From Nocardia asteroides (GTDB lineage: Bacteria > Actinomycetota > Actinomycetes > Mycobacteriales > Mycobacteriaceae): a stretch of 64,000 bases of DNA. The DNA is taken from positions 1,922,001-1,986,000 of the forward strand of contig NZ_LR134352.1 in NCBI RefSeq assembly GCF_900637185.1, given 5' to 3'. Below are positions 1 through 64,000 of this stretch, piece by piece. The number at the start of each line of letters is the position of its first letter. The first letter of the stretch is position 1. Made by a program: the position numbers and the translations under genes. Under the pieces are notes generated by a model that worked only from the letters and a program-made list of their open reading frames with translations, did not search any database and was not told the DNA's origin.

Positions 1-228
1 CATGCTGGCCATGACCGCGGAGAGCTGGCCGATCGCGGCCACGTGGCCCGCGTGCGCCGCCGCGTAGGCGGTGACGAAATCGCCGCCGATGAGGCCCATG
101 ATCGGGCCGAGGAGGGTGGGGTCGGACGCTATCGATCCGGCGGCCGCCGTCGCCAGGTCGGTGGCCATGACCTCGGCGGTGGCGCTGTACGCCAGGATGC
201 CTTCGGCATTCGCCGACATCTTCGTCAT
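1..228 (-). CDS. EspC-like type VII secretion-associated protein, C-terminus cut by window edge
   Basis: Only the first 76 codons are present; the gene runs off the left edge. The peptide begins [11 protein letters not shown], is rich in Ala and small residues, and contains a GLIGGDF segment followed by AAAHAGH. This is the style of the small EspC/DUF2580 proteins exported with ESX systems in mycolic-acid actinomycetes. The ATG at 228 is preceded by a purine-rich GGGGGAAG, a good ribosome binding site. No signal peptide or membrane segment is visible, as expected for ESX substrates. It is divergent from upp. The family call is by resemblance only, since the C-terminus is missing. Confidence 0.6.
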
Positions 229-370
229 CGAACTTCCCCCAATCCTCGAGTTCCCGGGCAGAGTACGTCACTCACTTGCTTCGACGCATCGGGCCGCCGA
301 TCGGTTCCCCTCGACCGCGAATTTCCCCGGCGGCCGTACCCGGAGCGTGTGGCGACCCTATCGTTTTTTC

Positions 371-994
371 ATGCGCACCGACACCGTCGACCATCCGCTG
401 GCGGCGACCCTGCTGAGCACGATGCGGGACGCCCGTACCGACAACGCCGCCTTCCGCACCGCATTACGCGACCTCACCGGCATTCTCATGTACGAGGCGC
501 TGCGCGACGCGCCCGTCGTGCGGGAGCCGATCGACACGCCGGTCGCGGCGACCCAGGGCGTGCGCCTGGCCGCGCCGCCGCTGCTGGTTCCGGTGCTGCG
601 CGCCGGGCTCGGCATGGTCTACGCCGCCGCCGATCTCGTCCCGCAGGCCAGGGTCGGCTTCGTCGGCATCGCCCGCGACGAGCAGACCCACCAGCCCGTG
701 CCCTACCTGGAATCGCTGCCCGCCGACCTGACCGACCTGCCCGTCTTCGTGCTCGACCCGATGCTGGCCACCGGCGGCTCCATGCGCCACACCCTCGACC
801 TGCTGGTGGCCCGTGGCGCCACCGACATCACCGCCGTGTGTGTGGTCGCCGCCCCCGAAGGCGTTGCCGCGCTGGCCGCCACGGGCTACCCCGTCCGCCT
901 GGTGACCGCGGCCGTCGACGAGAAACTCAACGAGAACGCCTACATCGTCCCGGGTCTCGGCGACGCGGGCGACCGGCAGTTCGGCCCACGCTGA
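371..994 (+). CDS. upp: Uracil phosphoribosyltransferase
   Basis: Pyrimidine salvage enzyme making UMP from uracil and PRPP in the cytoplasm. The 207-residue protein has the family's usual length. The PRPP-binding loop DPMLATGGS is at residues 129-137, RAGLGM at 77-82, and the C-terminal uracil-binding stretch around the ENAYIVPG motif is present. The ATG at 371 gives an N-terminus of family length; an in-frame upstream extension exists but looks non-coding. No clear Shine-Dalgarno sequence precedes it, so translation may be leaderless. It lies near punA and pmmB, the nucleoside-salvage neighbourhood also seen in mycobacteria (Rv3309c-Rv3307). Confidence 0.95.
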
Positions 995-1034
995 ATCCGC
1001 CCGCCGACAGGCGGATCTGTGTCATCCTGCCGAG

Positions 1035-1451
1035 ATGGGGAGTGTGGACAGCGGCGGGGACAGACCGACGTACACCGATGTGTCGGAATGGGTCGCCGGC
1101 TACTTCGTCCGGCTGGTCGGCGACGCCGTGGGATACCGGCCGGGCGAACAGGTGTACTGGTGCCGGGAATGGTGGCGCCATCCCGGCGCGGTGGTCCGGC
1201 TCGACGCCCTGTGGCGGGCATGGGAGGACCTGCGGCTCAGCGGGGGTGCCGGGATCAGCGTGTGGTTCCTCGATCACGCGGATCCGCATGTCCACGTTCT
1301 GCTCTCGGCGTCGGGACCGTTCGGGCTCTGTTCGATCGAGGGTGGTCATCGCGAGACGTCGCCGTTGCCGATCGCGGAGTTGCGGTCCGCCGACCGTGGG
1401 GTTTTCGATACGGGAGACGCCACCCGGTACGGGGCGCCGCCTCCGCGCTGA
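1035..1451 (+). CDS. DUF4913 domain protein
   Basis: A 138-residue soluble protein. It has the pattern typical of DUF4913 in Nocardia and Streptomyces: a Trp-rich centre (WCREWWRHP), then RLDALWRAWEDLR, a short segment ending in WFLDHADPH, and a GPFGLCS motif. The function of the family is unknown; members are often found near plasmid or conjugative-element genes as well as in chromosomes. It starts 40 bp after upp and could be cotranscribed with it. It has no signal peptide and no membrane segment. Confidence 0.75.
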   Translation: MGSVDSGGDRPTYTDVSEWVAGYFVRLVGDAVGYRPGEQVYWCREWWRHPGAVVRLDALWRAWEDLRLSGGAGISVWFLDHADPHVHVLLSASGPFGLCSIEGGHRETSPLPIAELRSADRGVFDTGDATRYGAPPPR

Positions 1452-1499
1452 TCGCCGGCGATCAGCCGTCGACGTGGACGTGGGGGCCGCGCTGTGCGG

Positions 1500-3008
<1,509 letters not shown>

Positions 3009-3788
3009 CTACACGCGCTCCAGGATCCCGCGCAGCAGCTTGCCCAGCCGGGGCGCCGCGGCCTGGCCCTCGGCCAGCACCTCGGCGTGCGACAGATGCT
3101 GCCCGGTGACACCGGCCGCCAGATTGGTGACCAGCGAGATGCCGAGCACCCTGGCGCCGCGCGAGCGCGCCTCGATCGCCTCGAGCACCGTCGACATGCC
3201 GACCAGGTCGGCGCCGACGGTGGCCAGCATGCGGATCTCGGCGGGCGTCTCGTATTGCGGACCGGTGAGGCCCGCGTACACGCCCTCGGTCAGGCTGGGG
3301 TCGATCTCCCTGGCCAGGGTGCGCAGTTCGGGATCCCAGGCGTCGACCAGGTCGACGAACCGGGCACCTTCCAGCGGGGTGCGCGCGGTGAGATTGAGGT
3401 GGTCGGCGATGAGCACCGGCTCGCCCACCCGCAGCCCCGGCCGGATACCGCCCGCGGCGTTGGTGAGCAGCACGATCTCGGCGCCCGCCGCGACGGCCGC
3501 GGTCACCGGGTGCACCACCTGCTGCGGGGTGTAGCCCTCGTACAGGTGCTGGCGGCCCATCAGCAGCAGCACGTCGGTGTCGTTCACCGACACCGAGTGC
3601 ACCATGCCGCCGTGGCCCTGCGCGCTGGGCATGCCGAAACCGGGTAACTCCGGCATGGCGATGGAGGCGTGCGGCGCGCCGATCTCGGCTGCTGCCTGCT
3701 GCCACCCCGATCCCAGCACCACGGCCACGCGATGACGCGGCACTCCCGTACGTTCGGCGATCGCCAGAGCGGCCTGTTCGGCAAGCAT
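3009..3788 (-). CDS. punA: Purine nucleoside phosphorylase (trimeric type)
   Basis: Phosphorolysis of purine (deoxy)nucleosides to base plus (deoxy)ribose-1-phosphate. The 259-residue length fits the trimeric class. Visible motifs are VLGSGW near 24-29 (phosphate loop), GRQHLYEGY near 78-86, LLTNAAGG at 107-114, GMSTVLEA, and SLVTN carrying the Asn expected to contact the purine. It is directly followed by pmmB with no intergenic bases. The M. tuberculosis locus Rv3307 (deoD/punA) is in the same position. The ATG at 3788 gives the usual family N-terminus. Confidence 0.93.
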
Positions 3789-3902
3789 GCGGTGATTCTA
3801 GGCGGCGCGGGCGCCGACCGCCCCTCCGCGCGGCCCGGGGTGGCGCCGATGCCGCCTACCCGCCAGTAGGTGCCTGCCGAGCTGCGTTTTATGCTTCCCG
3901 TC

Positions 3903-4604
3903 ATGCCGTATTTGGAGCGCTCCGGTGATGTGTTCGTCCTCTACCTCGGAAACGAGGGCGAGACCGACAACGAGAACCGTTTCTCGCCGGGCTGGATCGA
4001 CGCCTTCCACGCCGCCCTCGACGAGGTCGAGGCGTCCGAGGGCGCTGCCGCGCTGGTCACCGTGGCGACCGGCAAGTACTACAGCAACGGCCTCGACACC
4101 GACTGGGTGTTCGGCAACCTGGACAAGATCCACGGCTACCTCGACCGCGTGCACAGCCTCTACACCCGGCTGCTGACCTTCCCGATGCCGACCGTCGCCG
4201 CGATCAACGGCCACGCCTTCGGCGCGGGCGCGATGCTGGCCACCTCGCACGACTTCCGGGTGATGCGTGGCGACCGCGGCTTCTGGTCGCTGCCCGAGGT
4301 GCACCTGGGCATGCCGTTCACCGTGGGCATGAACGGCCTGCTGAAGGGCAGGCTGAGCAACCAGGTGTGCGTGCGGGCCATGACCACCGGCCACCGCTTC
4401 GCCGCCGACGAGGCGATCGCCGCGGGCATCGTCGACGCCAAGGCCGACGCCGAGCAGGTGCTGGCCGCCGCGATCGAGCGCGCCGCCGCGCTGACCAGCC
4501 TGCGCAAGCCGATCACCCCCATCATCAAGACCGCGCTGCACGCCGAGACCCTCGCCGCGCTGGCCACTCCGGTCACCCCCGAGAACCTGCCGTTCGGCAA
4601 CTGA
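3903..4604 (+). CDS. Enoyl-CoA hydratase/isomerase family protein
   Basis: A 233-residue crotonase-fold protein, on the short side for the family. Fold markers are the oxyanion-hole region NGHAFGAGAML near 110-120 and LPEVHLGMPF near 137-146. The usual catalytic Glu pair of hydratases is not obvious, and the LPEV-LGMP pattern resembles Delta3,Delta2-enoyl-CoA isomerases of the plant ECI type. An isomerase is therefore at least as likely as a hydratase. It would act on acyl-CoA thioesters in beta-oxidation. The ATG at 3903 (MPYLERSGD) is preferred over an upstream GTG because the protein then begins as the family does. It lies divergently from punA. Confidence 0.82.
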   Translation: MPYLERSGDVFVLYLGNEGETDNENRFSPGWIDAFHAALDEVEASEGAAALVTVATGKYYSNGLDTDWVFGNLDKIHGYLDRVHSLYTRLLTFPMPTVAAINGHAFGAGAMLATSHDFRVMRGDRGFWSLPEVHLGMPFTVGMNGLLKGRLSNQVCVRAMTTGHRFAADEAIAAGIVDAKADAEQVLAAAIERAAALTSLRKPITPIIKTALHAETLAALATPVTPENLPFGN

Positions 4605-4652
4605 GCCGCTCGCCGGTGCGCCGCTGACGTCCCCTGATGCGAGACTGGGGGT

Positions 4653-5855
4653 ATGGCACCCGCGCGCACCGGCGAACTCTCGGCCACCGCATCCGATGCC
4701 GCGATCGCCGCGGCGGCGGATGAACTGATCGGGCTCTCGCACGCGATCCACGCCGAACCCGAACTCGCCTTCGCCGAGACGCGCAGCGTCGCGAAGATCC
4801 TGGCCTCGCTCGGCGCGCGCGGATTCGCCGTCACCACCGGAGTCGCCGGCCTGCCGACGGCGTTTCGCGCCGTCTACGGCAGCGGCCCGCTCACGGTCGG
4901 GATCTGCGCCGAATACGACGCGCTGCCCGAGATCGGCCACGCCTGCGGGCACAACATCATCGCCGCGTCCGCGGTCGGCGCCGCGATCGGGCTGGCCGAG
5001 GTGGCCGATCAGCTGGGGCTGACGGTCGTCGTGCTCGGCACGCCCGCCGAGGAGAGCGGCGGCGGCAAGGTGCTGATGCTCGAGGCGGGCGCCTTCGACG
5101 ACATCGCGATGGCGATGATGGTCCACCCCGGCCCGGCCGACATCGTCGGCGCGCGCTCGCTGGCGCTGGCCGACCTGTCCGTCGTCTTCCACGGCCGCGA
5201 GGCGCACGCCAGCGCGGCGCCGGAGCTGGGCCGCAACGCGGGCGACGCGGTGACCGTCACCCAGGTTGCCGTCGGCTTGCTGCGTCAGCATCTGCGTCCT
5301 GGCCAGCAGCTGCACGGTATAGTCGCTGACGGTGGCGTAGCCCCCAACATCGTGCCCGGACGAGCGGAGTTGCTGTACTACCTCCGCGCGGCTGATTCCG
5401 CGTCACTCGACGACCTGATGCGACGAGCGAAGGCGTGTTTCGAGGCGGGCGCCCTGGCAACCGGCTGCACTCACGACATACGGACGCTCGCGCCCACCTA
5501 TACCGAGCTCACTCCCGATCCGGTTCTCTCGGCCGTCTACCGCGCGCAGATCACCGGATTGGGCCGGGTGCCGATCGCACCCGAGCTCGAGGTGCTGCGT
5601 CCGCTCGGGAGCACCGACATGGGCAACGTCACCAACGTGATCCCCGGTATCCACCCGGTGATCGGCATCGACGCCGGTGGCGCGGTGACCCATCAGCCGG
5701 ACTTCGCCGCCGCCGCGGTGAACGCCTCGGCCGATCGTGCGGTACTCGACGGCGCCCGCGCACTGGCGCGTACCGCTGTCGCGACGGCACGCGATGAAGT
5801 ACACAGAGACAGGTTGTTGCAACGGCTGGTCGAACGACAGGAGGACATTCGGTGA
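4653..5855 (+). CDS. amiB1: M20 family amidohydrolase, AmiB1-like
   Basis: A 400-residue M20 metallopeptidase/amidohydrolase of the aminobenzoyl-glutamate or N-acyl-amino-acid hydrolase type. EYDALP is at 87-92 and the metal-binding HACGHN at 96-101, followed by GTPAEESGGGK carrying the catalytic Glu pair. A dimerisation lid lies in the second third. The GTG start of the next gene overlaps its stop, so the two amidohydrolases form an operon. M. tuberculosis has the same pair (Rv3306c amiB1, Rv3305c amiA1). The natural substrate is not evident from the sequence. Confidence 0.88.
   Translation: MAPARTGELSATASDAAIAAAADELIGLSHAIHAEPELAFAETRSVAKILASLGARGFAVTTGVAGLPTAFRAVYGSGPLTVGICAEYDALPEIGHACGHNIIAASAVGAAIGLAEVADQLGLTVVVLGTPAEESGGGKVLMLEAGAFDDIAMAMMVHPGPADIVGARSLALADLSVVFHGREAHASAAPELGRNAGDAVTVTQVAVGLLRQHLRPGQQLHGIVADGGVAPNIVPGRAELLYYLRAADSASLDDLMRRAKACFEAGALATGCTHDIRTLAPTYTELTPDPVLSAVYRAQITGLGRVPIAPELEVLRPLGSTDMGNVTNVIPGIHPVIGIDAGGAVTHQPDFAAAAVNASADRAVLDGARALARTAVATARDEVHRDRLLQRLVERQEDIR
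5839..5844 (+). promoter_or_regulatory. Ribosome binding site of the second amidohydrolase
   Basis: AGGAGG lies inside the end of the upstream amidohydrolase gene, 7 nt before the GTG at 5852. It decides that start over internal ATGs near 5928 and 5982, even though the conserved enzyme domain begins only about 50 residues in. Confidence 0.7.
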
Positions 5856-7144
5856 GCATTTCCGGCTATTCGGGCACCGCGCGCGCAGGCGCCGAGGCGC
5901 TATCGGTGGGTGTGGATTCCCACTCGATGATGCGTGAGAACGCGGTGTGTCCGACCATGCCGGACACCGGACGAACCACGATGCCAGGACCGGAAATCGT
6001 CGACGCGTGGCTGGCCGAACACACCGCCGACCTCGTGCAATGGCGCAGGCACATCCACGCCAACCCCGAATTGTCGCGCGCGGAGTTCGCGACCACCGAG
6101 TTCGTGTCGGGCTGGCTCACCAAGGCGGGACTGAGCTGGGAGGTGCTGCCCGGCGGCACCGGCCTGATCTGCGACCTCGGCCCCACCGACACCCAGCGGA
6201 TCGCGCTGCGGGCCGACATGGACGCCCTGCCGATGCAGGAGTTCACCGGCCTGAGCTTCGCCTCCACCGTGCCCGGCGTGTCGCACGCGTGCGGGCACGA
6301 CGCGCACACCACCGTGCTGCTGGGCACCGCGCTGGCGCTGGCCGAGGCGCAGGACGCGCTGCCGGTCGGCGTGCGGCTGGTGTTCCAGCCCGCCGAGGAG
6401 GTGATGCCGGGCGGTGCGCTCGACGTCGTCGCCGCGGGTGCGATGCAGGGGGTGGACCGGATCTTCGCGCTGCACTGCGATCCGCGGCTAGAGGTGGGCA
6501 AGGTCGGGCTGCGGACCGGCGCGATCACCTCGGCGGCCGACACCGTCGAGCTGGTGCTCGACTCGCCCGGCGGGCACACCTCCCGGCCGCACCTGACCAG
6601 CGATCTGGTCTACGCGATCGGCACCGTGATCACCGGCCTGCCCGGTCTGCTGAGCCGCCGGGTCGACCCGCGTACCAGCACCGTGATGGTGTGGGGCGCG
6701 GTCAGCGCGGGCAAAGCGCCCAACGCGATCCCGCAGACCGGCATGCTCACCGGCACCGTCCGCACCGGCGACCACGCCACCTGGCTGCTGCTGGAGCCGC
6801 TGGTCCGCGAGATCGTCGACAGCCTGCTCGCCCCCACCGGCGTGCGCTACCAGCTCAACTACAAGCGCGGCGTGCCCCCGGTGGTCAACGACGCGACCTC
6901 GGCCCTGATGTTCGAGAACGCGATCCTGGCGATGGGTCCCGACGCCCTGGCCGACACCCCGCAGTCCGGCGGCGGCGAGGACTTCTCCTGGTACCTGGAG
7001 GAGGTCCCCGGCGCCATGGCCCGCCTCGGCGTCTGGTCCGGCACCGGCGACCAATTGGACCTGCACCAGCCCACGTTCGACATCGACGAACGAGCCCTGG
7101 CGGTAGGCGTGCGAACCCTCACGAACATCGTCCTCCAGGCCTGA
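5852..7144 (+). CDS. amiA1: M20 family amidohydrolase, AmiA1-like
   Basis: A 430-residue zinc amidohydrolase of the hippurate/IAA-amino-acid hydrolase group. Motifs in order: RADMDALPMQE, HACGHDAHTT, FQPAEEVMPGG, and GGEDFSWYLEEVPG near the C-terminus. The GTG start overlaps the previous stop (GTGA), giving translational coupling with amiB1. The first 50 residues, before PGPEIVDAWL, are not conserved-looking, so translation might begin later, but the AGGAGG favours 5852. The product probably hydrolyses an N-acyl or N-aryl amino acid; the exact substrate is unknown. Confidence 0.88.
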   Translation: MSISGYSGTARAGAEALSVGVDSHSMMRENAVCPTMPDTGRTTMPGPEIVDAWLAEHTADLVQWRRHIHANPELSRAEFATTEFVSGWLTKAGLSWEVLPGGTGLICDLGPTDTQRIALRADMDALPMQEFTGLSFASTVPGVSHACGHDAHTTVLLGTALALAEAQDALPVGVRLVFQPAEEVMPGGALDVVAAGAMQGVDRIFALHCDPRLEVGKVGLRTGAITSAADTVELVLDSPGGHTSRPHLTSDLVYAIGTVITGLPGLLSRRVDPRTSTVMVWGAVSAGKAPNAIPQTGMLTGTVRTGDHATWLLLEPLVREIVDSLLAPTGVRYQLNYKRGVPPVVNDATSALMFENAILAMGPDALADTPQSGGGEDFSWYLEEVPGAMARLGVWSGTGDQLDLHQPTFDIDERALAVGVRTLTNIVLQA

Positions 7145-7205
7145 GCAGCACGGAAGCACATGGGTAACTCACCGGGCACGGGCTGACTCCACCCCCTCCA
7201 CGACC

Positions 7206-7236
7206 GCCGGCCGCCGACGAGAAGTCAGCGGCCGGC
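7206..7236. terminator. Hairpin between convergent genes
   Basis: GCCGGCCGC and GCGGCCGGC form a 9-bp stem around a 13-nt loop, between the convergent ends of amiA1 and the gamma-glutamylcyclotransferase-like gene. No T-run flanks it, so terminator function is inferred from position only. Confidence 0.45.
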
Positions 7237-7265
7237 GAGTCCGGCCAGAATTCGCGGAGAGGCGG

Positions 7266-7727
7266 TCAAGCGCCGGGGCCTACGTTCTTGCTGTTGCGGG
7301 TGCGCAGGGCGTGGACGTAATCCTCAGGCGCCCCGGCCTTCTCGGCCGCGTCCGCGATGACTCCGATGTACCGCGCCGAGGGCAGCCCGCCCTCGTAGGC
7401 GTCGAGTACGTACAGCCACGCCAGCCGGGACTCGCCCTGGGTGCCGGTGACCCGGATCCTGATCTTCTTGTGGATGCCGAAGTCCGAGCCCTCCCAGCGG
7501 TCGAGGCGGTCCTCGTCCTCGGGGGAGACGTCGTAGAGGACGACGAACACCCGGGAACCCGGATCCTCGACGACCGTGGCCAACGGCCCTTCCCAGCCGA
7601 TGTCGTCACCGGCGAAGGTCAGGCGCCAACCTTCCAGCCACCCGGTCCCGGACATGGGCGAATGCGGGCAGCGTTCCAGCATCTGCGTCGAGTCCATGTT
7701 GGACCCGTAAGCGGCATAGATCGGCAC
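7266..7727 (-). CDS. Gamma-glutamylcyclotransferase-like protein
   Basis: A 153-residue small beta-barrel protein. It begins VPIYAAYGSNMD, the signature N-terminus of the AIG2/GGCT fold, where YGSN forms the substrate cavity. The segments GTGWLEGWRLTF, WEGPLATVVEDP, VFVVLYDVSPEDEDRLDRWEG and LDAYEGGLPS closely follow mycobacterial Rv3304, which is in the same gene order. The GTG at 7727 is chosen because the family begins here; an in-frame ATG at 7814 would add 29 unconserved residues. Enzymatic activity on gamma-glutamyl peptides is inferred from the fold and has not been shown for this group. Confidence 0.78.
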   Translation of the reverse strand: MPIYAAYGSNMDSTQMLERCPHSPMSGTGWLEGWRLTFAGDDIGWEGPLATVVEDPGSRVFVVLYDVSPEDEDRLDRWEGSDFGIHKKIRIRVTGTQGESRLAWLYVLDAYEGGLPSARYIGVIADAAEKAGAPEDYVHALRTRNSKNVGPGA

Positions 7728-7936
7728 CTGAGGAACTGTAGCCAATAACAGCAGCGGAATTCCTGTCTCCCACCCAGATCGGCTCACGGTCACAGTCGTG
7801 GCGTGGTCCGACACGCGCGAACATGTTCACCGATCCGACCCGGGACCGTCACGGAAGACCTGAAAGGATGGGGGCACAGTACGGGCGAGTCCTCACAAGG
7901 GACGCGCCCGACCAGGCGAATACAGGGAGCGTGGCT

Positions 7937-9337
7937 GTGGCACGGATTGCGATCATCGGTGGCGGACCGGCGGGATACGAGGCGGCGCTGGTGGCCGCCC
8001 AGCACGGGGCCTCGGTGACCCTGGTCGATGCCGACGGCATCGGTGGCGCGTGCGTGCTGTGGGATTGCGTGCCGTCGAAGACCTTCATCGCCTCCACCGG
8101 GCTGCGCACCGACCTGCGCCGCGCCCGCGACCTGGGGATCACCCTCGACGCCAGTCAGGCGCAGGTGCATCTGCCCGAGGTGAACGGCCGCGTCAAGGCG
8201 CTGGCGCTGGCGCAGTCCTCCGACATCCGGGCGAAGCTGCAGGCCGCCGGGGTGCGGCTGCTGTCGGGCCGGGGTGAATTGGTCGGTCCCGCCGCCGGTT
8301 TGGCACACCGGGTGTCGGCGAGCCTGGACGACGGCAGCACCGAGGAGTTCGAGGCCGAGGTCGTGCTGATCGCGACCGGCGCCAGCCCGCGGGTGCTGCC
8401 CGGCGCCGAGCCCGACGGTGAGCGCGTCCTGAACTGGCGTCAGCTCTACGACCTGCAGGAACTGCCCGAGACGCTGGTGGTGGTCGGTTCCGGTGTGACC
8501 GGTGCCGAGTTCGTCTCCGCCTACACCGAGATGGGTGTGCGGGTGAAGCTGGTTTCCAGCCGCGACCGGGTGCTGCCGGGCGAGGACGCCGACGCGGCGC
8601 TGGTGCTGGAGGAGGCGCTGGCCGAGCGCGGCGTCGAGCTGGTCAAGCACGCGCGCGCCGACGCGGTGGAGCGCACCGCCGACGGCATCGTGGTGAAGCT
8701 GTCCGACGGCCGCACCGTCACCGGCTCGCATGCCCTGATGACCGTCGGTTCCACCCCGAACACCCAGCACCTGGGCCTGGACAAGGTCGGTATCGAGCTC
8801 GATCGCGGCGGTTACCTTCGCGTCGACCGGGTTTCGCGCACCTCGGTGCCCGGCATCTACGCCGCGGGCGACTGCACCGGGCTGCTGCCGCTGGCCTCGG
8901 TGGCCGCGATGCAGGGCCGCATCGCGATGTATCACGCGCTGGGCGAGGGCGTGAGCCCGATCCGGCTCAAGACGGTGGCCTCGGCGGTGTTCACCCGCCC
9001 CGAGATCGCGACCGTGGGCGTCAGCCAGACCGCCATCGACAACGGCGAGGTGCCCGCGCGCACGGTGATGCTGCCGCTGAACACCAACCCGCGCGCGAAG
9101 ATGTCGGGGCTGCGGCGTGGCTTCGTCAAGATCTTCTGCCGCCCGGCCACCGGTGTGGTGATCGGTGGGGTGGTGGTGGCGCCGATCGCCTCGGAGCTGA
9201 TCCTGCCGATCGCGCTGGCGGTGCAGAACAACCTCACCGTCACCGATCTCGCGCAGACGTTCTCGGTGTACCCGTCGCTGACCGGTTCGGTCACCGAAGC
9301 CGGGCGTTTGCTGATGCGCCACGACGACCTGGACTGA
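7937..9337 (+). CDS. lpdA: Flavoprotein disulfide reductase family, LpdA-like quinone reductase
   Basis: FAD/NAD(P)-dependent oxidoreductase of 466 residues. The FAD loop GGGPAG is at 8-13, a redox-type pair Cys39/Cys44 sits in GACVLWDCVPSK, the NAD loop is VVGSGVTGAE, and AGDCTG is the second FAD motif. At the C-terminus, where lipoamide dehydrogenases have His-x-x-Pro...Glu, this protein reads SVYPSLTGSVTEA, so the proton-relay His is absent. M. tuberculosis Rv3303c, in the same position, is a related quinone reductase rather than a lipoamide dehydrogenase. AGGGAG at 7924-7929 gives ideal spacing to GTG 7937; GTG 7931 is an alternative. Confidence 0.87.
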   Translation: MARIAIIGGGPAGYEAALVAAQHGASVTLVDADGIGGACVLWDCVPSKTFIASTGLRTDLRRARDLGITLDASQAQVHLPEVNGRVKALALAQSSDIRAKLQAAGVRLLSGRGELVGPAAGLAHRVSASLDDGSTEEFEAEVVLIATGASPRVLPGAEPDGERVLNWRQLYDLQELPETLVVVGSGVTGAEFVSAYTEMGVRVKLVSSRDRVLPGEDADAALVLEEALAERGVELVKHARADAVERTADGIVVKLSDGRTVTGSHALMTVGSTPNTQHLGLDKVGIELDRGGYLRVDRVSRTSVPGIYAAGDCTGLLPLASVAAMQGRIAMYHALGEGVSPIRLKTVASAVFTRPEIATVGVSQTAIDNGEVPARTVMLPLNTNPRAKMSGLRRGFVKIFCRPATGVVIGGVVVAPIASELILPIALAVQNNLTVTDLAQTFSVYPSLTGSVTEAGRLLMRHDDLD

Positions 9338-9567
9338 GTGCGTGTGAGACGGATCACTGCCGATCCGGGTTTGAATTGTCTTGTTCGGCAACGATCGTCG
9401 TCGTTTCCCGATGGGTGTTTTGCCAGGCCGGACGGCGGTGTCGCGAAACCTACTGCTGCGTTGCCTGTCCCGCGCTCATGTGGTTGACTCACGGCCGAGG
9501 CGCGATCAATCTGTTATCGCGTGGTGGAGCAGTGGGGGATTCCCTCCGGGAAAGGGATTGGCGAAAA

Positions 9568-10659
9568 GTGAAGCATCGTAAGCCGAGTCGGGCGCAGCGA
9601 GCGATGGCCAGCACGTCGTTGCCCCTGGCCGCTGCGGCAGCCGTGGCGACTCTCCTCGCGGCGCCGGCCGGCGCGGTCCCCAGCGACCAGCCGACCACGC
9701 CCGCCACCCCGGCGCCTGCGCAGCCGGGCACCGAGCAGCCCTCGGGCGAGACGCCGGAGACCGGCACCCCCGAGCAGACGCAGCCGGAGACGCCGGAGAA
9801 CGTGAAGCCGGGCGAGAACAAGTCCGGTGAGACCACCCCGGCCCAGCCGGGCGTCACCACGCCCGCGCCGGGTCAGCCGGGCCAGAGCACTCCGGTCAAG
9901 CCGACGCCGAGCCAGCCGGGTGTCACCACCCCGCGTGTGGCGCCGCTGCCGGTGCCCGGTCAGGGCAGCCAGGCGCAGCCCGCCGTGCACCCGGGGCAGC
10001 AGGGCACCACTCCGCGGCAGGAGACCACGCCGGGCCAGGAGGGCACCTCCCCCGGTCAGCAGGGCACCACGCCGGGTCAGCCGGGTCAGCAGTCGCAGGG
10101 CCAGCCCGCGCAGACCCAGCCGGCCGTGCCGTCCGAGCAGGGCGCGGGCACCGAGGAAGAGGGTTCCGACAAGCTCGTCGAGACCCCGACCTGGCAGGCG
10201 CCGCACTTCGACGACGCGCCCGCGGCGCCGGTCGTCGAGATGGAAGGCCCGCACCAGGAGATCGGTGTCTCGGTCGACGGCGGCGGCGTGCTGCCGGGTG
10301 TCGTGAACACCCACCACTACAACAACGCTTCCGGCTACGTCGGCACCGTCGGCTACCGCACGCCCACCGGCTACGGTGACGCGGGCGTCTCGGTCGAGTA
10401 CATCGGCGAGAACTCGGTGAAGGTCACCACCTACAACGGTGGCGACGGCCGGGCCGACAACACCACCGTGACCGTGCTCGACACCACCCAGGCCAACCTG
10501 GCCAAGGCGGCGGTCGAGAACTGGATCAAGGCGCAGCCGGGCGGTACCGCCGCGCTCGAAGCGGCGGCGAAGGCTACACTGCCGGTGCCGGGGGAGCTGC
10601 TTCAGACGGTGAACGTCGCAGGTGTCACCACTCAGTGGGGTGGCTCGCTCCAGTACTGA
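9568..10659 (+). CDS. Secreted Pro/Gln/Thr-rich protein with conserved C-terminal domain
   Basis: A 363-residue protein. A basic N-terminus and Ala/Leu core (residues 1-36) form a signal peptide, with likely cleavage after AAPAGA. Residues about 38-215 are low complexity with repeated PGQ, TTP and EQP units, the kind of extended linker that crosses a thick envelope. From about residue 230 a compact domain follows, with SVDGGGVLPGV, repeated GYVGTVGYR-type beta strands and VTVLDTTQ. I do not recognise this domain. The GTG at 9568 is chosen because it places the basic residues just before the hydrophobic core. A strong hairpin follows the stop. Confidence 0.7.
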   Translation: MKHRKPSRAQRAMASTSLPLAAAAAVATLLAAPAGAVPSDQPTTPATPAPAQPGTEQPSGETPETGTPEQTQPETPENVKPGENKSGETTPAQPGVTTPAPGQPGQSTPVKPTPSQPGVTTPRVAPLPVPGQGSQAQPAVHPGQQGTTPRQETTPGQEGTSPGQQGTTPGQPGQQSQGQPAQTQPAVPSEQGAGTEEEGSDKLVETPTWQAPHFDDAPAAPVVEMEGPHQEIGVSVDGGGVLPGVVNTHHYNNASGYVGTVGYRTPTGYGDAGVSVEYIGENSVKVTTYNGGDGRADNTTVTVLDTTQANLAKAAVENWIKAQPGGTAALEAAAKATLPVPGELLQTVNVAGVTTQWGGSLQY

Positions 10660-10671
10660 CACGCAGTACGT

Positions 10672-10706
10672 CGTGTGGGGCGGTCGGATGACGACCGCCC
10701 CACACG
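10672..10706 (+). terminator. Strong hairpin after the Pro-rich secreted protein gene
   Basis: A perfect 15-bp stem, CGTGTGGGGCGGTCG paired with CGACCGCCCCACACG, with a 5-nt loop (GATGA), begins 13 nt after the stop codon and ends 25 nt before the next start. No T-run follows, so it may terminate weakly or stabilise the transcript's 3' end. Confidence 0.6.
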
Positions 10707-10730
10707 TGTGTCCTGGGGAAAGGATGGGAT

Positions 10731-11981
10731 TTGGCCACCGACGGTGACGAGAACGAACGCGGCAGGCAGCGACCCGCCGCCGAATTCGGTCCTCCCGTAG
10801 GCGATTTCGGGCCGCCCGTCGACGACGCGGCCGCCGGTTTCGGTGCGCCGCTCGATGCGACGCCGCCGCCCGCCCCGCCGGGTTCGCTACCCGAGGTCGG
10901 CTGGCGGCCCGCCGGTCCGCCGTCGGCGGCGCCCGCGCCCAGTCCGTTCGGTGCGCCGGTCGCGGGTCAGCCGCCCGTCCCGCCACCGCCGGGTCCGCCC
11001 ACCATGCCGCCGCGTCCGCCGGTGTCCGGCCGGTCCGCACCCACCTCGGTCTTCGGTGACGCCGTGACCACGCCGCCGCCCGCCGAGGATCAGACCGTCC
11101 GGTTCACCGGCGGTCAGCCGCCGCGCCGGGAGGGCTCGCCGTTCGGCGATTCGGTGCCGGTGAACTCCGGCAGCGAGCGCACCGAGGTGATCCGGCGCGG
11201 CAAGCCCGCACCGCGCGCCGAAGCCCCGGCCGACGTGCCCGCCCCGCCCGCCCCGCCGACCGTCCGGATGCCCGCGCCCGAGACCGTGCGCGCCTCGATC
11301 GGTGAGGAACCCGACGACAAGGCCTGGTGGAACAGCCCCGACGAGGGCGGCGCCGTGCCGAAGCCGCCCACCGACGAGAGCCTGTCCTGGGCCGACGACC
11401 CGATCGCCCGCAGGCTCGCGCCCAAGACTCCCGTCGCGCCCGCGGGCGCGCCGAAGGAGCCGGACAAGCGCCTGCCCTGGATCATCGGCGGCGTCGCGGC
11501 CGCGGTCCTGCTGGTGGTGGCGCTGGTGCTGACGATCGCGCTGGTCAAGCGCGGTGGCGGGGACGATCGGACGGCGACGGCGCCGCCGACGCCCTCGGTC
11601 GTGTCGGCCACCGACTGCAAGCCGGTGGCTGAGCAGGCGGTCACCGTCGGCAACGGCCCCGGTGACACCACCACCGGCGCCAGGGCGATCCTGGGCTTCC
11701 AGTACGCCTTCTACGTGCAGCGTTCCGGGGTGAAGGTGCGCGACTACGTGGCGCCGGACGCGGAGAACATCTCCCCGGCCGACATCATCCAGAAGGCGAT
11801 CGACGACCAGATCCCGGTCGGCGCCACGCACTGCGTGAAGATGCGCGAGACCGCCACCGGCCGGTACGACGTCGAGCTGCGTCAGTGGCACCCGGACGGT
11901 TCGGCGATTGTCTACAAGCAGGAGATCGTCACCACCAACACCGATGGGAAGTGGCAGGTCAAGTCGATCACGGCACGATAA
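10731..11981 (+). CDS. Membrane-anchored protein with Pro-rich cytoplasmic region
   Basis: A 416-residue single-pass membrane protein. Residues 1-245 are rich in Pro, Ala and acidic residues (FGPPVGD, FGAPLD and similar units) and likely disordered. A transmembrane helix lies at about 248-272 (IIGGVAAAVLLVVALVL), followed by a positively charged KRGGG. The outer C-terminal domain of about 140 residues contains two Cys (DCK, THC) that could form a disulfide. The TTG start at 10731 follows a purine-rich GGGGAAAGG; an ATG 7 nt earlier is out of frame. I do not recognise the outer domain. Adjacent to a secreted Pro-rich protein, it may share an envelope role. Confidence 0.68.
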   Translation: MATDGDENERGRQRPAAEFGPPVGDFGPPVDDAAAGFGAPLDATPPPAPPGSLPEVGWRPAGPPSAAPAPSPFGAPVAGQPPVPPPPGPPTMPPRPPVSGRSAPTSVFGDAVTTPPPAEDQTVRFTGGQPPRREGSPFGDSVPVNSGSERTEVIRRGKPAPRAEAPADVPAPPAPPTVRMPAPETVRASIGEEPDDKAWWNSPDEGGAVPKPPTDESLSWADDPIARRLAPKTPVAPAGAPKEPDKRLPWIIGGVAAAVLLVVALVLTIALVKRGGGDDRTATAPPTPSVVSATDCKPVAEQAVTVGNGPGDTTTGARAILGFQYAFYVQRSGVKVRDYVAPDAENISPADIIQKAIDDQIPVGATHCVKMRETATGRYDVELRQWHPDGSAIVYKQEIVTTNTDGKWQVKSITAR

Positions 11982-11983
11982 GG

Positions 11984-12047
11984 GTCTCATTATCTGAGAC
12001 TGGAATTTCACATTCTGGCGGGACGTATGCAATCGTAGGATGATTGC
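11984..12047 (+). promoter_or_regulatory. Two inverted repeats upstream of the aminotransferase gene
   Basis: GTCTCA-5 nt-TGAGAC (11984-12000) and GCAATC-7 nt-GATTGC (12029-12047) lie in the 93-bp gap before the start at 12075. They look like operator half-sites. No regulator is assigned; the first also overlaps the 3' end region of the previous gene. Confidence 0.35.
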
Positions 12048-12074
12048 TTCCCTTGGCGTCCCCCGGAGGTTCCC

Positions 12075-13256
12075 ATGTCGCTGATCACGCCCGCCCTCGC
12101 GGGCAAGCTCGCCGGTCTGCAGAGCTCGGCGATCCGGGACCTGCTCAAGCTCACCGCGCGCGCCGAGGTGATCAGCCTCGCCGGCGGCCTGCCCGACGCG
12201 GCGCTCATGCCGCGCGAGCGGATCGCCGCCGCCTCGGCGACCGCGCTGGCGAGCTCCGGGGTGCTCCAGTACACCGAGTCGCCGGGGTGGCCCGCGCTGC
12301 GTGAGGTCGTCGCCGCCAGGGAGTCCGCGCGGATCGGCCGGACCGTGCCGGTGGACGAGGTGTTCGTCACGCACGGTTCGCAGCAGGCGCTGTCGTTGCT
12401 GGCCGAGGTGCTGCTCGATCCCGGTGCGCTGGTGATCGTGGAGGATCCCGCGTATGTCGGTGCGCTGCAAGTGTTCCGGGCCGCGGGCGCGCGAATCGTG
12501 GCCGTGCCGCTGGATCGCGACGGTCTGCGGCTGGACGTGCTGGAGGAGCTGCTGGCCGCCGGTGAGCGGCCTGCCGTCGTGCACACCGTGTCGAATTTTC
12601 ACAACCCGGGCGGCGTGACGCTCGTGCCCGAACGGCGCAGGCGGCTCGCGGAACTGGCCGAGGCGTACGGGTTCTGGGTCATCGAGGACGACCCGTACGG
12701 CGAGCTCTGGTTCGATCAGCCCGCCCCGGCGCCCGTCGCGGCCTACTCCGCCCAGGTGATCCGGCTCTCCAGTGTCTCCAAGATCCTGGCCCCGGCCCTG
12801 CGGGTGGGCTGGATGGTCGCGCCCGACCGGGTCTGTCGCGCGGTCGAACTGCTCAAGCAGGGCGCCGATCTGTGCGGTTCCGCGCTCACCCACCAGATCG
12901 CCACCGAACTGCTCACCGACACGGACTGGCTTGCCGCCCATGTGGATTCGGTTCGCGCCGCCTACGGTGCCAGGGCCCGCGCCCTGGTCGGCGCCGTCCG
13001 CGCCACCTTCGGCGACCGCGTCCACTGCACCGACGCCACCGGCGGCATGTTCGTCTGGGCCGACTTCACCGACGGCACCGACACCACCACCCTGCTCCCC
13101 GCGGCCCTGGAAGCCGGCGTCGCCTACGTCCCCGGCGCCGCCTTCGCCGTCTCCGACGCCTACCGCAACTCCCTGCGCCTGTGCTTCACCACCTCCGACG
13201 AACCCACCCTCACCGAAGCCGTCACCCGCCTGGCAAGGGCGGCAGCCCTCGGCTGA
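12075..13256 (+). CDS. PLP-dependent aminotransferase, class I/II
   Basis: A 393-residue fold-type I aminotransferase of the group that includes 2-aminoadipate and aromatic aminotransferases. It has ISLAGGLPD near the N-terminus, YTESPGWPALREVVA (substrate loop), NFHNPGGVTL, EDDPYGELWF (PLP-ring Asp/Tyr region) and SSVSKILAPALRVGW with the Schiff-base Lys. It resembles the catalytic half of MocR regulators but has no N-terminal winged helix, so it is a stand-alone enzyme. The start CCCCGGAGGTTCCCATG carries a good GGAGG. Its 3' end converges on glpK with only 9 bp between them. The amino donor is not determinable from sequence. Confidence 0.88.
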   Translation: MSLITPALAGKLAGLQSSAIRDLLKLTARAEVISLAGGLPDAALMPRERIAAASATALASSGVLQYTESPGWPALREVVAARESARIGRTVPVDEVFVTHGSQQALSLLAEVLLDPGALVIVEDPAYVGALQVFRAAGARIVAVPLDRDGLRLDVLEELLAAGERPAVVHTVSNFHNPGGVTLVPERRRRLAELAEAYGFWVIEDDPYGELWFDQPAPAPVAAYSAQVIRLSSVSKILAPALRVGWMVAPDRVCRAVELLKQGADLCGSALTHQIATELLTDTDWLAAHVDSVRAAYGARARALVGAVRATFGDRVHCTDATGGMFVWADFTDGTDTTTLLPAALEAGVAYVPGAAFAVSDAYRNSLRLCFTTSDEPTLTEAVTRLARAAALG

Positions 13257-13265
13257 GGTAGCGCG

Positions 13266-14762
13266 TCAGGCCCAGTTGTAGGTGCGTTCGACGGCCTTGT
13301 TCCATTCGGCGTAGCGGAGGGTGCGTTCGTCGTCGGGCATGGTGGGGGTCCAGGTGTGGTCGGCGGTCCAGTTGGCGCGGAGGTCGTCGAGGCCGGACCA
13401 GTAGCCGACGGCCAGGCCCGCCGCGTAGGCGGCGCCGAGGGCGGTGGTCTCGCGGACGACCGGGCGGACAACGGGGACGTCGAGGATGTCGGACTGGAAC
13501 TGCATGAGCAGGTCGTTGCCGGTCATGCCGCCGTCGACCTTGAGGGTGGTCAGTTCCAGGTCGAGCTGCTGGGCGGCCGCGTCGGCGCGCATGGCGTCGA
13601 CCACCTCGCGGGTCTGGAAGGCGGTGGATTCCAGTGCGGCCCTGGCCAGGTGGGCCTTGGTGACGAAGCGGGTCAGGCCCGCGATGACGCCGCGCGCGTC
13701 GGGCCGCCAGCGCGGCGCGAACAGGCCGGAGAAGGCGGGCACGAAGTACGCGCCGCCGTTGTCCTCGACGCTGCGGGCCAGCGGCTCCACCTCCTCGGCC
13801 GAGGAGATGATGCCGAGATTGTCGCGCAGCCACTGCACCAGCGAGCCGGTGACGGCGATCGACCCTTCCAGCGCGTAGACCGCGGGCTGATCACCCAGCT
13901 GGTAGCAGGCGGTGGTGAGCAGCCCGTGCTTGCTGATCACCGGCGTCGTGCCGGTGTTGAGAAGCATGAAATTGCCGGTGCCATAGGTGTTCTTGGCCTC
14001 GCCCGGCGACAGGCAAGCCTGCCCGAAGGTGGCGGCCTGCTGGTCGCCGAGGATGCCGGCCACCGGCGCGCCCGCGAACGGGCCCGAGGTGATCTCCGCG
14101 TACACCTCCGAGGAGCTGCGGATGCGCGGCAGCAGCGACACCGGAATGCCGAACTCCGCGCAGATCTGCGAATCCCATTGCAGCGTGCGCAGATCCATCA
14201 GCATCGTGCGCGACGCATTGGTGACGTCGGTGAGGTGCTCGCCGGTGAGCTTCCACAGCACCCAGCTGTCCATGGTGCCGAAACACAGGTCGCCCGCCTC
14301 GGCACGGGCGCGCACCCCCTCGACATTGTCGAGGATCCAGCGCAGCTTCGGCCCGGCGAAGTAGGTCGACAGCGGCAGCCCGGTGCGCTCGGCATAGCGC
14401 TGCGGACCGGCCTCGCCCGCCAGTTCGGCGCACAGCCGGTCGGTGCGGGTGTCCTGCCAGACGATGGCGTTGTACACCGGCTGCCCGGTGTGCCGATCCC
14501 AGACGACGGTGGTCTCGCGTTGGTTGGTGATGCCGATGGCGGCGAGCTCGCCCGCCGAGCAGCCGCTGTTGCCCAGCGCCGCGCCGAGCACCCACTCGGT
14601 ATTGCGCCAGACCTCCGCCGGATCGTGCTCGACCCAGCCCGGTTTCGGGAAGATCTGGCGGTGCTCCCGCTGCGCGGTCCCGACGATCCGGCCCTGCCGG
14701 TCGAAGACGATGCACCGACTCGAAGTCGTGCCCTGGTCGATGGCGGCCACATAGCGACGCAT
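13266..14762 (-). CDS. glpK: Glycerol kinase
   Basis: Phosphorylates glycerol to sn-glycerol-3-phosphate with ATP. The 498 residues include [12 protein letters not shown] near the N-terminus (ATP phosphate loop), the Trp/Arg glycerol-contact region [21 protein letters not shown], and [14 protein letters not shown] near the C-terminus, so the FGGY fold is complete. It is divergent from glpD, with 163 bp between them, so the two glycerol-catabolic genes probably share a control region. Their pairing allows conversion of glycerol to dihydroxyacetone phosphate. Confidence 0.96.
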
Positions 14763-14925
14763 TGGTGCAGGCTACCGAAAGCCGGGAGGCGCGCCCCGCC
14801 GAATACCGCACGCGAGGCGTGGGGGCACTACGTTGGGGAGGTACGCAGCGGCGCCGGAACCGCCACCGGTGCCGACCCACTGTCGGTGAGGACCGGCCTC
14901 CGTGGTCGGCGGCGAGGAGTCGAGC
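14763..14925. promoter_or_regulatory. Divergent glpK/glpD control region
   Basis: The 163-bp gap between the two divergent glycerol genes must hold both promoters. I see a ribosome binding site for glpD (GAGGAG, 14914-14919, 6 nt before ATG 14926) but no convincing operator palindrome. Confidence 0.4.
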
Positions 14926-16707
14926 ATGTCGCAGACACCCGAATCTCCGTTCCTGCACCCCGGCGAGCTGGTCGCGGGCAATCGGCTCGGTCCCGGCCGG
15001 CTCGGGCCCGACCAGCGGCGCACCGCCTGGGAGCGGCTCGGCAAGGACCAGTTCGACGTACTGGTCGTCGGCGGTGGCGTGGTGGGAGCGGGGATCGCGC
15101 TCGACGCGGCCACCCGGGGTCTGTCGGTGGCGCTGGTCGAGGCCCGCGATCTGGCCTCCGGCACGTCGAGCCGGTCGTCGAAGATGTTCCACGGCGGGCT
15201 GCGCTATCTCGAACAACTCGAGTTCGGCCTGGTCCGGGAGGCGCTGCGGGAACGCGAGCTGGCGCTGTCGACGCTGGCGCCGCACCTGGTGAAGCCGCTG
15301 CGCTTCCTGTACCCGCTGACCCATCGGGTGTGGGAGCGGCCGTACGTGGCGGCCGGGCTGACCCTCTACGACACCATGGGCGGCGCGAAATCCGTTCCGG
15401 GACAGCATCATCTGACCCGCCACGGGGCGATGCGGCTAGCGCCCGGTCTACGCCGGGATTCGCTGATCGGCGGTGTCACCTATTACGACACCGTCGTCGA
15501 CGACGCCCGCCACACCATGACGGTGGCCCGCACCGCCGCCCACTACGGCGCGGTCATCCGCACCTCCACCCAGGTCGTCGGCTTCCTGCGCGAGGCCGAC
15601 CGGGTGGTGGGGGTGAAACTGCGCGACACCGAGGACGGCCGTACCGCCGAGGCGCGGGCGAACGTGGTGATCAACGCGACCGGGGTGTGGACCGACGAGG
15701 TGCAGGGCCTGTCGCGGCAGCGCGGCCGGTTCCACGTGCGCGCGTCCAAGGGTGTGCACATCGTGGTGCCGCGCGACCGCATCGTGAGCGACGCGGCGAT
15801 CATCCTGCGCACCGCCACCTCGGTGCTGTTCGTCATCCCGTGGGGCGCGCACTGGATCATCGGCACCACCGACACCGACTGGAACCTCGACCTGGCCCAT
15901 CCCGCCGCCACCAAGGCCGATATCGACTATCTGCTCGACCGGGTGAACGACGTGCTGGTCACCCCGCTGACCCACGCCGACATCGACGGCGTCTACGCGG
16001 GCCTGCGCCCGCTGCTGGCCGGGGAGAGCGACGAGACCTCCAAGCTGTCCCGCGAGCACGCGGTGGCCAGGGTGGCGCCGGGCCTGGTGAGCATCGCGGG
16101 CGGCAAGTACACCACCTACCGGGTGATGGCCGCGGACGCGATGGACGAAGCGGCACAGGATATTCCGGCCCGGGTGTCGCCGTCGATCACCGAGAAGGTG
16201 GCCCTGCTCGGCGCCGACGGCTACTTCGCGCTGGTGAACCAGACCGTGCAGCTGGCCGAACACCACGGTGTGCACCCGTACCGGATGACCCACCTGCTCG
16301 ACCGCTACGGCTCGGTGGTCGACGAGGTGCTGTCGCTGGCGCTGGGCAAACCCGAACTGCTGCAACCGATCACCGACGCGCCCGCCTATCTGCAGGTGGA
16401 GGCGGTGTACGCGGCGGCGGTGGAAGGCGCGCTGCACCTGGACGACATCCTGGCCCGGCGCACCCGCATCTCGATCGAATACCCCGATCGCGGCGCGCAC
16501 TGCGCCGAACAGGTCGCCCATCTCGTCGCGCCGGTGCTCGGCTGGGACGCCGACGAGATCGACCGGGAGGTCACCACCTATCAGGCGCGGGTGCGCGCCG
16601 AGATCGAGTCGCAGACCCAGCCCGACGACATCTCGGCCGACGCGCTGCGGGCCGCGGCGCCGGAACCGCGCCCGCAGCTGCTGGAACCGGTGCCGCAGGA
16701 CCGCTGA
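14926..16707 (+). CDS. glpD: FAD-dependent glycerol-3-phosphate dehydrogenase
   Basis: Oxidises sn-glycerol-3-phosphate to dihydroxyacetone phosphate at the membrane, passing electrons to quinone. The 593-residue protein has an N-terminal FAD-binding motif VVGGGVVGAGIALDA, the characteristic GTSSRSSKMFHGGLRYL stretch, and IIGTTDTDW with GLRPLL in the substrate domain. A C-terminal alpha-helical domain is present. The ATG at 14926 is chosen over an upstream start because GAGGAG precedes it at 6 nt. It corresponds by position and family to mycobacterial glpD2 (Rv3302c). Confidence 0.94.
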   Translation: MSQTPESPFLHPGELVAGNRLGPGRLGPDQRRTAWERLGKDQFDVLVVGGGVVGAGIALDAATRGLSVALVEARDLASGTSSRSSKMFHGGLRYLEQLEFGLVREALRERELALSTLAPHLVKPLRFLYPLTHRVWERPYVAAGLTLYDTMGGAKSVPGQHHLTRHGAMRLAPGLRRDSLIGGVTYYDTVVDDARHTMTVARTAAHYGAVIRTSTQVVGFLREADRVVGVKLRDTEDGRTAEARANVVINATGVWTDEVQGLSRQRGRFHVRASKGVHIVVPRDRIVSDAAIILRTATSVLFVIPWGAHWIIGTTDTDWNLDLAHPAATKADIDYLLDRVNDVLVTPLTHADIDGVYAGLRPLLAGESDETSKLSREHAVARVAPGLVSIAGGKYTTYRVMAADAMDEAAQDIPARVSPSITEKVALLGADGYFALVNQTVQLAEHHGVHPYRMTHLLDRYGSVVDEVLSLALGKPELLQPITDAPAYLQVEAVYAAAVEGALHLDDILARRTRISIEYPDRGAHCAEQVAHLVAPVLGWDADEIDREVTTYQARVRAEIESQTQPDDISADALRAAAPEPRPQLLEPVPQDR

Positions 16708-16708
16708 G

Positions 16709-17542
16709 TCAGACCGTCGTGCCCTGCAGTGCGCGCAGTTCCACGGCACTGTGCGCACTGAACACCTCGACCTCGGCGCCGTGGCCGCGCAGCAGCTCGC
16801 GCAGCCGCTCCTGGTTGTCGATCCGGGCCGGGCCGACGGTCTGCACGAGCCGTTCGAACAGGGCGGCGCCGGGCGGCTGGTGCGGGTGCTCCAGGTCGAG
16901 CTGGCCGGGGTGGAAGTAGGCGTCACCCACCGCGAACTTCCAGCCCGCGCCAGTGTCGATCGCGATTCCGGCGTGGCCCCGGGTGTGCCCGGCCAGCGGA
17001 ACGAGCAACAGTTCCGGTGGGAGACCGCGCAATTGGCGCACCGCGTCGAATCCGAACCATGGCTCGCCGAATTCGTCGTAGCTCTCCCAGCGCGGCCCGT
17101 GCGCGAATTGCGCCGCGCGGTAACGGAACTTCTCGCGCAGCCCGAAATCGCCGTCGAGGGCGCGCAGTTCCTCGCCGTAGACGTGCACGGTGGCGCGCGG
17201 GAAATCGGCGAGGCCGCCGGCGTGGTCGAGATCCAGGTGGGTGAGGACGATGTCGGTGACGTCGTCGCGGCGGTAGCCCAGCGCCTCGATCCGGGGGGCG
17301 ATGGTGTGCGCCAGGTCGAGCACGGGCCGGGTCATCCGGATGAAGCGGCGGCCGAGCCAGACCTCGGGCTGCCTGACGGCGCCCTCACCGATCCCGGTCT
17401 CGATCAGGACGAGGCGGTCGTCGAGTTCGATCAGCACACAGTGGCAGACCATTTCGGCACGGCGGGTGATGCCGCCGATGCCGTCCATGAGACGGCCGCC
17501 GAAGGGGCGCATGGTGCCGCCGTCGAGGTGGTGGATACGCAT
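16709..17542 (-). CDS. MBL-fold metallohydrolase, lactonase-like
   Basis: A 277-residue metallo-beta-lactamase-fold enzyme. The zinc motif THLDLDHAGG is intact (H-x-D-x-D-H), with downstream ligands in PLAGHTRGHAG and VGDAYFHP. The order and spacing, including the Tyr/Asp-rich region, resemble AttM/AiiA-type N-acyl-homoserine lactonases, but many MBL hydrolases share this outline. Its ATG overlaps the stop of the TetR gene by one base (TGATG), so the regulator and hydrolase are cotranscribed and translationally coupled. The TetR protein likely senses the substrate or product of this enzyme; this is inference. Confidence 0.82.
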   Translation of the reverse strand: MRIHHLDGGTMRPFGGRLMDGIGGITRRAEMVCHCVLIELDDRLVLIETGIGEGAVRQPEVWLGRRFIRMTRPVLDLAHTIAPRIEALGYRRDDVTDIVLTHLDLDHAGGLADFPRATVHVYGEELRALDGDFGLREKFRYRAAQFAHGPRWESYDEFGEPWFGFDAVRQLRGLPPELLLVPLAGHTRGHAGIAIDTGAGWKFAVGDAYFHPGQLDLEHPHQPPGAALFERLVQTVGPARIDNQERLRELLRGHGAEVEVFSAHSAVELRALQGTTV

Positions 17543-18102
17543 CAGGACAACTCCTGTTCGAGGGTGGCGCGCAGATGGTCGGCGACCGTGCGCAAGGGGG
17601 TGAGGTCGCGGTGGGTGCGAGCGAGCAGCAGCCCGCCCTCGAGCATGGCCAGGGCGACGGTGGCGAGCTGGTCGGCGCGGTCGTCGGCGATGCCCTTGGC
17701 GCGCAGGAACTCCGCGATGGCGTCGTGCCAGGAGTCGAAGCCGGTGACGCAGGCGGCGCGGATCGGTTCACTGTCGCCCGCGTCGAGCGCGATGGTGGCC
17801 AGGGGGCAGCCGCGCTGGAAATCGGAGTCGGTGAGCATCGCCGAAAGCGCGGCGAACACGCCGTCGATGTCGCCCGCCGTGAGCGCGGCCGTGAGCAGCG
17901 CGCGCAACGCCTCGGCCGACTGGACGACGGCCTCGGCGGCGAGTTGTTCCTTGCCGCCGGGGAAGTGGAAGTAGAACGAGCCCTTGGGCGCGCCGCCCGC
18001 GCTGACCAGTTGGTTGACGCCGGTGGCGTGATAGCCCTGGGTGTGGAACAGGTCGGCGGCCGCGTCGAGGAACCGCTGCCGGGAGTCCGTGCGTGGGGTC
18101 AC
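17542..18102 (-). CDS. TetR family transcriptional regulator
   Basis: A 186-residue regulator with a canonical N-terminal HTH (FLDAAADLFHTQGYHATGVNQL, then GSFYFHFPGGKEQL) and a variable ligand-binding C-terminal domain. The PKGSFYFHFPGGK recognition helix region resembles LmrA/YxaF-type TetR members. It is the first gene of a two-gene operon with the downstream MBL hydrolase, overlapping it by one base. It is expected to repress its own operon and be released by a small ligand. Confidence 0.87.
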   Translation of the reverse strand: MTPRTDSRQRFLDAAADLFHTQGYHATGVNQLVSAGGAPKGSFYFHFPGGKEQLAAEAVVQSAEALRALLTAALTAGDIDGVFAALSAMLTDSDFQRGCPLATIALDAGDSEPIRAACVTGFDSWHDAIAEFLRAKGIADDRADQLATVALAMLEGGLLLARTHRDLTPLRTVADHLRATLEQELS

Positions 18103-18134
18103 GAACTCAGCGTAGCTCGAGTATGACGACCGGT

Positions 18135-18914
18135 CTAGTTATTCGGTGCGGGTTGGCATCGGGGACAGAAGTAGATGCCGCGTTCGCGCTGGGTGACCCG
18201 ATCGGCGGGGTCGTCCTCGCCGAGCAGGCGCGAGACGATCGCCGTACCGCAGCGCTGACAGGGCTGCCGGGTCCGGCCGTACACCAGCGCACGCCACGGC
18301 GGCTGATGCGCGGCCTTGCCGAGGACCCGGTGGGATTCGTCGACCAGGGCAGGCAGATCGGTGATCTCGCCGACCGGCGTGGCCGGGTGGACCCGGCGCA
18401 GGAAACAGATCTCGCTGCGGTAGATGTTGCCGATGCCCGCCAGGTTGCGCTGGTCGAGCAGGGCGGGGCCGATGGCCCGGCGTGGATACTGCCGGAGCCT
18501 GCGCAATGCCTCGGCGGCGTCCCAGTTCGGGCCGAGCAGGTCGGGGCCGAGATGGTCGATGACGGTGTGCTCCTCGGCGCGCGGCAGCACCTGGACCTTG
18601 CCCAGGGAGAATCCGACGGCTTCCACCTCGTCGTTGGCCAGCACCAGCCGGGCGGTGACCCGCGGCTTCGTCCAGCGCTGACCGCAGTGATAGACCCGCC
18701 ACACGCCTTCCATCTTGAGATGGGTGTGGATGCTCACCCGGTCGGTGCGGATGAACAGGTGCTTGCCGTAGCTGCCGACCTCGGTGACCAGCTCGCCGAC
18801 CAGATCGACCGTGGCGAAGCGGGGCACCCGGAAGTCGCTGCGGGTCAGCGTCTTGCCGACCAGCGCGGTGCGCAGCCGTTCGGCCGCGCGGAAGACGGTG
18901 TCGCCCTCGGGCAT
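18135..18914 (-). CDS. nei2: Endonuclease VIII-type DNA glycosylase
   Basis: Base-excision repair glycosylase/AP lyase of the Fpg/Nei family, 259 residues. MPEGDTVFRAAE gives the catalytic Pro2 and Glu3 after Met removal. YGKHLFIR carries the conserved Lys, and the helix-two-turn-helix Asn lies in NLAGIGNIYRSE. The C-terminal zinc finger has two CxxC pairs (CQRC and CPRC). It lies 4 bp downstream of lhr in the same direction, the same arrangement as Rv3297/Rv3296 in M. tuberculosis. That supports joint expression of the glycosylase and the Lhr helicase. Confidence 0.92.
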   Translation of the reverse strand: MPEGDTVFRAAERLRTALVGKTLTRSDFRVPRFATVDLVGELVTEVGSYGKHLFIRTDRVSIHTHLKMEGVWRVYHCGQRWTKPRVTARLVLANDEVEAVGFSLGKVQVLPRAEEHTVIDHLGPDLLGPNWDAAEALRRLRQYPRRAIGPALLDQRNLAGIGNIYRSEICFLRRVHPATPVGEITDLPALVDESHRVLGKAAHQPPWRALVYGRTRQPCQRCGTAIVSRLLGEDDPADRVTQRERGIYFCPRCQPAPNN

Positions 18915-18918
18915 CCGG

Positions 18919-23961
<5,043 letters not shown>

Positions 23962-24063
23962 GCCCTTCAGTGTGCACCGGCCCTCCGACAAGGACGGTGC
24001 GCGACGCCGCTGGTCGCCGGGGTGGTGACGGCGCGATTGTGACCGGCGCTACTCTGGGCACTC

Positions 24064-24612
24064 GTGCAAACGGTGCTCAGAGTCGACCTCGTCGGCCATG
24101 GCTTGACGGAGGCGGTACGTAAGGCGCGGTTCCCGGTCGACGAGGCGTTGGACGAGTCGGGCCTGCCCGCGGTGCGGGCATGCTCGACGCTGCTCGACGC
24201 GCAGGTATTGACCGGGCCGGAACGCCGGGCCAGGGAGACCGCCGACACACTCGGACTGGTCGGCGAGCGCGATGCCCGGCTACGCGACCTCGACGCGGGC
24301 GCATGGCGGGGCACCGAAATGAGCGGCCTGGCCCAGGATCAGCTCCTGGCCTGGCTCACCGATCCCGAATTCCGGGGGCACGGTGGCGAATCGGTGACCG
24401 ACCTGGTGGCCCGGGTGCGGTTCTGGCTGGCCGAGATCGCCTCGGCGGGCCGCGACACGGTGGCCGTGACGCATCCGGCGGTGATCCGCGCGGTGCTGCT
24501 GGTGGTGCTCGACGCGCCGCCGAAGTCGTTCTGGCGCATCGATGTTCCCCCGGCGAGTGTCACCCGGCTGCACTATCGCGGGAACTGGACGCTGCGCCTC
24601 GGGCGACCCTAG
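24064..24612 (+). CDS. Histidine-phosphatase-like protein lacking the RHG arginine
   Basis: A 182-residue protein of histidine phosphatase (phosphoglycerate mutase-like) build. The N-terminal strand leads to VGHG at 10-13, where the family has RHG: the nucleophile-like His12 is kept, but the preceding Arg is Gly11. Later features fit the fold: GPERRARETADTL (second Arg), GAWRGTEMSGL, HGGESVTDLVARVR, and VAVTHPAVIR with His137. The first phosphate-binding Arg is thus missing, so activity may be changed or lost. The GTG start at 24064 is the only one that keeps the first strand. It is divergent from lhr and ends just before a bidirectional terminator. Confidence 0.75.
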   Translation: MQTVLRVDLVGHGLTEAVRKARFPVDEALDESGLPAVRACSTLLDAQVLTGPERRARETADTLGLVGERDARLRDLDAGAWRGTEMSGLAQDQLLAWLTDPEFRGHGGESVTDLVARVRFWLAEIASAGRDTVAVTHPAVIRAVLLVVLDAPPKSFWRIDVPPASVTRLHYRGNWTLRLGRP

Positions 24613-24620
24613 GAACGACG

Positions 24621-24650
24621 AAAGCCCCGGAGTCGAAACTCCGGGGCTTT
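24621..24650. terminator. Bidirectional rho-independent terminator
   Basis: AAAGCCCCGGAG and CTCCGGGGCTTT form a perfect 12-bp stem with a 6-nt loop. The A-start/T-end layout works in both directions, ending the phosphatase-like gene (+) and the initiator tRNA transcript (-). Confidence 0.8.
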
Positions 24651-24657
24651 CGCCTAG

Positions 24658-24731
24658 TAGCGGGAACAGGATTTGAACCTGCGACCTCTGGGTTATGAGC
24701 CCAGCGAGCTACCGAGCTGCTCCATCCCGCG
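24658..24731 (-). tRNA. Initiator tRNA-fMet (anticodon CAT)
   Basis: Read on the minus strand, the sequence begins CGCGGGATGGAGCAGC and folds as a full cloverleaf with anticodon loop CTCATAA. The anticodon stem ends in three G:C pairs (GGG/CCC) and position 1:72 is unpaired (C against U), both hallmarks of an initiator tRNA. The T-arm reads GTTCAAATC. The 3' CCA is not encoded (CTA follows the discriminator A), so it must be added after transcription. Confidence 0.95.
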
Positions 24732-24783
24732 TCGTAAATACCACTGTACACGGCGCGGTGCGAATGACGAAATCGGTTTCCGA

Positions 24784-26307
24784 TCAGCCGAAATGTATCC
24801 CCTGAGCCAGCGGCAGCTCGGTCGAGTAGTTGACCGTGTTGGTGGCCCGGCGCATGTAGGCCTTCCAGGAGTCGGAGCCGGATTCGCGGCCGCCGCCGGT
24901 CTGCTTCTCGCCGCCGAACGCGCCGCCGATCTCCGCGCCCGAGGTGCCGATGTTCACATTGGCGATACCGCAGTCCGAGCCGGCCAGGAACAGCTCGGCC
25001 TCGCGCTGGTCGAGGGTGAAGATCGCCGAGGAGAGGCCTTGCGGCACAGCGTTGTTGAGGTCGACGGCGGTACCGATCTCGTCGTAGGTGAGCACGTAGA
25101 GGATCGGCGCGAAGGTCTCCTCCCGCACCAGGTCGGTCTGCGCGGGCATCCGCACGATCGCGGGCCGCACGTAGTAGGCGTCGGGCCCGACCAGCTCGAC
25201 GCGCTCACCGCCGCAGACGATCTCGCCGCCCGCGGCCTGCGCCTGCTGGAGCGCCTTCTGCATCGAGGTGTAGGCGCGCTCGTCGATCAGCGGTCCGACG
25301 AGGACCCCGTCGTCGAGTGGATTGCCCACGCGCAGTTGGCCGTACGCCGCCGCCAGCCGCTCGACCAGCTGATCGGCGATCGAGCGGTGCGCGATGAGCC
25401 TGCGCAGCGAGGTGCAGCGCTGACCCGCGGTACCCGCCGCCGCGAACACGATGCCGCGCACCGCCAGCTCCAGATCCGCGCTCGGCGCCACGATCGCGGC
25501 ATTGTTGCCGCCCAGCTCCAGCAGGCAGCGGCCGAACCTGGCCGCCACCCGCGGGGCGACGATGGCGCCCATGCGCACCGAGCCGGTCGCGCTGAGCAGG
25601 GCGACGCGGGGGTCTTCGACGAGCGTCTCGCCGATCGTGGCGCCACCCTGGATCAGCTGGTGCACTTCGGGATCGGCGCCGACCTCGACGGCCGCGCGCC
25701 GCAGCAGGGTGTGACAGGCCAGAGCCGTCAGCGGAGTGGTTTCCGAGGGCTTCCACACCACGGTGTCGCCGCAGACGAGCGCGATGGCGGTGTTCCACGC
25801 CCACACCGCCACCGGGAAGTTGAACGCCGAGATCACCCCGACCACGCCGAGCGGGTGCCAGGTCTCCATCAACCGATGGCCGGGCCGCTCGGAAGGCATG
25901 GTGGCGCCGTAGAGCTGGCGCGACAGGCCGATCGCGAACTCGCAGACGTCGATCATCTCCTGGACCTCGCCCAGTGCCTCCGCGCCGATCTTGCCCGCCT
26001 CCAGCGTGACCAGCTCGGCCAGCTCGGCCTGATGCGCGACCAGCAGTTCGGCGAGCTTGCGCACGACCGCGGCCCGGACCGGGGCCGGCACCGCGCGCCA
26101 GGATCGGAACGCGGCGGCGGCCCGGCCGATCGCGGCGTCGACCTCGGCGGGGGTGTCGGCGGCCAGGGGCAGCAGCACGCTGCCCGAGATGGGGGTGCGG
26201 GCGAGCAGGTCACCGGGCTCGGGCACGGCGGCGCCCAGGCCGCGCAGCAGGGCCGTGGCCCGCAGCGTCAGCTGCTCGGAGAAGTGCTCGGTCACCGTGT
26301 CGGTCAT
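24784..26307 (-). CDS. pcd: Piperideine-6-carboxylate / aminoadipate-semialdehyde dehydrogenase
   Basis: A 507-residue aldehyde dehydrogenase that oxidises 2-aminoadipate 6-semialdehyde (in equilibrium with piperideine-6-carboxylate) to 2-aminoadipate. Present are NFPVAVWAWN, VWKPSETTPL (cofactor Lys), LLELGGNNAAIV (general-base Glu), GQRCTSLRRLI (nucleophilic Cys) and EEIGGAFGGEKQ-like C-terminal residues (AEIGGAFGGEKQTGGG). It is divergent from the Lrp-family gene and close to lat, which makes its substrate. The same trio is Rv3293/Rv3291c/Rv3290c in M. tuberculosis. Function is therefore well supported by both motifs and context. Confidence 0.92.
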   Translation of the reverse strand: MTDTVTEHFSEQLTLRATALLRGLGAAVPEPGDLLARTPISGSVLLPLAADTPAEVDAAIGRAAAAFRSWRAVPAPVRAAVVRKLAELLVAHQAELAELVTLEAGKIGAEALGEVQEMIDVCEFAIGLSRQLYGATMPSERPGHRLMETWHPLGVVGVISAFNFPVAVWAWNTAIALVCGDTVVWKPSETTPLTALACHTLLRRAAVEVGADPEVHQLIQGGATIGETLVEDPRVALLSATGSVRMGAIVAPRVAARFGRCLLELGGNNAAIVAPSADLELAVRGIVFAAAGTAGQRCTSLRRLIAHRSIADQLVERLAAAYGQLRVGNPLDDGVLVGPLIDERAYTSMQKALQQAQAAGGEIVCGGERVELVGPDAYYVRPAIVRMPAQTDLVREETFAPILYVLTYDEIGTAVDLNNAVPQGLSSAIFTLDQREAELFLAGSDCGIANVNIGTSGAEIGGAFGGEKQTGGGRESGSDSWKAYMRRATNTVNYSTELPLAQGIHFG

Positions 26308-26421
26308 CGCTGCTCACCTTCTGCTCATTGGTACGGCTCACGGAAAAGTTCGGTGGAATTCGGTGGGGGAACAGAAAGAAGTTTTCCCCGCGCGACCCCC
26401 GCGCTGAGCTAGCCTTCGCTG
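26308..26421. promoter_or_regulatory. Divergent pcd/lrp control region
   Basis: This 113-bp region is clearly richer in A/T than its neighbours and separates the divergent pcd and lrp genes. It contains GGAAAA and TTTTCC arms about 34 nt apart. It is the natural site for Lrp-family autoregulation, but no specific operator can be assigned. Confidence 0.4.
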
Positions 26422-26874
26422 ATGGCGGATACACCGGCTAGACCCCAGCTCGACGACATCGACCGACTATTGATCAAAGAACTGATGACCGATGGTCGCG
26501 CCACGCTGTCGAATCTGGCGGAGAAGGCCAGCCTCTCGGTATCGGCGGTGCAGTCGCGGGTGCGCAGGCTCGAAGCGCGCGGGGTGATCCGCGGATACGC
26601 GGCCCATGTCGATCCCGAGGCGCTGGGGCATCTGCTGTCGGCGTTCGTCGCGATCACTCCTCTCGACCCGTCCCAGCCCGATGACGCGCCCGCCCTGTTG
26701 CAGCACATCCCCGGCATCGAGGCATGCCACTCGGTGGCGGGCGAGGAGAGCTACGTCCTGCTGGTCCGGGTGGCCTCCCCGCGGCACCTGGAACAGCTGC
26801 TGCAGGAGATCAGGGCCACCGCGAACGTGCGGACGCGCAGCACCATCATTCTGCAGACATTCTACGACAGGTAA
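26422..26874 (+). CDS. lrpA: Lrp/AsnC family transcriptional regulator
   Basis: A 150-residue regulator. The N-terminal winged HTH (IDRLLIKELMTDGRATLSNL, then AEKASLSVSAVQSRVRRLEA) is followed by an RAM/AsnC ligand domain with the VAFVAITPLDP-like strand and a GEESYVLLVRV motif. It lies between divergent pcd and the downstream lat, 65 bp before the lat start. In mycobacteria the equivalent protein controls lat and binds amino acids. Lysine or a related amino acid is the likely effector here; that is inference from context. Confidence 0.93.
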   Translation: MADTPARPQLDDIDRLLIKELMTDGRATLSNLAEKASLSVSAVQSRVRRLEARGVIRGYAAHVDPEALGHLLSAFVAITPLDPSQPDDAPALLQHIPGIEACHSVAGEESYVLLVRVASPRHLEQLLQEIRATANVRTRSTIILQTFYDR

Positions 26875-26939
26875 CGATTCCTCGTAATTGTTCCGCGATT
26901 CTGTAGAGGTTCCGTAAATATTTGCGTACCCTCGGTTTT

Positions 26940-28280
26940 GTGACCATCGAACTGGAGCGCCCCGGCGCGGCGGTCACCCCCGCCAACCGGGTCCACGAAA
27001 TCCTGTCCTCGCACATCCTCGCGGACGGCTTCGAGCTGGTGCTCGACCTGCACAAGTCGCACGGCCGGACACTGATCGACGAGCGAGACGGCACCGCCTA
27101 CCTCGACATGTTCGGCTTCTTCGCCTCCAACGCGCTCGGGATGAACCATCCCGCGCTCGCGGGCGACGACCGCTTCCGCGCCGAACTGGCCACCGCCGCG
27201 CTGAACAAGCCGAGCAATTCCGATATGTACACGGTGGCGATGGCCCGCTTCGTCGAGGCCTTCGTCCGCGTGGTCGGCGACCCCGACCTACCGCACCTGT
27301 TCTTCGTCGACGGCGGTGCCCTCGCCGTGGAGAACGCGCTCAAGGTCGCCTTCGACTGGAAGAGCAGGCACAACGAACTGCACGGCCGCCCACCGGAACT
27401 CGGCACCCAGGTGCTGCATCTGACCGGTGCCTTCCACGGCCGCAGCGGCTACACGATGTCGCTCACCAACACCGATCCGGTCAAGACCGCGCGCTTCCCG
27501 AAGTTCGACTGGCCGCGCATCGAGACGCCGCACACCTTCGCCGGCCCCGACATCGCCGCCCTGGAAGCCAGGGCCGTCGCCCAGGCCGCGCAGGCCTTCG
27601 CCGATCATCCGCACGACATCGCCTGCTTCATCGCCGAGCCCATCCAGGGCGAGGGCGGCGACCGGCACCTGCGGCCGCAGTTCCTCGGCGCCATGCAGCG
27701 GCTGTGTCACGACAACGACGCGCTGTTCGTCCTCGACGAGGTGCAGACCGGCGTCGGCATGACCGGAACCACTTGGGCCTACCAGCAATTGGGGGTGCGG
27801 CCCGATGTCGTGGCCTTCGGCAAGAAGACCCAGGTGTGCGGGATCATGGCGGGCGGACGGGTCGACGAGGTCACCGACAATGTGTTCCGGGTGAGCTCGC
27901 GGCTCAACTCCACCTGGGGCGGCAACCTCACCGACATGGTGCGCACCCGGCGCATCCTCGAGGTGATCGAGCAGTACCGGCTGATCGAGAAGTCGGTGCC
28001 GCTGGGCGCCTACCTGCTCGACCAGCTCCGCCAGCTCGCCGCCGCGCACCCGGACAAGGTGAGCGAACCGCGCGGGCGCGGCCTGATGTGCGCGATCACC
28101 CTGGCCACCCCGGATCTGCGGGACCGGGTGGTGACCGCCCTGCGGGAACGCCAGCACGTACTGCTGCTCGGCACCGGTCCGCGCGGTATCCGGTTCCGGC
28201 CGCCGCTGACGGTCACCGAGGAGGAGCTGGAGCACGCGGTCGACGCGCTGGACGCGGTCCTCACGCGAGAGCGGCTGTAG
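26940..28280 (+). CDS. lat: L-lysine 6-aminotransferase
   Basis: Transfers the epsilon-amino group of lysine to 2-oxoglutarate, giving the semialdehyde that Pcd oxidises. The 446-residue class III aminotransferase has FVDGGALAVENALKVAFDWK, HLTGAFHGRSGYT, LDEVQTGVGMTG (PLP Asp), and AFGKKTQVCG with the Schiff-base Lys. SSRLNSTWGGNL is typical of lysine epsilon-aminotransferases rather than ornithine enzymes. The GTG at 26940 (VTIELERPG) gives the family's length; a TTG at 26922 would add six residues. The Lrp gene precedes it. Confidence 0.94.
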   Translation: MTIELERPGAAVTPANRVHEILSSHILADGFELVLDLHKSHGRTLIDERDGTAYLDMFGFFASNALGMNHPALAGDDRFRAELATAALNKPSNSDMYTVAMARFVEAFVRVVGDPDLPHLFFVDGGALAVENALKVAFDWKSRHNELHGRPPELGTQVLHLTGAFHGRSGYTMSLTNTDPVKTARFPKFDWPRIETPHTFAGPDIAALEARAVAQAAQAFADHPHDIACFIAEPIQGEGGDRHLRPQFLGAMQRLCHDNDALFVLDEVQTGVGMTGTTWAYQQLGVRPDVVAFGKKTQVCGIMAGGRVDEVTDNVFRVSSRLNSTWGGNLTDMVRTRRILEVIEQYRLIEKSVPLGAYLLDQLRQLAAAHPDKVSEPRGRGLMCAITLATPDLRDRVVTALRERQHVLLLGTGPRGIRFRPPLTVTEEELEHAVDALDAVLTRERL

Positions 28281-28353
28281 CACAGCGGGTACGCCACGGT
28301 GACCGTCAGCGGCGGCACACCGTGGCGACCGGGTGTGATGGCACGATGTGCGG

Positions 28354-29469
28354 ATGCTCCAGATGTTGGTGGTCGGCGCGGTCCTCGGCCTCGTACACGT
28401 GCTGCTGTACCGGCGTTTCGTGGTCGCGACCGGGCTCGGCACCGCCGCGCGCCGTGCCGCCGGGATCGTGCTGGTGCTGCTGTGGATCCCGGCGTTCGTA
28501 GCGGTCGGTGCGGGAAGTATCTACTCGCCGGCGCCGATCCGGCCGATCGTCTGGTTCGGTGAAGTCTGGCTCGCGGTGCTGTTCTACCTCGGGATCGGGT
28601 TGCTGGGGGCCGGGCTCGTGCTGCTGGTGGCCCGGCTGGCGAAGTACCGGGATCGGCGGCGGCTGGTCCGGGTGCTGTCGGTGGTGGTGCTTCTCGGTTC
28701 GCTCGGCACAGTGGCCTACGGGGTCACGGAGGCCGAGCGGCTGCGGGTGGTCGAGGCCGAACTCGCCTTCGCGCAGCTGCCGCGGGAATTCGACGGGCTG
28801 CGGGTCGCGGTCGTCGCCGACATCCACGTCGGTGCCGCGCGGGGTTCCGGTTTCACCCAGCGCGTCGTCGATCTGGTCAACGCGCAGCGGCCCGATGTCA
28901 TCGTGCTGCCGGGCGATCTGCTCGACGGCGCGGTGCGACACGTCAGCGGCGACATCGACCCGCTGGCCGGATTGCGCTCGAAATACGGGCAATTCGTGGT
29001 CGCGGGTAATCACGAAGGGTATGTGAACCGGCCCGACAGCTGGCTTGACTACTACGACAAGCTGGGGCTGACCTCGCTGCGCAACAGCCGCGCTCCGCTG
29101 ACAGTCGGCGGCGCGACCATCGACATCGCCGGGGTCTACGACTTCGACGCCACCGATCCGGCGCCCGACGTGGCGGCCGCGCTGGCGGGACAGGATCCCG
29201 GCCGCTTCACCGTGCTGCTCGCGCATCAGCCGTTGCAGGGCACGGCGGCGAGCGAGCACGGGGTGGACCTGCAACTGTCCGGACACACCCACGGCGGTCA
29301 GATGTGGCCGCTGATGTATCCGGTCCGGTGGATCAACGACACCGTGTGGGGGCACAGCCGAATCGGCGACATGCAGCTGTACACCACCCGAGGCATCGGC
29401 GCGTGGGGACCGCCGGTCCGGGTCGGTGCGCCGCCGGACATCACCGTGGTGACGTTGCGCGCCGGCTGA
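28354..29469 (+). CDS. Membrane-bound metallophosphoesterase
   Basis: A 371-residue protein. The first about 135 residues hold four hydrophobic helices, and a calcineurin-like phosphoesterase domain follows. Its dinuclear metal motifs are all present: VVADIHVG (DxH), LPGDLLDG (GDxxD), AGNHEGY (GNHE), LLAHQPL and LSGHTHGGQ (GHxH). The layout is that of YaeI/YkuE-type lipid-modifying phosphoesterases, for example UDP-2,3-diacylglucosamine-like or phospholipid phosphodiesterases, but the substrate is unknown. ATG 28354 is chosen; GTG 28348 is two codons earlier. Its last codons are the start of a 147-bp repeat unit that is copied downstream. Confidence 0.85.
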   Translation: MLQMLVVGAVLGLVHVLLYRRFVVATGLGTAARRAAGIVLVLLWIPAFVAVGAGSIYSPAPIRPIVWFGEVWLAVLFYLGIGLLGAGLVLLVARLAKYRDRRRLVRVLSVVVLLGSLGTVAYGVTEAERLRVVEAELAFAQLPREFDGLRVAVVADIHVGAARGSGFTQRVVDLVNAQRPDVIVLPGDLLDGAVRHVSGDIDPLAGLRSKYGQFVVAGNHEGYVNRPDSWLDYYDKLGLTSLRNSRAPLTVGGATIDIAGVYDFDATDPAPDVAAALAGQDPGRFTVLLAHQPLQGTAASEHGVDLQLSGHTHGGQMWPLMYPVRWINDTVWGHSRIGDMQLYTTRGIGAWGPPVRVGAPPDITVVTLRAG

Positions 29470-29760
29470 CGCGTGCCTGCTGCTCGGTGGGGCACCGCTG
29501 CGGCGGAGCGGTGGTCGGGCAACGTGTGCCGGCGACGAAGGCATGCGCGCGGGGGACTTCCGGTGCGCGCCGGTGCGACGCCGGACATCACCGTGGTGAC
29601 GCCTGCGCGCCGGCTGACGCGTGCCTGCTGCTCGGTGGGGGCACCGCTGCGGCGGAGCGGTGGTCGGGCAACGTGTGCCGACGACGAAGGCACGCGCGCG
29701 CGGTGGACTGCCGGTGCGGGCCGGTGCGACGCCAAGCATCACAGCGGCGAGGTCGCGCCG
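29415..29760 (+). repeat. 147-bp direct repeat that includes the end of the metallophosphoesterase gene
   Basis: Copy 1 (29415-29561) carries the last codons and stop of the phosphoesterase plus 90 bp downstream. Copy 2 (29562-29711) repeats this with scattered differences; CCGGACATCACCGTGGTGAC recurs at 29434 and 29581. A third, partial and more decayed copy runs to about 29760. The repeat has no long open frame that looks coding. It fits tandem duplication of a gene end followed by drift. Confidence 0.8.
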
Positions 29761-29780
29761 GGAGCGGCGTTCCTGCGCCG

Positions 29781-29950
29781 CTCAGGCGGGACGCCACTGC
29801 TGATGCGGCCCTCAGGCGGGAGCGGCCCTCAGGCAGGGGCGGCCCTCAAGCGGGAGCCGCCTTCAGGCAGGGCGGCGTTCAGGCGGGGCGGTGTTCACGC
29901 GAGGCGGCGTTCAGGCGGGGCGGCGTTCAGGCGGGGGCGGCGGTCAGGCC
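29781..29950 (+). repeat. 16-17-bp tandem array, about ten units
   Basis: Units centre on TCAGGCGGG with a CGGCGTT or CGGCCC lead. The TCA of successive units lies at 16- or 17-bp spacing from about 29811 to 29946 (for example 29862, 29878, 29894, 29910, 29926). The last units overlap the 3' end of the acetyltransferase-like gene and supply its stop codon. The spacers are too short and the units too similar for CRISPR. It behaves like a variable-number tandem repeat. Confidence 0.8.
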
Positions 29951-30271
29951 GAGGGCGCCGGTGACGAAGCGGTGGACCGACGCCAGGCCGGCGGCCAGGG
30001 CCTCGTCTTCGCCGGGGCGGGCCCAGCCGGTGACCGTCGCGGTGCCGTCGGGGCCGGGGGTCACGCCGATCTCGGCGACCAGCTCGGCTGTCGTCGGGAC
30101 GCAGACGGCCCAGGAGAAGTGGGATTCGTCGGCCCACTGGGCCGAGCGGGTGGCCACGTAGCCGGGATCGGTGACGCCGCCGTCGGCCAGGGCCGGACGG
30201 TCGTCGATGCGCTCGTCGGCGCGCAGGGCCCGCAGATACCAGGAGCCTGCGTTGATCTCGATCGGTTCCAC
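29927..30271 (-). pseudogene. GNAT-like acetyltransferase, probably C-terminally truncated
   Basis: The 114-residue product starts VEPIEINAGSWYLRALRADERIDDRPAL and continues SFSWAVC-like strands, AEIGVTPGPDGTATVTGWARP and SVHRFVTGALGL. This follows the N-terminal and central part of actinobacterial GNAT N-acetyltransferases. The acetyl-CoA pyrophosphate loop is poorly preserved, and the final beta-strand and helix with the usual Asn/Tyr are missing; the frame ends TAAPA inside the tandem repeat array. I infer loss of the C-terminus by repeat expansion. It could still be expressed. GTG 30271 is chosen; ATG 30301 adds ten residues. Confidence 0.5.
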
Positions 30272-30323
30272 GTCAGCAGTGTAGGGGGAGGGTCGGCGCA
30301 CGCGACGGCAGGCTTCGGCGGGG

Positions 30324-31292
30324 TCAGGCCAGGCGGGGCTGGGCGCCGAGCAGCGAGTGAACGGCGGTGCGGCCGATCTCGAGCGCGCGGGTGAGCAGGT
30401 CGGTGTCGCGAGCCGCGCTGTCGATGGCGGGGGCGCCCGCGGGCGGGTGCACCTGCAGGACCTGTTCGCCCAGGCCGGCGAGGAAGTCGTCCTCCACGGC
30501 CTGCTGACCGGGACGCTGCGACCAGGCGCGGAAGGCGCCGGGCGCGATGGCCCGCATGTAGCCGCCGCCGACGATGCGGTGCAGCAGGGGCGCGGGCGGG
30601 CGGATCTCGTCGGAGCGGCGGGTCCGCAGCACCAGCGCGTGCGTGGTACCGGCCGCCACGGCGGTGCGGATCGGCACGGTCTCGGACAGGCCGCCGTCGA
30701 AGTAGCTGCGCCCGCCCAGATCGACCGGGGGACCGGCCAGCAGGGGTAGGCCCGCGGAGGCCCGTAGCGCGGTCATCAACGTGGTTTTGTCGACGATGTG
30801 GGGTCCGAGGTCGACCGACCGGCCGGTGCGGACGTCGGTGGCGATGGGATGGAAGGTGGTGGGATTGGCCAGGATCGCGGGGAAGTCCATCGGCTCGATG
30901 CCGTCGTAGACCTGATGCACCAGATAGCGCAGATCGAAGACCGGGCGCCCGCGCAGGATGCGGACCGGGTCGACCACGCGACGCATGATCGTCGCGTCGG
31001 TCCAGGACCGCATGCCCGTCGCCGCGCGTCCGCACAGCAGCCAGGCGCCGTTGATGGCCCCCGCCGAGGTGCCGTAGACCGCGTCGAACACCGCGGACAG
31101 GCCCAGTTCCTCGAGCGCCTGCACCATGCCGCTGGAATAGACCCCGCGACTACCGCCGCCCTCGATCACGAGCGCGAGGCGGTTCCCGTCGTCGCGGGAC
31201 CCGGACGTGCGCCGGGACCGGATCACCTCGGCGACCGTGGCCGGATCCGGTGAAGCCGACGGATCCCGATCGATACGCGCACTGCTGGTCAC
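30324..31292 (-). CDS. Patatin-like phospholipase
   Basis: A 322-residue acyl hydrolase with the patatin catalytic dyad. The oxyanion loop is EGGGSRGVYSSG, the nucleophile elbow GTSAGAI, and the partner Asp lies in YFDGGLSETVP. It lacks a signal peptide. The family hydrolyses glycerophospholipids or acyl-glycerols, and some bacterial members are effectors, but no toxin or secretion gene is nearby. The GTG at 31292 is preferred over an ATG at 31361, which would add 23 basic, unconserved residues. The start region is followed by 156 bp before accA3's terminator side. Confidence 0.85.
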   Translation of the reverse strand: MTSSARIDRDPSASPDPATVAEVIRSRRTSGSRDDGNRLALVIEGGGSRGVYSSGMVQALEELGLSAVFDAVYGTSAGAINGAWLLCGRAATGMRSWTDATIMRRVVDPVRILRGRPVFDLRYLVHQVYDGIEPMDFPAILANPTTFHPIATDVRTGRSVDLGPHIVDKTTLMTALRASAGLPLLAGPPVDLGGRSYFDGGLSETVPIRTAVAAGTTHALVLRTRRSDEIRPPAPLLHRIVGGGYMRAIAPGAFRAWSQRPGQQAVEDDFLAGLGEQVLQVHPPAGAPAIDSAARDTDLLTRALEIGRTAVHSLLGAQPRLA

Positions 31293-31399
31293 CCGGTCAA
31301 CGATACGACAACCAGCCGAGGTCCGGCCGGGCCGGAAAGGCGATCTTCGCCGCCCGTTCACCCAGGCCAGGGCGCCCGTTGCCGGAGCGTCGGAAAACG

Positions 31400-31437
31400 C
31401 CGACGGGCGCCGGTCGTGATCGACCGGCGCCCGTCGG
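31400..31437 (-). terminator. Rho-independent terminator of accA3
   Basis: A perfect 16-bp stem (CCGACGGGCGCCGGTC with GACCGGCGCCCGTCGG) and a 6-nt loop begin 11 nt after the accA3 stop. On the minus strand it is followed by GCGTTTTCC, a short T-run. Confidence 0.85.
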
Positions 31438-31448
31438 GGAACTACCTT

Positions 31449-33254
31449 CTACTTGATCTCCGCCAGGACGGTGCCCTGGGTGATCGCGGCGCCCGCCTCC
31501 ACGGCCAGGCCGGTGACGACACCCGCCTTGTGCGCGTTGACCGGGTTCTCCATCTTCATGGCCTCGAGCACCACGATCAGGTCGCCCGCCTCGACGGTCT
31601 GGCCCTCTTCGACCGCGACCTTCACGACGGTGCCCTGCATGGGCGCGGTGACCGCGTCACCGGAGGCCGCACCGGCACCGGCGCCGCCACGCTTGCGCGC
31701 CTTCGGCTTCTTGCGGATGACGCCCGCGCCGTTACCGGCCGAGCCCGCCGCGCCGCCGCCGAGGGTGAACTGACCGGGCAGCGACACCTCGACGCGACGG
31801 CCACCGACCTCGACGACGACCTTCTGCCGCGGCAGGGCCTCTTCGTCGTCCTCGGTGACGCCACCGGCCGTGAACGGCTCGACGGTGTTCTTCCACTCGG
31901 TTTCGATCCACTTGGTGTAGACGTCGAACTTCTCGCCGTCGCCGATGAACGCCGGGTCCTCGACGATCGCGCGGTGGAACGGGATGACCGTGGCCAGGCC
32001 GTCGACCTCGAACTCGGCCAGCGCGCGCCGGGCGCGCTGCAGGGCCTGCTCGCGGTTCTCGCCGGTGACGATCAGCTTGGCCAGCATCGAGTCGAACTGA
32101 CCGCCGATGACGCTGCCCTCGACGACGCCGGAGTCGACGCGCACGCCGGGGCCGGTGGGCTCGCGGTACACGCTGACCGGGCCGGGGGCGGGCAGGAAGC
32201 CGCGGCCGGCGTCCTCACCGTTGATCCGGAACTCGAACGAGTGGCCGCGCGGGGTGGGGTCTTCCTTGATGGTCAGTTCTTCGCCGTTGGCGATGCGGAA
32301 CTGCTGACGCACCAGGTCGATGCCCGCGGTCTCCTCGGTGACCGGGTGCTCCACCTGCAGGCGGGTGTTCACCTCGAGGAAGGACACGGTCTCGCCCTGC
32401 ACCAGGTACTCCACGGTGCCCGCGCCGTAGTAGCCGGCCTCGCGGCAGATGCGCTTGGCGGAGTCGTGGATCTTGGCGCGGACCTCGTCGGACAGGAACG
32501 GCGCGGGCGCCTCCTCGACGAGCTTCTGGAAGCGGCGCTGCAGCGAGCAGTCGCGGGTACCGGCGACGACCACGTTGCCGTGCTGGTCGGCAATGACCTG
32601 GGCCTCGACGTGGCGGGCCTTGTCCAGGTACTGCTCGACGAAGCACTCGCCACGGCCGAAGGCGGCGATGGCCTCACGGGTGGCCGACTCGAACAGCTCG
32701 GGAATTTCCTCGATGGTGTGCGCGACCTTCATGCCGCGGCCACCGCCACCGAACGCCGCCTTGATGGCGACGGGAACGCCGTACTCCTTGGCGAACGCGA
32801 CGACCTCGTCGGCGTTCTTGACGGGGTCCTTGGTACCGGCGGCCATCGGCGCGCTGGCGCGCTCGGCGATGTGGCGCGCGGTGACCTTGTCGCCCAGGTC
32901 GCGGATGGACTGCGGCGAGGGGCCGATCCAGATGAGCCCGGCGTCGAGGACGGCCTGGGCGAAGTCGGCGTTCTCGGAGAGGAAGCCGTAACCCGGGTGG
33001 ATCGCGTCGGCGCCGGACTTGGCGGCGGCGTCGAGGATCTTGTCGAACACGAGGTACGACTCGGCCGAGGTCTGACCGCCGAGGGCGAACGCCTCGTCGG
33101 CGAGCTTCACGAAGGGAGCGTCGGCATCGGGCTCGGCGTACACCGCGACGCTGGTGATCCCCGCGTCCTTGGCAGCCCGGATCACGCGGACCGCGATCTC
33201 GCCGCGGTTAGCTACGAGTACCTTCGTGATCCGTGCGCTGGCATGGCTGGGCAC
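31449..33254 (-). CDS. accA3: Acyl-CoA carboxylase alpha subunit (biotin carboxylase plus BCCP)
   Basis: The 601-residue subunit carboxylates its own biotin for acetyl- and propionyl-CoA carboxylases that make malonyl- and methylmalonyl-CoA. The N-terminal biotin carboxylase has [10 protein letters not shown], the ATP-grasp loop [10 protein letters not shown] and [14 protein letters not shown]. The C-terminal biotinyl domain ends with EAMKMENPV, where the Lys takes biotin from BirA, encoded 5 kb away. An Ala/Gly/Lys-rich linker precedes it. AGGAGG at 33259-33264 fixes the GTG start at 33254. The mycolic-acid synthesis role of AccA3 with AccD partners is known in mycobacteria; here it is inferred. 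Confidence 0.96.
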
Positions 33255-33258
33255 TGAG

Positions 33259-33264
33259 CCTCCT
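33259..33264 (-). promoter_or_regulatory. Ribosome binding site of accA3
   Basis: AGGAGG 4 nt before GTG 33254. It decides this start over an in-frame ATG at 33272, which lies upstream of the site. Confidence 0.75.
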
Positions 33265-33440
33265 GTGTGCAATCTTTGGTCGCTTCGGGGAACGGGTCGC
33301 CGTGTAGGCCCCGTGCCCGGTCGACAACTTTCGTCTCGGGCGAGTGTAGGCAGTGTGCCAATTCGGCCCGAACTCGGCTAGCCCTACCGTCGAGTAGGTC
33401 GCAGGTCACAGTACTCGTCACAGTGTGATGTGAACTCGTT

Positions 33441-34331
33441 TCAATTAAGTGTGACCGCGGTGCCCGGTTCGGCGCCCCGGCTGATCGGCAGCCGCACCGA
33501 GTTGCCCCATTCGATCCAGGAACCGTCGTAATTGCGCACCGACCTGCGGCCGAGCAGGAAGGTCAGGACGAACCAGGTGTGGCTGGACCGCTCGCCGACG
33601 CGGCTGTACACGACCAGATCCGCGTCCGGCAGGGCGCCGTAGAGCTCGTCGAGCTCGGTGCGCGACCGGAAGCGGCCGTCGGCGGCGCAGGCCTGCGCCC
33701 ACGGGATGTTCACCGCGGTGGGCACGTGGCCGCCGCGCAGCGTCGCGTACTCCTGGTCCAGCGGCTTGTCCTCGGACTCGCCCGAGTACTCCTGGGCCGA
33801 GCGCACGTCGACCAGCGGGTCGCCGAGGCGGGCCAGCACCTGTTCGCGGAACGCGCGGGCGGTGCTGTCGTCGCGTTCGACCTCGGGGTAGTCGCTGGGC
33901 GCCGGGTAGGGCAGGTCGAAAGTGGTGTCGCGTTCCTCGGAGATCCAGGCGTCGCGGCCGCCGTCGAGCAGGCGCACGTCCTCGTGGCCGAACAGGGTGA
34001 AGATCCAGGCGGTGTGCGCGGCCTGGGCGTTACCGCGGTCGCCGTAGATCACCACGGTGTCCTCGCGGGAGATGCCCTTGGCCCGCATGAGGGCGGTGAA
34101 CCGGGCGCCGTCGACGTAATCGCGGGTGACCGGGTCGCTCAGGTCGCCACGCCAGTCGATCTTGACCGCGCCGGGGACATGGCCGATGTCGTAGAGCAGG
34201 ATGTCATCGTTGGACTCGATGATCTTCAAACCGGGCACACCGATGTTTGCGGACAGCCATTCTGTGGTTACCAATCGATGCGGGACTGCGTAGGAACCGA
34301 AGGCGGGGTGCGGATCCGGGGCGACGGGCAC
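33441..34331 (-). CDS. sseA: Rhodanese-family sulfurtransferase with Ser at the catalytic position
   Basis: A 296-residue tandem rhodanese. The N-terminal inactive domain has WLSANIG and DGGRDAWI; the C-terminal domain has the active-site loop [14 protein letters not shown]. In the family this loop reads Cys-Arg-(I/V)-Gly-Glu-Arg, so the nucleophile that carries the persulfide is Ser243 here (AGC at 33603-33605 on the minus strand, one base from TGC). Everything around it is intact, including the Arg pair and GSWIEWG. Sulfur transfer is therefore doubtful. M. tuberculosis Rv3283 (sseA) is in the same position. GTG 34331 is chosen; GTG 34346 is possible. Confidence 0.85.
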
Positions 34332-34483
34332 GGTGTGGTCCTTCACGCGAGAGTATGGGCGGGTGTGACAGTGTGCAGGGTCGCAGCCGATGGTATGTCT
34401 GTGTCGGCACATCACGAATCGACACAATGGTCGAATAAAGCGCAGAGCCGTCCGATAAAGTCTCTGGAGAGGAGGGGTGAGCT

Positions 34484-35257
34484 ATGTCCGATTCTTGGCC
34501 GCGACGCCGACTGCTCGCGATCCTACGTGGCGCCACCGAGCCCCTCGACGCCCAGGAACTGGCCCGGATCACCGGACAGCATGTCACCACCGTCCGATTC
34601 CACCTCGACGTCCTCACCCGCGAATCCCTCGTCCGGCAGTTCCAGCAGCCGCCGCGCGGCCGTGGACGCCCGCGCATCGGGTATCGCGCCGTGCAGCGCT
34701 CGGTGGGCTATCAGGAACTCGCCCAGGTCCTCGCCGACCACCTCGGCCCCGATCCGGTGACCCGCGCCGCGGCCGCCGTCGCCGCGGGCCGCGCCTGGGG
34801 AGCGCGCATGGACATCGGCGCGCACCCGGTGGAGACGCTGGCCGACGCCAGGGACATCACCATGTCGCTGATGTCGGAGCTGGGCTTCGCGCCAGAGAAG
34901 GACCCGGCGGGGGAGACGCCGGAGCACGTGCAGATCAATCTCACCGCCTGCCCGCTGCGGGAACTGGCCCGCTCGCACTCCGAGGTCGTGTGCGGTGTGC
35001 ACCAGGGACTCATGCGCGAAGTGCTCGAACGCAACGGGGCACGCGGCCGGGTAGACGTGCGGTTGCACCCGTTCGCGGAGCCGGAACTGTGCACGGCCCG
35101 CCTGGAGCTCACGCTGAGCGCCGAGAACCCCGCCCCCCAGGCGACACCCGCCGCGACCGGGGAACAGCCGGTGATCGCGCCGTCAGGCCCGCGCGTCCCG
35201 CCACAGCTGCGTGACACCGACACCGACGTCTTCGAGCAGCCTGCGCAACAGCGGTAG
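34484..35257 (+). CDS. HTH regulator with a SufR-like cysteine pattern
   Basis: A 257-residue protein. An N-terminal winged helix of ArsR/MarR style contains ELARITGQHVTTVRFHLDVL (recognition helix) and a basic wing, RGRGRPRIGY. The C-terminal half has Cys in NLTACPLRE, VVCGVHQG and ELCTARL; this order and the surrounding PLRELA and residue pattern resemble SufR, an Fe-S-binding repressor. An Fe-S or metal sensor is plausible but unproven. The last 25 codons overlap the 3' end of maf (35183) on the other strand and are low complexity. ATG 34484 follows AGGAGGGGTGAGCT, a strong ribosome site. Confidence 0.75.
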   Translation: MSDSWPRRRLLAILRGATEPLDAQELARITGQHVTTVRFHLDVLTRESLVRQFQQPPRGRGRPRIGYRAVQRSVGYQELAQVLADHLGPDPVTRAAAAVAAGRAWGARMDIGAHPVETLADARDITMSLMSELGFAPEKDPAGETPEHVQINLTACPLRELARSHSEVVCGVHQGLMREVLERNGARGRVDVRLHPFAEPELCTARLELTLSAENPAPQATPAATGEQPVIAPSGPRVPPQLRDTDTDVFEQPAQQR

Positions 35258-35818
35258 CCCGATCCCGATGACGCTGGACGGGTCACCCTCGATCCGGTCC
35301 ACGAACCAGCCGCCCAGCCCGTCCAGGGTGAACGCGCCCGCGACCTGCAGCGGCTCGCCGGTGGCGATGTAGGCGTCGAGTTCGTCGGGTTCCGGTTTCG
35401 CGAAATGCACCGTGGTGCCGCTGCACTCGGCCGACTCGGCGACGATCTCGCCGTCGCGCAGCCGCAGCACACAGTGCCCGGTCAGCAGCTCGGCGCTGCG
35501 GCCCGCCATCGCGGCCCAGCGCGCCCGCGCCACCTCGGGGGTGTGCGGTTTGCCTTGCAGCTGCCCGTCGACGAGCAGCATCGAATCGCAGCCGACGACG
35601 ACACAGTCGGCGGCGAGTTCGGGAATCGACGCGGCGACGTCGACCGCCTTGGCACGGGCCAGGGCGACGACGACGCCGGAGGAGGAGGTGTCAGGGGGTA
35701 GCGCGGCCGAGACCGCGTCCTCGTCCACACCCGAGACGCGCACGACGGGATCGATACCCGCCGTGCGCAGAATCCCGAGCCGGGCCGGGGACGCGGAGGC
35801 CAGAACCAGCCGGGTCAC
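35183..35818 (-). CDS. maf: Maf-family nucleoside triphosphate pyrophosphatase
   Basis: Hydrolyses non-canonical or canonical NTPs to NMP and PPi, a house-cleaning function. The 211-residue protein begins TRLVLASASPARLGILRTAGI, the Maf signature with Ser-x-Ser-Pro-x-Arg. It also has GCDSMLLVDG, GKPHTP and the YIATGEPLQVAGAFTLDG segment. It overlaps the convergent HTH gene by 75 bp at the 3' end, in a region coding real Maf residues. It lies 6 bp after accE in the same direction and so belongs to the acyl-CoA carboxylase operon. Equivalent to Rv3282. Confidence 0.93.
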   Translation of the reverse strand: MTRLVLASASPARLGILRTAGIDPVVRVSGVDEDAVSAALPPDTSSSGVVVALARAKAVDVAASIPELAADCVVVGCDSMLLVDGQLQGKPHTPEVARARWAAMAGRSAELLTGHCVLRLRDGEIVAESAECSGTTVHFAKPEPDELDAYIATGEPLQVAGAFTLDGLGGWFVDRIEGDPSSVIGIGLPLLRRLLEDVGVGVTQLWRDARA

Positions 35819-35824
35819 CGGCGA

Positions 35825-36154
35825 TCAGCGCAGATGCGACAGCATCGGGTACGCGTACGGCGAGAACGGGGAGGTACCGCGATGCATCAGCGTCGCGCGG
35901 CCCCAGTTGTCGACCGGTCCGGTCGCGCCGCCCGCGGGGACGTTCGCGGCGGCCGCGCTCAGGACGGCGACCAGGGCCGCGACGTCCTCGTCGGTCGGTG
36001 AGCCCTTCACGATGCGGAACATCGGCTCACCGAGGCTTTCCGCGGGCTCGACGGCAACCGCGCTCACAGACTGCTCGACCTCGTCGACGAGTGGTTCGAC
36101 GGCGAGCTCGAGCTCGGCGGCGGTCAACACGTCTTCTTCTGCCACAGTTGTCAC
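35825..36154 (-). CDS. accE5: Acyl-CoA carboxylase epsilon subunit
   Basis: A 109-residue protein with a variable acidic N-terminus of about 44 residues and the conserved epsilon core FRIVKGSPTDEDVAALVAVL. The tail W...SPYAYPML fits partner-binding tails. Epsilon subunits are known from actinomycetes to bind the carboxyltransferase and raise its activity with AccA3. It is located between accD5 and maf, as in Rv3281. Few residues beyond the core are diagnostic, but position and core make the call strong. Confidence 0.9.
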   Translation of the reverse strand: MTTVAEEDVLTAAELELAVEPLVDEVEQSVSAVAVEPAESLGEPMFRIVKGSPTDEDVAALVAVLSAAAANVPAGGATGPVDNWGRATLMHRGTSPFSPYAYPMLSHLR

Positions 36155-36317
36155 AGTGCCAGATCCTTCCTGCCTCGCCCGGGAGATCTCCCCGGGGTCT
36201 GGCTGTGGTACTTCGATGTCACAGCGCGGTTGACGCGATCATTCCCGGTAGGAACGCGACGATCAACTGTTGCGTCATAGCAACAAGTGTGCGCGGCCTA
36301 CCGGGGATATCGCGTTT

Positions 36318-37958
36318 TCAGAGCGGAATGTTGCCGTGTTTCTTCGGCGGAAGGGTCACCATCTTGCGCTCGAGCAGCCGCAGGGCCGACACGATCTGGC
36401 CTCGGGTGTGCGACGGCGGGATGACCGCGTCGACGTAGCCACGCTCGGCCGCCACGTACGGGTTCACGAGGGTGTCCTCGTACTCGTTCTGCAGCTCGAG
36501 GCGCAGAGCGTCCACGTCGGCGCCGTTCTTGGCGGCCTCGGACAGCTGCTTGCGGTAGACGAAGCCGACGGCGCCGGAGGCACCCATGACGGCGATCTGC
36601 GCGGTCGGCCACGCCAGGTTCACATCGGCGCCCATGTGCTTGGAACCCATGACGTCGTAGGCGCCGCCGTAGGCCTTGCGCGTGATGATCGTGATCTTGC
36701 CCACAGTGGCCTCGCCGTAGGCGTAGAGCAGCTTCGCGCCGCGGCGGATGATGCCGTTGTACTCCTGGCCGGTGCCGGGCAGGAAGCCGGGCACGTCCAC
36801 CAGGGTGATGATCGGGATGTTGAAGGCGTCGCAAGTGCGCACGAAGCGCGCGGCCTTCTCCGAGGCGTCGATGTCGAGGCAACCGGCGAACTGGGTCGGC
36901 TGGTTGGCGACGATGCCGACGCTGCGGCCGTCGACGCGACCGAAACCGCAGATGATGTTCATCGCGCGCTCGGCCTGGACTTCGAGGAACTCGTCGTCGT
37001 CGAGCAGCCGGGTGATGACCTCGTGCATGTCGTACGGCTGGTTCGGCGAGTCCGGGATGATCGTGTCGAGCTCGAGGTCCTCGTCGGTGAGGGAGTCCTC
37101 GATCGCGCCGTGGATCGGGTCGCTCGGCTCGTGCCGGGGCGCCTCGGCACGGTTGTTGCTCGGCAGGTAGCTGAGCAGGTCCTTGACGTAGTCCAGGGCG
37201 TCCTGCTCGCCGGAGGCCACGTAGTGGGCCACGCCGGACTTGGTCATGTGGGTGTGCGCGCCACCCAGGTCCTCCATGGTGACCTCTTCACCGGTGACGG
37301 TCTTGATCACGTCGGGACCGGTGACGAACATCTGCGAGGTCTGGTCGACCATCACCACGAAGTCGGTGAGCGCGGGGGAGTACACGTGGCCACCGGCGGC
37401 CGGGCCCATGATCAGCGAGATCTGCGGGATCACGCCGGAGGCCTGCACGTTGCGGTGGAAGATCTCGCCGTAGAGGCCCAGGGAGACCACGCCCTCCTGG
37501 ATGCGCGCGCCGGCGCCCTCGTTGATGCCGACCAGCGGACGGCCGGTCTTGATGGCCAGGTCCATGACCTTGACGATCTTCTCGCCGTACACCTCGCCGA
37601 GCGAGCCGCCGAACACGGTGACGTCCTGCGAGAACAGGCACACGTCGCGGCCGTCGATGGTGCCGTAACCGGTCACCACGCCGTCGCCGAGCGGGCGGTT
37701 GTTCTCCAGGCCGAAGTTCACGCTGCGGTGCTTGGCCAGGGCGTCGAGCTCGACGAAGGAACCTTCGTCGACCAGGGCCAGGATGCGCTCGCGCGCGGTC
37801 ATCTTGCCCTTGGCGTGCACCTTGTCGACCGCGGCCTCACCCATCGGGTGTTGCGCTTCTTCCAGCCGATTCCGCAGGTCAGCCAGCTTCCCGGCGGTGG
37901 TGTGGATATCGGGGGCGCCCGCCGATTCCGATGCGGGCTGCTGCTGGACACTCGTCAT
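36318..37958 (-). CDS. accD5: Propionyl-CoA/acyl-CoA carboxylase beta subunit
   Basis: The 546-residue carboxyltransferase subunit moves CO2 from biotin to acyl-CoA, giving methylmalonyl-CoA for methyl-branched lipids. It has [50 protein letters not shown] (oxyanion) and [13 protein letters not shown] (second oxyanion/biotin pocket). It is followed by accE 163 bp further. Its neighbours birA and accA3 provide the other parts of the complex. Length and domain order match AccD5 (Rv3280). Confidence 0.95.
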
Positions 37959-38081
37959 GGGTTGCGAGTGTAACGAGTGACACCACGTCGCACTACGGCA
38001 GTCTCGCCTACCGGCCAGTACAGAAACCCCTGCTAGCCGCGCTCACGCTGGCGTTTTACCCGGGCGGGTAGCGTGCCGGGA

Positions 38082-38876
38082 ATGAACAGGGCACCGATCG
38101 ACGCGTCTCGTCTGCGCGGTTTTCCGGCCGGCGGGCCGCTGGCGTTCTACGACCGGATCGAGGTCGTCGAGTCGACCGGATCGACCAACGCCGATCTGGT
38201 CGCCAGAGCCGCCGACTCGACCGTCGACCGGCAGGCCCTGCTCGCCGAGGAACAGGTGCGCGGTCGCGGCAGGCACGCCCGGGCCTGGGTGAGCCCGCCG
38301 CGCGCGCAGATCTCGCTGTCGATCCTGGTCCGGCTGCCCGGCATCGATCCGACCACGCTGGGCTGGCTCCCGCTGCTCACCGGTGTGGCGGTGGTCGACG
38401 CGCTGCGGTCCGCGACCGGCGCGGCCGCGGATCTGAAGTGGCCCAACGACGTGCTCCTCGGCGGCCGCAAGCTGGCCGGCATCCTGGCCGAGGTGGCCGC
38501 GACGGGCGCCGCCCCCGCCGTGGTGGTCGGCATCGGCCTCAACGTCGACCTGGCCGAGTCCGAACTGCCTGTCCCGCACGCGACTTCGCTGGCCCTGGCC
38601 GGTGTCGCCGTCGACCGGACCGACCTGGTCGCCGCCATCCTGACCGAGTTCGCCACCCGGTTCACCGCCTGGCAGCGGGCGGGCTGGGCGACGACCGAGC
38701 TGGCCGCCGCCTACCGGGAGCGCTGCGCCACCATCGGCCTCGAGGTCAAGGCCGAGCTGCCGGGCGGTCAGGTCCTGGCCGGGATCGCGACGGGCGTCGA
38801 CGACACCGGCAGGCTGCTCATCGGCGAGCGGGCCGTCTCGGCGGGCGACGTGTCCCACCTGCGCGGCCAGTACTGA
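38082..38876 (+). CDS. birA: Biotin-protein ligase (BirA)
   Basis: Attaches biotin to the BCCP lysine of AccA3 and other carboxylases. The 264-residue enzyme has GRGRHARAWVSPP (biotinyl-AMP loop), KWPNDVLLGGRKLAGIL, and a small C-terminal SH3-like domain ending DVSHLRG. It has no N-terminal HTH, so it is a single-function ligase rather than a repressor. ATG 38082 is chosen; GTG 38073 is an alternative three codons earlier. It is divergent from accD5, 123 bp apart, the same arrangement as in mycobacteria (Rv3279c). Confidence 0.94.
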   Translation: MNRAPIDASRLRGFPAGGPLAFYDRIEVVESTGSTNADLVARAADSTVDRQALLAEEQVRGRGRHARAWVSPPRAQISLSILVRLPGIDPTTLGWLPLLTGVAVVDALRSATGAAADLKWPNDVLLGGRKLAGILAEVAATGAAPAVVVGIGLNVDLAESELPVPHATSLALAGVAVDRTDLVAAILTEFATRFTAWQRAGWATTELAAAYRERCATIGLEVKAELPGGQVLAGIATGVDDTGRLLIGERAVSAGDVSHLRGQY

Positions 38877-38927
38877 CGGCGGCCGGTGCCGCGTGTTACT
38901 CGCGGCCCGGCCCCGGACGTCCCCGGA

Positions 38928-39902
38928 TCAGCGGGCCGCGGCTCCCGCGGCGACGCTGTCGCGCTCGGCGACCTCGCGTTCGCGAGCCAGCAGCCGATCG
39001 CGCTGCTCCTCGAACTTGAGGACGTCCTTCTCCAGCTTGGCCATGAACTGGGCCAGCTCGTCGCGCGCCGCCTCGCCCGCGGGCCCGAAATCGGTGCGGT
39101 CGAAGATGTTCCACTGCTTGAGCACCGGCGCCACCACCTCGTCGAGGTGCTGGCGCAGGTCGTAGATGCCGTGCTTGGCCATCAGCACGCCGTTGCGCCG
39201 CCAGTTCGGCATCCCCGCGCCGGGCATCTGGAAGTTGGTGAGCACCTTGGTGATCGCGGGCATCGCCTGGTCGGGGACCAGGTCCAGGGCCGCGCCGCAG
39301 AGGTTGCGGTAGAAGATCATGTGCAGGTTCTCGTCGGTGGCGACGCGGGCCAGCATGCGGTCGGCGACCGGGTCGTCGCAGACGCGGCCGGTGTTGCGGT
39401 GGCTGACCCGGGTGGCCAGCTCCTGGAACGTCACGTACGCGACGTTGACCAGGAATCCGCCCCAGTTCGCCGGGGCGTGCGCGCCCTGGGTCATGTGGAT
39501 CATCCTGGCCTCTTCCAGCGCCACCGGGTCGACGCCGCGGGTGACGACCAGATAATCGCGGATGACGATGCCGTGCCGGTTCTCCTCGGCGGTCCAGCGA
39601 CCGACCCAGGTACCCCAGGCGCCGTCCTGGGAGAAGTTCTCGGCGATCTCACGGTGGTAGGACGGGAGATTGTCCTCGGTGAGCAGGTTGGTGATCATCG
39701 CGGCCTTGGCGACATCGGAGAGCCGGGATTGTTCGGGCTCCCAATCGATTCCGCCCATGGCGGCGAAATTGCGGCCTTCTTCCCACGGCACGTAATCGTG
39801 CGGATTCCAGTCCTTGGCGATGGACAGGTGCCGGTTCAGATTCTGTTCGGCGACCGGTTCCAGCGCCGTGAGAATTTCGAGCTGAGTCAGAGCTTTGGTC
39901 AC
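38928..39902 (-). CDS. Acyl-ACP desaturase (diiron)
   Basis: A 324-residue soluble diiron desaturase introducing a double bond into acyl-ACP. The two ligand repeats are present: WTAEENRHG (ExxH) and ATDENLHMIFY (ExxH), with Glu ligands also in NLLTEDN and AYVTFQE. It resembles mycobacterial DesA1/DesA2, which supply unsaturated precursors for mycolic acids. The C-terminus is charged and helical. GGAGG at 39908-39912, 5 nt before GTG 39902, fixes the start; the in-frame ATG at 40013 lies beyond it and adds 37 non-conserved residues. Confidence 0.93.
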   Translation of the reverse strand: MTKALTQLEILTALEPVAEQNLNRHLSIAKDWNPHDYVPWEEGRNFAAMGGIDWEPEQSRLSDVAKAAMITNLLTEDNLPSYHREIAENFSQDGAWGTWVGRWTAEENRHGIVIRDYLVVTRGVDPVALEEARMIHMTQGAHAPANWGGFLVNVAYVTFQELATRVSHRNTGRVCDDPVADRMLARVATDENLHMIFYRNLCGAALDLVPDQAMPAITKVLTNFQMPGAGMPNWRRNGVLMAKHGIYDLRQHLDEVVAPVLKQWNIFDRTDFGPAGEAARDELAQFMAKLEKDVLKFEEQRDRLLAREREVAERDSVAAGAAAR

Positions 39903-39907
39903 GCGTG

Positions 39908-39912
39908 CCTCC
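39908..39912 (-). promoter_or_regulatory. Ribosome binding site of the desaturase
   Basis: GGAGG followed by 5 nt and GTG 39902 on the minus strand. It decides the start against an upstream ATG at 40013. Confidence 0.65.
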
Positions 39913-40030
39913 ACTGTCGGGTGTCGAGCAAGCAGATATGGGCAAAACCTGGCATCTAGCGTGGAAACAACACTATCGCCTCGGCCGTGGCATCGAGAAA
40001 TGCACCGTCGCAACGGGGTACTGTTCGGCC

Positions 40031-40561
40031 ATGGGGTACCCGGAGGACGTTCTCGCGCCCGACGAACAGCTGATCCTGCACCGCCACCCGCACTGGAAGA
40101 TGCTGGTGTGGCCCGTCGTCACACTCATCGGCGGCACCGCGATCGCCGGCTTCCTCGGCGGCCTGGCCTGGCGCAACACCGAGGGCAGCGTGCGCACGGT
40201 GCTGTTGCTGCTGATCGGCCTGATCTGGCTCGGGCTGATCCTGTGGCGCTGCGTCGGCAAGGTGATCGCCTGGAAGTCCACGCACTTCATCATCACCGAC
40301 CGGCGGGTGCTGGTCCGGCAGGGCGTGATCACCCACACCGGCATCGACATCCCGCTCAGCCGCATCTCCAGCGTGCAGTTCCAGCACGGGGTCTTCGACC
40401 GGATGCTCGGCACCGGCACGCTGATCATCGGCTCGTCGTCGGAGGAGCCGCTCGAATACGACGACATCCCCCAGGTGCAGCAGGTGCACGCGCTGCTCTA
40501 TCACGAGGTGTTCGAGGCGGGCAGCAGCCGCCGCGACCAGTCCTGGGGTGGTTATCGGTGA
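40031..40561 (+). CDS. PH (bPH2/DUF304)-domain membrane protein
   Basis: A 176-residue protein. After a short N-terminus with PDEQLILHRHPHW, two transmembrane helices (VVTLIGGTAIAGFLGGLAW and VLLLLIGLIWLGLILW) are followed by a bacterial PH domain with FIITDRRVLVRQGVI, DIPLSRISSVQF and LGTGTLII. The pattern matches YdbS/DUF304 proteins and Rv3278c in the same position. The role is unknown. ATG 40031 is the start that gives the family N-terminus. It precedes the response regulator by 40 bp and may be cotranscribed with it. Confidence 0.88.
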   Translation: MGYPEDVLAPDEQLILHRHPHWKMLVWPVVTLIGGTAIAGFLGGLAWRNTEGSVRTVLLLLIGLIWLGLILWRCVGKVIAWKSTHFIITDRRVLVRQGVITHTGIDIPLSRISSVQFQHGVFDRMLGTGTLIIGSSSEEPLEYDDIPQVQQVHALLYHEVFEAGSSRRDQSWGGYR

Positions 40562-40601
40562 GCTGTCGGCCCACCGCCGCCACCGACCGTAATCTGAGCA
40601 C

Positions 40602-41303
40602 ATGACCGCCGTACTGCTCGCCGAAGACGACGAGGCGATCGCCGCGCCGCTGTCCCGGGCCCTGGGCCGCGAGGGCTACACCGTCACCGTCGAACGGTTC
40701 GGGCCCGCGGTGCTGCGCCGCGCCCTCGAAGGCGACCACGACCTGCTCATCCTCGATCTGGGCCTGCCCGGCATGGACGGGCTCGAGGTGTGCCGCCAGG
40801 TCAGGGCCAGCGGCGCCGATCTGGCGGTGCTGATGCTCACCGCGCGCACCGACGAGGTGGACTTCGTGGTCGGCCTGGACGCGGGCGCCGACGACTACGT
40901 CGGCAAGCCGTTCCGGCTGGCCGAGCTGCTGGCCCGGGTGCGCGCCCTGCTGCGGCGCAGCGGGATCGGCGACGACGCGGTGGAGGTCGGCGGCATCCGG
41001 CTCGAACCCGCCGCGCGCCGGGTGCTGGTGAACGGCGCCGAGGTGAACCTGGCCAACAAGGAGTACGAGCTGCTCAAGGTGCTCATCGACCGGGCCGGTC
41101 AGGTGGTGCCGCGCGAGACCATCCTGCGCGAGGTGTGGGGCGACGCCGATCTGCGCGGCTCCAAGACCCTCGACATGCACATGTCCTGGTTGCGCCGCAA
41201 GATCGGCGACGAGGGCCCGATGGCGGAGCGGCGCATCGTCACCGTGCGCGGGGTCGGGTTCCGGCTCAACACCGACGGTCCCTCCAGCGCGGGCCGGGGC
41301 TGA
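40602..41303 (+). CDS. OmpR/PhoB-family response regulator
   Basis: A 233-residue regulator. The receiver has the acidic pocket AEDDEA at 7-12, the phospho-acceptor Asp52 in ILDLGLPG, a Thr/Ala switch LTARTD and Lys in YVGKPF. The C-terminal winged helix has LANKEYELLKVLIDRAGQVV and LDMHMSWLRRKIGD, ending in TVRGVGFRL, typical of OmpR. The sensor kinase gene starts 9 bp downstream, so the pair is an operon. No target can be deduced. M. tuberculosis has no two-component pair at this place, so this pair is a lineage feature. Confidence 0.94.
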   Translation: MTAVLLAEDDEAIAAPLSRALGREGYTVTVERFGPAVLRRALEGDHDLLILDLGLPGMDGLEVCRQVRASGADLAVLMLTARTDEVDFVVGLDAGADDYVGKPFRLAELLARVRALLRRSGIGDDAVEVGGIRLEPAARRVLVNGAEVNLANKEYELLKVLIDRAGQVVPRETILREVWGDADLRGSKTLDMHMSWLRRKIGDEGPMAERRIVTVRGVGFRLNTDGPSSAGRG

Positions 41304-41311
41304 TCCGGGCA

Positions 41312-42619
41312 GTGCGCCGCCGCATCCTGCGCTCGATCCTGACCGTGCTGACCATCACCACGGTGGTGCTCGGCGTGCCGCTGATCTACACGGCGTGGCT
41401 GTGGGTGGAGGACATCACCCGCAACGACCTGCAGAGCCGCCTGGAACAGGTGGCCGCCGAGGTGATCGCCCAGGAGCGCGTCGACGGCACCGTGCACGAC
41501 GGCCTCGACGTGCGCACCATGCGCGCGCTGGTGCCCGAGGGCGGCAAGCTCACCATCGTCTATCCGGCGCCGCACGACAATGCCGCGCGCACCGATCTCG
41601 GCGTCGACCAGGTGGACGATCCGCTGGTGGAATCGCTGTCCATGGGGACCTCCGGTTCGCTGCGGCTCGAGGTGCCCGCCGGGCCGATGCACGCGCGCCA
41701 GGAGCAGGCGGTGGCCGCGGTCGCGCTGGCGGTGCTCGCCTCGCTCGGCGCCGCGTTCTCGGTGGCGGTGGTGACCGCGCGCCGGGTCGCCGACCCGCTG
41801 CGCGACGTGGCCAATCGCGCCGCCCGGCTGGCCATGGGCGACTTCCGGCCCGACCCGCGCAGGCACGGCATCGCCGAGCTGGACCGCGTCTCCGACGTGC
41901 TCGATTCGGCCACCGTCGAGATCGCCGGGCGCCTGCAGCGCGAGCACGCGCTGGTCGCCGACGTCTCGCATCAGCTGCGCAGCCGCCTCACCGCCGTGCG
42001 CCTGCGCCTGGACGAGCTGTCCACGCACGCCGACCCGGAGGTGGTGCACGAGGCGGAGGAGGCGATGGCCCAGGTCGACCGGCTCACCGACGCCATCGAC
42101 GACCTGGTCCGCGCCTCCCGCGACGAGGACGCCGCCGACCGCGACCCGGTGCCGGTGATGGCCGAACTGCGCGGCGTGGTGGCCGAGTGGGCACACCCGT
42201 TCACCGAGGAGGGCAGGGAACTGCGCCTGACCGGGGACGAGTCGCTGCGAGCCCCCATCACCGGCTCCCGGCTGCGCGAGGCGGTCGCGGTGCTGGTCGA
42301 CAATGCCCTGATGCACGGCGGCGGCACCTGCACGGTGTCGGTGCGCACGGTGCCCACGATGAGCGCGCGCGATCCGCTGATCTGCGTGGAGGTCGCCGAC
42401 GAGGGCGAGGGCATCCGCGACGAACTCGCCCCGCACGTCTTCGATCGCGGCTTCTCGGCGGGCGGTTCCACCGGTGTGGGGCTGGCGCTGGCCCGCGCCC
42501 TGGTGGAGGCCGACGGCGGACGGCTGGAGTTGCAGCGCCGCCGCCCCGCGCTGTTCGCGGTGTTCCTCGGCTCGAAGATGAACCGATCCCCGAACGCGAC
42601 CCTCACCGAGCCGCGCTGA
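41312..42619 (+). CDS. Sensor histidine kinase, partner of the response regulator
   Basis: A 435-residue membrane kinase with an N-terminal transmembrane helix (ILTVLTITTVVLGVPLIY), a short extracytoplasmic sensor of about 110 residues, a second helix (AVAAVALAVLASLGAAFSVAVV), HAMP (RRVADPLRDVANRA), and a HisKA motif DVSHQLRSRLTAVRL with His220. The ATP domain has NALMHGGGT, DEGEGIRDE and GGSTGVGLALARALVEADGG. The H-box reads H-Q-L-R-S-R-L, with Gln and Arg where many relatives have Glu and Pro. GTG 41312 lies 9 nt after the regulator's stop. Stimulus unknown. Confidence 0.92.
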   Translation: MRRRILRSILTVLTITTVVLGVPLIYTAWLWVEDITRNDLQSRLEQVAAEVIAQERVDGTVHDGLDVRTMRALVPEGGKLTIVYPAPHDNAARTDLGVDQVDDPLVESLSMGTSGSLRLEVPAGPMHARQEQAVAAVALAVLASLGAAFSVAVVTARRVADPLRDVANRAARLAMGDFRPDPRRHGIAELDRVSDVLDSATVEIAGRLQREHALVADVSHQLRSRLTAVRLRLDELSTHADPEVVHEAEEAMAQVDRLTDAIDDLVRASRDEDAADRDPVPVMAELRGVVAEWAHPFTEEGRELRLTGDESLRAPITGSRLREAVAVLVDNALMHGGGTCTVSVRTVPTMSARDPLICVEVADEGEGIRDELAPHVFDRGFSAGGSTGVGLALARALVEADGGRLELQRRRPALFAVFLGSKMNRSPNATLTEPR

Positions 42620-42621
42620 CC

Positions 42622-43170
42622 TCAGCTGCGGCCGAGCGGCTCGGGCTCCTCTTCGATGAGGTCCTCGAGCTCGGCGACGATCTCGTTCATCTCGTCCGGG
42701 AACACCCAGCGGCGCATGGCCCAGAACCGGAACGCCATCTGCAGCAGGTTGCCGATGACGAACGCGCTGATGAAGTCGGCGACGTTCTCGACCAGGAAGC
42801 TCACATTCGGCTGGCGCAGGTCGAAGACGTAGCTCGAGATCCACAGCGGGATATTGCTGAGGATGACACCGATGCCGCTGACCCCGAAGAACAGCAGCGC
42901 CTCGTGGTGCTTCTCCCGGCCGCCGCGATTCTTGAACGACCATTCCCGGTTGAGAATGTAGGAGGCGATCACCGCGACGACGCCGGAAATGATCTTGGCG
43001 GTGACCGGTTTCTCGGCCAGAACCGTCCATTTCAGGAGGTAGAACAAGCCGCTGTCGATCACGAACGTCGTGGCACCGACGATGGCGAACTTGATCAGCT
43101 CTTGATGCCGGAACGCTAGCTCGCGCAGGCGCGGGGGAAGGGCGCTGACCACGCCGTCGACAATTGACAC
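42622..43170 (-). CDS. GtrA-family membrane protein
   Basis: A 182-residue protein with four transmembrane helices in the GtrA style: FAIVGATTFVIDSGLFYLLK, the next through IISGVVAVIASYILNREWSF, then LLFFGVSGIGVILSNIPLWI and ISAFVIGNLLQMAFRFWAMRR, and an acidic cytoplasmic tail (IVAELEDLIEEEPEPLG). GtrA proteins flip or hand over polyprenyl-linked sugars for envelope glycans. The equivalent in M. tuberculosis is Rv3277, before purK. The GTG at 43170 is chosen to give the usual soluble N-terminus of about 25 residues. It is convergent with the kinase, with 2 bp between stops. Confidence 0.86.
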   Translation of the reverse strand: MSIVDGVVSALPPRLRELAFRHQELIKFAIVGATTFVIDSGLFYLLKWTVLAEKPVTAKIISGVVAVIASYILNREWSFKNRGGREKHHEALLFFGVSGIGVILSNIPLWISSYVFDLRQPNVSFLVENVADFISAFVIGNLLQMAFRFWAMRRWVFPDEMNEIVAELEDLIEEEPEPLGRS

Positions 43171-43209
43171 GAGTTCCGAGTGTACCGGTAGCAGAGATTC
43201 GCGATCGAC

Positions 43210-44436
43210 ATGACAACATTGCACGACGTGAGTGCACGTTCGTTCGATCCGTCTGCCATGCCCACCGTCACGATGGTCGGTGGTGGCCAGCTCGCGCGCA
43301 TGACGCACCAGGCCGCGGTCGCCCTCGGCCAGCGTCTGCGGGTCCTCGCCGAACGGCCGGAGGACCCGGCCGCGCAGGTGACACCCGATGTGGTGCTCGG
43401 CAGCCACGACGACCTGTCCGCGCTGCGCGCAGCCGCGGTCGGGTCGCACGCGCTGACCTTCGACCACGAGCACGTCCCCACCGCGCACCTCGAGGTGCTG
43501 GTGGCCGAGGGCGTCAATGTGGCGCCGCCGCCGCAGGCGCTGATCTTCGCCCAGGACAAGCTGGCCATGCGCGCCAAGCTGTCCGGGCTGGGTCTGCCGG
43601 TGCCCGCGTTCACCGAGGTCACCGCGCCCGCCGACGCCATCGCCTTCGGTGACGAGCACGGCTGGCCGTTCGTCCTCAAGGCGGTGCGCGGCGGCTATGA
43701 CGGTCGCGGCGTGTGGATGCCCGCCGACGCGGCCGAGGCCGAGCGCCTGGTCACCGACCAGCTCGCGCACGGCGTGCAGCTGCTGGCCGAGGCCAAGGTC
43801 GACCTGAAGCGGGAGCTGTCGGCCATGGTGGCGCGCTCGCCGTTCGGGCAGGCCGCGACCTGGCCGGTGGTGGAGACCGTGCAGCGCAACGGTCAGTGCG
43901 CGGTCGTCATCGCGCCCGCGCCCGACCTGCCCGAGGAGCTGGCCGCCCGCGCCGAGACGATGGCGCTGGAGCTGGCCGCCGGGCTCGGCGTGGTGGGTGT
44001 GATGGCCGTCGAGCTGTTCGAGACCCACGACGGCGAGGTGCTGGTGAACGAGCTGGCGATGCGCCCGCACAACTCCGGGCACTGGGGCATGGACGGCGCC
44101 TGCACCGGCCAGTTCGAACAGCACCTGCGCGCTGTCCTGGACTACCCGCTCGGCGACACCACCCCGCTCGCGCCGGTGACGGTGATGGCCAACATCCTGG
44201 GCGCCCCCGAGGCCCCCGCGATGCCGATGGACGAGCGGCTGCACCACCTGTTCGCCCGGCTGCCCGAGGCGAAGGTCCACCTCTACGGCAAGGGCGAGCG
44301 GCCCGACCGCAAGATCGGCCACGTCAACGTGCTCGGCGACGATGTCACCGAGACGCGGGAGAAGGCCGAACGCGCGGCGCACTGGATGTCGCACGCGGTG
44401 TGGACCGACGGCTGGGACCCGCACGGCGCCGCCTGA
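43210..44436 (+). CDS. purK: N5-carboxyaminoimidazole ribonucleotide synthase
   Basis: ATP-dependent carboxylation of AIR in purine synthesis. A 408-residue ATP-grasp protein with [10 protein letters not shown] (N-terminal domain), [25 protein letters not shown] (nucleotide grasp), [11 protein letters not shown] and [13 protein letters not shown] (Mg ligands). ATG 43210 is given; ATG 43258 (MPTVTMVGG) would start nearer the first strand. It is followed by purE after a 149-bp gap that holds a perfect inverted repeat. The pair provides the two-step route through N5-CAIR. Confidence 0.94.
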
Positions 44437-44479
44437 CCGAGAGCCACTCACCCACCCCACCACCCCCGGGTTTCGGCCG

Positions 44480-44540
44480 CCTCGTCGCCGAGAGGCGAGA
44501 CGTAACGCCGCAGGCGCAGTATCGCCTCTCGGCGACGAGG
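44480..44540. repeat. Perfect 19-bp inverted repeat between purK and purE
   Basis: The left arm CCTCGTCGCCGAGAGGCGA (44480-44498) and the right arm TCGCCTCTCGGCGACGAGG (44522-44540) are exact reverse complements, with a 23-nt loop (44499-44521). The hairpin is centred 66 bp into the 149-bp gap, ending 45 bp before the purE start. No T-run follows. It could be a mobile REP/palindrome element or an RNA structure controlling the pur operon. Confidence 0.85.
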
Positions 44541-44585
44541 TCACGAGGCCGGAACCCCGCGGCGCCAGCCGCAGAAAGGCAGAGC

Positions 44586-45092
44586 ATGAGCACCAACGGT
44601 CCCCAGGTCGGCCTGATCATGGGCAGCGATTCGGACTGGCCGACGATGGAGGCCGCCGCCGAGGCGCTGGCCGAGTTCGGCGTCCGCTTCGAGGTCGGCG
44701 TGGTCTCCGCGCATCGCACCCCGCAGCGCATGCTCGACTACGCCAAGGAGGCCGCGGGCCGCGGTCTGCAGGCCATCATCGCGGGCGCGGGTGGCGCCGC
44801 CCACCTGCCCGGCATGGTCGCCTCGGCCACGCCGCTGCCGGTGATCGGTGTCCCGGTCCCGCTGAAGTACCTCGACGGCATGGATTCCCTGCTCTCGATC
44901 GTGCAGATGCCCGCAGGCGTCCCCGTCGCCACCGTCTCCATCGGCGGCGCCCGCAACGCCGGCCTGCTCGCCGTCCGCATCCTCGCCGCCCATGACCCCG
45001 CCCTGCGCGCCCGCATGGAACAGTTCCAGGCTTCCCTCGAACAGATGGTCCTCGACAAGGACGCCGCCCTCCGCACCAAGCTCCTCGGCTGA
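44586..45092 (+). CDS. purE: N5-carboxyaminoimidazole ribonucleotide mutase
   Basis: Moves the carboxyl of N5-CAIR to give CAIR. The 168-residue length is class I PurE. Catalytic motifs are [22 protein letters not shown] and [16 protein letters not shown]-terminal helix that packs on the octamer core is present. The start ATG 44586 follows GAAAGGCAGAGC. It follows purK on the same strand; the inverted repeat in between may set their relative output. Confidence 0.95.
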
Positions 45093-45161
45093 CCCGGCCC
45101 CACGAGCCGCGTTCGGCGGCGTGGTGCTGGTGGTTGCCTGGCTGGAGCGGGTTGCGGGGCG

Positions 45162-45836
45162 GTGGCTAACGTTGACCGAGTGGCACACGACGACGCGGCG
45201 CAGTTCCGGCTCACGGTGGTGGATCAGGCGTTGCGGTTGTTCGCCGAACGGGGGTACGAGGCGACGACGGTGGACGAGATCGCGGTGGCGGCGGGGATTT
45301 CCCGGCGGACCTTCTTCCGGCAGTTCCGGTCCAAGGAGGACGTGATCTTCGCCGATCACGAGTTCCAGCTCGCCCTGGCCGCGGAGTCGCTGGCGCGGGC
45401 CGAGGGCGACGCCTGGGACGCGGTGTGCGAGGCGGTGCTCGGGGTGTTCGAGCGGTTCACCCAGTGGCGTGACATCGCCGCGCGCCGGTACCAGGTGGTG
45501 CGGCGGGTCCCCGCGCTGCGCGAGCGCGAGATCGTCACGGTGTTCCGCTACGAACGCCTGTTCACCGATTTCCTGCGGGACCGCCTGCCCGAGGTGCCCG
45601 ACCTCGCGCGGGTGCAGTTCGCCGCGGCGGTGACCGCCACCCACAACTACCTGCTGCGCCGGATGGTGCGCGGGGAACCGGCGGCCGAGGTCGCCGATCT
45701 GCGCACCGAGCTGGCCGCGATCCCGCGCGGCAGGCGGGAGGGCCCGCGTGAGGAGCTGGTGGTCGCGGTGTTCCCGCGGGACATGCCGCCGCGTGAGGTG
45801 GCCGACCGGATCACCGCCCAGCTGGGTAACCTGTGA
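45162..45836 (+). CDS. TetR family transcriptional regulator
   Basis: A 224-residue TetR protein. The HTH lies at about residues 18-65: LFAERGYEATTVDEIAVAAG and ISRRTFFRQFRSKEDVIFAD. The C-terminal ligand domain (RYQVVRRVPALRE, ATHNYLLRRMVRGE) is helical. GTG 45162 is given; GTG 45180 (VAHDDAAQF) lies six codons later and could equally be used. It precedes fadE25 by 154 bp in the same direction and may regulate it or itself. The effector is unknown. Confidence 0.85.
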   Translation: MANVDRVAHDDAAQFRLTVVDQALRLFAERGYEATTVDEIAVAAGISRRTFFRQFRSKEDVIFADHEFQLALAAESLARAEGDAWDAVCEAVLGVFERFTQWRDIAARRYQVVRRVPALREREIVTVFRYERLFTDFLRDRLPEVPDLARVQFAAAVTATHNYLLRRMVRGEPAAEVADLRTELAAIPRGRREGPREELVVAVFPRDMPPREVADRITAQLGNL

Positions 45837-45990
45837 CCGCCGTTCCGGCGACCAGCGCCCACGGTGACACTGAGTGCCACGGGTATATCCCCATGTAGCG
45901 CGGAAGGGTGGGGCGTATAATCCAGACTGGATTGGCACTCGGTGCCGATGCAAGCCACGCTGATCACCACGACGACCAGGAGAGTGCCCG

Positions 45991-47148
45991 ATGGCGGGAA
46001 ACCCGGATTTCAACCTGTTCCAGCTCGAGGACTTCCACGATGAGCTCCGCGGCGCCATCCGTGGCCTCGCCGAGAAGGAGATCGCTCCCTACGCCAAGGA
46101 CGTCGACGGCAACGCCCGCTTCCCCGAGGAGGCGCTGACCGCCCTCAACGCCGCCGGCTTCAACGCCGTGCACGTGCCCGAGGCCTACGGCGGCCAGGGC
46201 GCCGACTCGGTCGCCACCTGTATCGTCATCGAGGAGGTCGCCCGCGTCTGTGGTTCGGCCTCGCTGATCCCGGCCGTGAACAAGCTGGGCACCATGGGCC
46301 TGATCCTCAACGGCTCCGAGGAGCTCAAGCAGAAGGTCCTCGGCGACCTGGTGAACGGCAAGATGGCATCCTACGCGCTGTCCGAGCGCGAGGCCGGCTC
46401 CGACGCCGCCTCCATGCGCACCCGCGCCAAGGCCGACGGCGACGACTGGATCATCAACGGCTCCAAGTGCTGGATCACCAACGGCGGCAAGTCCGAGTGG
46501 TACACCGTGATGGCCGTGACCGACGCCGAGAAGGGTGCCAACGGCATCTCCTCGTTCATGGTCCACAAGGACGACGAGGGCTTCGTCGTGGGCCCGCTCG
46601 AGCACAAGCTGGGCATCAAGGGTTCGCCCACCGCCGAGCTGTACTTCGAGAACTGCCGCGTCCCCGGTGACCGCATCGTCGGCGAGCCCGGCACCGGTTT
46701 CAAGACCGCGCTGCAGACCCTGGACCACACCCGCCCGACCATCGGCGCGCAGGCCGTGGGCCTGGCACAGGGTGCCCTGGACGCCGCGATCGCCTACACC
46801 AAGGACCGCAAGCAGTTCGGCAAGGCCATCGCCGACTTCCAGAACACCCAGTTCATGCTGGCCGACATGGCGATGAAGGTCGAGGCCGCCCGCCTCATGG
46901 TCTACACCTCCGCGGCCCGCGCCGAGCGTGGTGAGAAGAACCTCGGCTTCATCTCCGCCGCCGCCAAGTGCTTCGCCTCCGACGTGGCCATGGAGGTCAC
47001 CACCAACGCCGTCCAGCTGTTCGGTGGCGCCGGCTACACCACCGACTTCCCGGTCGAGCGCATGATGCGCGACGCCAAGATCACCCAGATCTACGAGGGC
47101 ACCAACCAGATCCAGCGCCTGGTCATGTCCCGCCAGATCCTGCGCTGA
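45991..47148 (+). CDS. fadE25: Acyl-CoA dehydrogenase
   Basis: FAD-dependent alpha,beta-dehydrogenation of acyl-CoA in beta-oxidation. The 385-residue protein has YALSEREAGSDAASM, CWITNGGKS, the substrate/FAD loop KRKQFGK-type DRKQFGKAIADFQ, and IYEGTNQIQRLVM with the catalytic Glu. It is very close to mycobacterial FadE25 (Rv3274c), which follows purE in the same order. The start ATG 45991 follows AGGAGAG at 7 nt. It is the last gene of the conserved block; a terminator-like hairpin follows. Confidence 0.95.
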   Translation: MAGNPDFNLFQLEDFHDELRGAIRGLAEKEIAPYAKDVDGNARFPEEALTALNAAGFNAVHVPEAYGGQGADSVATCIVIEEVARVCGSASLIPAVNKLGTMGLILNGSEELKQKVLGDLVNGKMASYALSEREAGSDAASMRTRAKADGDDWIINGSKCWITNGGKSEWYTVMAVTDAEKGANGISSFMVHKDDEGFVVGPLEHKLGIKGSPTAELYFENCRVPGDRIVGEPGTGFKTALQTLDHTRPTIGAQAVGLAQGALDAAIAYTKDRKQFGKAIADFQNTQFMLADMAMKVEAARLMVYTSAARAERGEKNLGFISAAAKCFASDVAMEVTTNAVQLFGGAGYTTDFPVERMMRDAKITQIYEGTNQIQRLVMSRQILR

Positions 47149-47172
47149 TCCTCAGCACCCCAGCGCTTCTCA

Positions 47173-47202
47173 CGGCCCCTCGGCGAATCCGCCGGGGGGC
47201 CG
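47173..47202 (+). terminator. Hairpin after fadE25
   Basis: CGGCCCCTCGGCG pairs with CGCCGGGGGGCCG, a 13-bp stem with one G-T wobble and a 4-nt loop (AATC), 25 nt after the fadE25 stop. There is no T-run, so it is a probable but not certain terminator. Confidence 0.6.
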
Positions 47203-47669
47203 CCGCATGTTGACCTCGACCGCGCGCTGTGCGGTGCTCGACCCGAACCGCTGCCGCTGACGCAGGTTGCGCGGCGTTATCTCGATCGCCCCAGCTAGTG
47301 GCGGGTTTGATGATCGAAATGTGGCCGTTTATTAAGTGGAAGATGTATCGGGAAATTATTCCGATATCGGAGGGTTATTTATTCGTAGCTCTGGAGCGAA
47401 TCGTTTCGCGCTGTGCGTGCCATATACCAGGACAGGTGGGATCCAACTGAGCCGTCGGGGTTGAAAAAGTGGCAGATGTCGAATCCTCCTGACTAGAAAA
47501 GGGCTGTGAGCTGGCCCTTTGGCCGTCTATAGCAGGAGTCGACAACATGTTGCATAGCGCTGAAACCTTGTGCAGGCGGGGCCGCTCCGATATTTCGAGT
47601 GGTCTACTACGCGCGTGCCCGGCGGTGCTGCCGGGGAATGCTCGACCTCGTGATGTGGCGAGGTGAATT
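47203..47669. other. AT-richer intergenic region before the NRPS operon
   Basis: About 470 bp with no convincing gene. Its centre (about 47295-47400) is markedly richer in A and T than the surrounding sequence, for example TTTATTAAGTGGAAG and GGGAAATTATTCC. It includes a small inverted repeat AAAGGGC-9 nt-GCCCTTT at 47498-47520, 150 bp before the first gene. It must carry the promoter of the DUF6875-like/NRPS unit. I see no IdeR (iron) box. The short frames inside it lack codon bias. Confidence 0.55.
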
Positions 47670-48386
47670 ATGAGCGACGTAATTTCTGGAACCCGTTCCG
47701 GTATGAACTGGTATCCGTTGTCGACCGCCGACGAAGGATCCCGGTGTACCCAGGCGACACTGGACGGGGTTCGAGCCTGGGCACTGGAACATCTCACCCA
47801 ACCGCTGGGCGAAATCGGCCGTGACGGCCCGGTCTGCCCCTACGTCGGGCCCGCGATGCGCCGCGATCTGATCTGGGTCGGCCGGGTCTCCGGCGCGCGC
47901 CCGTGGCCACCGTACGTCCGGCTGGTGATCGAGGACGCGCTCGAGCTGTTCTCGAAGCTGCCGCCCGAGACCGGCGGCTCCGCGGTCCTGCGCTGCCTGG
48001 TGACGGCCATGCCGGACCTGCCCGACTACGGGCTGATCGACGACCTGCACGCCGCGCTCAAGACCCGATTCGTGGAACGCGGCCTGATGCTCGGCCAGTT
48101 CTACCCCGGCTGTACCGAACCGGGCCTGTGGAACAAGGACTACCACCCGCTCGACGCGCCGATCCCGATGCTGGTGGTGCGCACGATGATGGCCACCGAC
48201 TTCCCGTTCCTGCTCCCGCGCCCCGAATGGATGTCGGCCTACGTCAAGAAGTTCGCGCCGGGTGTGCCCGAACACGTCCGGCGCATCGTGGTCGGCAGGC
48301 TGATCGCGAGTGCGAACACCGAGGTGCCCGCCTACGAGGAGGAACACGCGCTACAGCAGGTCGGCGCGGGGAGACGACAGCGATGA
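47670..48386 (+). CDS. DUF6875-like protein coupled to the NRPS
   Basis: A 238-residue soluble protein. Notable residues are [31 protein letters not shown] and [25 protein letters not shown] think this is a DUF6875 domain, a family that recurs next to NRPS and PKS genes in actinomycetes, but I recall no function. It has conserved Cys, His and Asp that could form an active site. AGGTG precedes ATG 47670. Its stop overlaps the start of the NRPS in the ATGA pattern, so the two are made in fixed ratio. That suggests direct involvement with the NRPS or its product. Confidence 0.65.
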
Positions 48387-51300
48387 CCCGCGAAGTGACC
48401 ACCGCGCCCGCCACCGAGCAGGCCGCGGTCGAGGAGTTTCCGCTCTCACCCGCGCAGCTGGGCATGTGGTACGCCCAGCAGCTCGACCCCGCCGTCCCGC
48501 TCTACGAGGCGCAGTACATCGACATGCGCGGCCCGCTCGACCTCGACCTCCTGATCGCGGTGTCGCAGCGGGTGAGCCGGGAGTTCGAGTCCGGCCTGTT
48601 GCGGCTGGTCGACACCCCCGACGGGCCGCACCAGGTGGTCGACCGGCGGATCGAGCTCACGATGTCCATCCTGGATTTCAGCGCCGCCGCCGATCCCGAA
48701 GCCGAGGCGATGCGCTGGATGCGCGCCGATGTCGCGGCGCCGATCGACCTGCTCGGAGATCGGCTGGTACTCACCGCGCTGATCCGCATCGCCCCCGACA
48801 GGGTGCTCTGGTATTCGCGCGCCCACCACATCGTGATCGACGGATTCGCCTCCGCCACAGCGCTGTATCGAGTCGCCGAGCTCTACAACGCGGCACTGGC
48901 CGGACGCACCGCCCCGGCGGGAACGGCAGCGAGCCTGCGCACCGTGCACGAGGCCGAGACCCGCTACCGGAGCAGCACCCGCTACGCCGCCGACGCCGAG
49001 TACTGGGCGCAGCGGATCGTGGACATGCCGCGGGAATGCAGCCTCGCCGAGGCCACCGCGCCGGCGCACGCGCTCGGCCGCCAGCATCGGGCCGAGTTGT
49101 CCGCGGCGACGAAGGCCCGGCTCGACGCGGCCGCCGCGCGCTTCGGAGTCGGCACCGCCGGTCTCACGATGGCGGCGCTGGCCGTCTACTACGCGCAGGC
49201 CACCGGCACCGAGGACGTGGTGCTGAGCCTGCCGGTCTCCGGCCGCACCACCGCCACGCTGCGCCGCTCCGGCGGCATGCTGGCCAATGTGGTGCCGCTG
49301 CGGGTGCCGGTCCGGGCGGACAGCACCGTCGCCGAACTCGTCGACGCGATCCGGGTGGAGGTCTCCGGCGCGCTGCGCCATCAGCAGTTCCGGCACGAGG
49401 AGATCCGGCAGGGCGAGGGCGACACCGGTGGGCGCGGTTTCGTCGGCCCGGTGGTCAACATCATGATGTTCCCGACCGAAGTCGACTTCACCGATGTCAG
49501 CACGAGCCTGCACGTGCTCACCTCCGGGCCCATCGAGGACCTGTTCGTCAACTTCTATCAGCACGGCGCGAACAGCCCCGTCCACGTGGACTTCACCGCC
49601 AACCCCGACCTCTACGGCGACGAGACCCTGGCCCGCCATCACCGCCGGTTCCTGGCCCTGTTCGAGGCGATGATCGACGCCGACCCCGGGACCGTGGTGC
49701 GCGAACTCGACTACTTCCTCCCCGACGAGCGCCCGCTGCGCGCCGGGCTGCGCGGTGTCGCCGCGCCCGCCCCGTGCCTGCTGGGCGATGTGCTCGCGGC
49801 GGGGGCGCGGGCCGCTGGCCCCGAGGCGACCGCCGTAGTCTCGGGACCCACTGAACTGACCTACGTTGCGCTGGAGCGTCTTTCGGACCGGCTCGCGCAC
49901 GAGATCGCCGGCTCGGGGGCCGGCCCGGAGTCCGCGGTGCTGGTCGCGCTGCCCCGATCGACGGAATCGGTGGTGGCGTTCTGGGGCGTCGTGCGTTCCG
50001 GGGCGGCCTATGTGCCGGTGGGTGTGGGGAATCCGGCGCCTCGGCTGGCGGCGATGGCGGCGGAATGCGGTGCGCGACTGGGTGTCACGAGCTCGCGATA
50101 CCGCGCGGACCTGCCCGACACGGTGACCTGGATCGTGCTGGACGAGCTGGACGGGAGCCCGTCCCACACCGCCGCGCTGCCGCGTCCCAGACTCGGCAAT
50201 CCCGCGTACATCGTGTTCACCTCCGGCTCCACGGGCACGCCCAAGGGTGTCGTCGTCACCCATTCCGGCGTCGCCTCGCTCGCCTCCGCGGTGCGCGAAA
50301 CCTACGGCGCCGACAGTGATTCGCGTGTCCTGCACTGCCTGAATCCGAGTTTCGACGCCTCGCTGCTCGAACTGCTCATCGCCTTCAGTGTGGGCGCCAC
50401 CTTGGTGATCGCGGACGCCGACTCGGTCGCCGGTGCCGGGCTCGCCGCGATCGTCCGCGAATCCTCGATCACCCAGCTGTGTTCCACGCCCGCGGTGCTC
50501 ACCACACTGCCGCCGGACGCGCTCGACGGGGTGCGCGCGGTGTCGACCGGCGGTGAGATCTGTCCGCCGGAGGTGGTGGCGCGCTTCGGATCCCGTCGCG
50601 CGCTGGTGAATTCGTACGGCCCTTCGGAGACCACAGTGGCCGCCACCTTCACCGAGCCACTGGCTCCGGGCCTGCGCGCCGGGATCGGAACACCCGTCCC
50701 CGGTGTCGTCCTGCACGTCCTCGATCGCCGGCTCCGTCCGGTGCCCGCCGGAACCGCCGGTGAGCTGTACATCGCCGGGCCCGGTGTGGCCCGGGGATAT
50801 GCCGGGCAACCCGGTGTTTCCGCGCAGCGGATGATCGCGAACCCGTTCGGCGCACCCGGGGAGCGCATGTACCGCACGGGCGACCTGGTGCGCTGGCGTG
50901 GGGTCGCGCCGGACGGTGCGTCGGGTTCCGCGACACGGTTCGTGCTGGAATACCTGGGCCGCAGCGACTTCCAGGTGAAGTTGCGTGGCATGCGGGTGGA
51001 GCCGGGCGAAGTCGATGCGATGCTGGCCACCTGCCCCGGTGTGGAATTCGCCGTGACCGTGGTGCGCACCGGTGCGTCGGGGCGGCCGATGCTGGCGTCG
51101 TATGTGGTTCCGGTCCACGCGCCGGACGCGCCCGCCCTCGACGGCCCGACGCTGCGGGACTTCTGCCTGGACCGGCTGCCCGCGCACCTCGTGCCTGCCA
51201 CCGTCACGGTGCTGGATGCCCTGCCGCTGACCGGCAACGGCAAGGTCGATCGGCGGGCGCTGCCCGAGCCCGAGATCGCACCGGCCGCGCCGCGCGCGGG

Positions 51301-54300
51301 CGGTGACGCGATCGAGCGGGCGCTGTGTGCCCTGTTCGCGCAGGTGCTCGGCGTGCCGGAGGTGTCGGCCGAGTCGTCGTTCTTCGCGCTCGGCGGCGAT
51401 TCGATCCTGTCCATCCAGCTGGTGTCGCTGGGCCGCGCCGCCGACCTGGTCTTCTCGGCCCGCGATGTGTTCGAGCACCCGACCCCGGCCGGTCTCGCCG
51501 CCGTCGTTGCGGCGCCGGGGGAGCGGGCGGCACTGCGCGAATTGCCCGGTGGCGGTGTCGGTTCCGTACCGCGCACGCCGATCGTCGACTGGCTGCTGAC
51601 CCGCCCGGGCTGGCGGCACTTCGCCCAGACCATGGTGCTGGCCCTGCCACCCGGCATCGACCGCGCCGAGCTGGTCCGCACCCTGCAAGCGGTCCTGGAC
51701 CACCACGACATGCTGCGCGTCCGCGTCACCGACGACAACCACCTCGAGGTTCCCGCCCCGGCCACCATCGACGCCACCACCGTCCTCCACCACCACCCCT
51801 GCGCCCACCTCGACACCTCCCTCCTCGACGCGGTGATGACTGCCGCCGTGAACCGCCTCGACCCTGAGGCAGGTGTCTCCGTCACCGCCACCTGGCTCGA
51901 CATGGATCGACCCGCGGCTGAGGAACTACGCGATGGTGACTACCGCCCCGATCCCGCCCCAACCGACAGCCACCTGACTCGCGCGGGCCGTGACACATCG
52001 GGCAATGGCCAACGGAGACTCGACCTCGGTACCGCGGCCGACCGCCTGGTGACCGACCTGGCCGACGGGGTGTCGGCCGGGATTCGGCCGGGCTTCGGCG
52101 TCCGCGGTGACGCCGATCGTCGTGCTGCGGCGAGTGGCGAAGGCGACCGTGACCGGCTGCTCGAGCGGGACGGCTCCGGTGGGCGGCTGGTGGTGGCTGT
52201 GCATCATCTGGCGGTGGACGCCGTCTCCTGGCGGATCCTGGTCGCCGACCTCATGGCCGCCTGGACCGCTGTCGAAGCGGGCGTCGCGCCGCAGCTGCCG
52301 CCGGTCGGCACCTCCATGCGTACCTGGGCACATGCCCTCGACACCGCGGCGGATGCGCCGGAGTGGGCGGACGAGCTGGACTACTGGAGCGAGGTGCTCG
52401 ATACCCCGCAGCCCCAGCTGGGTGAACGCGCGCTCGATCCCACGCGTGATGTGGGCGCGGGCATGGACCGGCTGGAGATCACCCTTCCGGCCGAAACCAG
52501 CGATCAGCTGGTCCGGTACCTGCCGACCGCCCTGCGCTGCGGGGTGGAGGAAGCACTGCTCGCCGCCCTGGTGTCGGCACTGGAGAACGGCACCACTCTG
52601 CTCATGCTGGAACGCCATGGACGCGACGAGACGGCGGTCCCCGGCGCCGACCTCTCGCGCACCGTCGGCTGGTTCACCAGCCAGTTCCCGATCGCGCTCG
52701 ATCTCGGCGCCGACCCGGACCCGGTGGCCATGGTCGCAGCGGTCAAGGAACAGCTGCGCGCGGTACCGCACGGCGGCTTCGGTTTCGGGTTGCTGCGGCA
52801 CCTGCGGCCGGACTCCGCGGCACGGCTCGCCGAAGCGGACGCGCCGCAGATCGGATTCAACTACCTGGGCCAGATCGCGGGCACCGACGCCGGAATGCCC
52901 TGGCTACCGGTCGGTGTCGCGGACCGGCTCGGTGGTGCCGGCGATGCCGAGCTGCCCGCGTCGGCGGTCCTCGCCCTGGATGCGGTGACCATCGAGACCC
53001 CTGACGGGCCGAAAGTCCATGCGATCTGGCGGTTTCCGTCCGCCGTCATCGCCCGCGACGAGGTGGCGCGGATCGCCGGGCGCTGGACCGAGACCCTGGC
53101 CGCGATCGCCGAGGCCGTCGCCGAACCCGGCGCGGGCAGGCTGACACCGTCGGACATCGCTCTGATGCCGGTGACCGGAACCCAGCTCGCCGACTGGCAG
53201 CGCCGCTATCCCGCCATCACCGACGTCTGGCCCCTCTCGCCACTCCAGCAGGGTCTGCTGTTCCACACCCGGCTCACCGCCGGTCACGCCGACAAGTACG
53301 CGGTGCAGGCCGTGTTCACCCTCGACGGCGACGTGGACCTGACCCGTCTGGAAGCCGCCGCTACCGCCCTCGTCCACCGGCACCCCGCCCTGCGCACCGC
53401 CTTCGTGACGACCTCCGACGCGCCCGCCCAGCTGGTACTGGACCAGGTGACGGTGCCGTGGCAAGCGATCGACGCGGACGAGACCGAGTGCGAGCGGATC
53501 GCCGCCATCGAGCTCGCCCGCCCGTTCGACCCCGCCCAGCCGCCGCTGCTGCGCTTCCTGGCCGTGCGATGCGGACCGCGCGAGGTCCGGCTGATCGTCA
53601 CCAACCACCACCTCGTCCTCGACGGCTGGTCGATGCCGCTGCTGCTGGGTGAACTCCTCGCGCTCTACGACACCGGCGGCGCCACCCTCGACGAGCCGGT
53701 CTCCTACGAGCGGTACCTGTCCTGGCTCGGCCGCCAGGACTGGGCCGCCGCGCGCACCGCCTGGTCGGCGGCACTGGCCGGCCTGGCGGGCCCGACCCTG
53801 GTCACCGCGGTCCGCGCCCCGCTCACCCACGACAGCGAACCCGGCGAGCTGCGCCGGGACGTGCCGCTGGATCCCGGCACCGCCGCCGCGCTGGCCCGGC
53901 ATCGCAGCGAGCGCGGCGTCACACTCAACACCGTGGTGCAGACCGCGTGGGCACTCCTGCTGGCCGAGCTGACCGGGCACACCGACCTGGTCTTCGGCAC
54001 GACGGTGTCCGGCAGGCCGCCGGACCTGCCCGGGGCGGAACGGATCGTGGGGATGCTGGTCAACACCGTCCCGGTGCGGATCGCGCTCACCCCCGACGAG
54101 CCCGTCGGCGACCTGCTGGCCAGGGTGCAGCGCGAACAAGGCGCGCTGGTGGACCGGAACATCCTGGGACTCACCGAGATCCAGTCGCTGGCCGGGCTGG
54201 GACCGCTGTTCGACACCAGCATGGTCTTCGAGTCGTATCCCATGGATGTCGACGCGCTGCGCGCGGCCTCGGCGCAGGCGCGCTTGCGGGTCCGCGACTT

Positions 54301-57300
54301 CCACGGCCGCGACGGCACCCACTATCCGCTGTGCCTGGCCGCCTTCGCCCACGCCGAGTTGCGTCTCCAGCTCACCTGCTCGGACCGGTACTTCGACGAC
54401 ACCGAGGCCGGCGCGCTGGCCCACCGGCTGGCCCGGATCGTGGCTCTGCTCACCGACCCCGCCCTGCCGGTGTCGGCGGTGCGCGGGGTGAACGGCGCCG
54501 AGATCCTCCGCGCCCGGCCGCGCCCGGTGCGGTTGCTGCCCGACCTGCTCACCGCGGGTGTGCGCACGGGCCGGATCGCGGTGACCGACGGCACGACCAC
54601 GCTCGGCTACCCCGAACTCGACGAACGGTCGAACCGGCTGGCACGCGCCATCGTCGCGGCGGGCGCGGGCCCGGAGGACGCGGTGCTGCTCGCGGTGCCG
54701 CGGTCGGCGGACTGGCTGCTCGCGGCGTGGGCGATCGCCAAGTCCGGCGCTGCCTTCGTCCCGGTCGACGTCGACCATCCCGCCGAACGCATCGCCACCG
54801 TGGCCGGTGACTGCGGCGCCCGCCTCGGCATCACTCTCGCCGAACATCGAAACAGCCTGCCCGCCAACGTCTCCTGGCTGGTGGTCGACGACCCCGCCAC
54901 CGTGGATGCGGTCGGCATGTACGCCACCGGGCCGCTGACCGACGCCGACCGCGTGCGCCCCCTGCACGCCGGACACCCCGCCTATCTGATCTACACCTCC
55001 GGCTCCACCGGCGTGCCCAAGGGCGTCATGGTGTCGCACGCCGGGCTCAGCGGGCTGGTCGCCGGTGTGGCCGCCCGCCTGCGTCCCGGGCCGGGCGACC
55101 GGTTGCTGCTGTGCATGAACCCGGCCTTCGACGCCGCGATCCTGGTGTGGCTCACCGCCTGTCACACCGGCGCGACCCTGGTGGTCGCCGCGCGGGACGT
55201 CGCCGCCGGTGACGCGCTGGCCGCGACCGTCACCGGCGCCGAGGTGACGCACCTCGTCGCCCCGCCCGCCGTCCTCACCACCCTGCCCACGGCCGCCGTC
55301 GCCCGGGTGCGTGCCATCGTGACCGGCGGCGAATCCTGCCCGCCCGAACTGGTCGCGCGCCTGGGCGCGGGTCGCGCGATGTTCAACTCCTACGGTCCGG
55401 CCGAAGCCACCGTGGCGGCCACGCTGAGCGCCCCGTTGAGCCGCGACGACGCCGCCGATCTGGGCGCGCCGCTGCCCGGTTGTGGTCTCGCGGTCCTGGA
55501 CAGCTGGTTGCGGCCGGTGCCGCCCGGCGCGGTCGGTGAGCTGTATCTGATGGGACCCGGCGTCGCGCGCGGCTATGTCGGGGCGGCCGCGCGCACGGCG
55601 GAACGGTTCGTGGCCGACCCGTTCGGCGCGCCGGGGGAGCGCATGTACCGCACCGGCGACCTGGTGCGACGGGTCTCGGCGCACCGGCTGAGCTATGTGG
55701 GGCGCAACGACTCCCAGGTGAAACTGCACGGCATCCGGGTGGAGCCCGGTGAGGTCGACGCGGCCCTGCTCGGCGCGCCCGGCGTCGCGCTGTCGGTCAC
55801 CGTGCCCCGGCCCGGACCGCACGGCGAGCAGACCCTGGCGTCCTATGTCGCACCCGTCGCCGGTGCGGAACCGACACCCACCGCGCTGCGGGAGTTCCTG
55901 GTGCGCAGGCTGCCCCGGCATCTGGTGCCCGCCACGGTCACCGTACTGGACGCGCTGCCGGTCACCGGCAACGGCAAGGTCGACGTGCGCGCGCTGCCCG
56001 AACCGCGGCACACCAGCGCCCCTTACGTCGCGCCCGTCGGCGCCGAACGCCTGGTGGCGCAGGTCTACGCGACCGTGCTGGACCGGCCCGAGGTCGGCGC
56101 CGACGACGACTTCTTCGCCCTCGGCGGCGACTCGCTCTCGGCCACCCGGGTGAGCGCCCGGCTCGGCGCCGAACTCGGGGTGGAGGTGCCGGTCCGCCTG
56201 CTGTTCGAGGCACCGACCGTGCACGGTTTGGCGGCCCGGCTCGGCGGTGACACCGTCCTGCGCGCCGGGGCCCTCGGCGGGCCGAGCGCCGGACCGCGAC
56301 CGGACCGGATTCCCCTGGCCCCCGCGCAACGGCGCATGTGGTTCGTCAACCAGTACGACCCCGGCTCCGGCGCCTACAACATCCCGGTCGTGCTGCGGCT
56401 GACGGGGCGTCTCGATGTCGCCGCCCTGCGGGCCGCGCTGACCGACGTCGTCGGCAGGCACGAGGCGCTGCGCACGATGTACCCCGACCACGACGGCATC
56501 GGCTATCAGGTGATCGTGGCCCCGGAGGAGATCGCCGACCACCTCGAGCCGATTCCGGTCACCCCCGCCGAACTGGATGCCGCCGTCTTCGCCTGTGTCA
56601 CCGAGGGTTTCGACGTCGCCGCCGCGGTTCCGCTGCGGGTCCGGCTGTTCCGCCTCACCGCCGACCGGCACGTGCTGGCGGTGGTGGTGCACCACATCAG
56701 CGCCGACGGCTACTCCATGGGACTGCTGGCCCGCGACGTCATGACCGCCTACACCGCCCGCCTCGCCGGCACGCCGCCGCAGTGGCCTCGCGAGGCGGTG
56801 CAATTCGCGGATTACACCCTGTGGCAGCGCGACCGGCTCGGCAGCACGGACGACCCCGAGTCCGCCGCGGGCAAGCAGCTCGCCTACTGGACCGAAACCC
56901 TGGCCGGACTGCCGGACCGGCTGGAACTGCCCGCCGATCGCCCGCGCCCGCCCGTCGCGTCCCTGCGCGCCGGCACCGTCCTGCGGACAGTGGACCCGGA
57001 GTTGCGCACCGCGCTGGAGGAACTCGCCGCGAGCAGGCGGTGCTCGCTGTTCATGGTGCTGCACAGCGCGCTCGCCGTGCTGTTCGCCCGGCTCGGCGGT
57101 ACCGACGACGTGGCCGTCGGCACCCCCGTCGCCGGGCGCGGCCTCGCCGAACTCGACGAGGTCGTCGGCATGTTCGTCAACACGGTCGTATTGCGGACCC
57201 GGGTGGGCGCCGCGACACCGTTCACCGACCTGCTCGACGACGTCCGCCGCACCGACCTCGACGCCTTCGCCCACGCGGAGGTCCCGTTCGAACAGCTCGT

Positions 57301-60300
57301 CGACCTGCTCGATCCCGCGCGGTCGGCGGCCCGGCACCCGCTGGTCCAGGCGATGCTGGTGTTCCAGAACCTGGGCGGCACCGAACTCGCGCTGCCCGAC
57401 CTGCGGATCGAGACCGTCGACCTGGATCAACGCAGCCTGCGCTTCGACCTCAGCCTCACCGTCGGCGACGACGGCGCGGACGGACTGTCGGTCCGGCTCG
57501 GCTACGCCACCGACCTCTTCGACGCGAGCACCGCCGCCAAGTTCACCGACCGCTGGTTGCGGGTGCTGCGCCGGATCGTCGTGAATCCCGCTGTGCCGGT
57601 AGGCGACATCGATCTCCTCGACGGTCGCGAGCGGGCGATCCTGCCCGGCGCCGCGCTCCCGCCGGTGACCGCTCCCGCCGTGCTGCCCGACCTGCTCGCC
57701 GCCGCCGTCACCACCAACCCGGACGGAATCGCGATCGTGGACGGCCCCGACCGGCTCACCTACCGCGAACTCGACGAGCGCTCGAATCGTTTGGCCCGCA
57801 CACTGATCCAGTCCGGAGCTGGTCCAGAGTCGCTGGTGGTCATCGCCGTCCGCCGCAGCGCCGATTCGGTCCTCGCCGTGTGGGCGGTGGCCAAGACCGG
57901 CGCCGCGTTCGTCCCCATCGACCCCGCCTATCCCGCCGAACGCATCGCCCAGATCCTCACCGACTCCGGTGCGACCCTGGGCATCACCTCGACAGGTGCC
58001 GAATCGATCCGGCCGTGGATCGCTGGCGCGGCCACCGCGGGAGCGTCATCCGGGGCGTCGGACGACCTGGGCGCGAACGGGACCGCCGATCAGTGCGTGG
58101 TCGAGCCGATCTCCCGGGCAGACGCGCAGTCCGTGCGCTGGTTGCTGCTCGACGACCCGGCCTTCGCCACGGAGTGCGCCGCCGTGTCGGACAAGACCAT
58201 CCACCCCGGCGAACTCCGCGCAGTGCCGCAACTCGCCAACCCCGCGTACGTCATCTTCACCTCCGGCTCCACCGGCCGACCGAAGGGCGTGGTCGTCACC
58301 CACGCCGGCCTGGCTAATCTGGTTGCCGCGCAACATGCCCGCCTCGACACGTCGACGGAATCGCGGGTGCTGCACGTGGCCTCGCCCAGTTTCGACGCCG
58401 CGGTGCTCGAACTGCTGCTCGCCGCCGGCGCCGCCGCCACCCTGGTGGTCGCCGGGCCGACCGCCTACGGCGGCGCGGAACTCGGCGAACTGCTCGCGCG
58501 CGAACGGGTCACCCATATCGCGCTCACCCCGTCGGCGCTGGGCTCGGTCGACACCGTCGACCACGAACACCTGCGCGGCATCATCACCGGCGGCGAACCC
58601 TGCCCGCCGGAACTCGTGCAGCGCTGGGCGGCGCCGGGCCGCATGCACTTCAACGACTACGGCCCGACCGAGGCCACCATCTGGGCCACGGGCACCGGAC
58701 CGCTGCTGCCCGGCTGCGAGATCACCATCGGCACCGCGGTTCCCGGCATCGCCACCCTGGTCCTGGACGACCGGCTGCACCCCGTCCCCGACGGCATCGC
58801 GGGTGAGCTCTACCTGGCCGGCCCGGCGCTGGCGCGCGGCTACCACGGCCGCCCCGACCTCACCGCGGCCCGCTTCGTCGCCGACCCGCACGGCGCGCCG
58901 GGCGAGCGGATGTACCGCACCGGCGACCTCGTGCGCAGGCGCGCGCACGTCCTGGAATACCTCGGCCGATCCGATCTCCAGGTGAAACTGCGTGGCCTGC
59001 GGATCGAACCCGGCGAGATCGAAGCGGCCCTCACCACCGATCCCGCCGTGCATCAGGCCGTGGTCACCGTGCACGCCGATGCCGCGCTCGGTGAGCTGCT
59101 GGTCGGCTACCTGGTGCCGGAGCGGGCGGCGGACTTCGCCGTGGACACGGTGAAAGAGGCACTGGCGCAGCGGCTTCCCTCGTACATGGTGCCGTCGGCG
59201 TTCGTCGTCCTCGACGCGCTGCCGCGCACCGGCAACGGCAAACTCGACCGCCGCGCCCTACCGGCCCCCGACCTCAGGTCCGGCCGGTTCCGTGCGCCGG
59301 TCACCCCCACCGAGCGGACGGTGGCCGACACCTTCGCCGAGCTGCTCGGCGTCCCCCGGGTCGGCCTGGACGACAACTTCTTCGCCCTCGGCGGCAACTC
59401 GCTCATCGCCACCAGGATCGCGGCCCGCCTCGGCGCCGCCCTCGACACCCGCGTCCCCGTGCGGATGGTCTTCGACGCGCCGACCGTGGCCGAGCTCGCC
59501 GCCGCCGTGCGCACCGCGGCCGCGGCGCCCGGCCCGCGCCCGGGACCTCGCCGCAGGCCCGACCGGGTCCCCCTCTCGGCGGCGCAGCGGCGCATGTGGT
59601 TCCTCAACCGGTACGACCCCACCTCGCCCGCCCACAACGTGCCCATCGCACTGGAACTCGACGGCGATCTCGAGTTCGACGCCATGCGGGCCGCCCTGAC
59701 GGACCTGGTGGCCCGGCACGAATCGCTGCGCACGGTCTACCCGGTCGACGCCGACGGTGAGCCGTACCAGGAGATTCGCCCGCCGGCCGCCGCGCGGGTC
59801 CCGGTCACGGTGGCCGACTGCGCACCCGACCGGATCCGTGACCAGGTGGCCGCCGAGATCGCGCACGGGTTCGACCTCACCACCGAACTTCCCCTGCGGG
59901 TCAGCCTGTTCCGCGTCGGTCACCGGCGCTGGGTGCTGGCGGTGACAATGCACCACATCGCCTCCGACGGCTGGTCGCTGGGCCCGCTGACCCGCGACAT
60001 GCTGGTGGCCTACGCGGCCCGCCTGGCCTGCACCCCACCCACCTGGTCGCCGCTGCCGCTGCAATACGCCGACTACGCGCTGTGGCAGCACGAACTGCTC
60101 GGCGCCGAGGACGACCCCACCAGCGTGTCGCACCGGCAACTCGAGTTCTGGCGCGCCACGCTCGACGGCCTGCCCGAGGTCTCGGCACTGCCCAGCGACC
60201 ACCCGCGGCCCACCGTGCTCAGCCACCGCGCGGGCCTGGTGGAGTTCGACATCGACGTCGCGATCCAGCGGCGGGTCAGGGAACTGGCGCGCTGGCACGG

Positions 60301-62080
60301 TGTCAGCGTGTTCATGGTCGCCCACGCCGCGCTGGCGGTGCTGCTCGCGCGGCTGTCCGACACCAGCGAAGTGGCCATCGGTTCGGTCATCGCGGGCCGC
60401 GGCGACGGCGAACTCGACGACCTGGTCGGCATGTTCGTCAACACCCTGGTGCTGCGCAGCCGCGTGCACCCGGAGACCACCTTCGACACCCTGCTCGCCG
60501 CCACCAAGGACGGCGACCTGGACGCGTTCGGCAATGCCGACGTGCCCTTCGAACGGCTCGTCGAGGTGATGGCACCGGCCCGGTCCACCGCGCACCATCC
60601 GCTGTTCCAGGTGCTGCTGGTGTTCCAGAACTTCGACCGGGAACCGGTGGAACTGCCCGGCCTGCGGGTCGACCCGGTCGAGATGCCGCCGGTGGGCGCG
60701 AAATTCGACCTGGAGTGGATGCTGGCGGAGAACATCGATGCCGACGGCGCGCCCACCGGCATCTCGGGCACCCTCACCTTCGCCCGCGACCTGTTCGAGG
60801 AGAGCACCGCGCGCACCCTGGCCGACCGGTTCGTCGACGTGCTCGACGCGCTCACCGCCGATCCGAACCAGGTGCTCGGCGAACTCGACGTCACCGCGCC
60901 GCCCGGGACCGTCGTGCATCCGGTGGTGCGCGTGCCCGCGCATCGCGTCGACCTGCCGTACCGGCCGCCGGTCACGTCGACCGAACAGGCCGTCGTCGCC
61001 GCGTTCGAAACGGTGCTCGATGTCGAGCGGGTCGGCTTGGACGACAACTTCTTCGAGCTCGGCGGCACGTCCATGGTCGCCATCCGGCTGGTGTCCCAGC
61101 TGCGGGACCGGCTCGGCGTCGCCATGCCGGTGCAGTGGATGTTCGGTGATCCCACGCCCGCCGCGCTCGCCCAGCGCCTCACCGACAGCGGCGACACCGC
61201 CGTCGACCCGGCCCTGCGCACCCTGCTCCCGCTGCGCGCGGGCGGCACCGGACCCGCCCTGTTCTGCGTGCACCCCGCGATCGGTGTCGCCTGGTGCTAC
61301 GCGGGCCTGCCCGGCCACCTCGACCCCGGCTTCCCGGTCTACGGCCTGCAATCACCCGGCATCGCGGCCGAACAACCCGATCGCCCGCTGCGCGACCGCG
61401 TGGCCCGCTACGCCGACGAGATCCAGGCGACCCAGCCCGACGGCCCCTACCGCCTGCTCGGCTACTCGGCGGGCGGACCGATCGCGCACGCCGTCGCCGT
61501 GGAACTCCAGCATCGCGGCGCCACCGTCGACGTGCTGGCCATTCTCGACGGCCGCGCCGATGTCGACCCGGCCAGCGCCACCGAGATGCCGCCGCCGGAA
61601 GCCCTGCTCGCCGAATTCGGCGGCCTCGACCCGGCCCTGGCCGACGACGCCGACCGCGCCGCCCGGCTGCTGCGCGAGACCGCCGTACCCGAACGAATCG
61701 CGCCGTCGGAGTTGCCGGCCGATTCCGCGGCGGACCACCCGGCCGCCGCACCGCTGCCCGGCGCCGACAACGAGGTCGACGCCGGCAACGACAACTTCCT
61801 CGGCGGCCTCACCGGCGCCGACCTGCGCCGCCTCTACGCCGACTACCAGCAGGTGGTGCGCGAGGCCGCCGACTACCGCCCCGGCGTGTTCACCGGTGAC
61901 CTGCTGTTCTTCAGCAGCACCAGCGCCCGCCCCGGCTACGAACCCAACGCCGACACCTGGCGCCCCTACGTCAGCGGCGCCATCCACGACACCCAGACCG
62001 GCCACGAACACAACCACCTCACCAGCGCCGACGCCCTCGCGGTGATCGGCCCCATCCTGGCCAGCCACCTCCGCGGCTAG
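48383..62080 (+). CDS. Tetramodular non-ribosomal peptide synthetase with terminal C-T-TE
   Basis: A 4565-residue peptide synthetase. Domains (key residues): starter C (HHIVIDG, His148), A1 (FTSGSTG at 612), T1 (LGGDS, Ser1007), epimerase (HHLAVD, His1274), C2 of D-donor type (HHLVLDG, His1742), A2 (2204), T2 (Ser2584), C3 (HHISADG, His2770), A3 (3292), T3 (Ser3673), C4 (HHIASDG, His3857), T4 (LGGTS, Ser4230), thioesterase (GYSAGG, Ser4362). There is no A domain between C4 and T4; the two are joined by about 35 residues. It should make an N-acylated peptide starting with a D-residue, released by the TE. The starter C resembles EntF. The product is unknown, and no MbtH-like protein is in view. 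Confidence 0.96.
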
Positions 62081-62119
62081 GCGGAACGCACCGGTACGCG
62101 CAGGTCTCGTCCTGGAGCG

Positions 62120-62896
62120 TCAGACGTAATCCGCCGCGGTCAGCAGGTGGGGCCAGAACTCCGACCACACTGTTTCGGCATCGTCGCCACGGGCGACGTG
62201 TTCGTAGAGGCGCCCGTACCAGCTGTCGACCGAGTCCGGTGACGTCACGGGTGTGCTCAGATCGGTCACCGGACAGGGCGGGAGGGAATGTCGGCTGCGA
62301 TCACCGAGCAAACGGAGCAGGGCCGACTGCGCTGACGAGTTCACGATTCCGGCGGTGAGCATTCCGGTCACCGCGATCCCGTCGAATTCACGAGCACACT
62401 CGAGCCCTTCCAGAACCGCTGAAGCCCATTGCAATTGACGCGTTCGCTCATCTCGATTCGGCCCGAACAATGCCTCTTTGTAGGCAACGACAGCGTCAGC
62501 GGGGTCGCAGGTGACCACAAGTTCGGGATGTAGGCCGAGCTCGATGGCAGCGGTCATCCACGACCGTAGCAACCACGGCATACGCGCGTCGTACAGGACG
62601 ATCGACCGCCCGTGTGGCAATTCCGCCAGGAATCTGGTGCAGCGTTCGCGCGCCGACCGATCGAAGGCCAGCGCCGCGAGAATCGCGAAGGCGGGCAGAT
62701 CAGGCCCGCGCCCACCGACATCCGCCAGCGCCTGCCGATTGATATCCACCACCGCTTGTGACTCGAAGAAGCCGTCGGGTGCTCGCGGGTGTCCTGCCGT
62801 ACTCGGGTAGGGAATCTCGAATCCGTTGGCTGAGAGGATACGACTCAGCCAGGCGCCGCCGGGGCCGCCGTCCCCGCTGATGATGACTAGTCGCAC
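62120..62896 (-). CDS. Sulfotransferase-like protein
   Basis: A 258-residue protein with an N-terminal ISGDGGPGGAWLSRIL segment that occupies the place of the PAPS-binding loop of sulfotransferases (often GxxRSGTTLL), then FFESQAVVDINR and LYDARMPWLLRSW, which mimics the second PAPS segment. The overall order fits small actinobacterial sulfotransferases, but the loop is degenerate. It may instead bind another ligand. Its GTG at 62896 overlaps the stop of the upstream gene by 10 nt. Placed beside the NRPS on the opposite strand, it is a candidate tailoring gene. Confidence 0.55.
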   Translation of the reverse strand: MRLVIISGDGGPGGAWLSRILSANGFEIPYPSTAGHPRAPDGFFESQAVVDINRQALADVGGRGPDLPAFAILAALAFDRSARERCTRFLAELPHGRSIVLYDARMPWLLRSWMTAAIELGLHPELVVTCDPADAVVAYKEALFGPNRDERTRQLQWASAVLEGLECAREFDGIAVTGMLTAGIVNSSAQSALLRLLGDRSRHSLPPCPVTDLSTPVTSPDSVDSWYGRLYEHVARGDDAETVWSEFWPHLLTAADYV

Positions 62897-63948
62897 CGGC
62901 CGATTTCGCGGTCGATCTCGGACAACACGTCGGACAGGTCCGCGCCCAGCCCGTTCAGCCGATGGGGGTCATGGAACAGTCGGAGCGTGCCGGGAACAAG
63001 TGTCCCCAGAGCCGCGGCGCTGTTGGCGGGGACGCGCATCGACGGGTCCACGGACATGCTCAGAATCGTGAGATAGCGAGCGATCAGGAGGGAGCATGTG
63101 CACGATGGTTCCGTGAACGCCGGGTCCCTCGCCGCCAGTACGCCCTGCAACTGCGGTACGGCCGAGCGGACCGCGCGATCGATCAGCGGGAAATGGTGAG
63201 GACGCATATGCAGCCAGGCCGCGAACCCCCGTTTCCACCAGATGCCATCGACACGTTCCAACACGTGCAGTGCCAGATCCTGATAGCGAATGTAGGGGAC
63301 TTCGGCAACGGAATCCGGCCACGGTCGCGTGGTCATGGGCACGGCGGTGTCGTCACGGAACAGCACCGATCGGCGTAGCCCACGAGTGTCGTTGCCGATC
63401 AGGCTGGGGGAGAGGTCGTGTTCGACCAGGGTTGGTACCACCGAATGCGCCACGATGCGCTCAGCCGCAAGGAATCTGCCCAAGGCGACGTCTTCGGTGA
63501 TGTACTGCCTGCCGCGGTAGGTCTCCGCGAAACGCAGTGCGATCTCGGAGGGCAAAGCCATTCCCAAGGTGGGCACGTAAGGGTCACCGACAGGCACCAG
63601 GTGGCGATCCATCAGGTGCGCGGCACGCGCGATCGCACCGGTTCGCGAACCCCATTCCGCGTAGAGGGAGACCGGCCCGTCGAGCGTCGCGACGAGCTCG
63701 TCGACCTTGGCTGCGAAGTCATGGCACACCTGTGCGTCGTCCATCAAGACCACATGCCACGGACGCCTGCTGGGATCGGCACGGCTCCACGCGGCCACCG
63801 CGGTCGGTAGTGCCGATGTCGGTTCGTCGGGGAAAGGGTCGAAGGCGATGGCGTCTTCGGGCAGCGACAGCCGAGCGCACAGTTCGGCGGCCTGACGTTC
63901 GCGTGACGGGTGTGCCATTACCGACAGTGAGAATTGTTCGCTATCCAT
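62887..63948 (-). CDS. Glycosyltransferase-like protein
   Basis: A 353-residue protein. After SLSVMAHPSRERQAAEL, the segment WHVVLMDDAQVCHDFAAKVDEL and then VSLYAEWGSRTGAIA is the pattern of a GT-A glycosyltransferase (DDA in place of DxD) as found in small actinobacterial and phage proteins. Later there is LGMALPSEIALRFAE and ITEDVALGRFL, with an acidic pair. Assignment to a glycosyltransferase family is tentative. It is the upstream gene of a two-gene operon, overlapping the sulfotransferase-like gene by 10 nt. ATG 63948 follows GGAAAACG. It and the next gene may modify the NRPS product. Confidence 0.55.
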   Translation of the reverse strand: MDSEQFSLSVMAHPSRERQAAELCARLSLPEDAIAFDPFPDEPTSALPTAVAAWSRADPSRRPWHVVLMDDAQVCHDFAAKVDELVATLDGPVSLYAEWGSRTGAIARAAHLMDRHLVPVGDPYVPTLGMALPSEIALRFAETYRGRQYITEDVALGRFLAAERIVAHSVVPTLVEHDLSPSLIGNDTRGLRRSVLFRDDTAVPMTTRPWPDSVAEVPYIRYQDLALHVLERVDGIWWKRGFAAWLHMRPHHFPLIDRAVRSAVPQLQGVLAARDPAFTEPSCTCSLLIARYLTILSMSVDPSMRVPANSAAALGTLVPGTLRLFHDPHRLNGLGADLSDVLSEIDREIGRCD

Positions 63949-64000
63949 CGTTTTCCGATCGTTGTGTGCCCAGTGCGAAACTTGCCAGGGCGCCGCCCGC

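Follow-up and report, generated by a model that had tools for sequence, protein, structure and literature searches.

The synthetase gene and its last module

The window, which is the whole stretch of 64,000 nucleotides that was analysed, carries a large nonribosomal peptide synthetase (NRPS) gene directly behind a gene for a DUF6875 protein (Table 1). The NRPS is contained in an open frame of 4725 aa (P0001, 47903-62080). ATG 48383 is its likely start because the first bases from that codon overlap the stop of the DUF6875 gene. Pfam detected five Condensation, three AMP-binding and four PP-binding domains and one Thioesterase domain in the 4725-aa frame, with one Condensation stretch being an epimerisation (E) domain, and motifs and profiles together gave the order C1-A1-T1-E1-C2-A2-T2-C3-A3-T3-C4-T4-TE. 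The domain boundaries are approximate since variable inserts split the domain matches across relatives. The window's E1 has about 80 extra residues (about residues 1342-1425 of P0001, 51926-52177) that are missing in many relatives, and other relatives have long inserts of up to about 280 residues in E1, A3 or TE.

Table 1. Genes and NRPS domains at the locus, in window positions
Feature	Position	Strand	Basis or remark
DUF6875 gene	47703..48386	+	227 aa; probable heme enzyme; overlaps NRPS start by ATGA
NRPS gene	48383..62080	+	4565 aa from likely start ATG 48383
C1, starter-type C domain	48410..49732	+	HHIVIDG; clusters with first C domains of other NRPSs
A1, code DALCVTSVAK	49808..51277	+	motif search, hand-mapped code
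T1 (LGGDS)	51290..51517	+	Pfam and motif
E1, epimerisation domain	51545..52822	+	profile, motif, E clade in tree
C2, DCL type	53180..54472	+	family C2 domains within clade of C-after-E domains
A2, code DALVITSVAK	54545..56002	+	hand-mapped code
T2 (LGGDS)	56036..56257	+	Pfam and motif
C3, LCL type	56294..57637	+	Pfam and tree
A3, code DALAITDIWK	57665..59260	+	hand-mapped code
T3 (LGGNS)	59294..59512	+	Pfam and motif
C4, assigned LCL type	59555..60892	+	HHIASDG intact; Pfam, motif, tree
C4-T4 linker without A domain	60893..60955	+	21 residues; BLAST boundaries
T4	60956..61177	+	carrier serine in LGGTS (codon 61070-61072); motif; clusters with T domains preceding TE
TE (GYSAG) and stop codon	61214..62080	+	Pfam and motif

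The last module, C4-T4-TE, has no adenylation (A) domain, as an earlier note on this DNA had claimed. C4 and T4 are separated by 63 bases; the note had estimated the linker at about 35 residues, and its shortness is confirmed while the exact figure depends on where the domains are ended. No A domain is hidden within C4-T4 in the correct frame, and one in another frame is ruled out, as 63 bases are too short in any frame. Both HHxxxDG of C4 and the carrier serine of T4 are intact. With the start set at ATG 48383, the active-site residues named earlier, His3857 of C4 and Ser4230 of T4, are found at those positions (HH 4017-4018 and the GGTS serine 4390 in P0001, whose numbering minus 160 gives that of the earlier note). 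The core motifs searched for are present in the A domains of all three other extension modules, which agrees with the claim that these are intact. The codes of A1, A2 and A3 gave no confident substrate when read by the Stachelhaus scheme from columns that were mapped by hand using GrsA numbering. The A3 code pattern of the window NRPS is also found in 23 of 24 A3 rows.

The type of C4 was determined with a FastTree tree of 155 rows of C and E domains. The C4 domains of 14 family members form one subclade (support 100) nested within the clade of C domains located after a T domain (support 99), and they do not group with starter, DCL or E domains. Within a reference set of starter, LCL, DCL and E domains, C4 can thus be assigned to the LCL type, which answers the LCL versus DCL part of the classification proposed in the earlier note. 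The family C2 domains fall with C domains that follow an E domain and C1 falls with first C domains. A recent origin of C4 as a copy of C3 is unsupported, as C4 forms a separate subclade. The solved sequences that best match C4 are 5u89 and the PCP-C didomains 7kvw and 7kw0, which we take to be of the FscG type. T4 groups with ordinary carriers of A-T-TE modules, 13 of the 17 outside A-T-TE carriers being in the same clade, so its phylogeny is uninformative on the identity of the loader.

Conservation and natural variants of the family

The T4-TE sequence was used as a query against 118 genomes of the same genus, and some match at E up to 1e-40 was found in all 118, as TE domains are common. 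The family was represented by the 24 loci that scored best (at least 254.9 bits; 54-100% identity); one further locus at a contig edge, G133 with 250 bits, lies outside this set. In 22 of the 24 loci C4 is directly followed by T4-TE with no A domain and with gaps of 19 to 53 residues. HHxxxDG of C4 and the T4 serine are intact in all 22, and the TE motif is present in 21, the matched fragment of G123 not reaching the motif. The dN/dS values of nine gene pairs, 0.16-0.34 for C4 and 0.09-0.36 for T4, are like those of the other domains and show that purifying selection acts on C4 and T4 in these pairs. A named collection was sampled as the best 80 of 193 relatives, picked by short peptide patterns, and C-T-TE was found in 20 of the 77 loci kept, all titled Nocardia. 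A search through 200 genomes of the order gave matches with E of at most 1e-60 in two, both from the window's genus. The A-less terminal module is real and conserved, and decay of the module is ruled out by its conservation in the 22 loci and by the dN/dS values.

Several relatives have a different layout. G139 has the order C1-A1-T3-C4-T4-TE, in which A1 is joined to T3 near residue 921 and A3 is absent; A3 cannot load T4 there, and either A1 does so or the block is supplied from outside. It is possible that this A1-T3 junction is an assembly collapse at repeated A domains. G006 and G093 are without E1 and T3-C4, and A3 is followed directly by T4-TE. An A3-type domain can therefore sit directly before a T4-type carrier. 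Although these two have no E domain, their C2 still falls in the DCL class and their T1 in the class of carriers before E, and the short forms would most simply have lost E and T3-C4. Of these two losses that of T3-C4 is the less certain, because G006 and G093 are at the base of the TE tree rooted with the foreign TE of G025. In G025, a further locus, C4 (motif HHIAAGG) is followed by a foreign A-T-E-TE and the A3 code is changed. G025 has thus gained a foreign A-T-E-TE behind C4, and the family is not always A-less.

A two-gene unit with a DUF6875 partner

The upstream gene was not mentioned in the earlier note. Its product matches Pfam PF21780 with 192 bits against a gathering score of 24.5. 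According to PMC13307353, DUF6875 proteins such as ZigI, a member of the same Pfam family, are heme-binding enzymes that oxidise L-tryptophan. ZigI is placed there in a quinolone-terpenoid pathway, whereas the DUF6875 gene of the window is coupled to an NRPS. In an alignment of 71 rows Cys45 is found in 70 (one gap) and Cys137 in all. These two conserved cysteines are candidate counterparts of the heme-ligating Cys44 of AglA, one of the YqcI/YcgG heme enzymes, whose fold DUF6875 may share. A DUF6875 sequence profile found no relative among the solved sequences.

The DUF6875 gene precedes the NRPS in all 22 loci with upstream sequence, and three contigs start inside the NRPS. The family occurs in two chromosomal contexts, with nine of the 24 blocks in the window's context, fourteen in the other and G074 on a bare contig. 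The NRPS and the DUF6875 gene are the only gene families common to both contexts among genes called with a simple codon model, which may miss small genes. The conserved unit therefore lacks a gene for a dedicated loader. In the window's context the same small housekeeping-type gene is next downstream in seven of the nine blocks. Family 58, by reading of its sequence a molybdopterin oxidoreductase-like protein, was rejected as a member of the unit since it lies behind the NRPS in just one of the two contexts and is missing next to it in the other. Two overlapping genes on the minus strand downstream of the window NRPS (62120-62896 and 62887-63918) are missing there in the closest relatives, and the 62887-63918 protein has no Pfam match. 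Heterobactin was considered as a possible relative and set aside, since no siderophore genes adjoin the NRPS among the genes scanned.

What could the DUF6875 enzyme contribute to the peptide? Its probable role is to oxidise a tryptophan-like residue, which A1 and perhaps A2 would then use. Codes of the pattern DAL..[TV][SG]V are found beside DUF6875 in five single-module NRPSs and one two-module NRPS, and these six suggest the idea that such codes mean tryptophan. Four long NRPSs beside DUF6875 (L230-L233) have different codes, which argues against it. The single-module C-A-T-TE NRPSs L097, L234, L236, L237 and L238, which lie beside DUF6875 genes, all have codes DALL[AV][VT]GVM. At L242 (G022:C20:120001-140000, frame from 2919) a two-module NRPS with a terminal TE carries DUF6875 as a C-terminal fusion, and at L243 (G030:C42:80001-99500) a divergent DUF6875 gene lies near two A-T frames of 606 and 595 aa that are separate from each other. 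No description of the DUF6875-NRPS pairing was found in the open-licence papers searched, and no paper on the window NRPS was found among them; they include a Nocardia genome survey (PMC7413640). The earlier note's view that the window lacks a clue to the product is only partly right, with the DUF6875 gene as a clue that lies within it.

Loading of the last carrier

One way of serving T4 offered in the earlier note was through another A domain of the enzyme itself, and this is the best reading left. We give about even credence to the proposal that T3 and T4 are both charged by one A domain from within the protein, most likely A3 upstream of T3. A3 would charge the two carriers, C4 would join the T3-bound peptide to aminoacyl-T4, and TE would release an N-acylated peptide, acyl-D-X1-X2-X3-X3, in which the last two residues are alike. 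The natural variants fit loading within the protein and do not decide the matter. T4 phylogeny is silent on the loader, and T4 could also be charged in trans by A domains of other NRPSs, by a Pls/PosA-type protein or by a ligase with a weak score.

Two known systems resemble this proposal. According to PMC10192304, a C3A3T3C4T4 construct of the fungal ferrichrome NRPS SidC has both its T3 and its T4 loaded by A3. SidC has the same order A3-T3-C4-T4 with a module 4 that has no A domain, but it is fungal, ends in C domains and makes hydroxamate siderophores, whereas the window NRPS ends in TE and its loading is predicted. In capreomycin and viomycin biosynthesis, CmnI and VioI are actinobacterial A-less proteins with C and T that are served by the A domain of another module, and CmnA-A1 loads CmnI between proteins (PMC12400406). 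CmnI differs from the window module in being a protein of its own, in having T ahead of C and in its N-terminal extension, while C4-T4-TE is fused behind other modules. The window NRPS would most likely be a bacterial case of loading between modules inside one protein, as a variant of the loading already known from SidC and CmnI.

The alternative that T4 is charged in trans by an outside A domain, which may come from another NRPS, a Pls/PosA-type A-T protein or a stand-alone ligase, is less likely, though it has a precedent in syringomycin. SyrE ends in the same three domains, C-T-TE, and receives its block in trans from SyrB1, with SyrC as the shuttle (PMC8949500). The A-T protein SyrB1 is encoded in the syringomycin cluster, whereas no SyrB1-like stand-alone A-T protein was found beside the NRPS in either of the two contexts scanned. 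The layout of G139, which has A1 only and keeps C4-T4-TE, is as expected if the block never comes from A2 or A3. The window's own genome (one contig) has many other NRPS A domains; it gave 125 matches to TIGR01733 and 83 C-domain matches. All TIGR01733 matches over the cut-off are in frames of at least 1192 aa. The 1192-aa frame is C-A-T, and a frame of 1327 aa encodes a Pls/PosA-type A-T protein, which is the only C-less A-domain protein over the curated NCBIfam cut-off in that genome. The eight weaker matches that were scanned have NCBIfam names of CoA/AMP ligases, one of them near DHB-AMP ligase and under the cut-off. In the relative G082 every over-cut-off A domain is in a frame of at least 1321 aa. 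G139 has one in a 560-aa frame, which counts against loading within the protein. The genome-wide search proposed earlier for stand-alone A domains thus found none that is dedicated and over the cut-off in the window's genome or G082, and the search for MbtH-like genes found two, both far from the NRPS. Beside the MbtH gene at L219 (G000:C1:6918000-6928500) lies a tandem A-like ORF (5986-9099, minus strand) without the TSGSTG core. The lack of a dedicated A domain over the cut-off in these two genomes, the ligase names and the missing TSGSTG core argue against supply in trans, as does the DUF6875 gene being the only partner common to both contexts in the output of a simple gene finder, which can miss small genes. 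The idea in the earlier note of a fourth block from an outside enzyme is unsupported for a dedicated supplier, while an A domain of another NRPS may still provide it, and the note's interpretation overall is partly supported.

It is rather improbable that C4-T4 is not an elongation module at all, with C4 idle or catalysing another reaction (transfer, ester formation or oligomerisation) and T4 relaying the chain to TE. No A domain in the module serves T4, and G006 and G093 keep T4-TE without T3-C4, so release does not need C4. However, the active-site motif and carrier serine are kept in every A-less locus and selection on C4 and T4 resembles that on the other domains. The LCL placement also speaks against the ester-forming or oligomerising C4 suggested before, in a tree whose references were starter, LCL, DCL and E domains. 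NRPS repeats can collapse in assemblies and G028 has a split frame, but this junction recurs in 22 loci from different genomes and in 20 named Nocardia loci. That already refutes a sequencing mistake, a misassembly or recent decay in this genome as the cause of the gap, and we give such a cause practically no credence.

A broader proposal, which builds on loading from within the protein, is tentative. The unit A-T3-C4-T4-TE may let whichever A domain precedes T3 charge two carriers, and its partner would be a DUF6875 heme oxygenase producing a tryptophan-type block in oxidised form. The relatives with A1-T3-C4-T4-TE (G139), A3-T4-TE (G006 and G093) and C4 with a foreign A-T-E-TE (G025) would then show loss and regain in the A-less module. 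If one A domain does serve two carriers, product prediction by counting A domains misses one residue in this Nocardia family. The natural deletions and swaps of the family are ready comparisons for the origin of A-less modules, and the coupled DUF6875 gene ties NRPS products to a family of heme enzymes that has been newly reported.

Two other NRPSs were observed in the window's genome. One, at L099-L100 (G000:C1:1986001-2026000), is a C-A-T-E-C-A-T-TE enzyme on the minus strand about 20 kb downstream of the window NRPS, and a DHB-AMP-ligase-like gene is present there (669.8 bits, under the cut-off). The other, at L218 (G000:C1:4432500-4448500, frame from 9371, plus strand), is a 1999-aa NRPS with C-A-T-C-T and a reductase-like end. 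Its last T again has no A domain before it, and a ligase frame of 483 aa is found a few kilobases from it.
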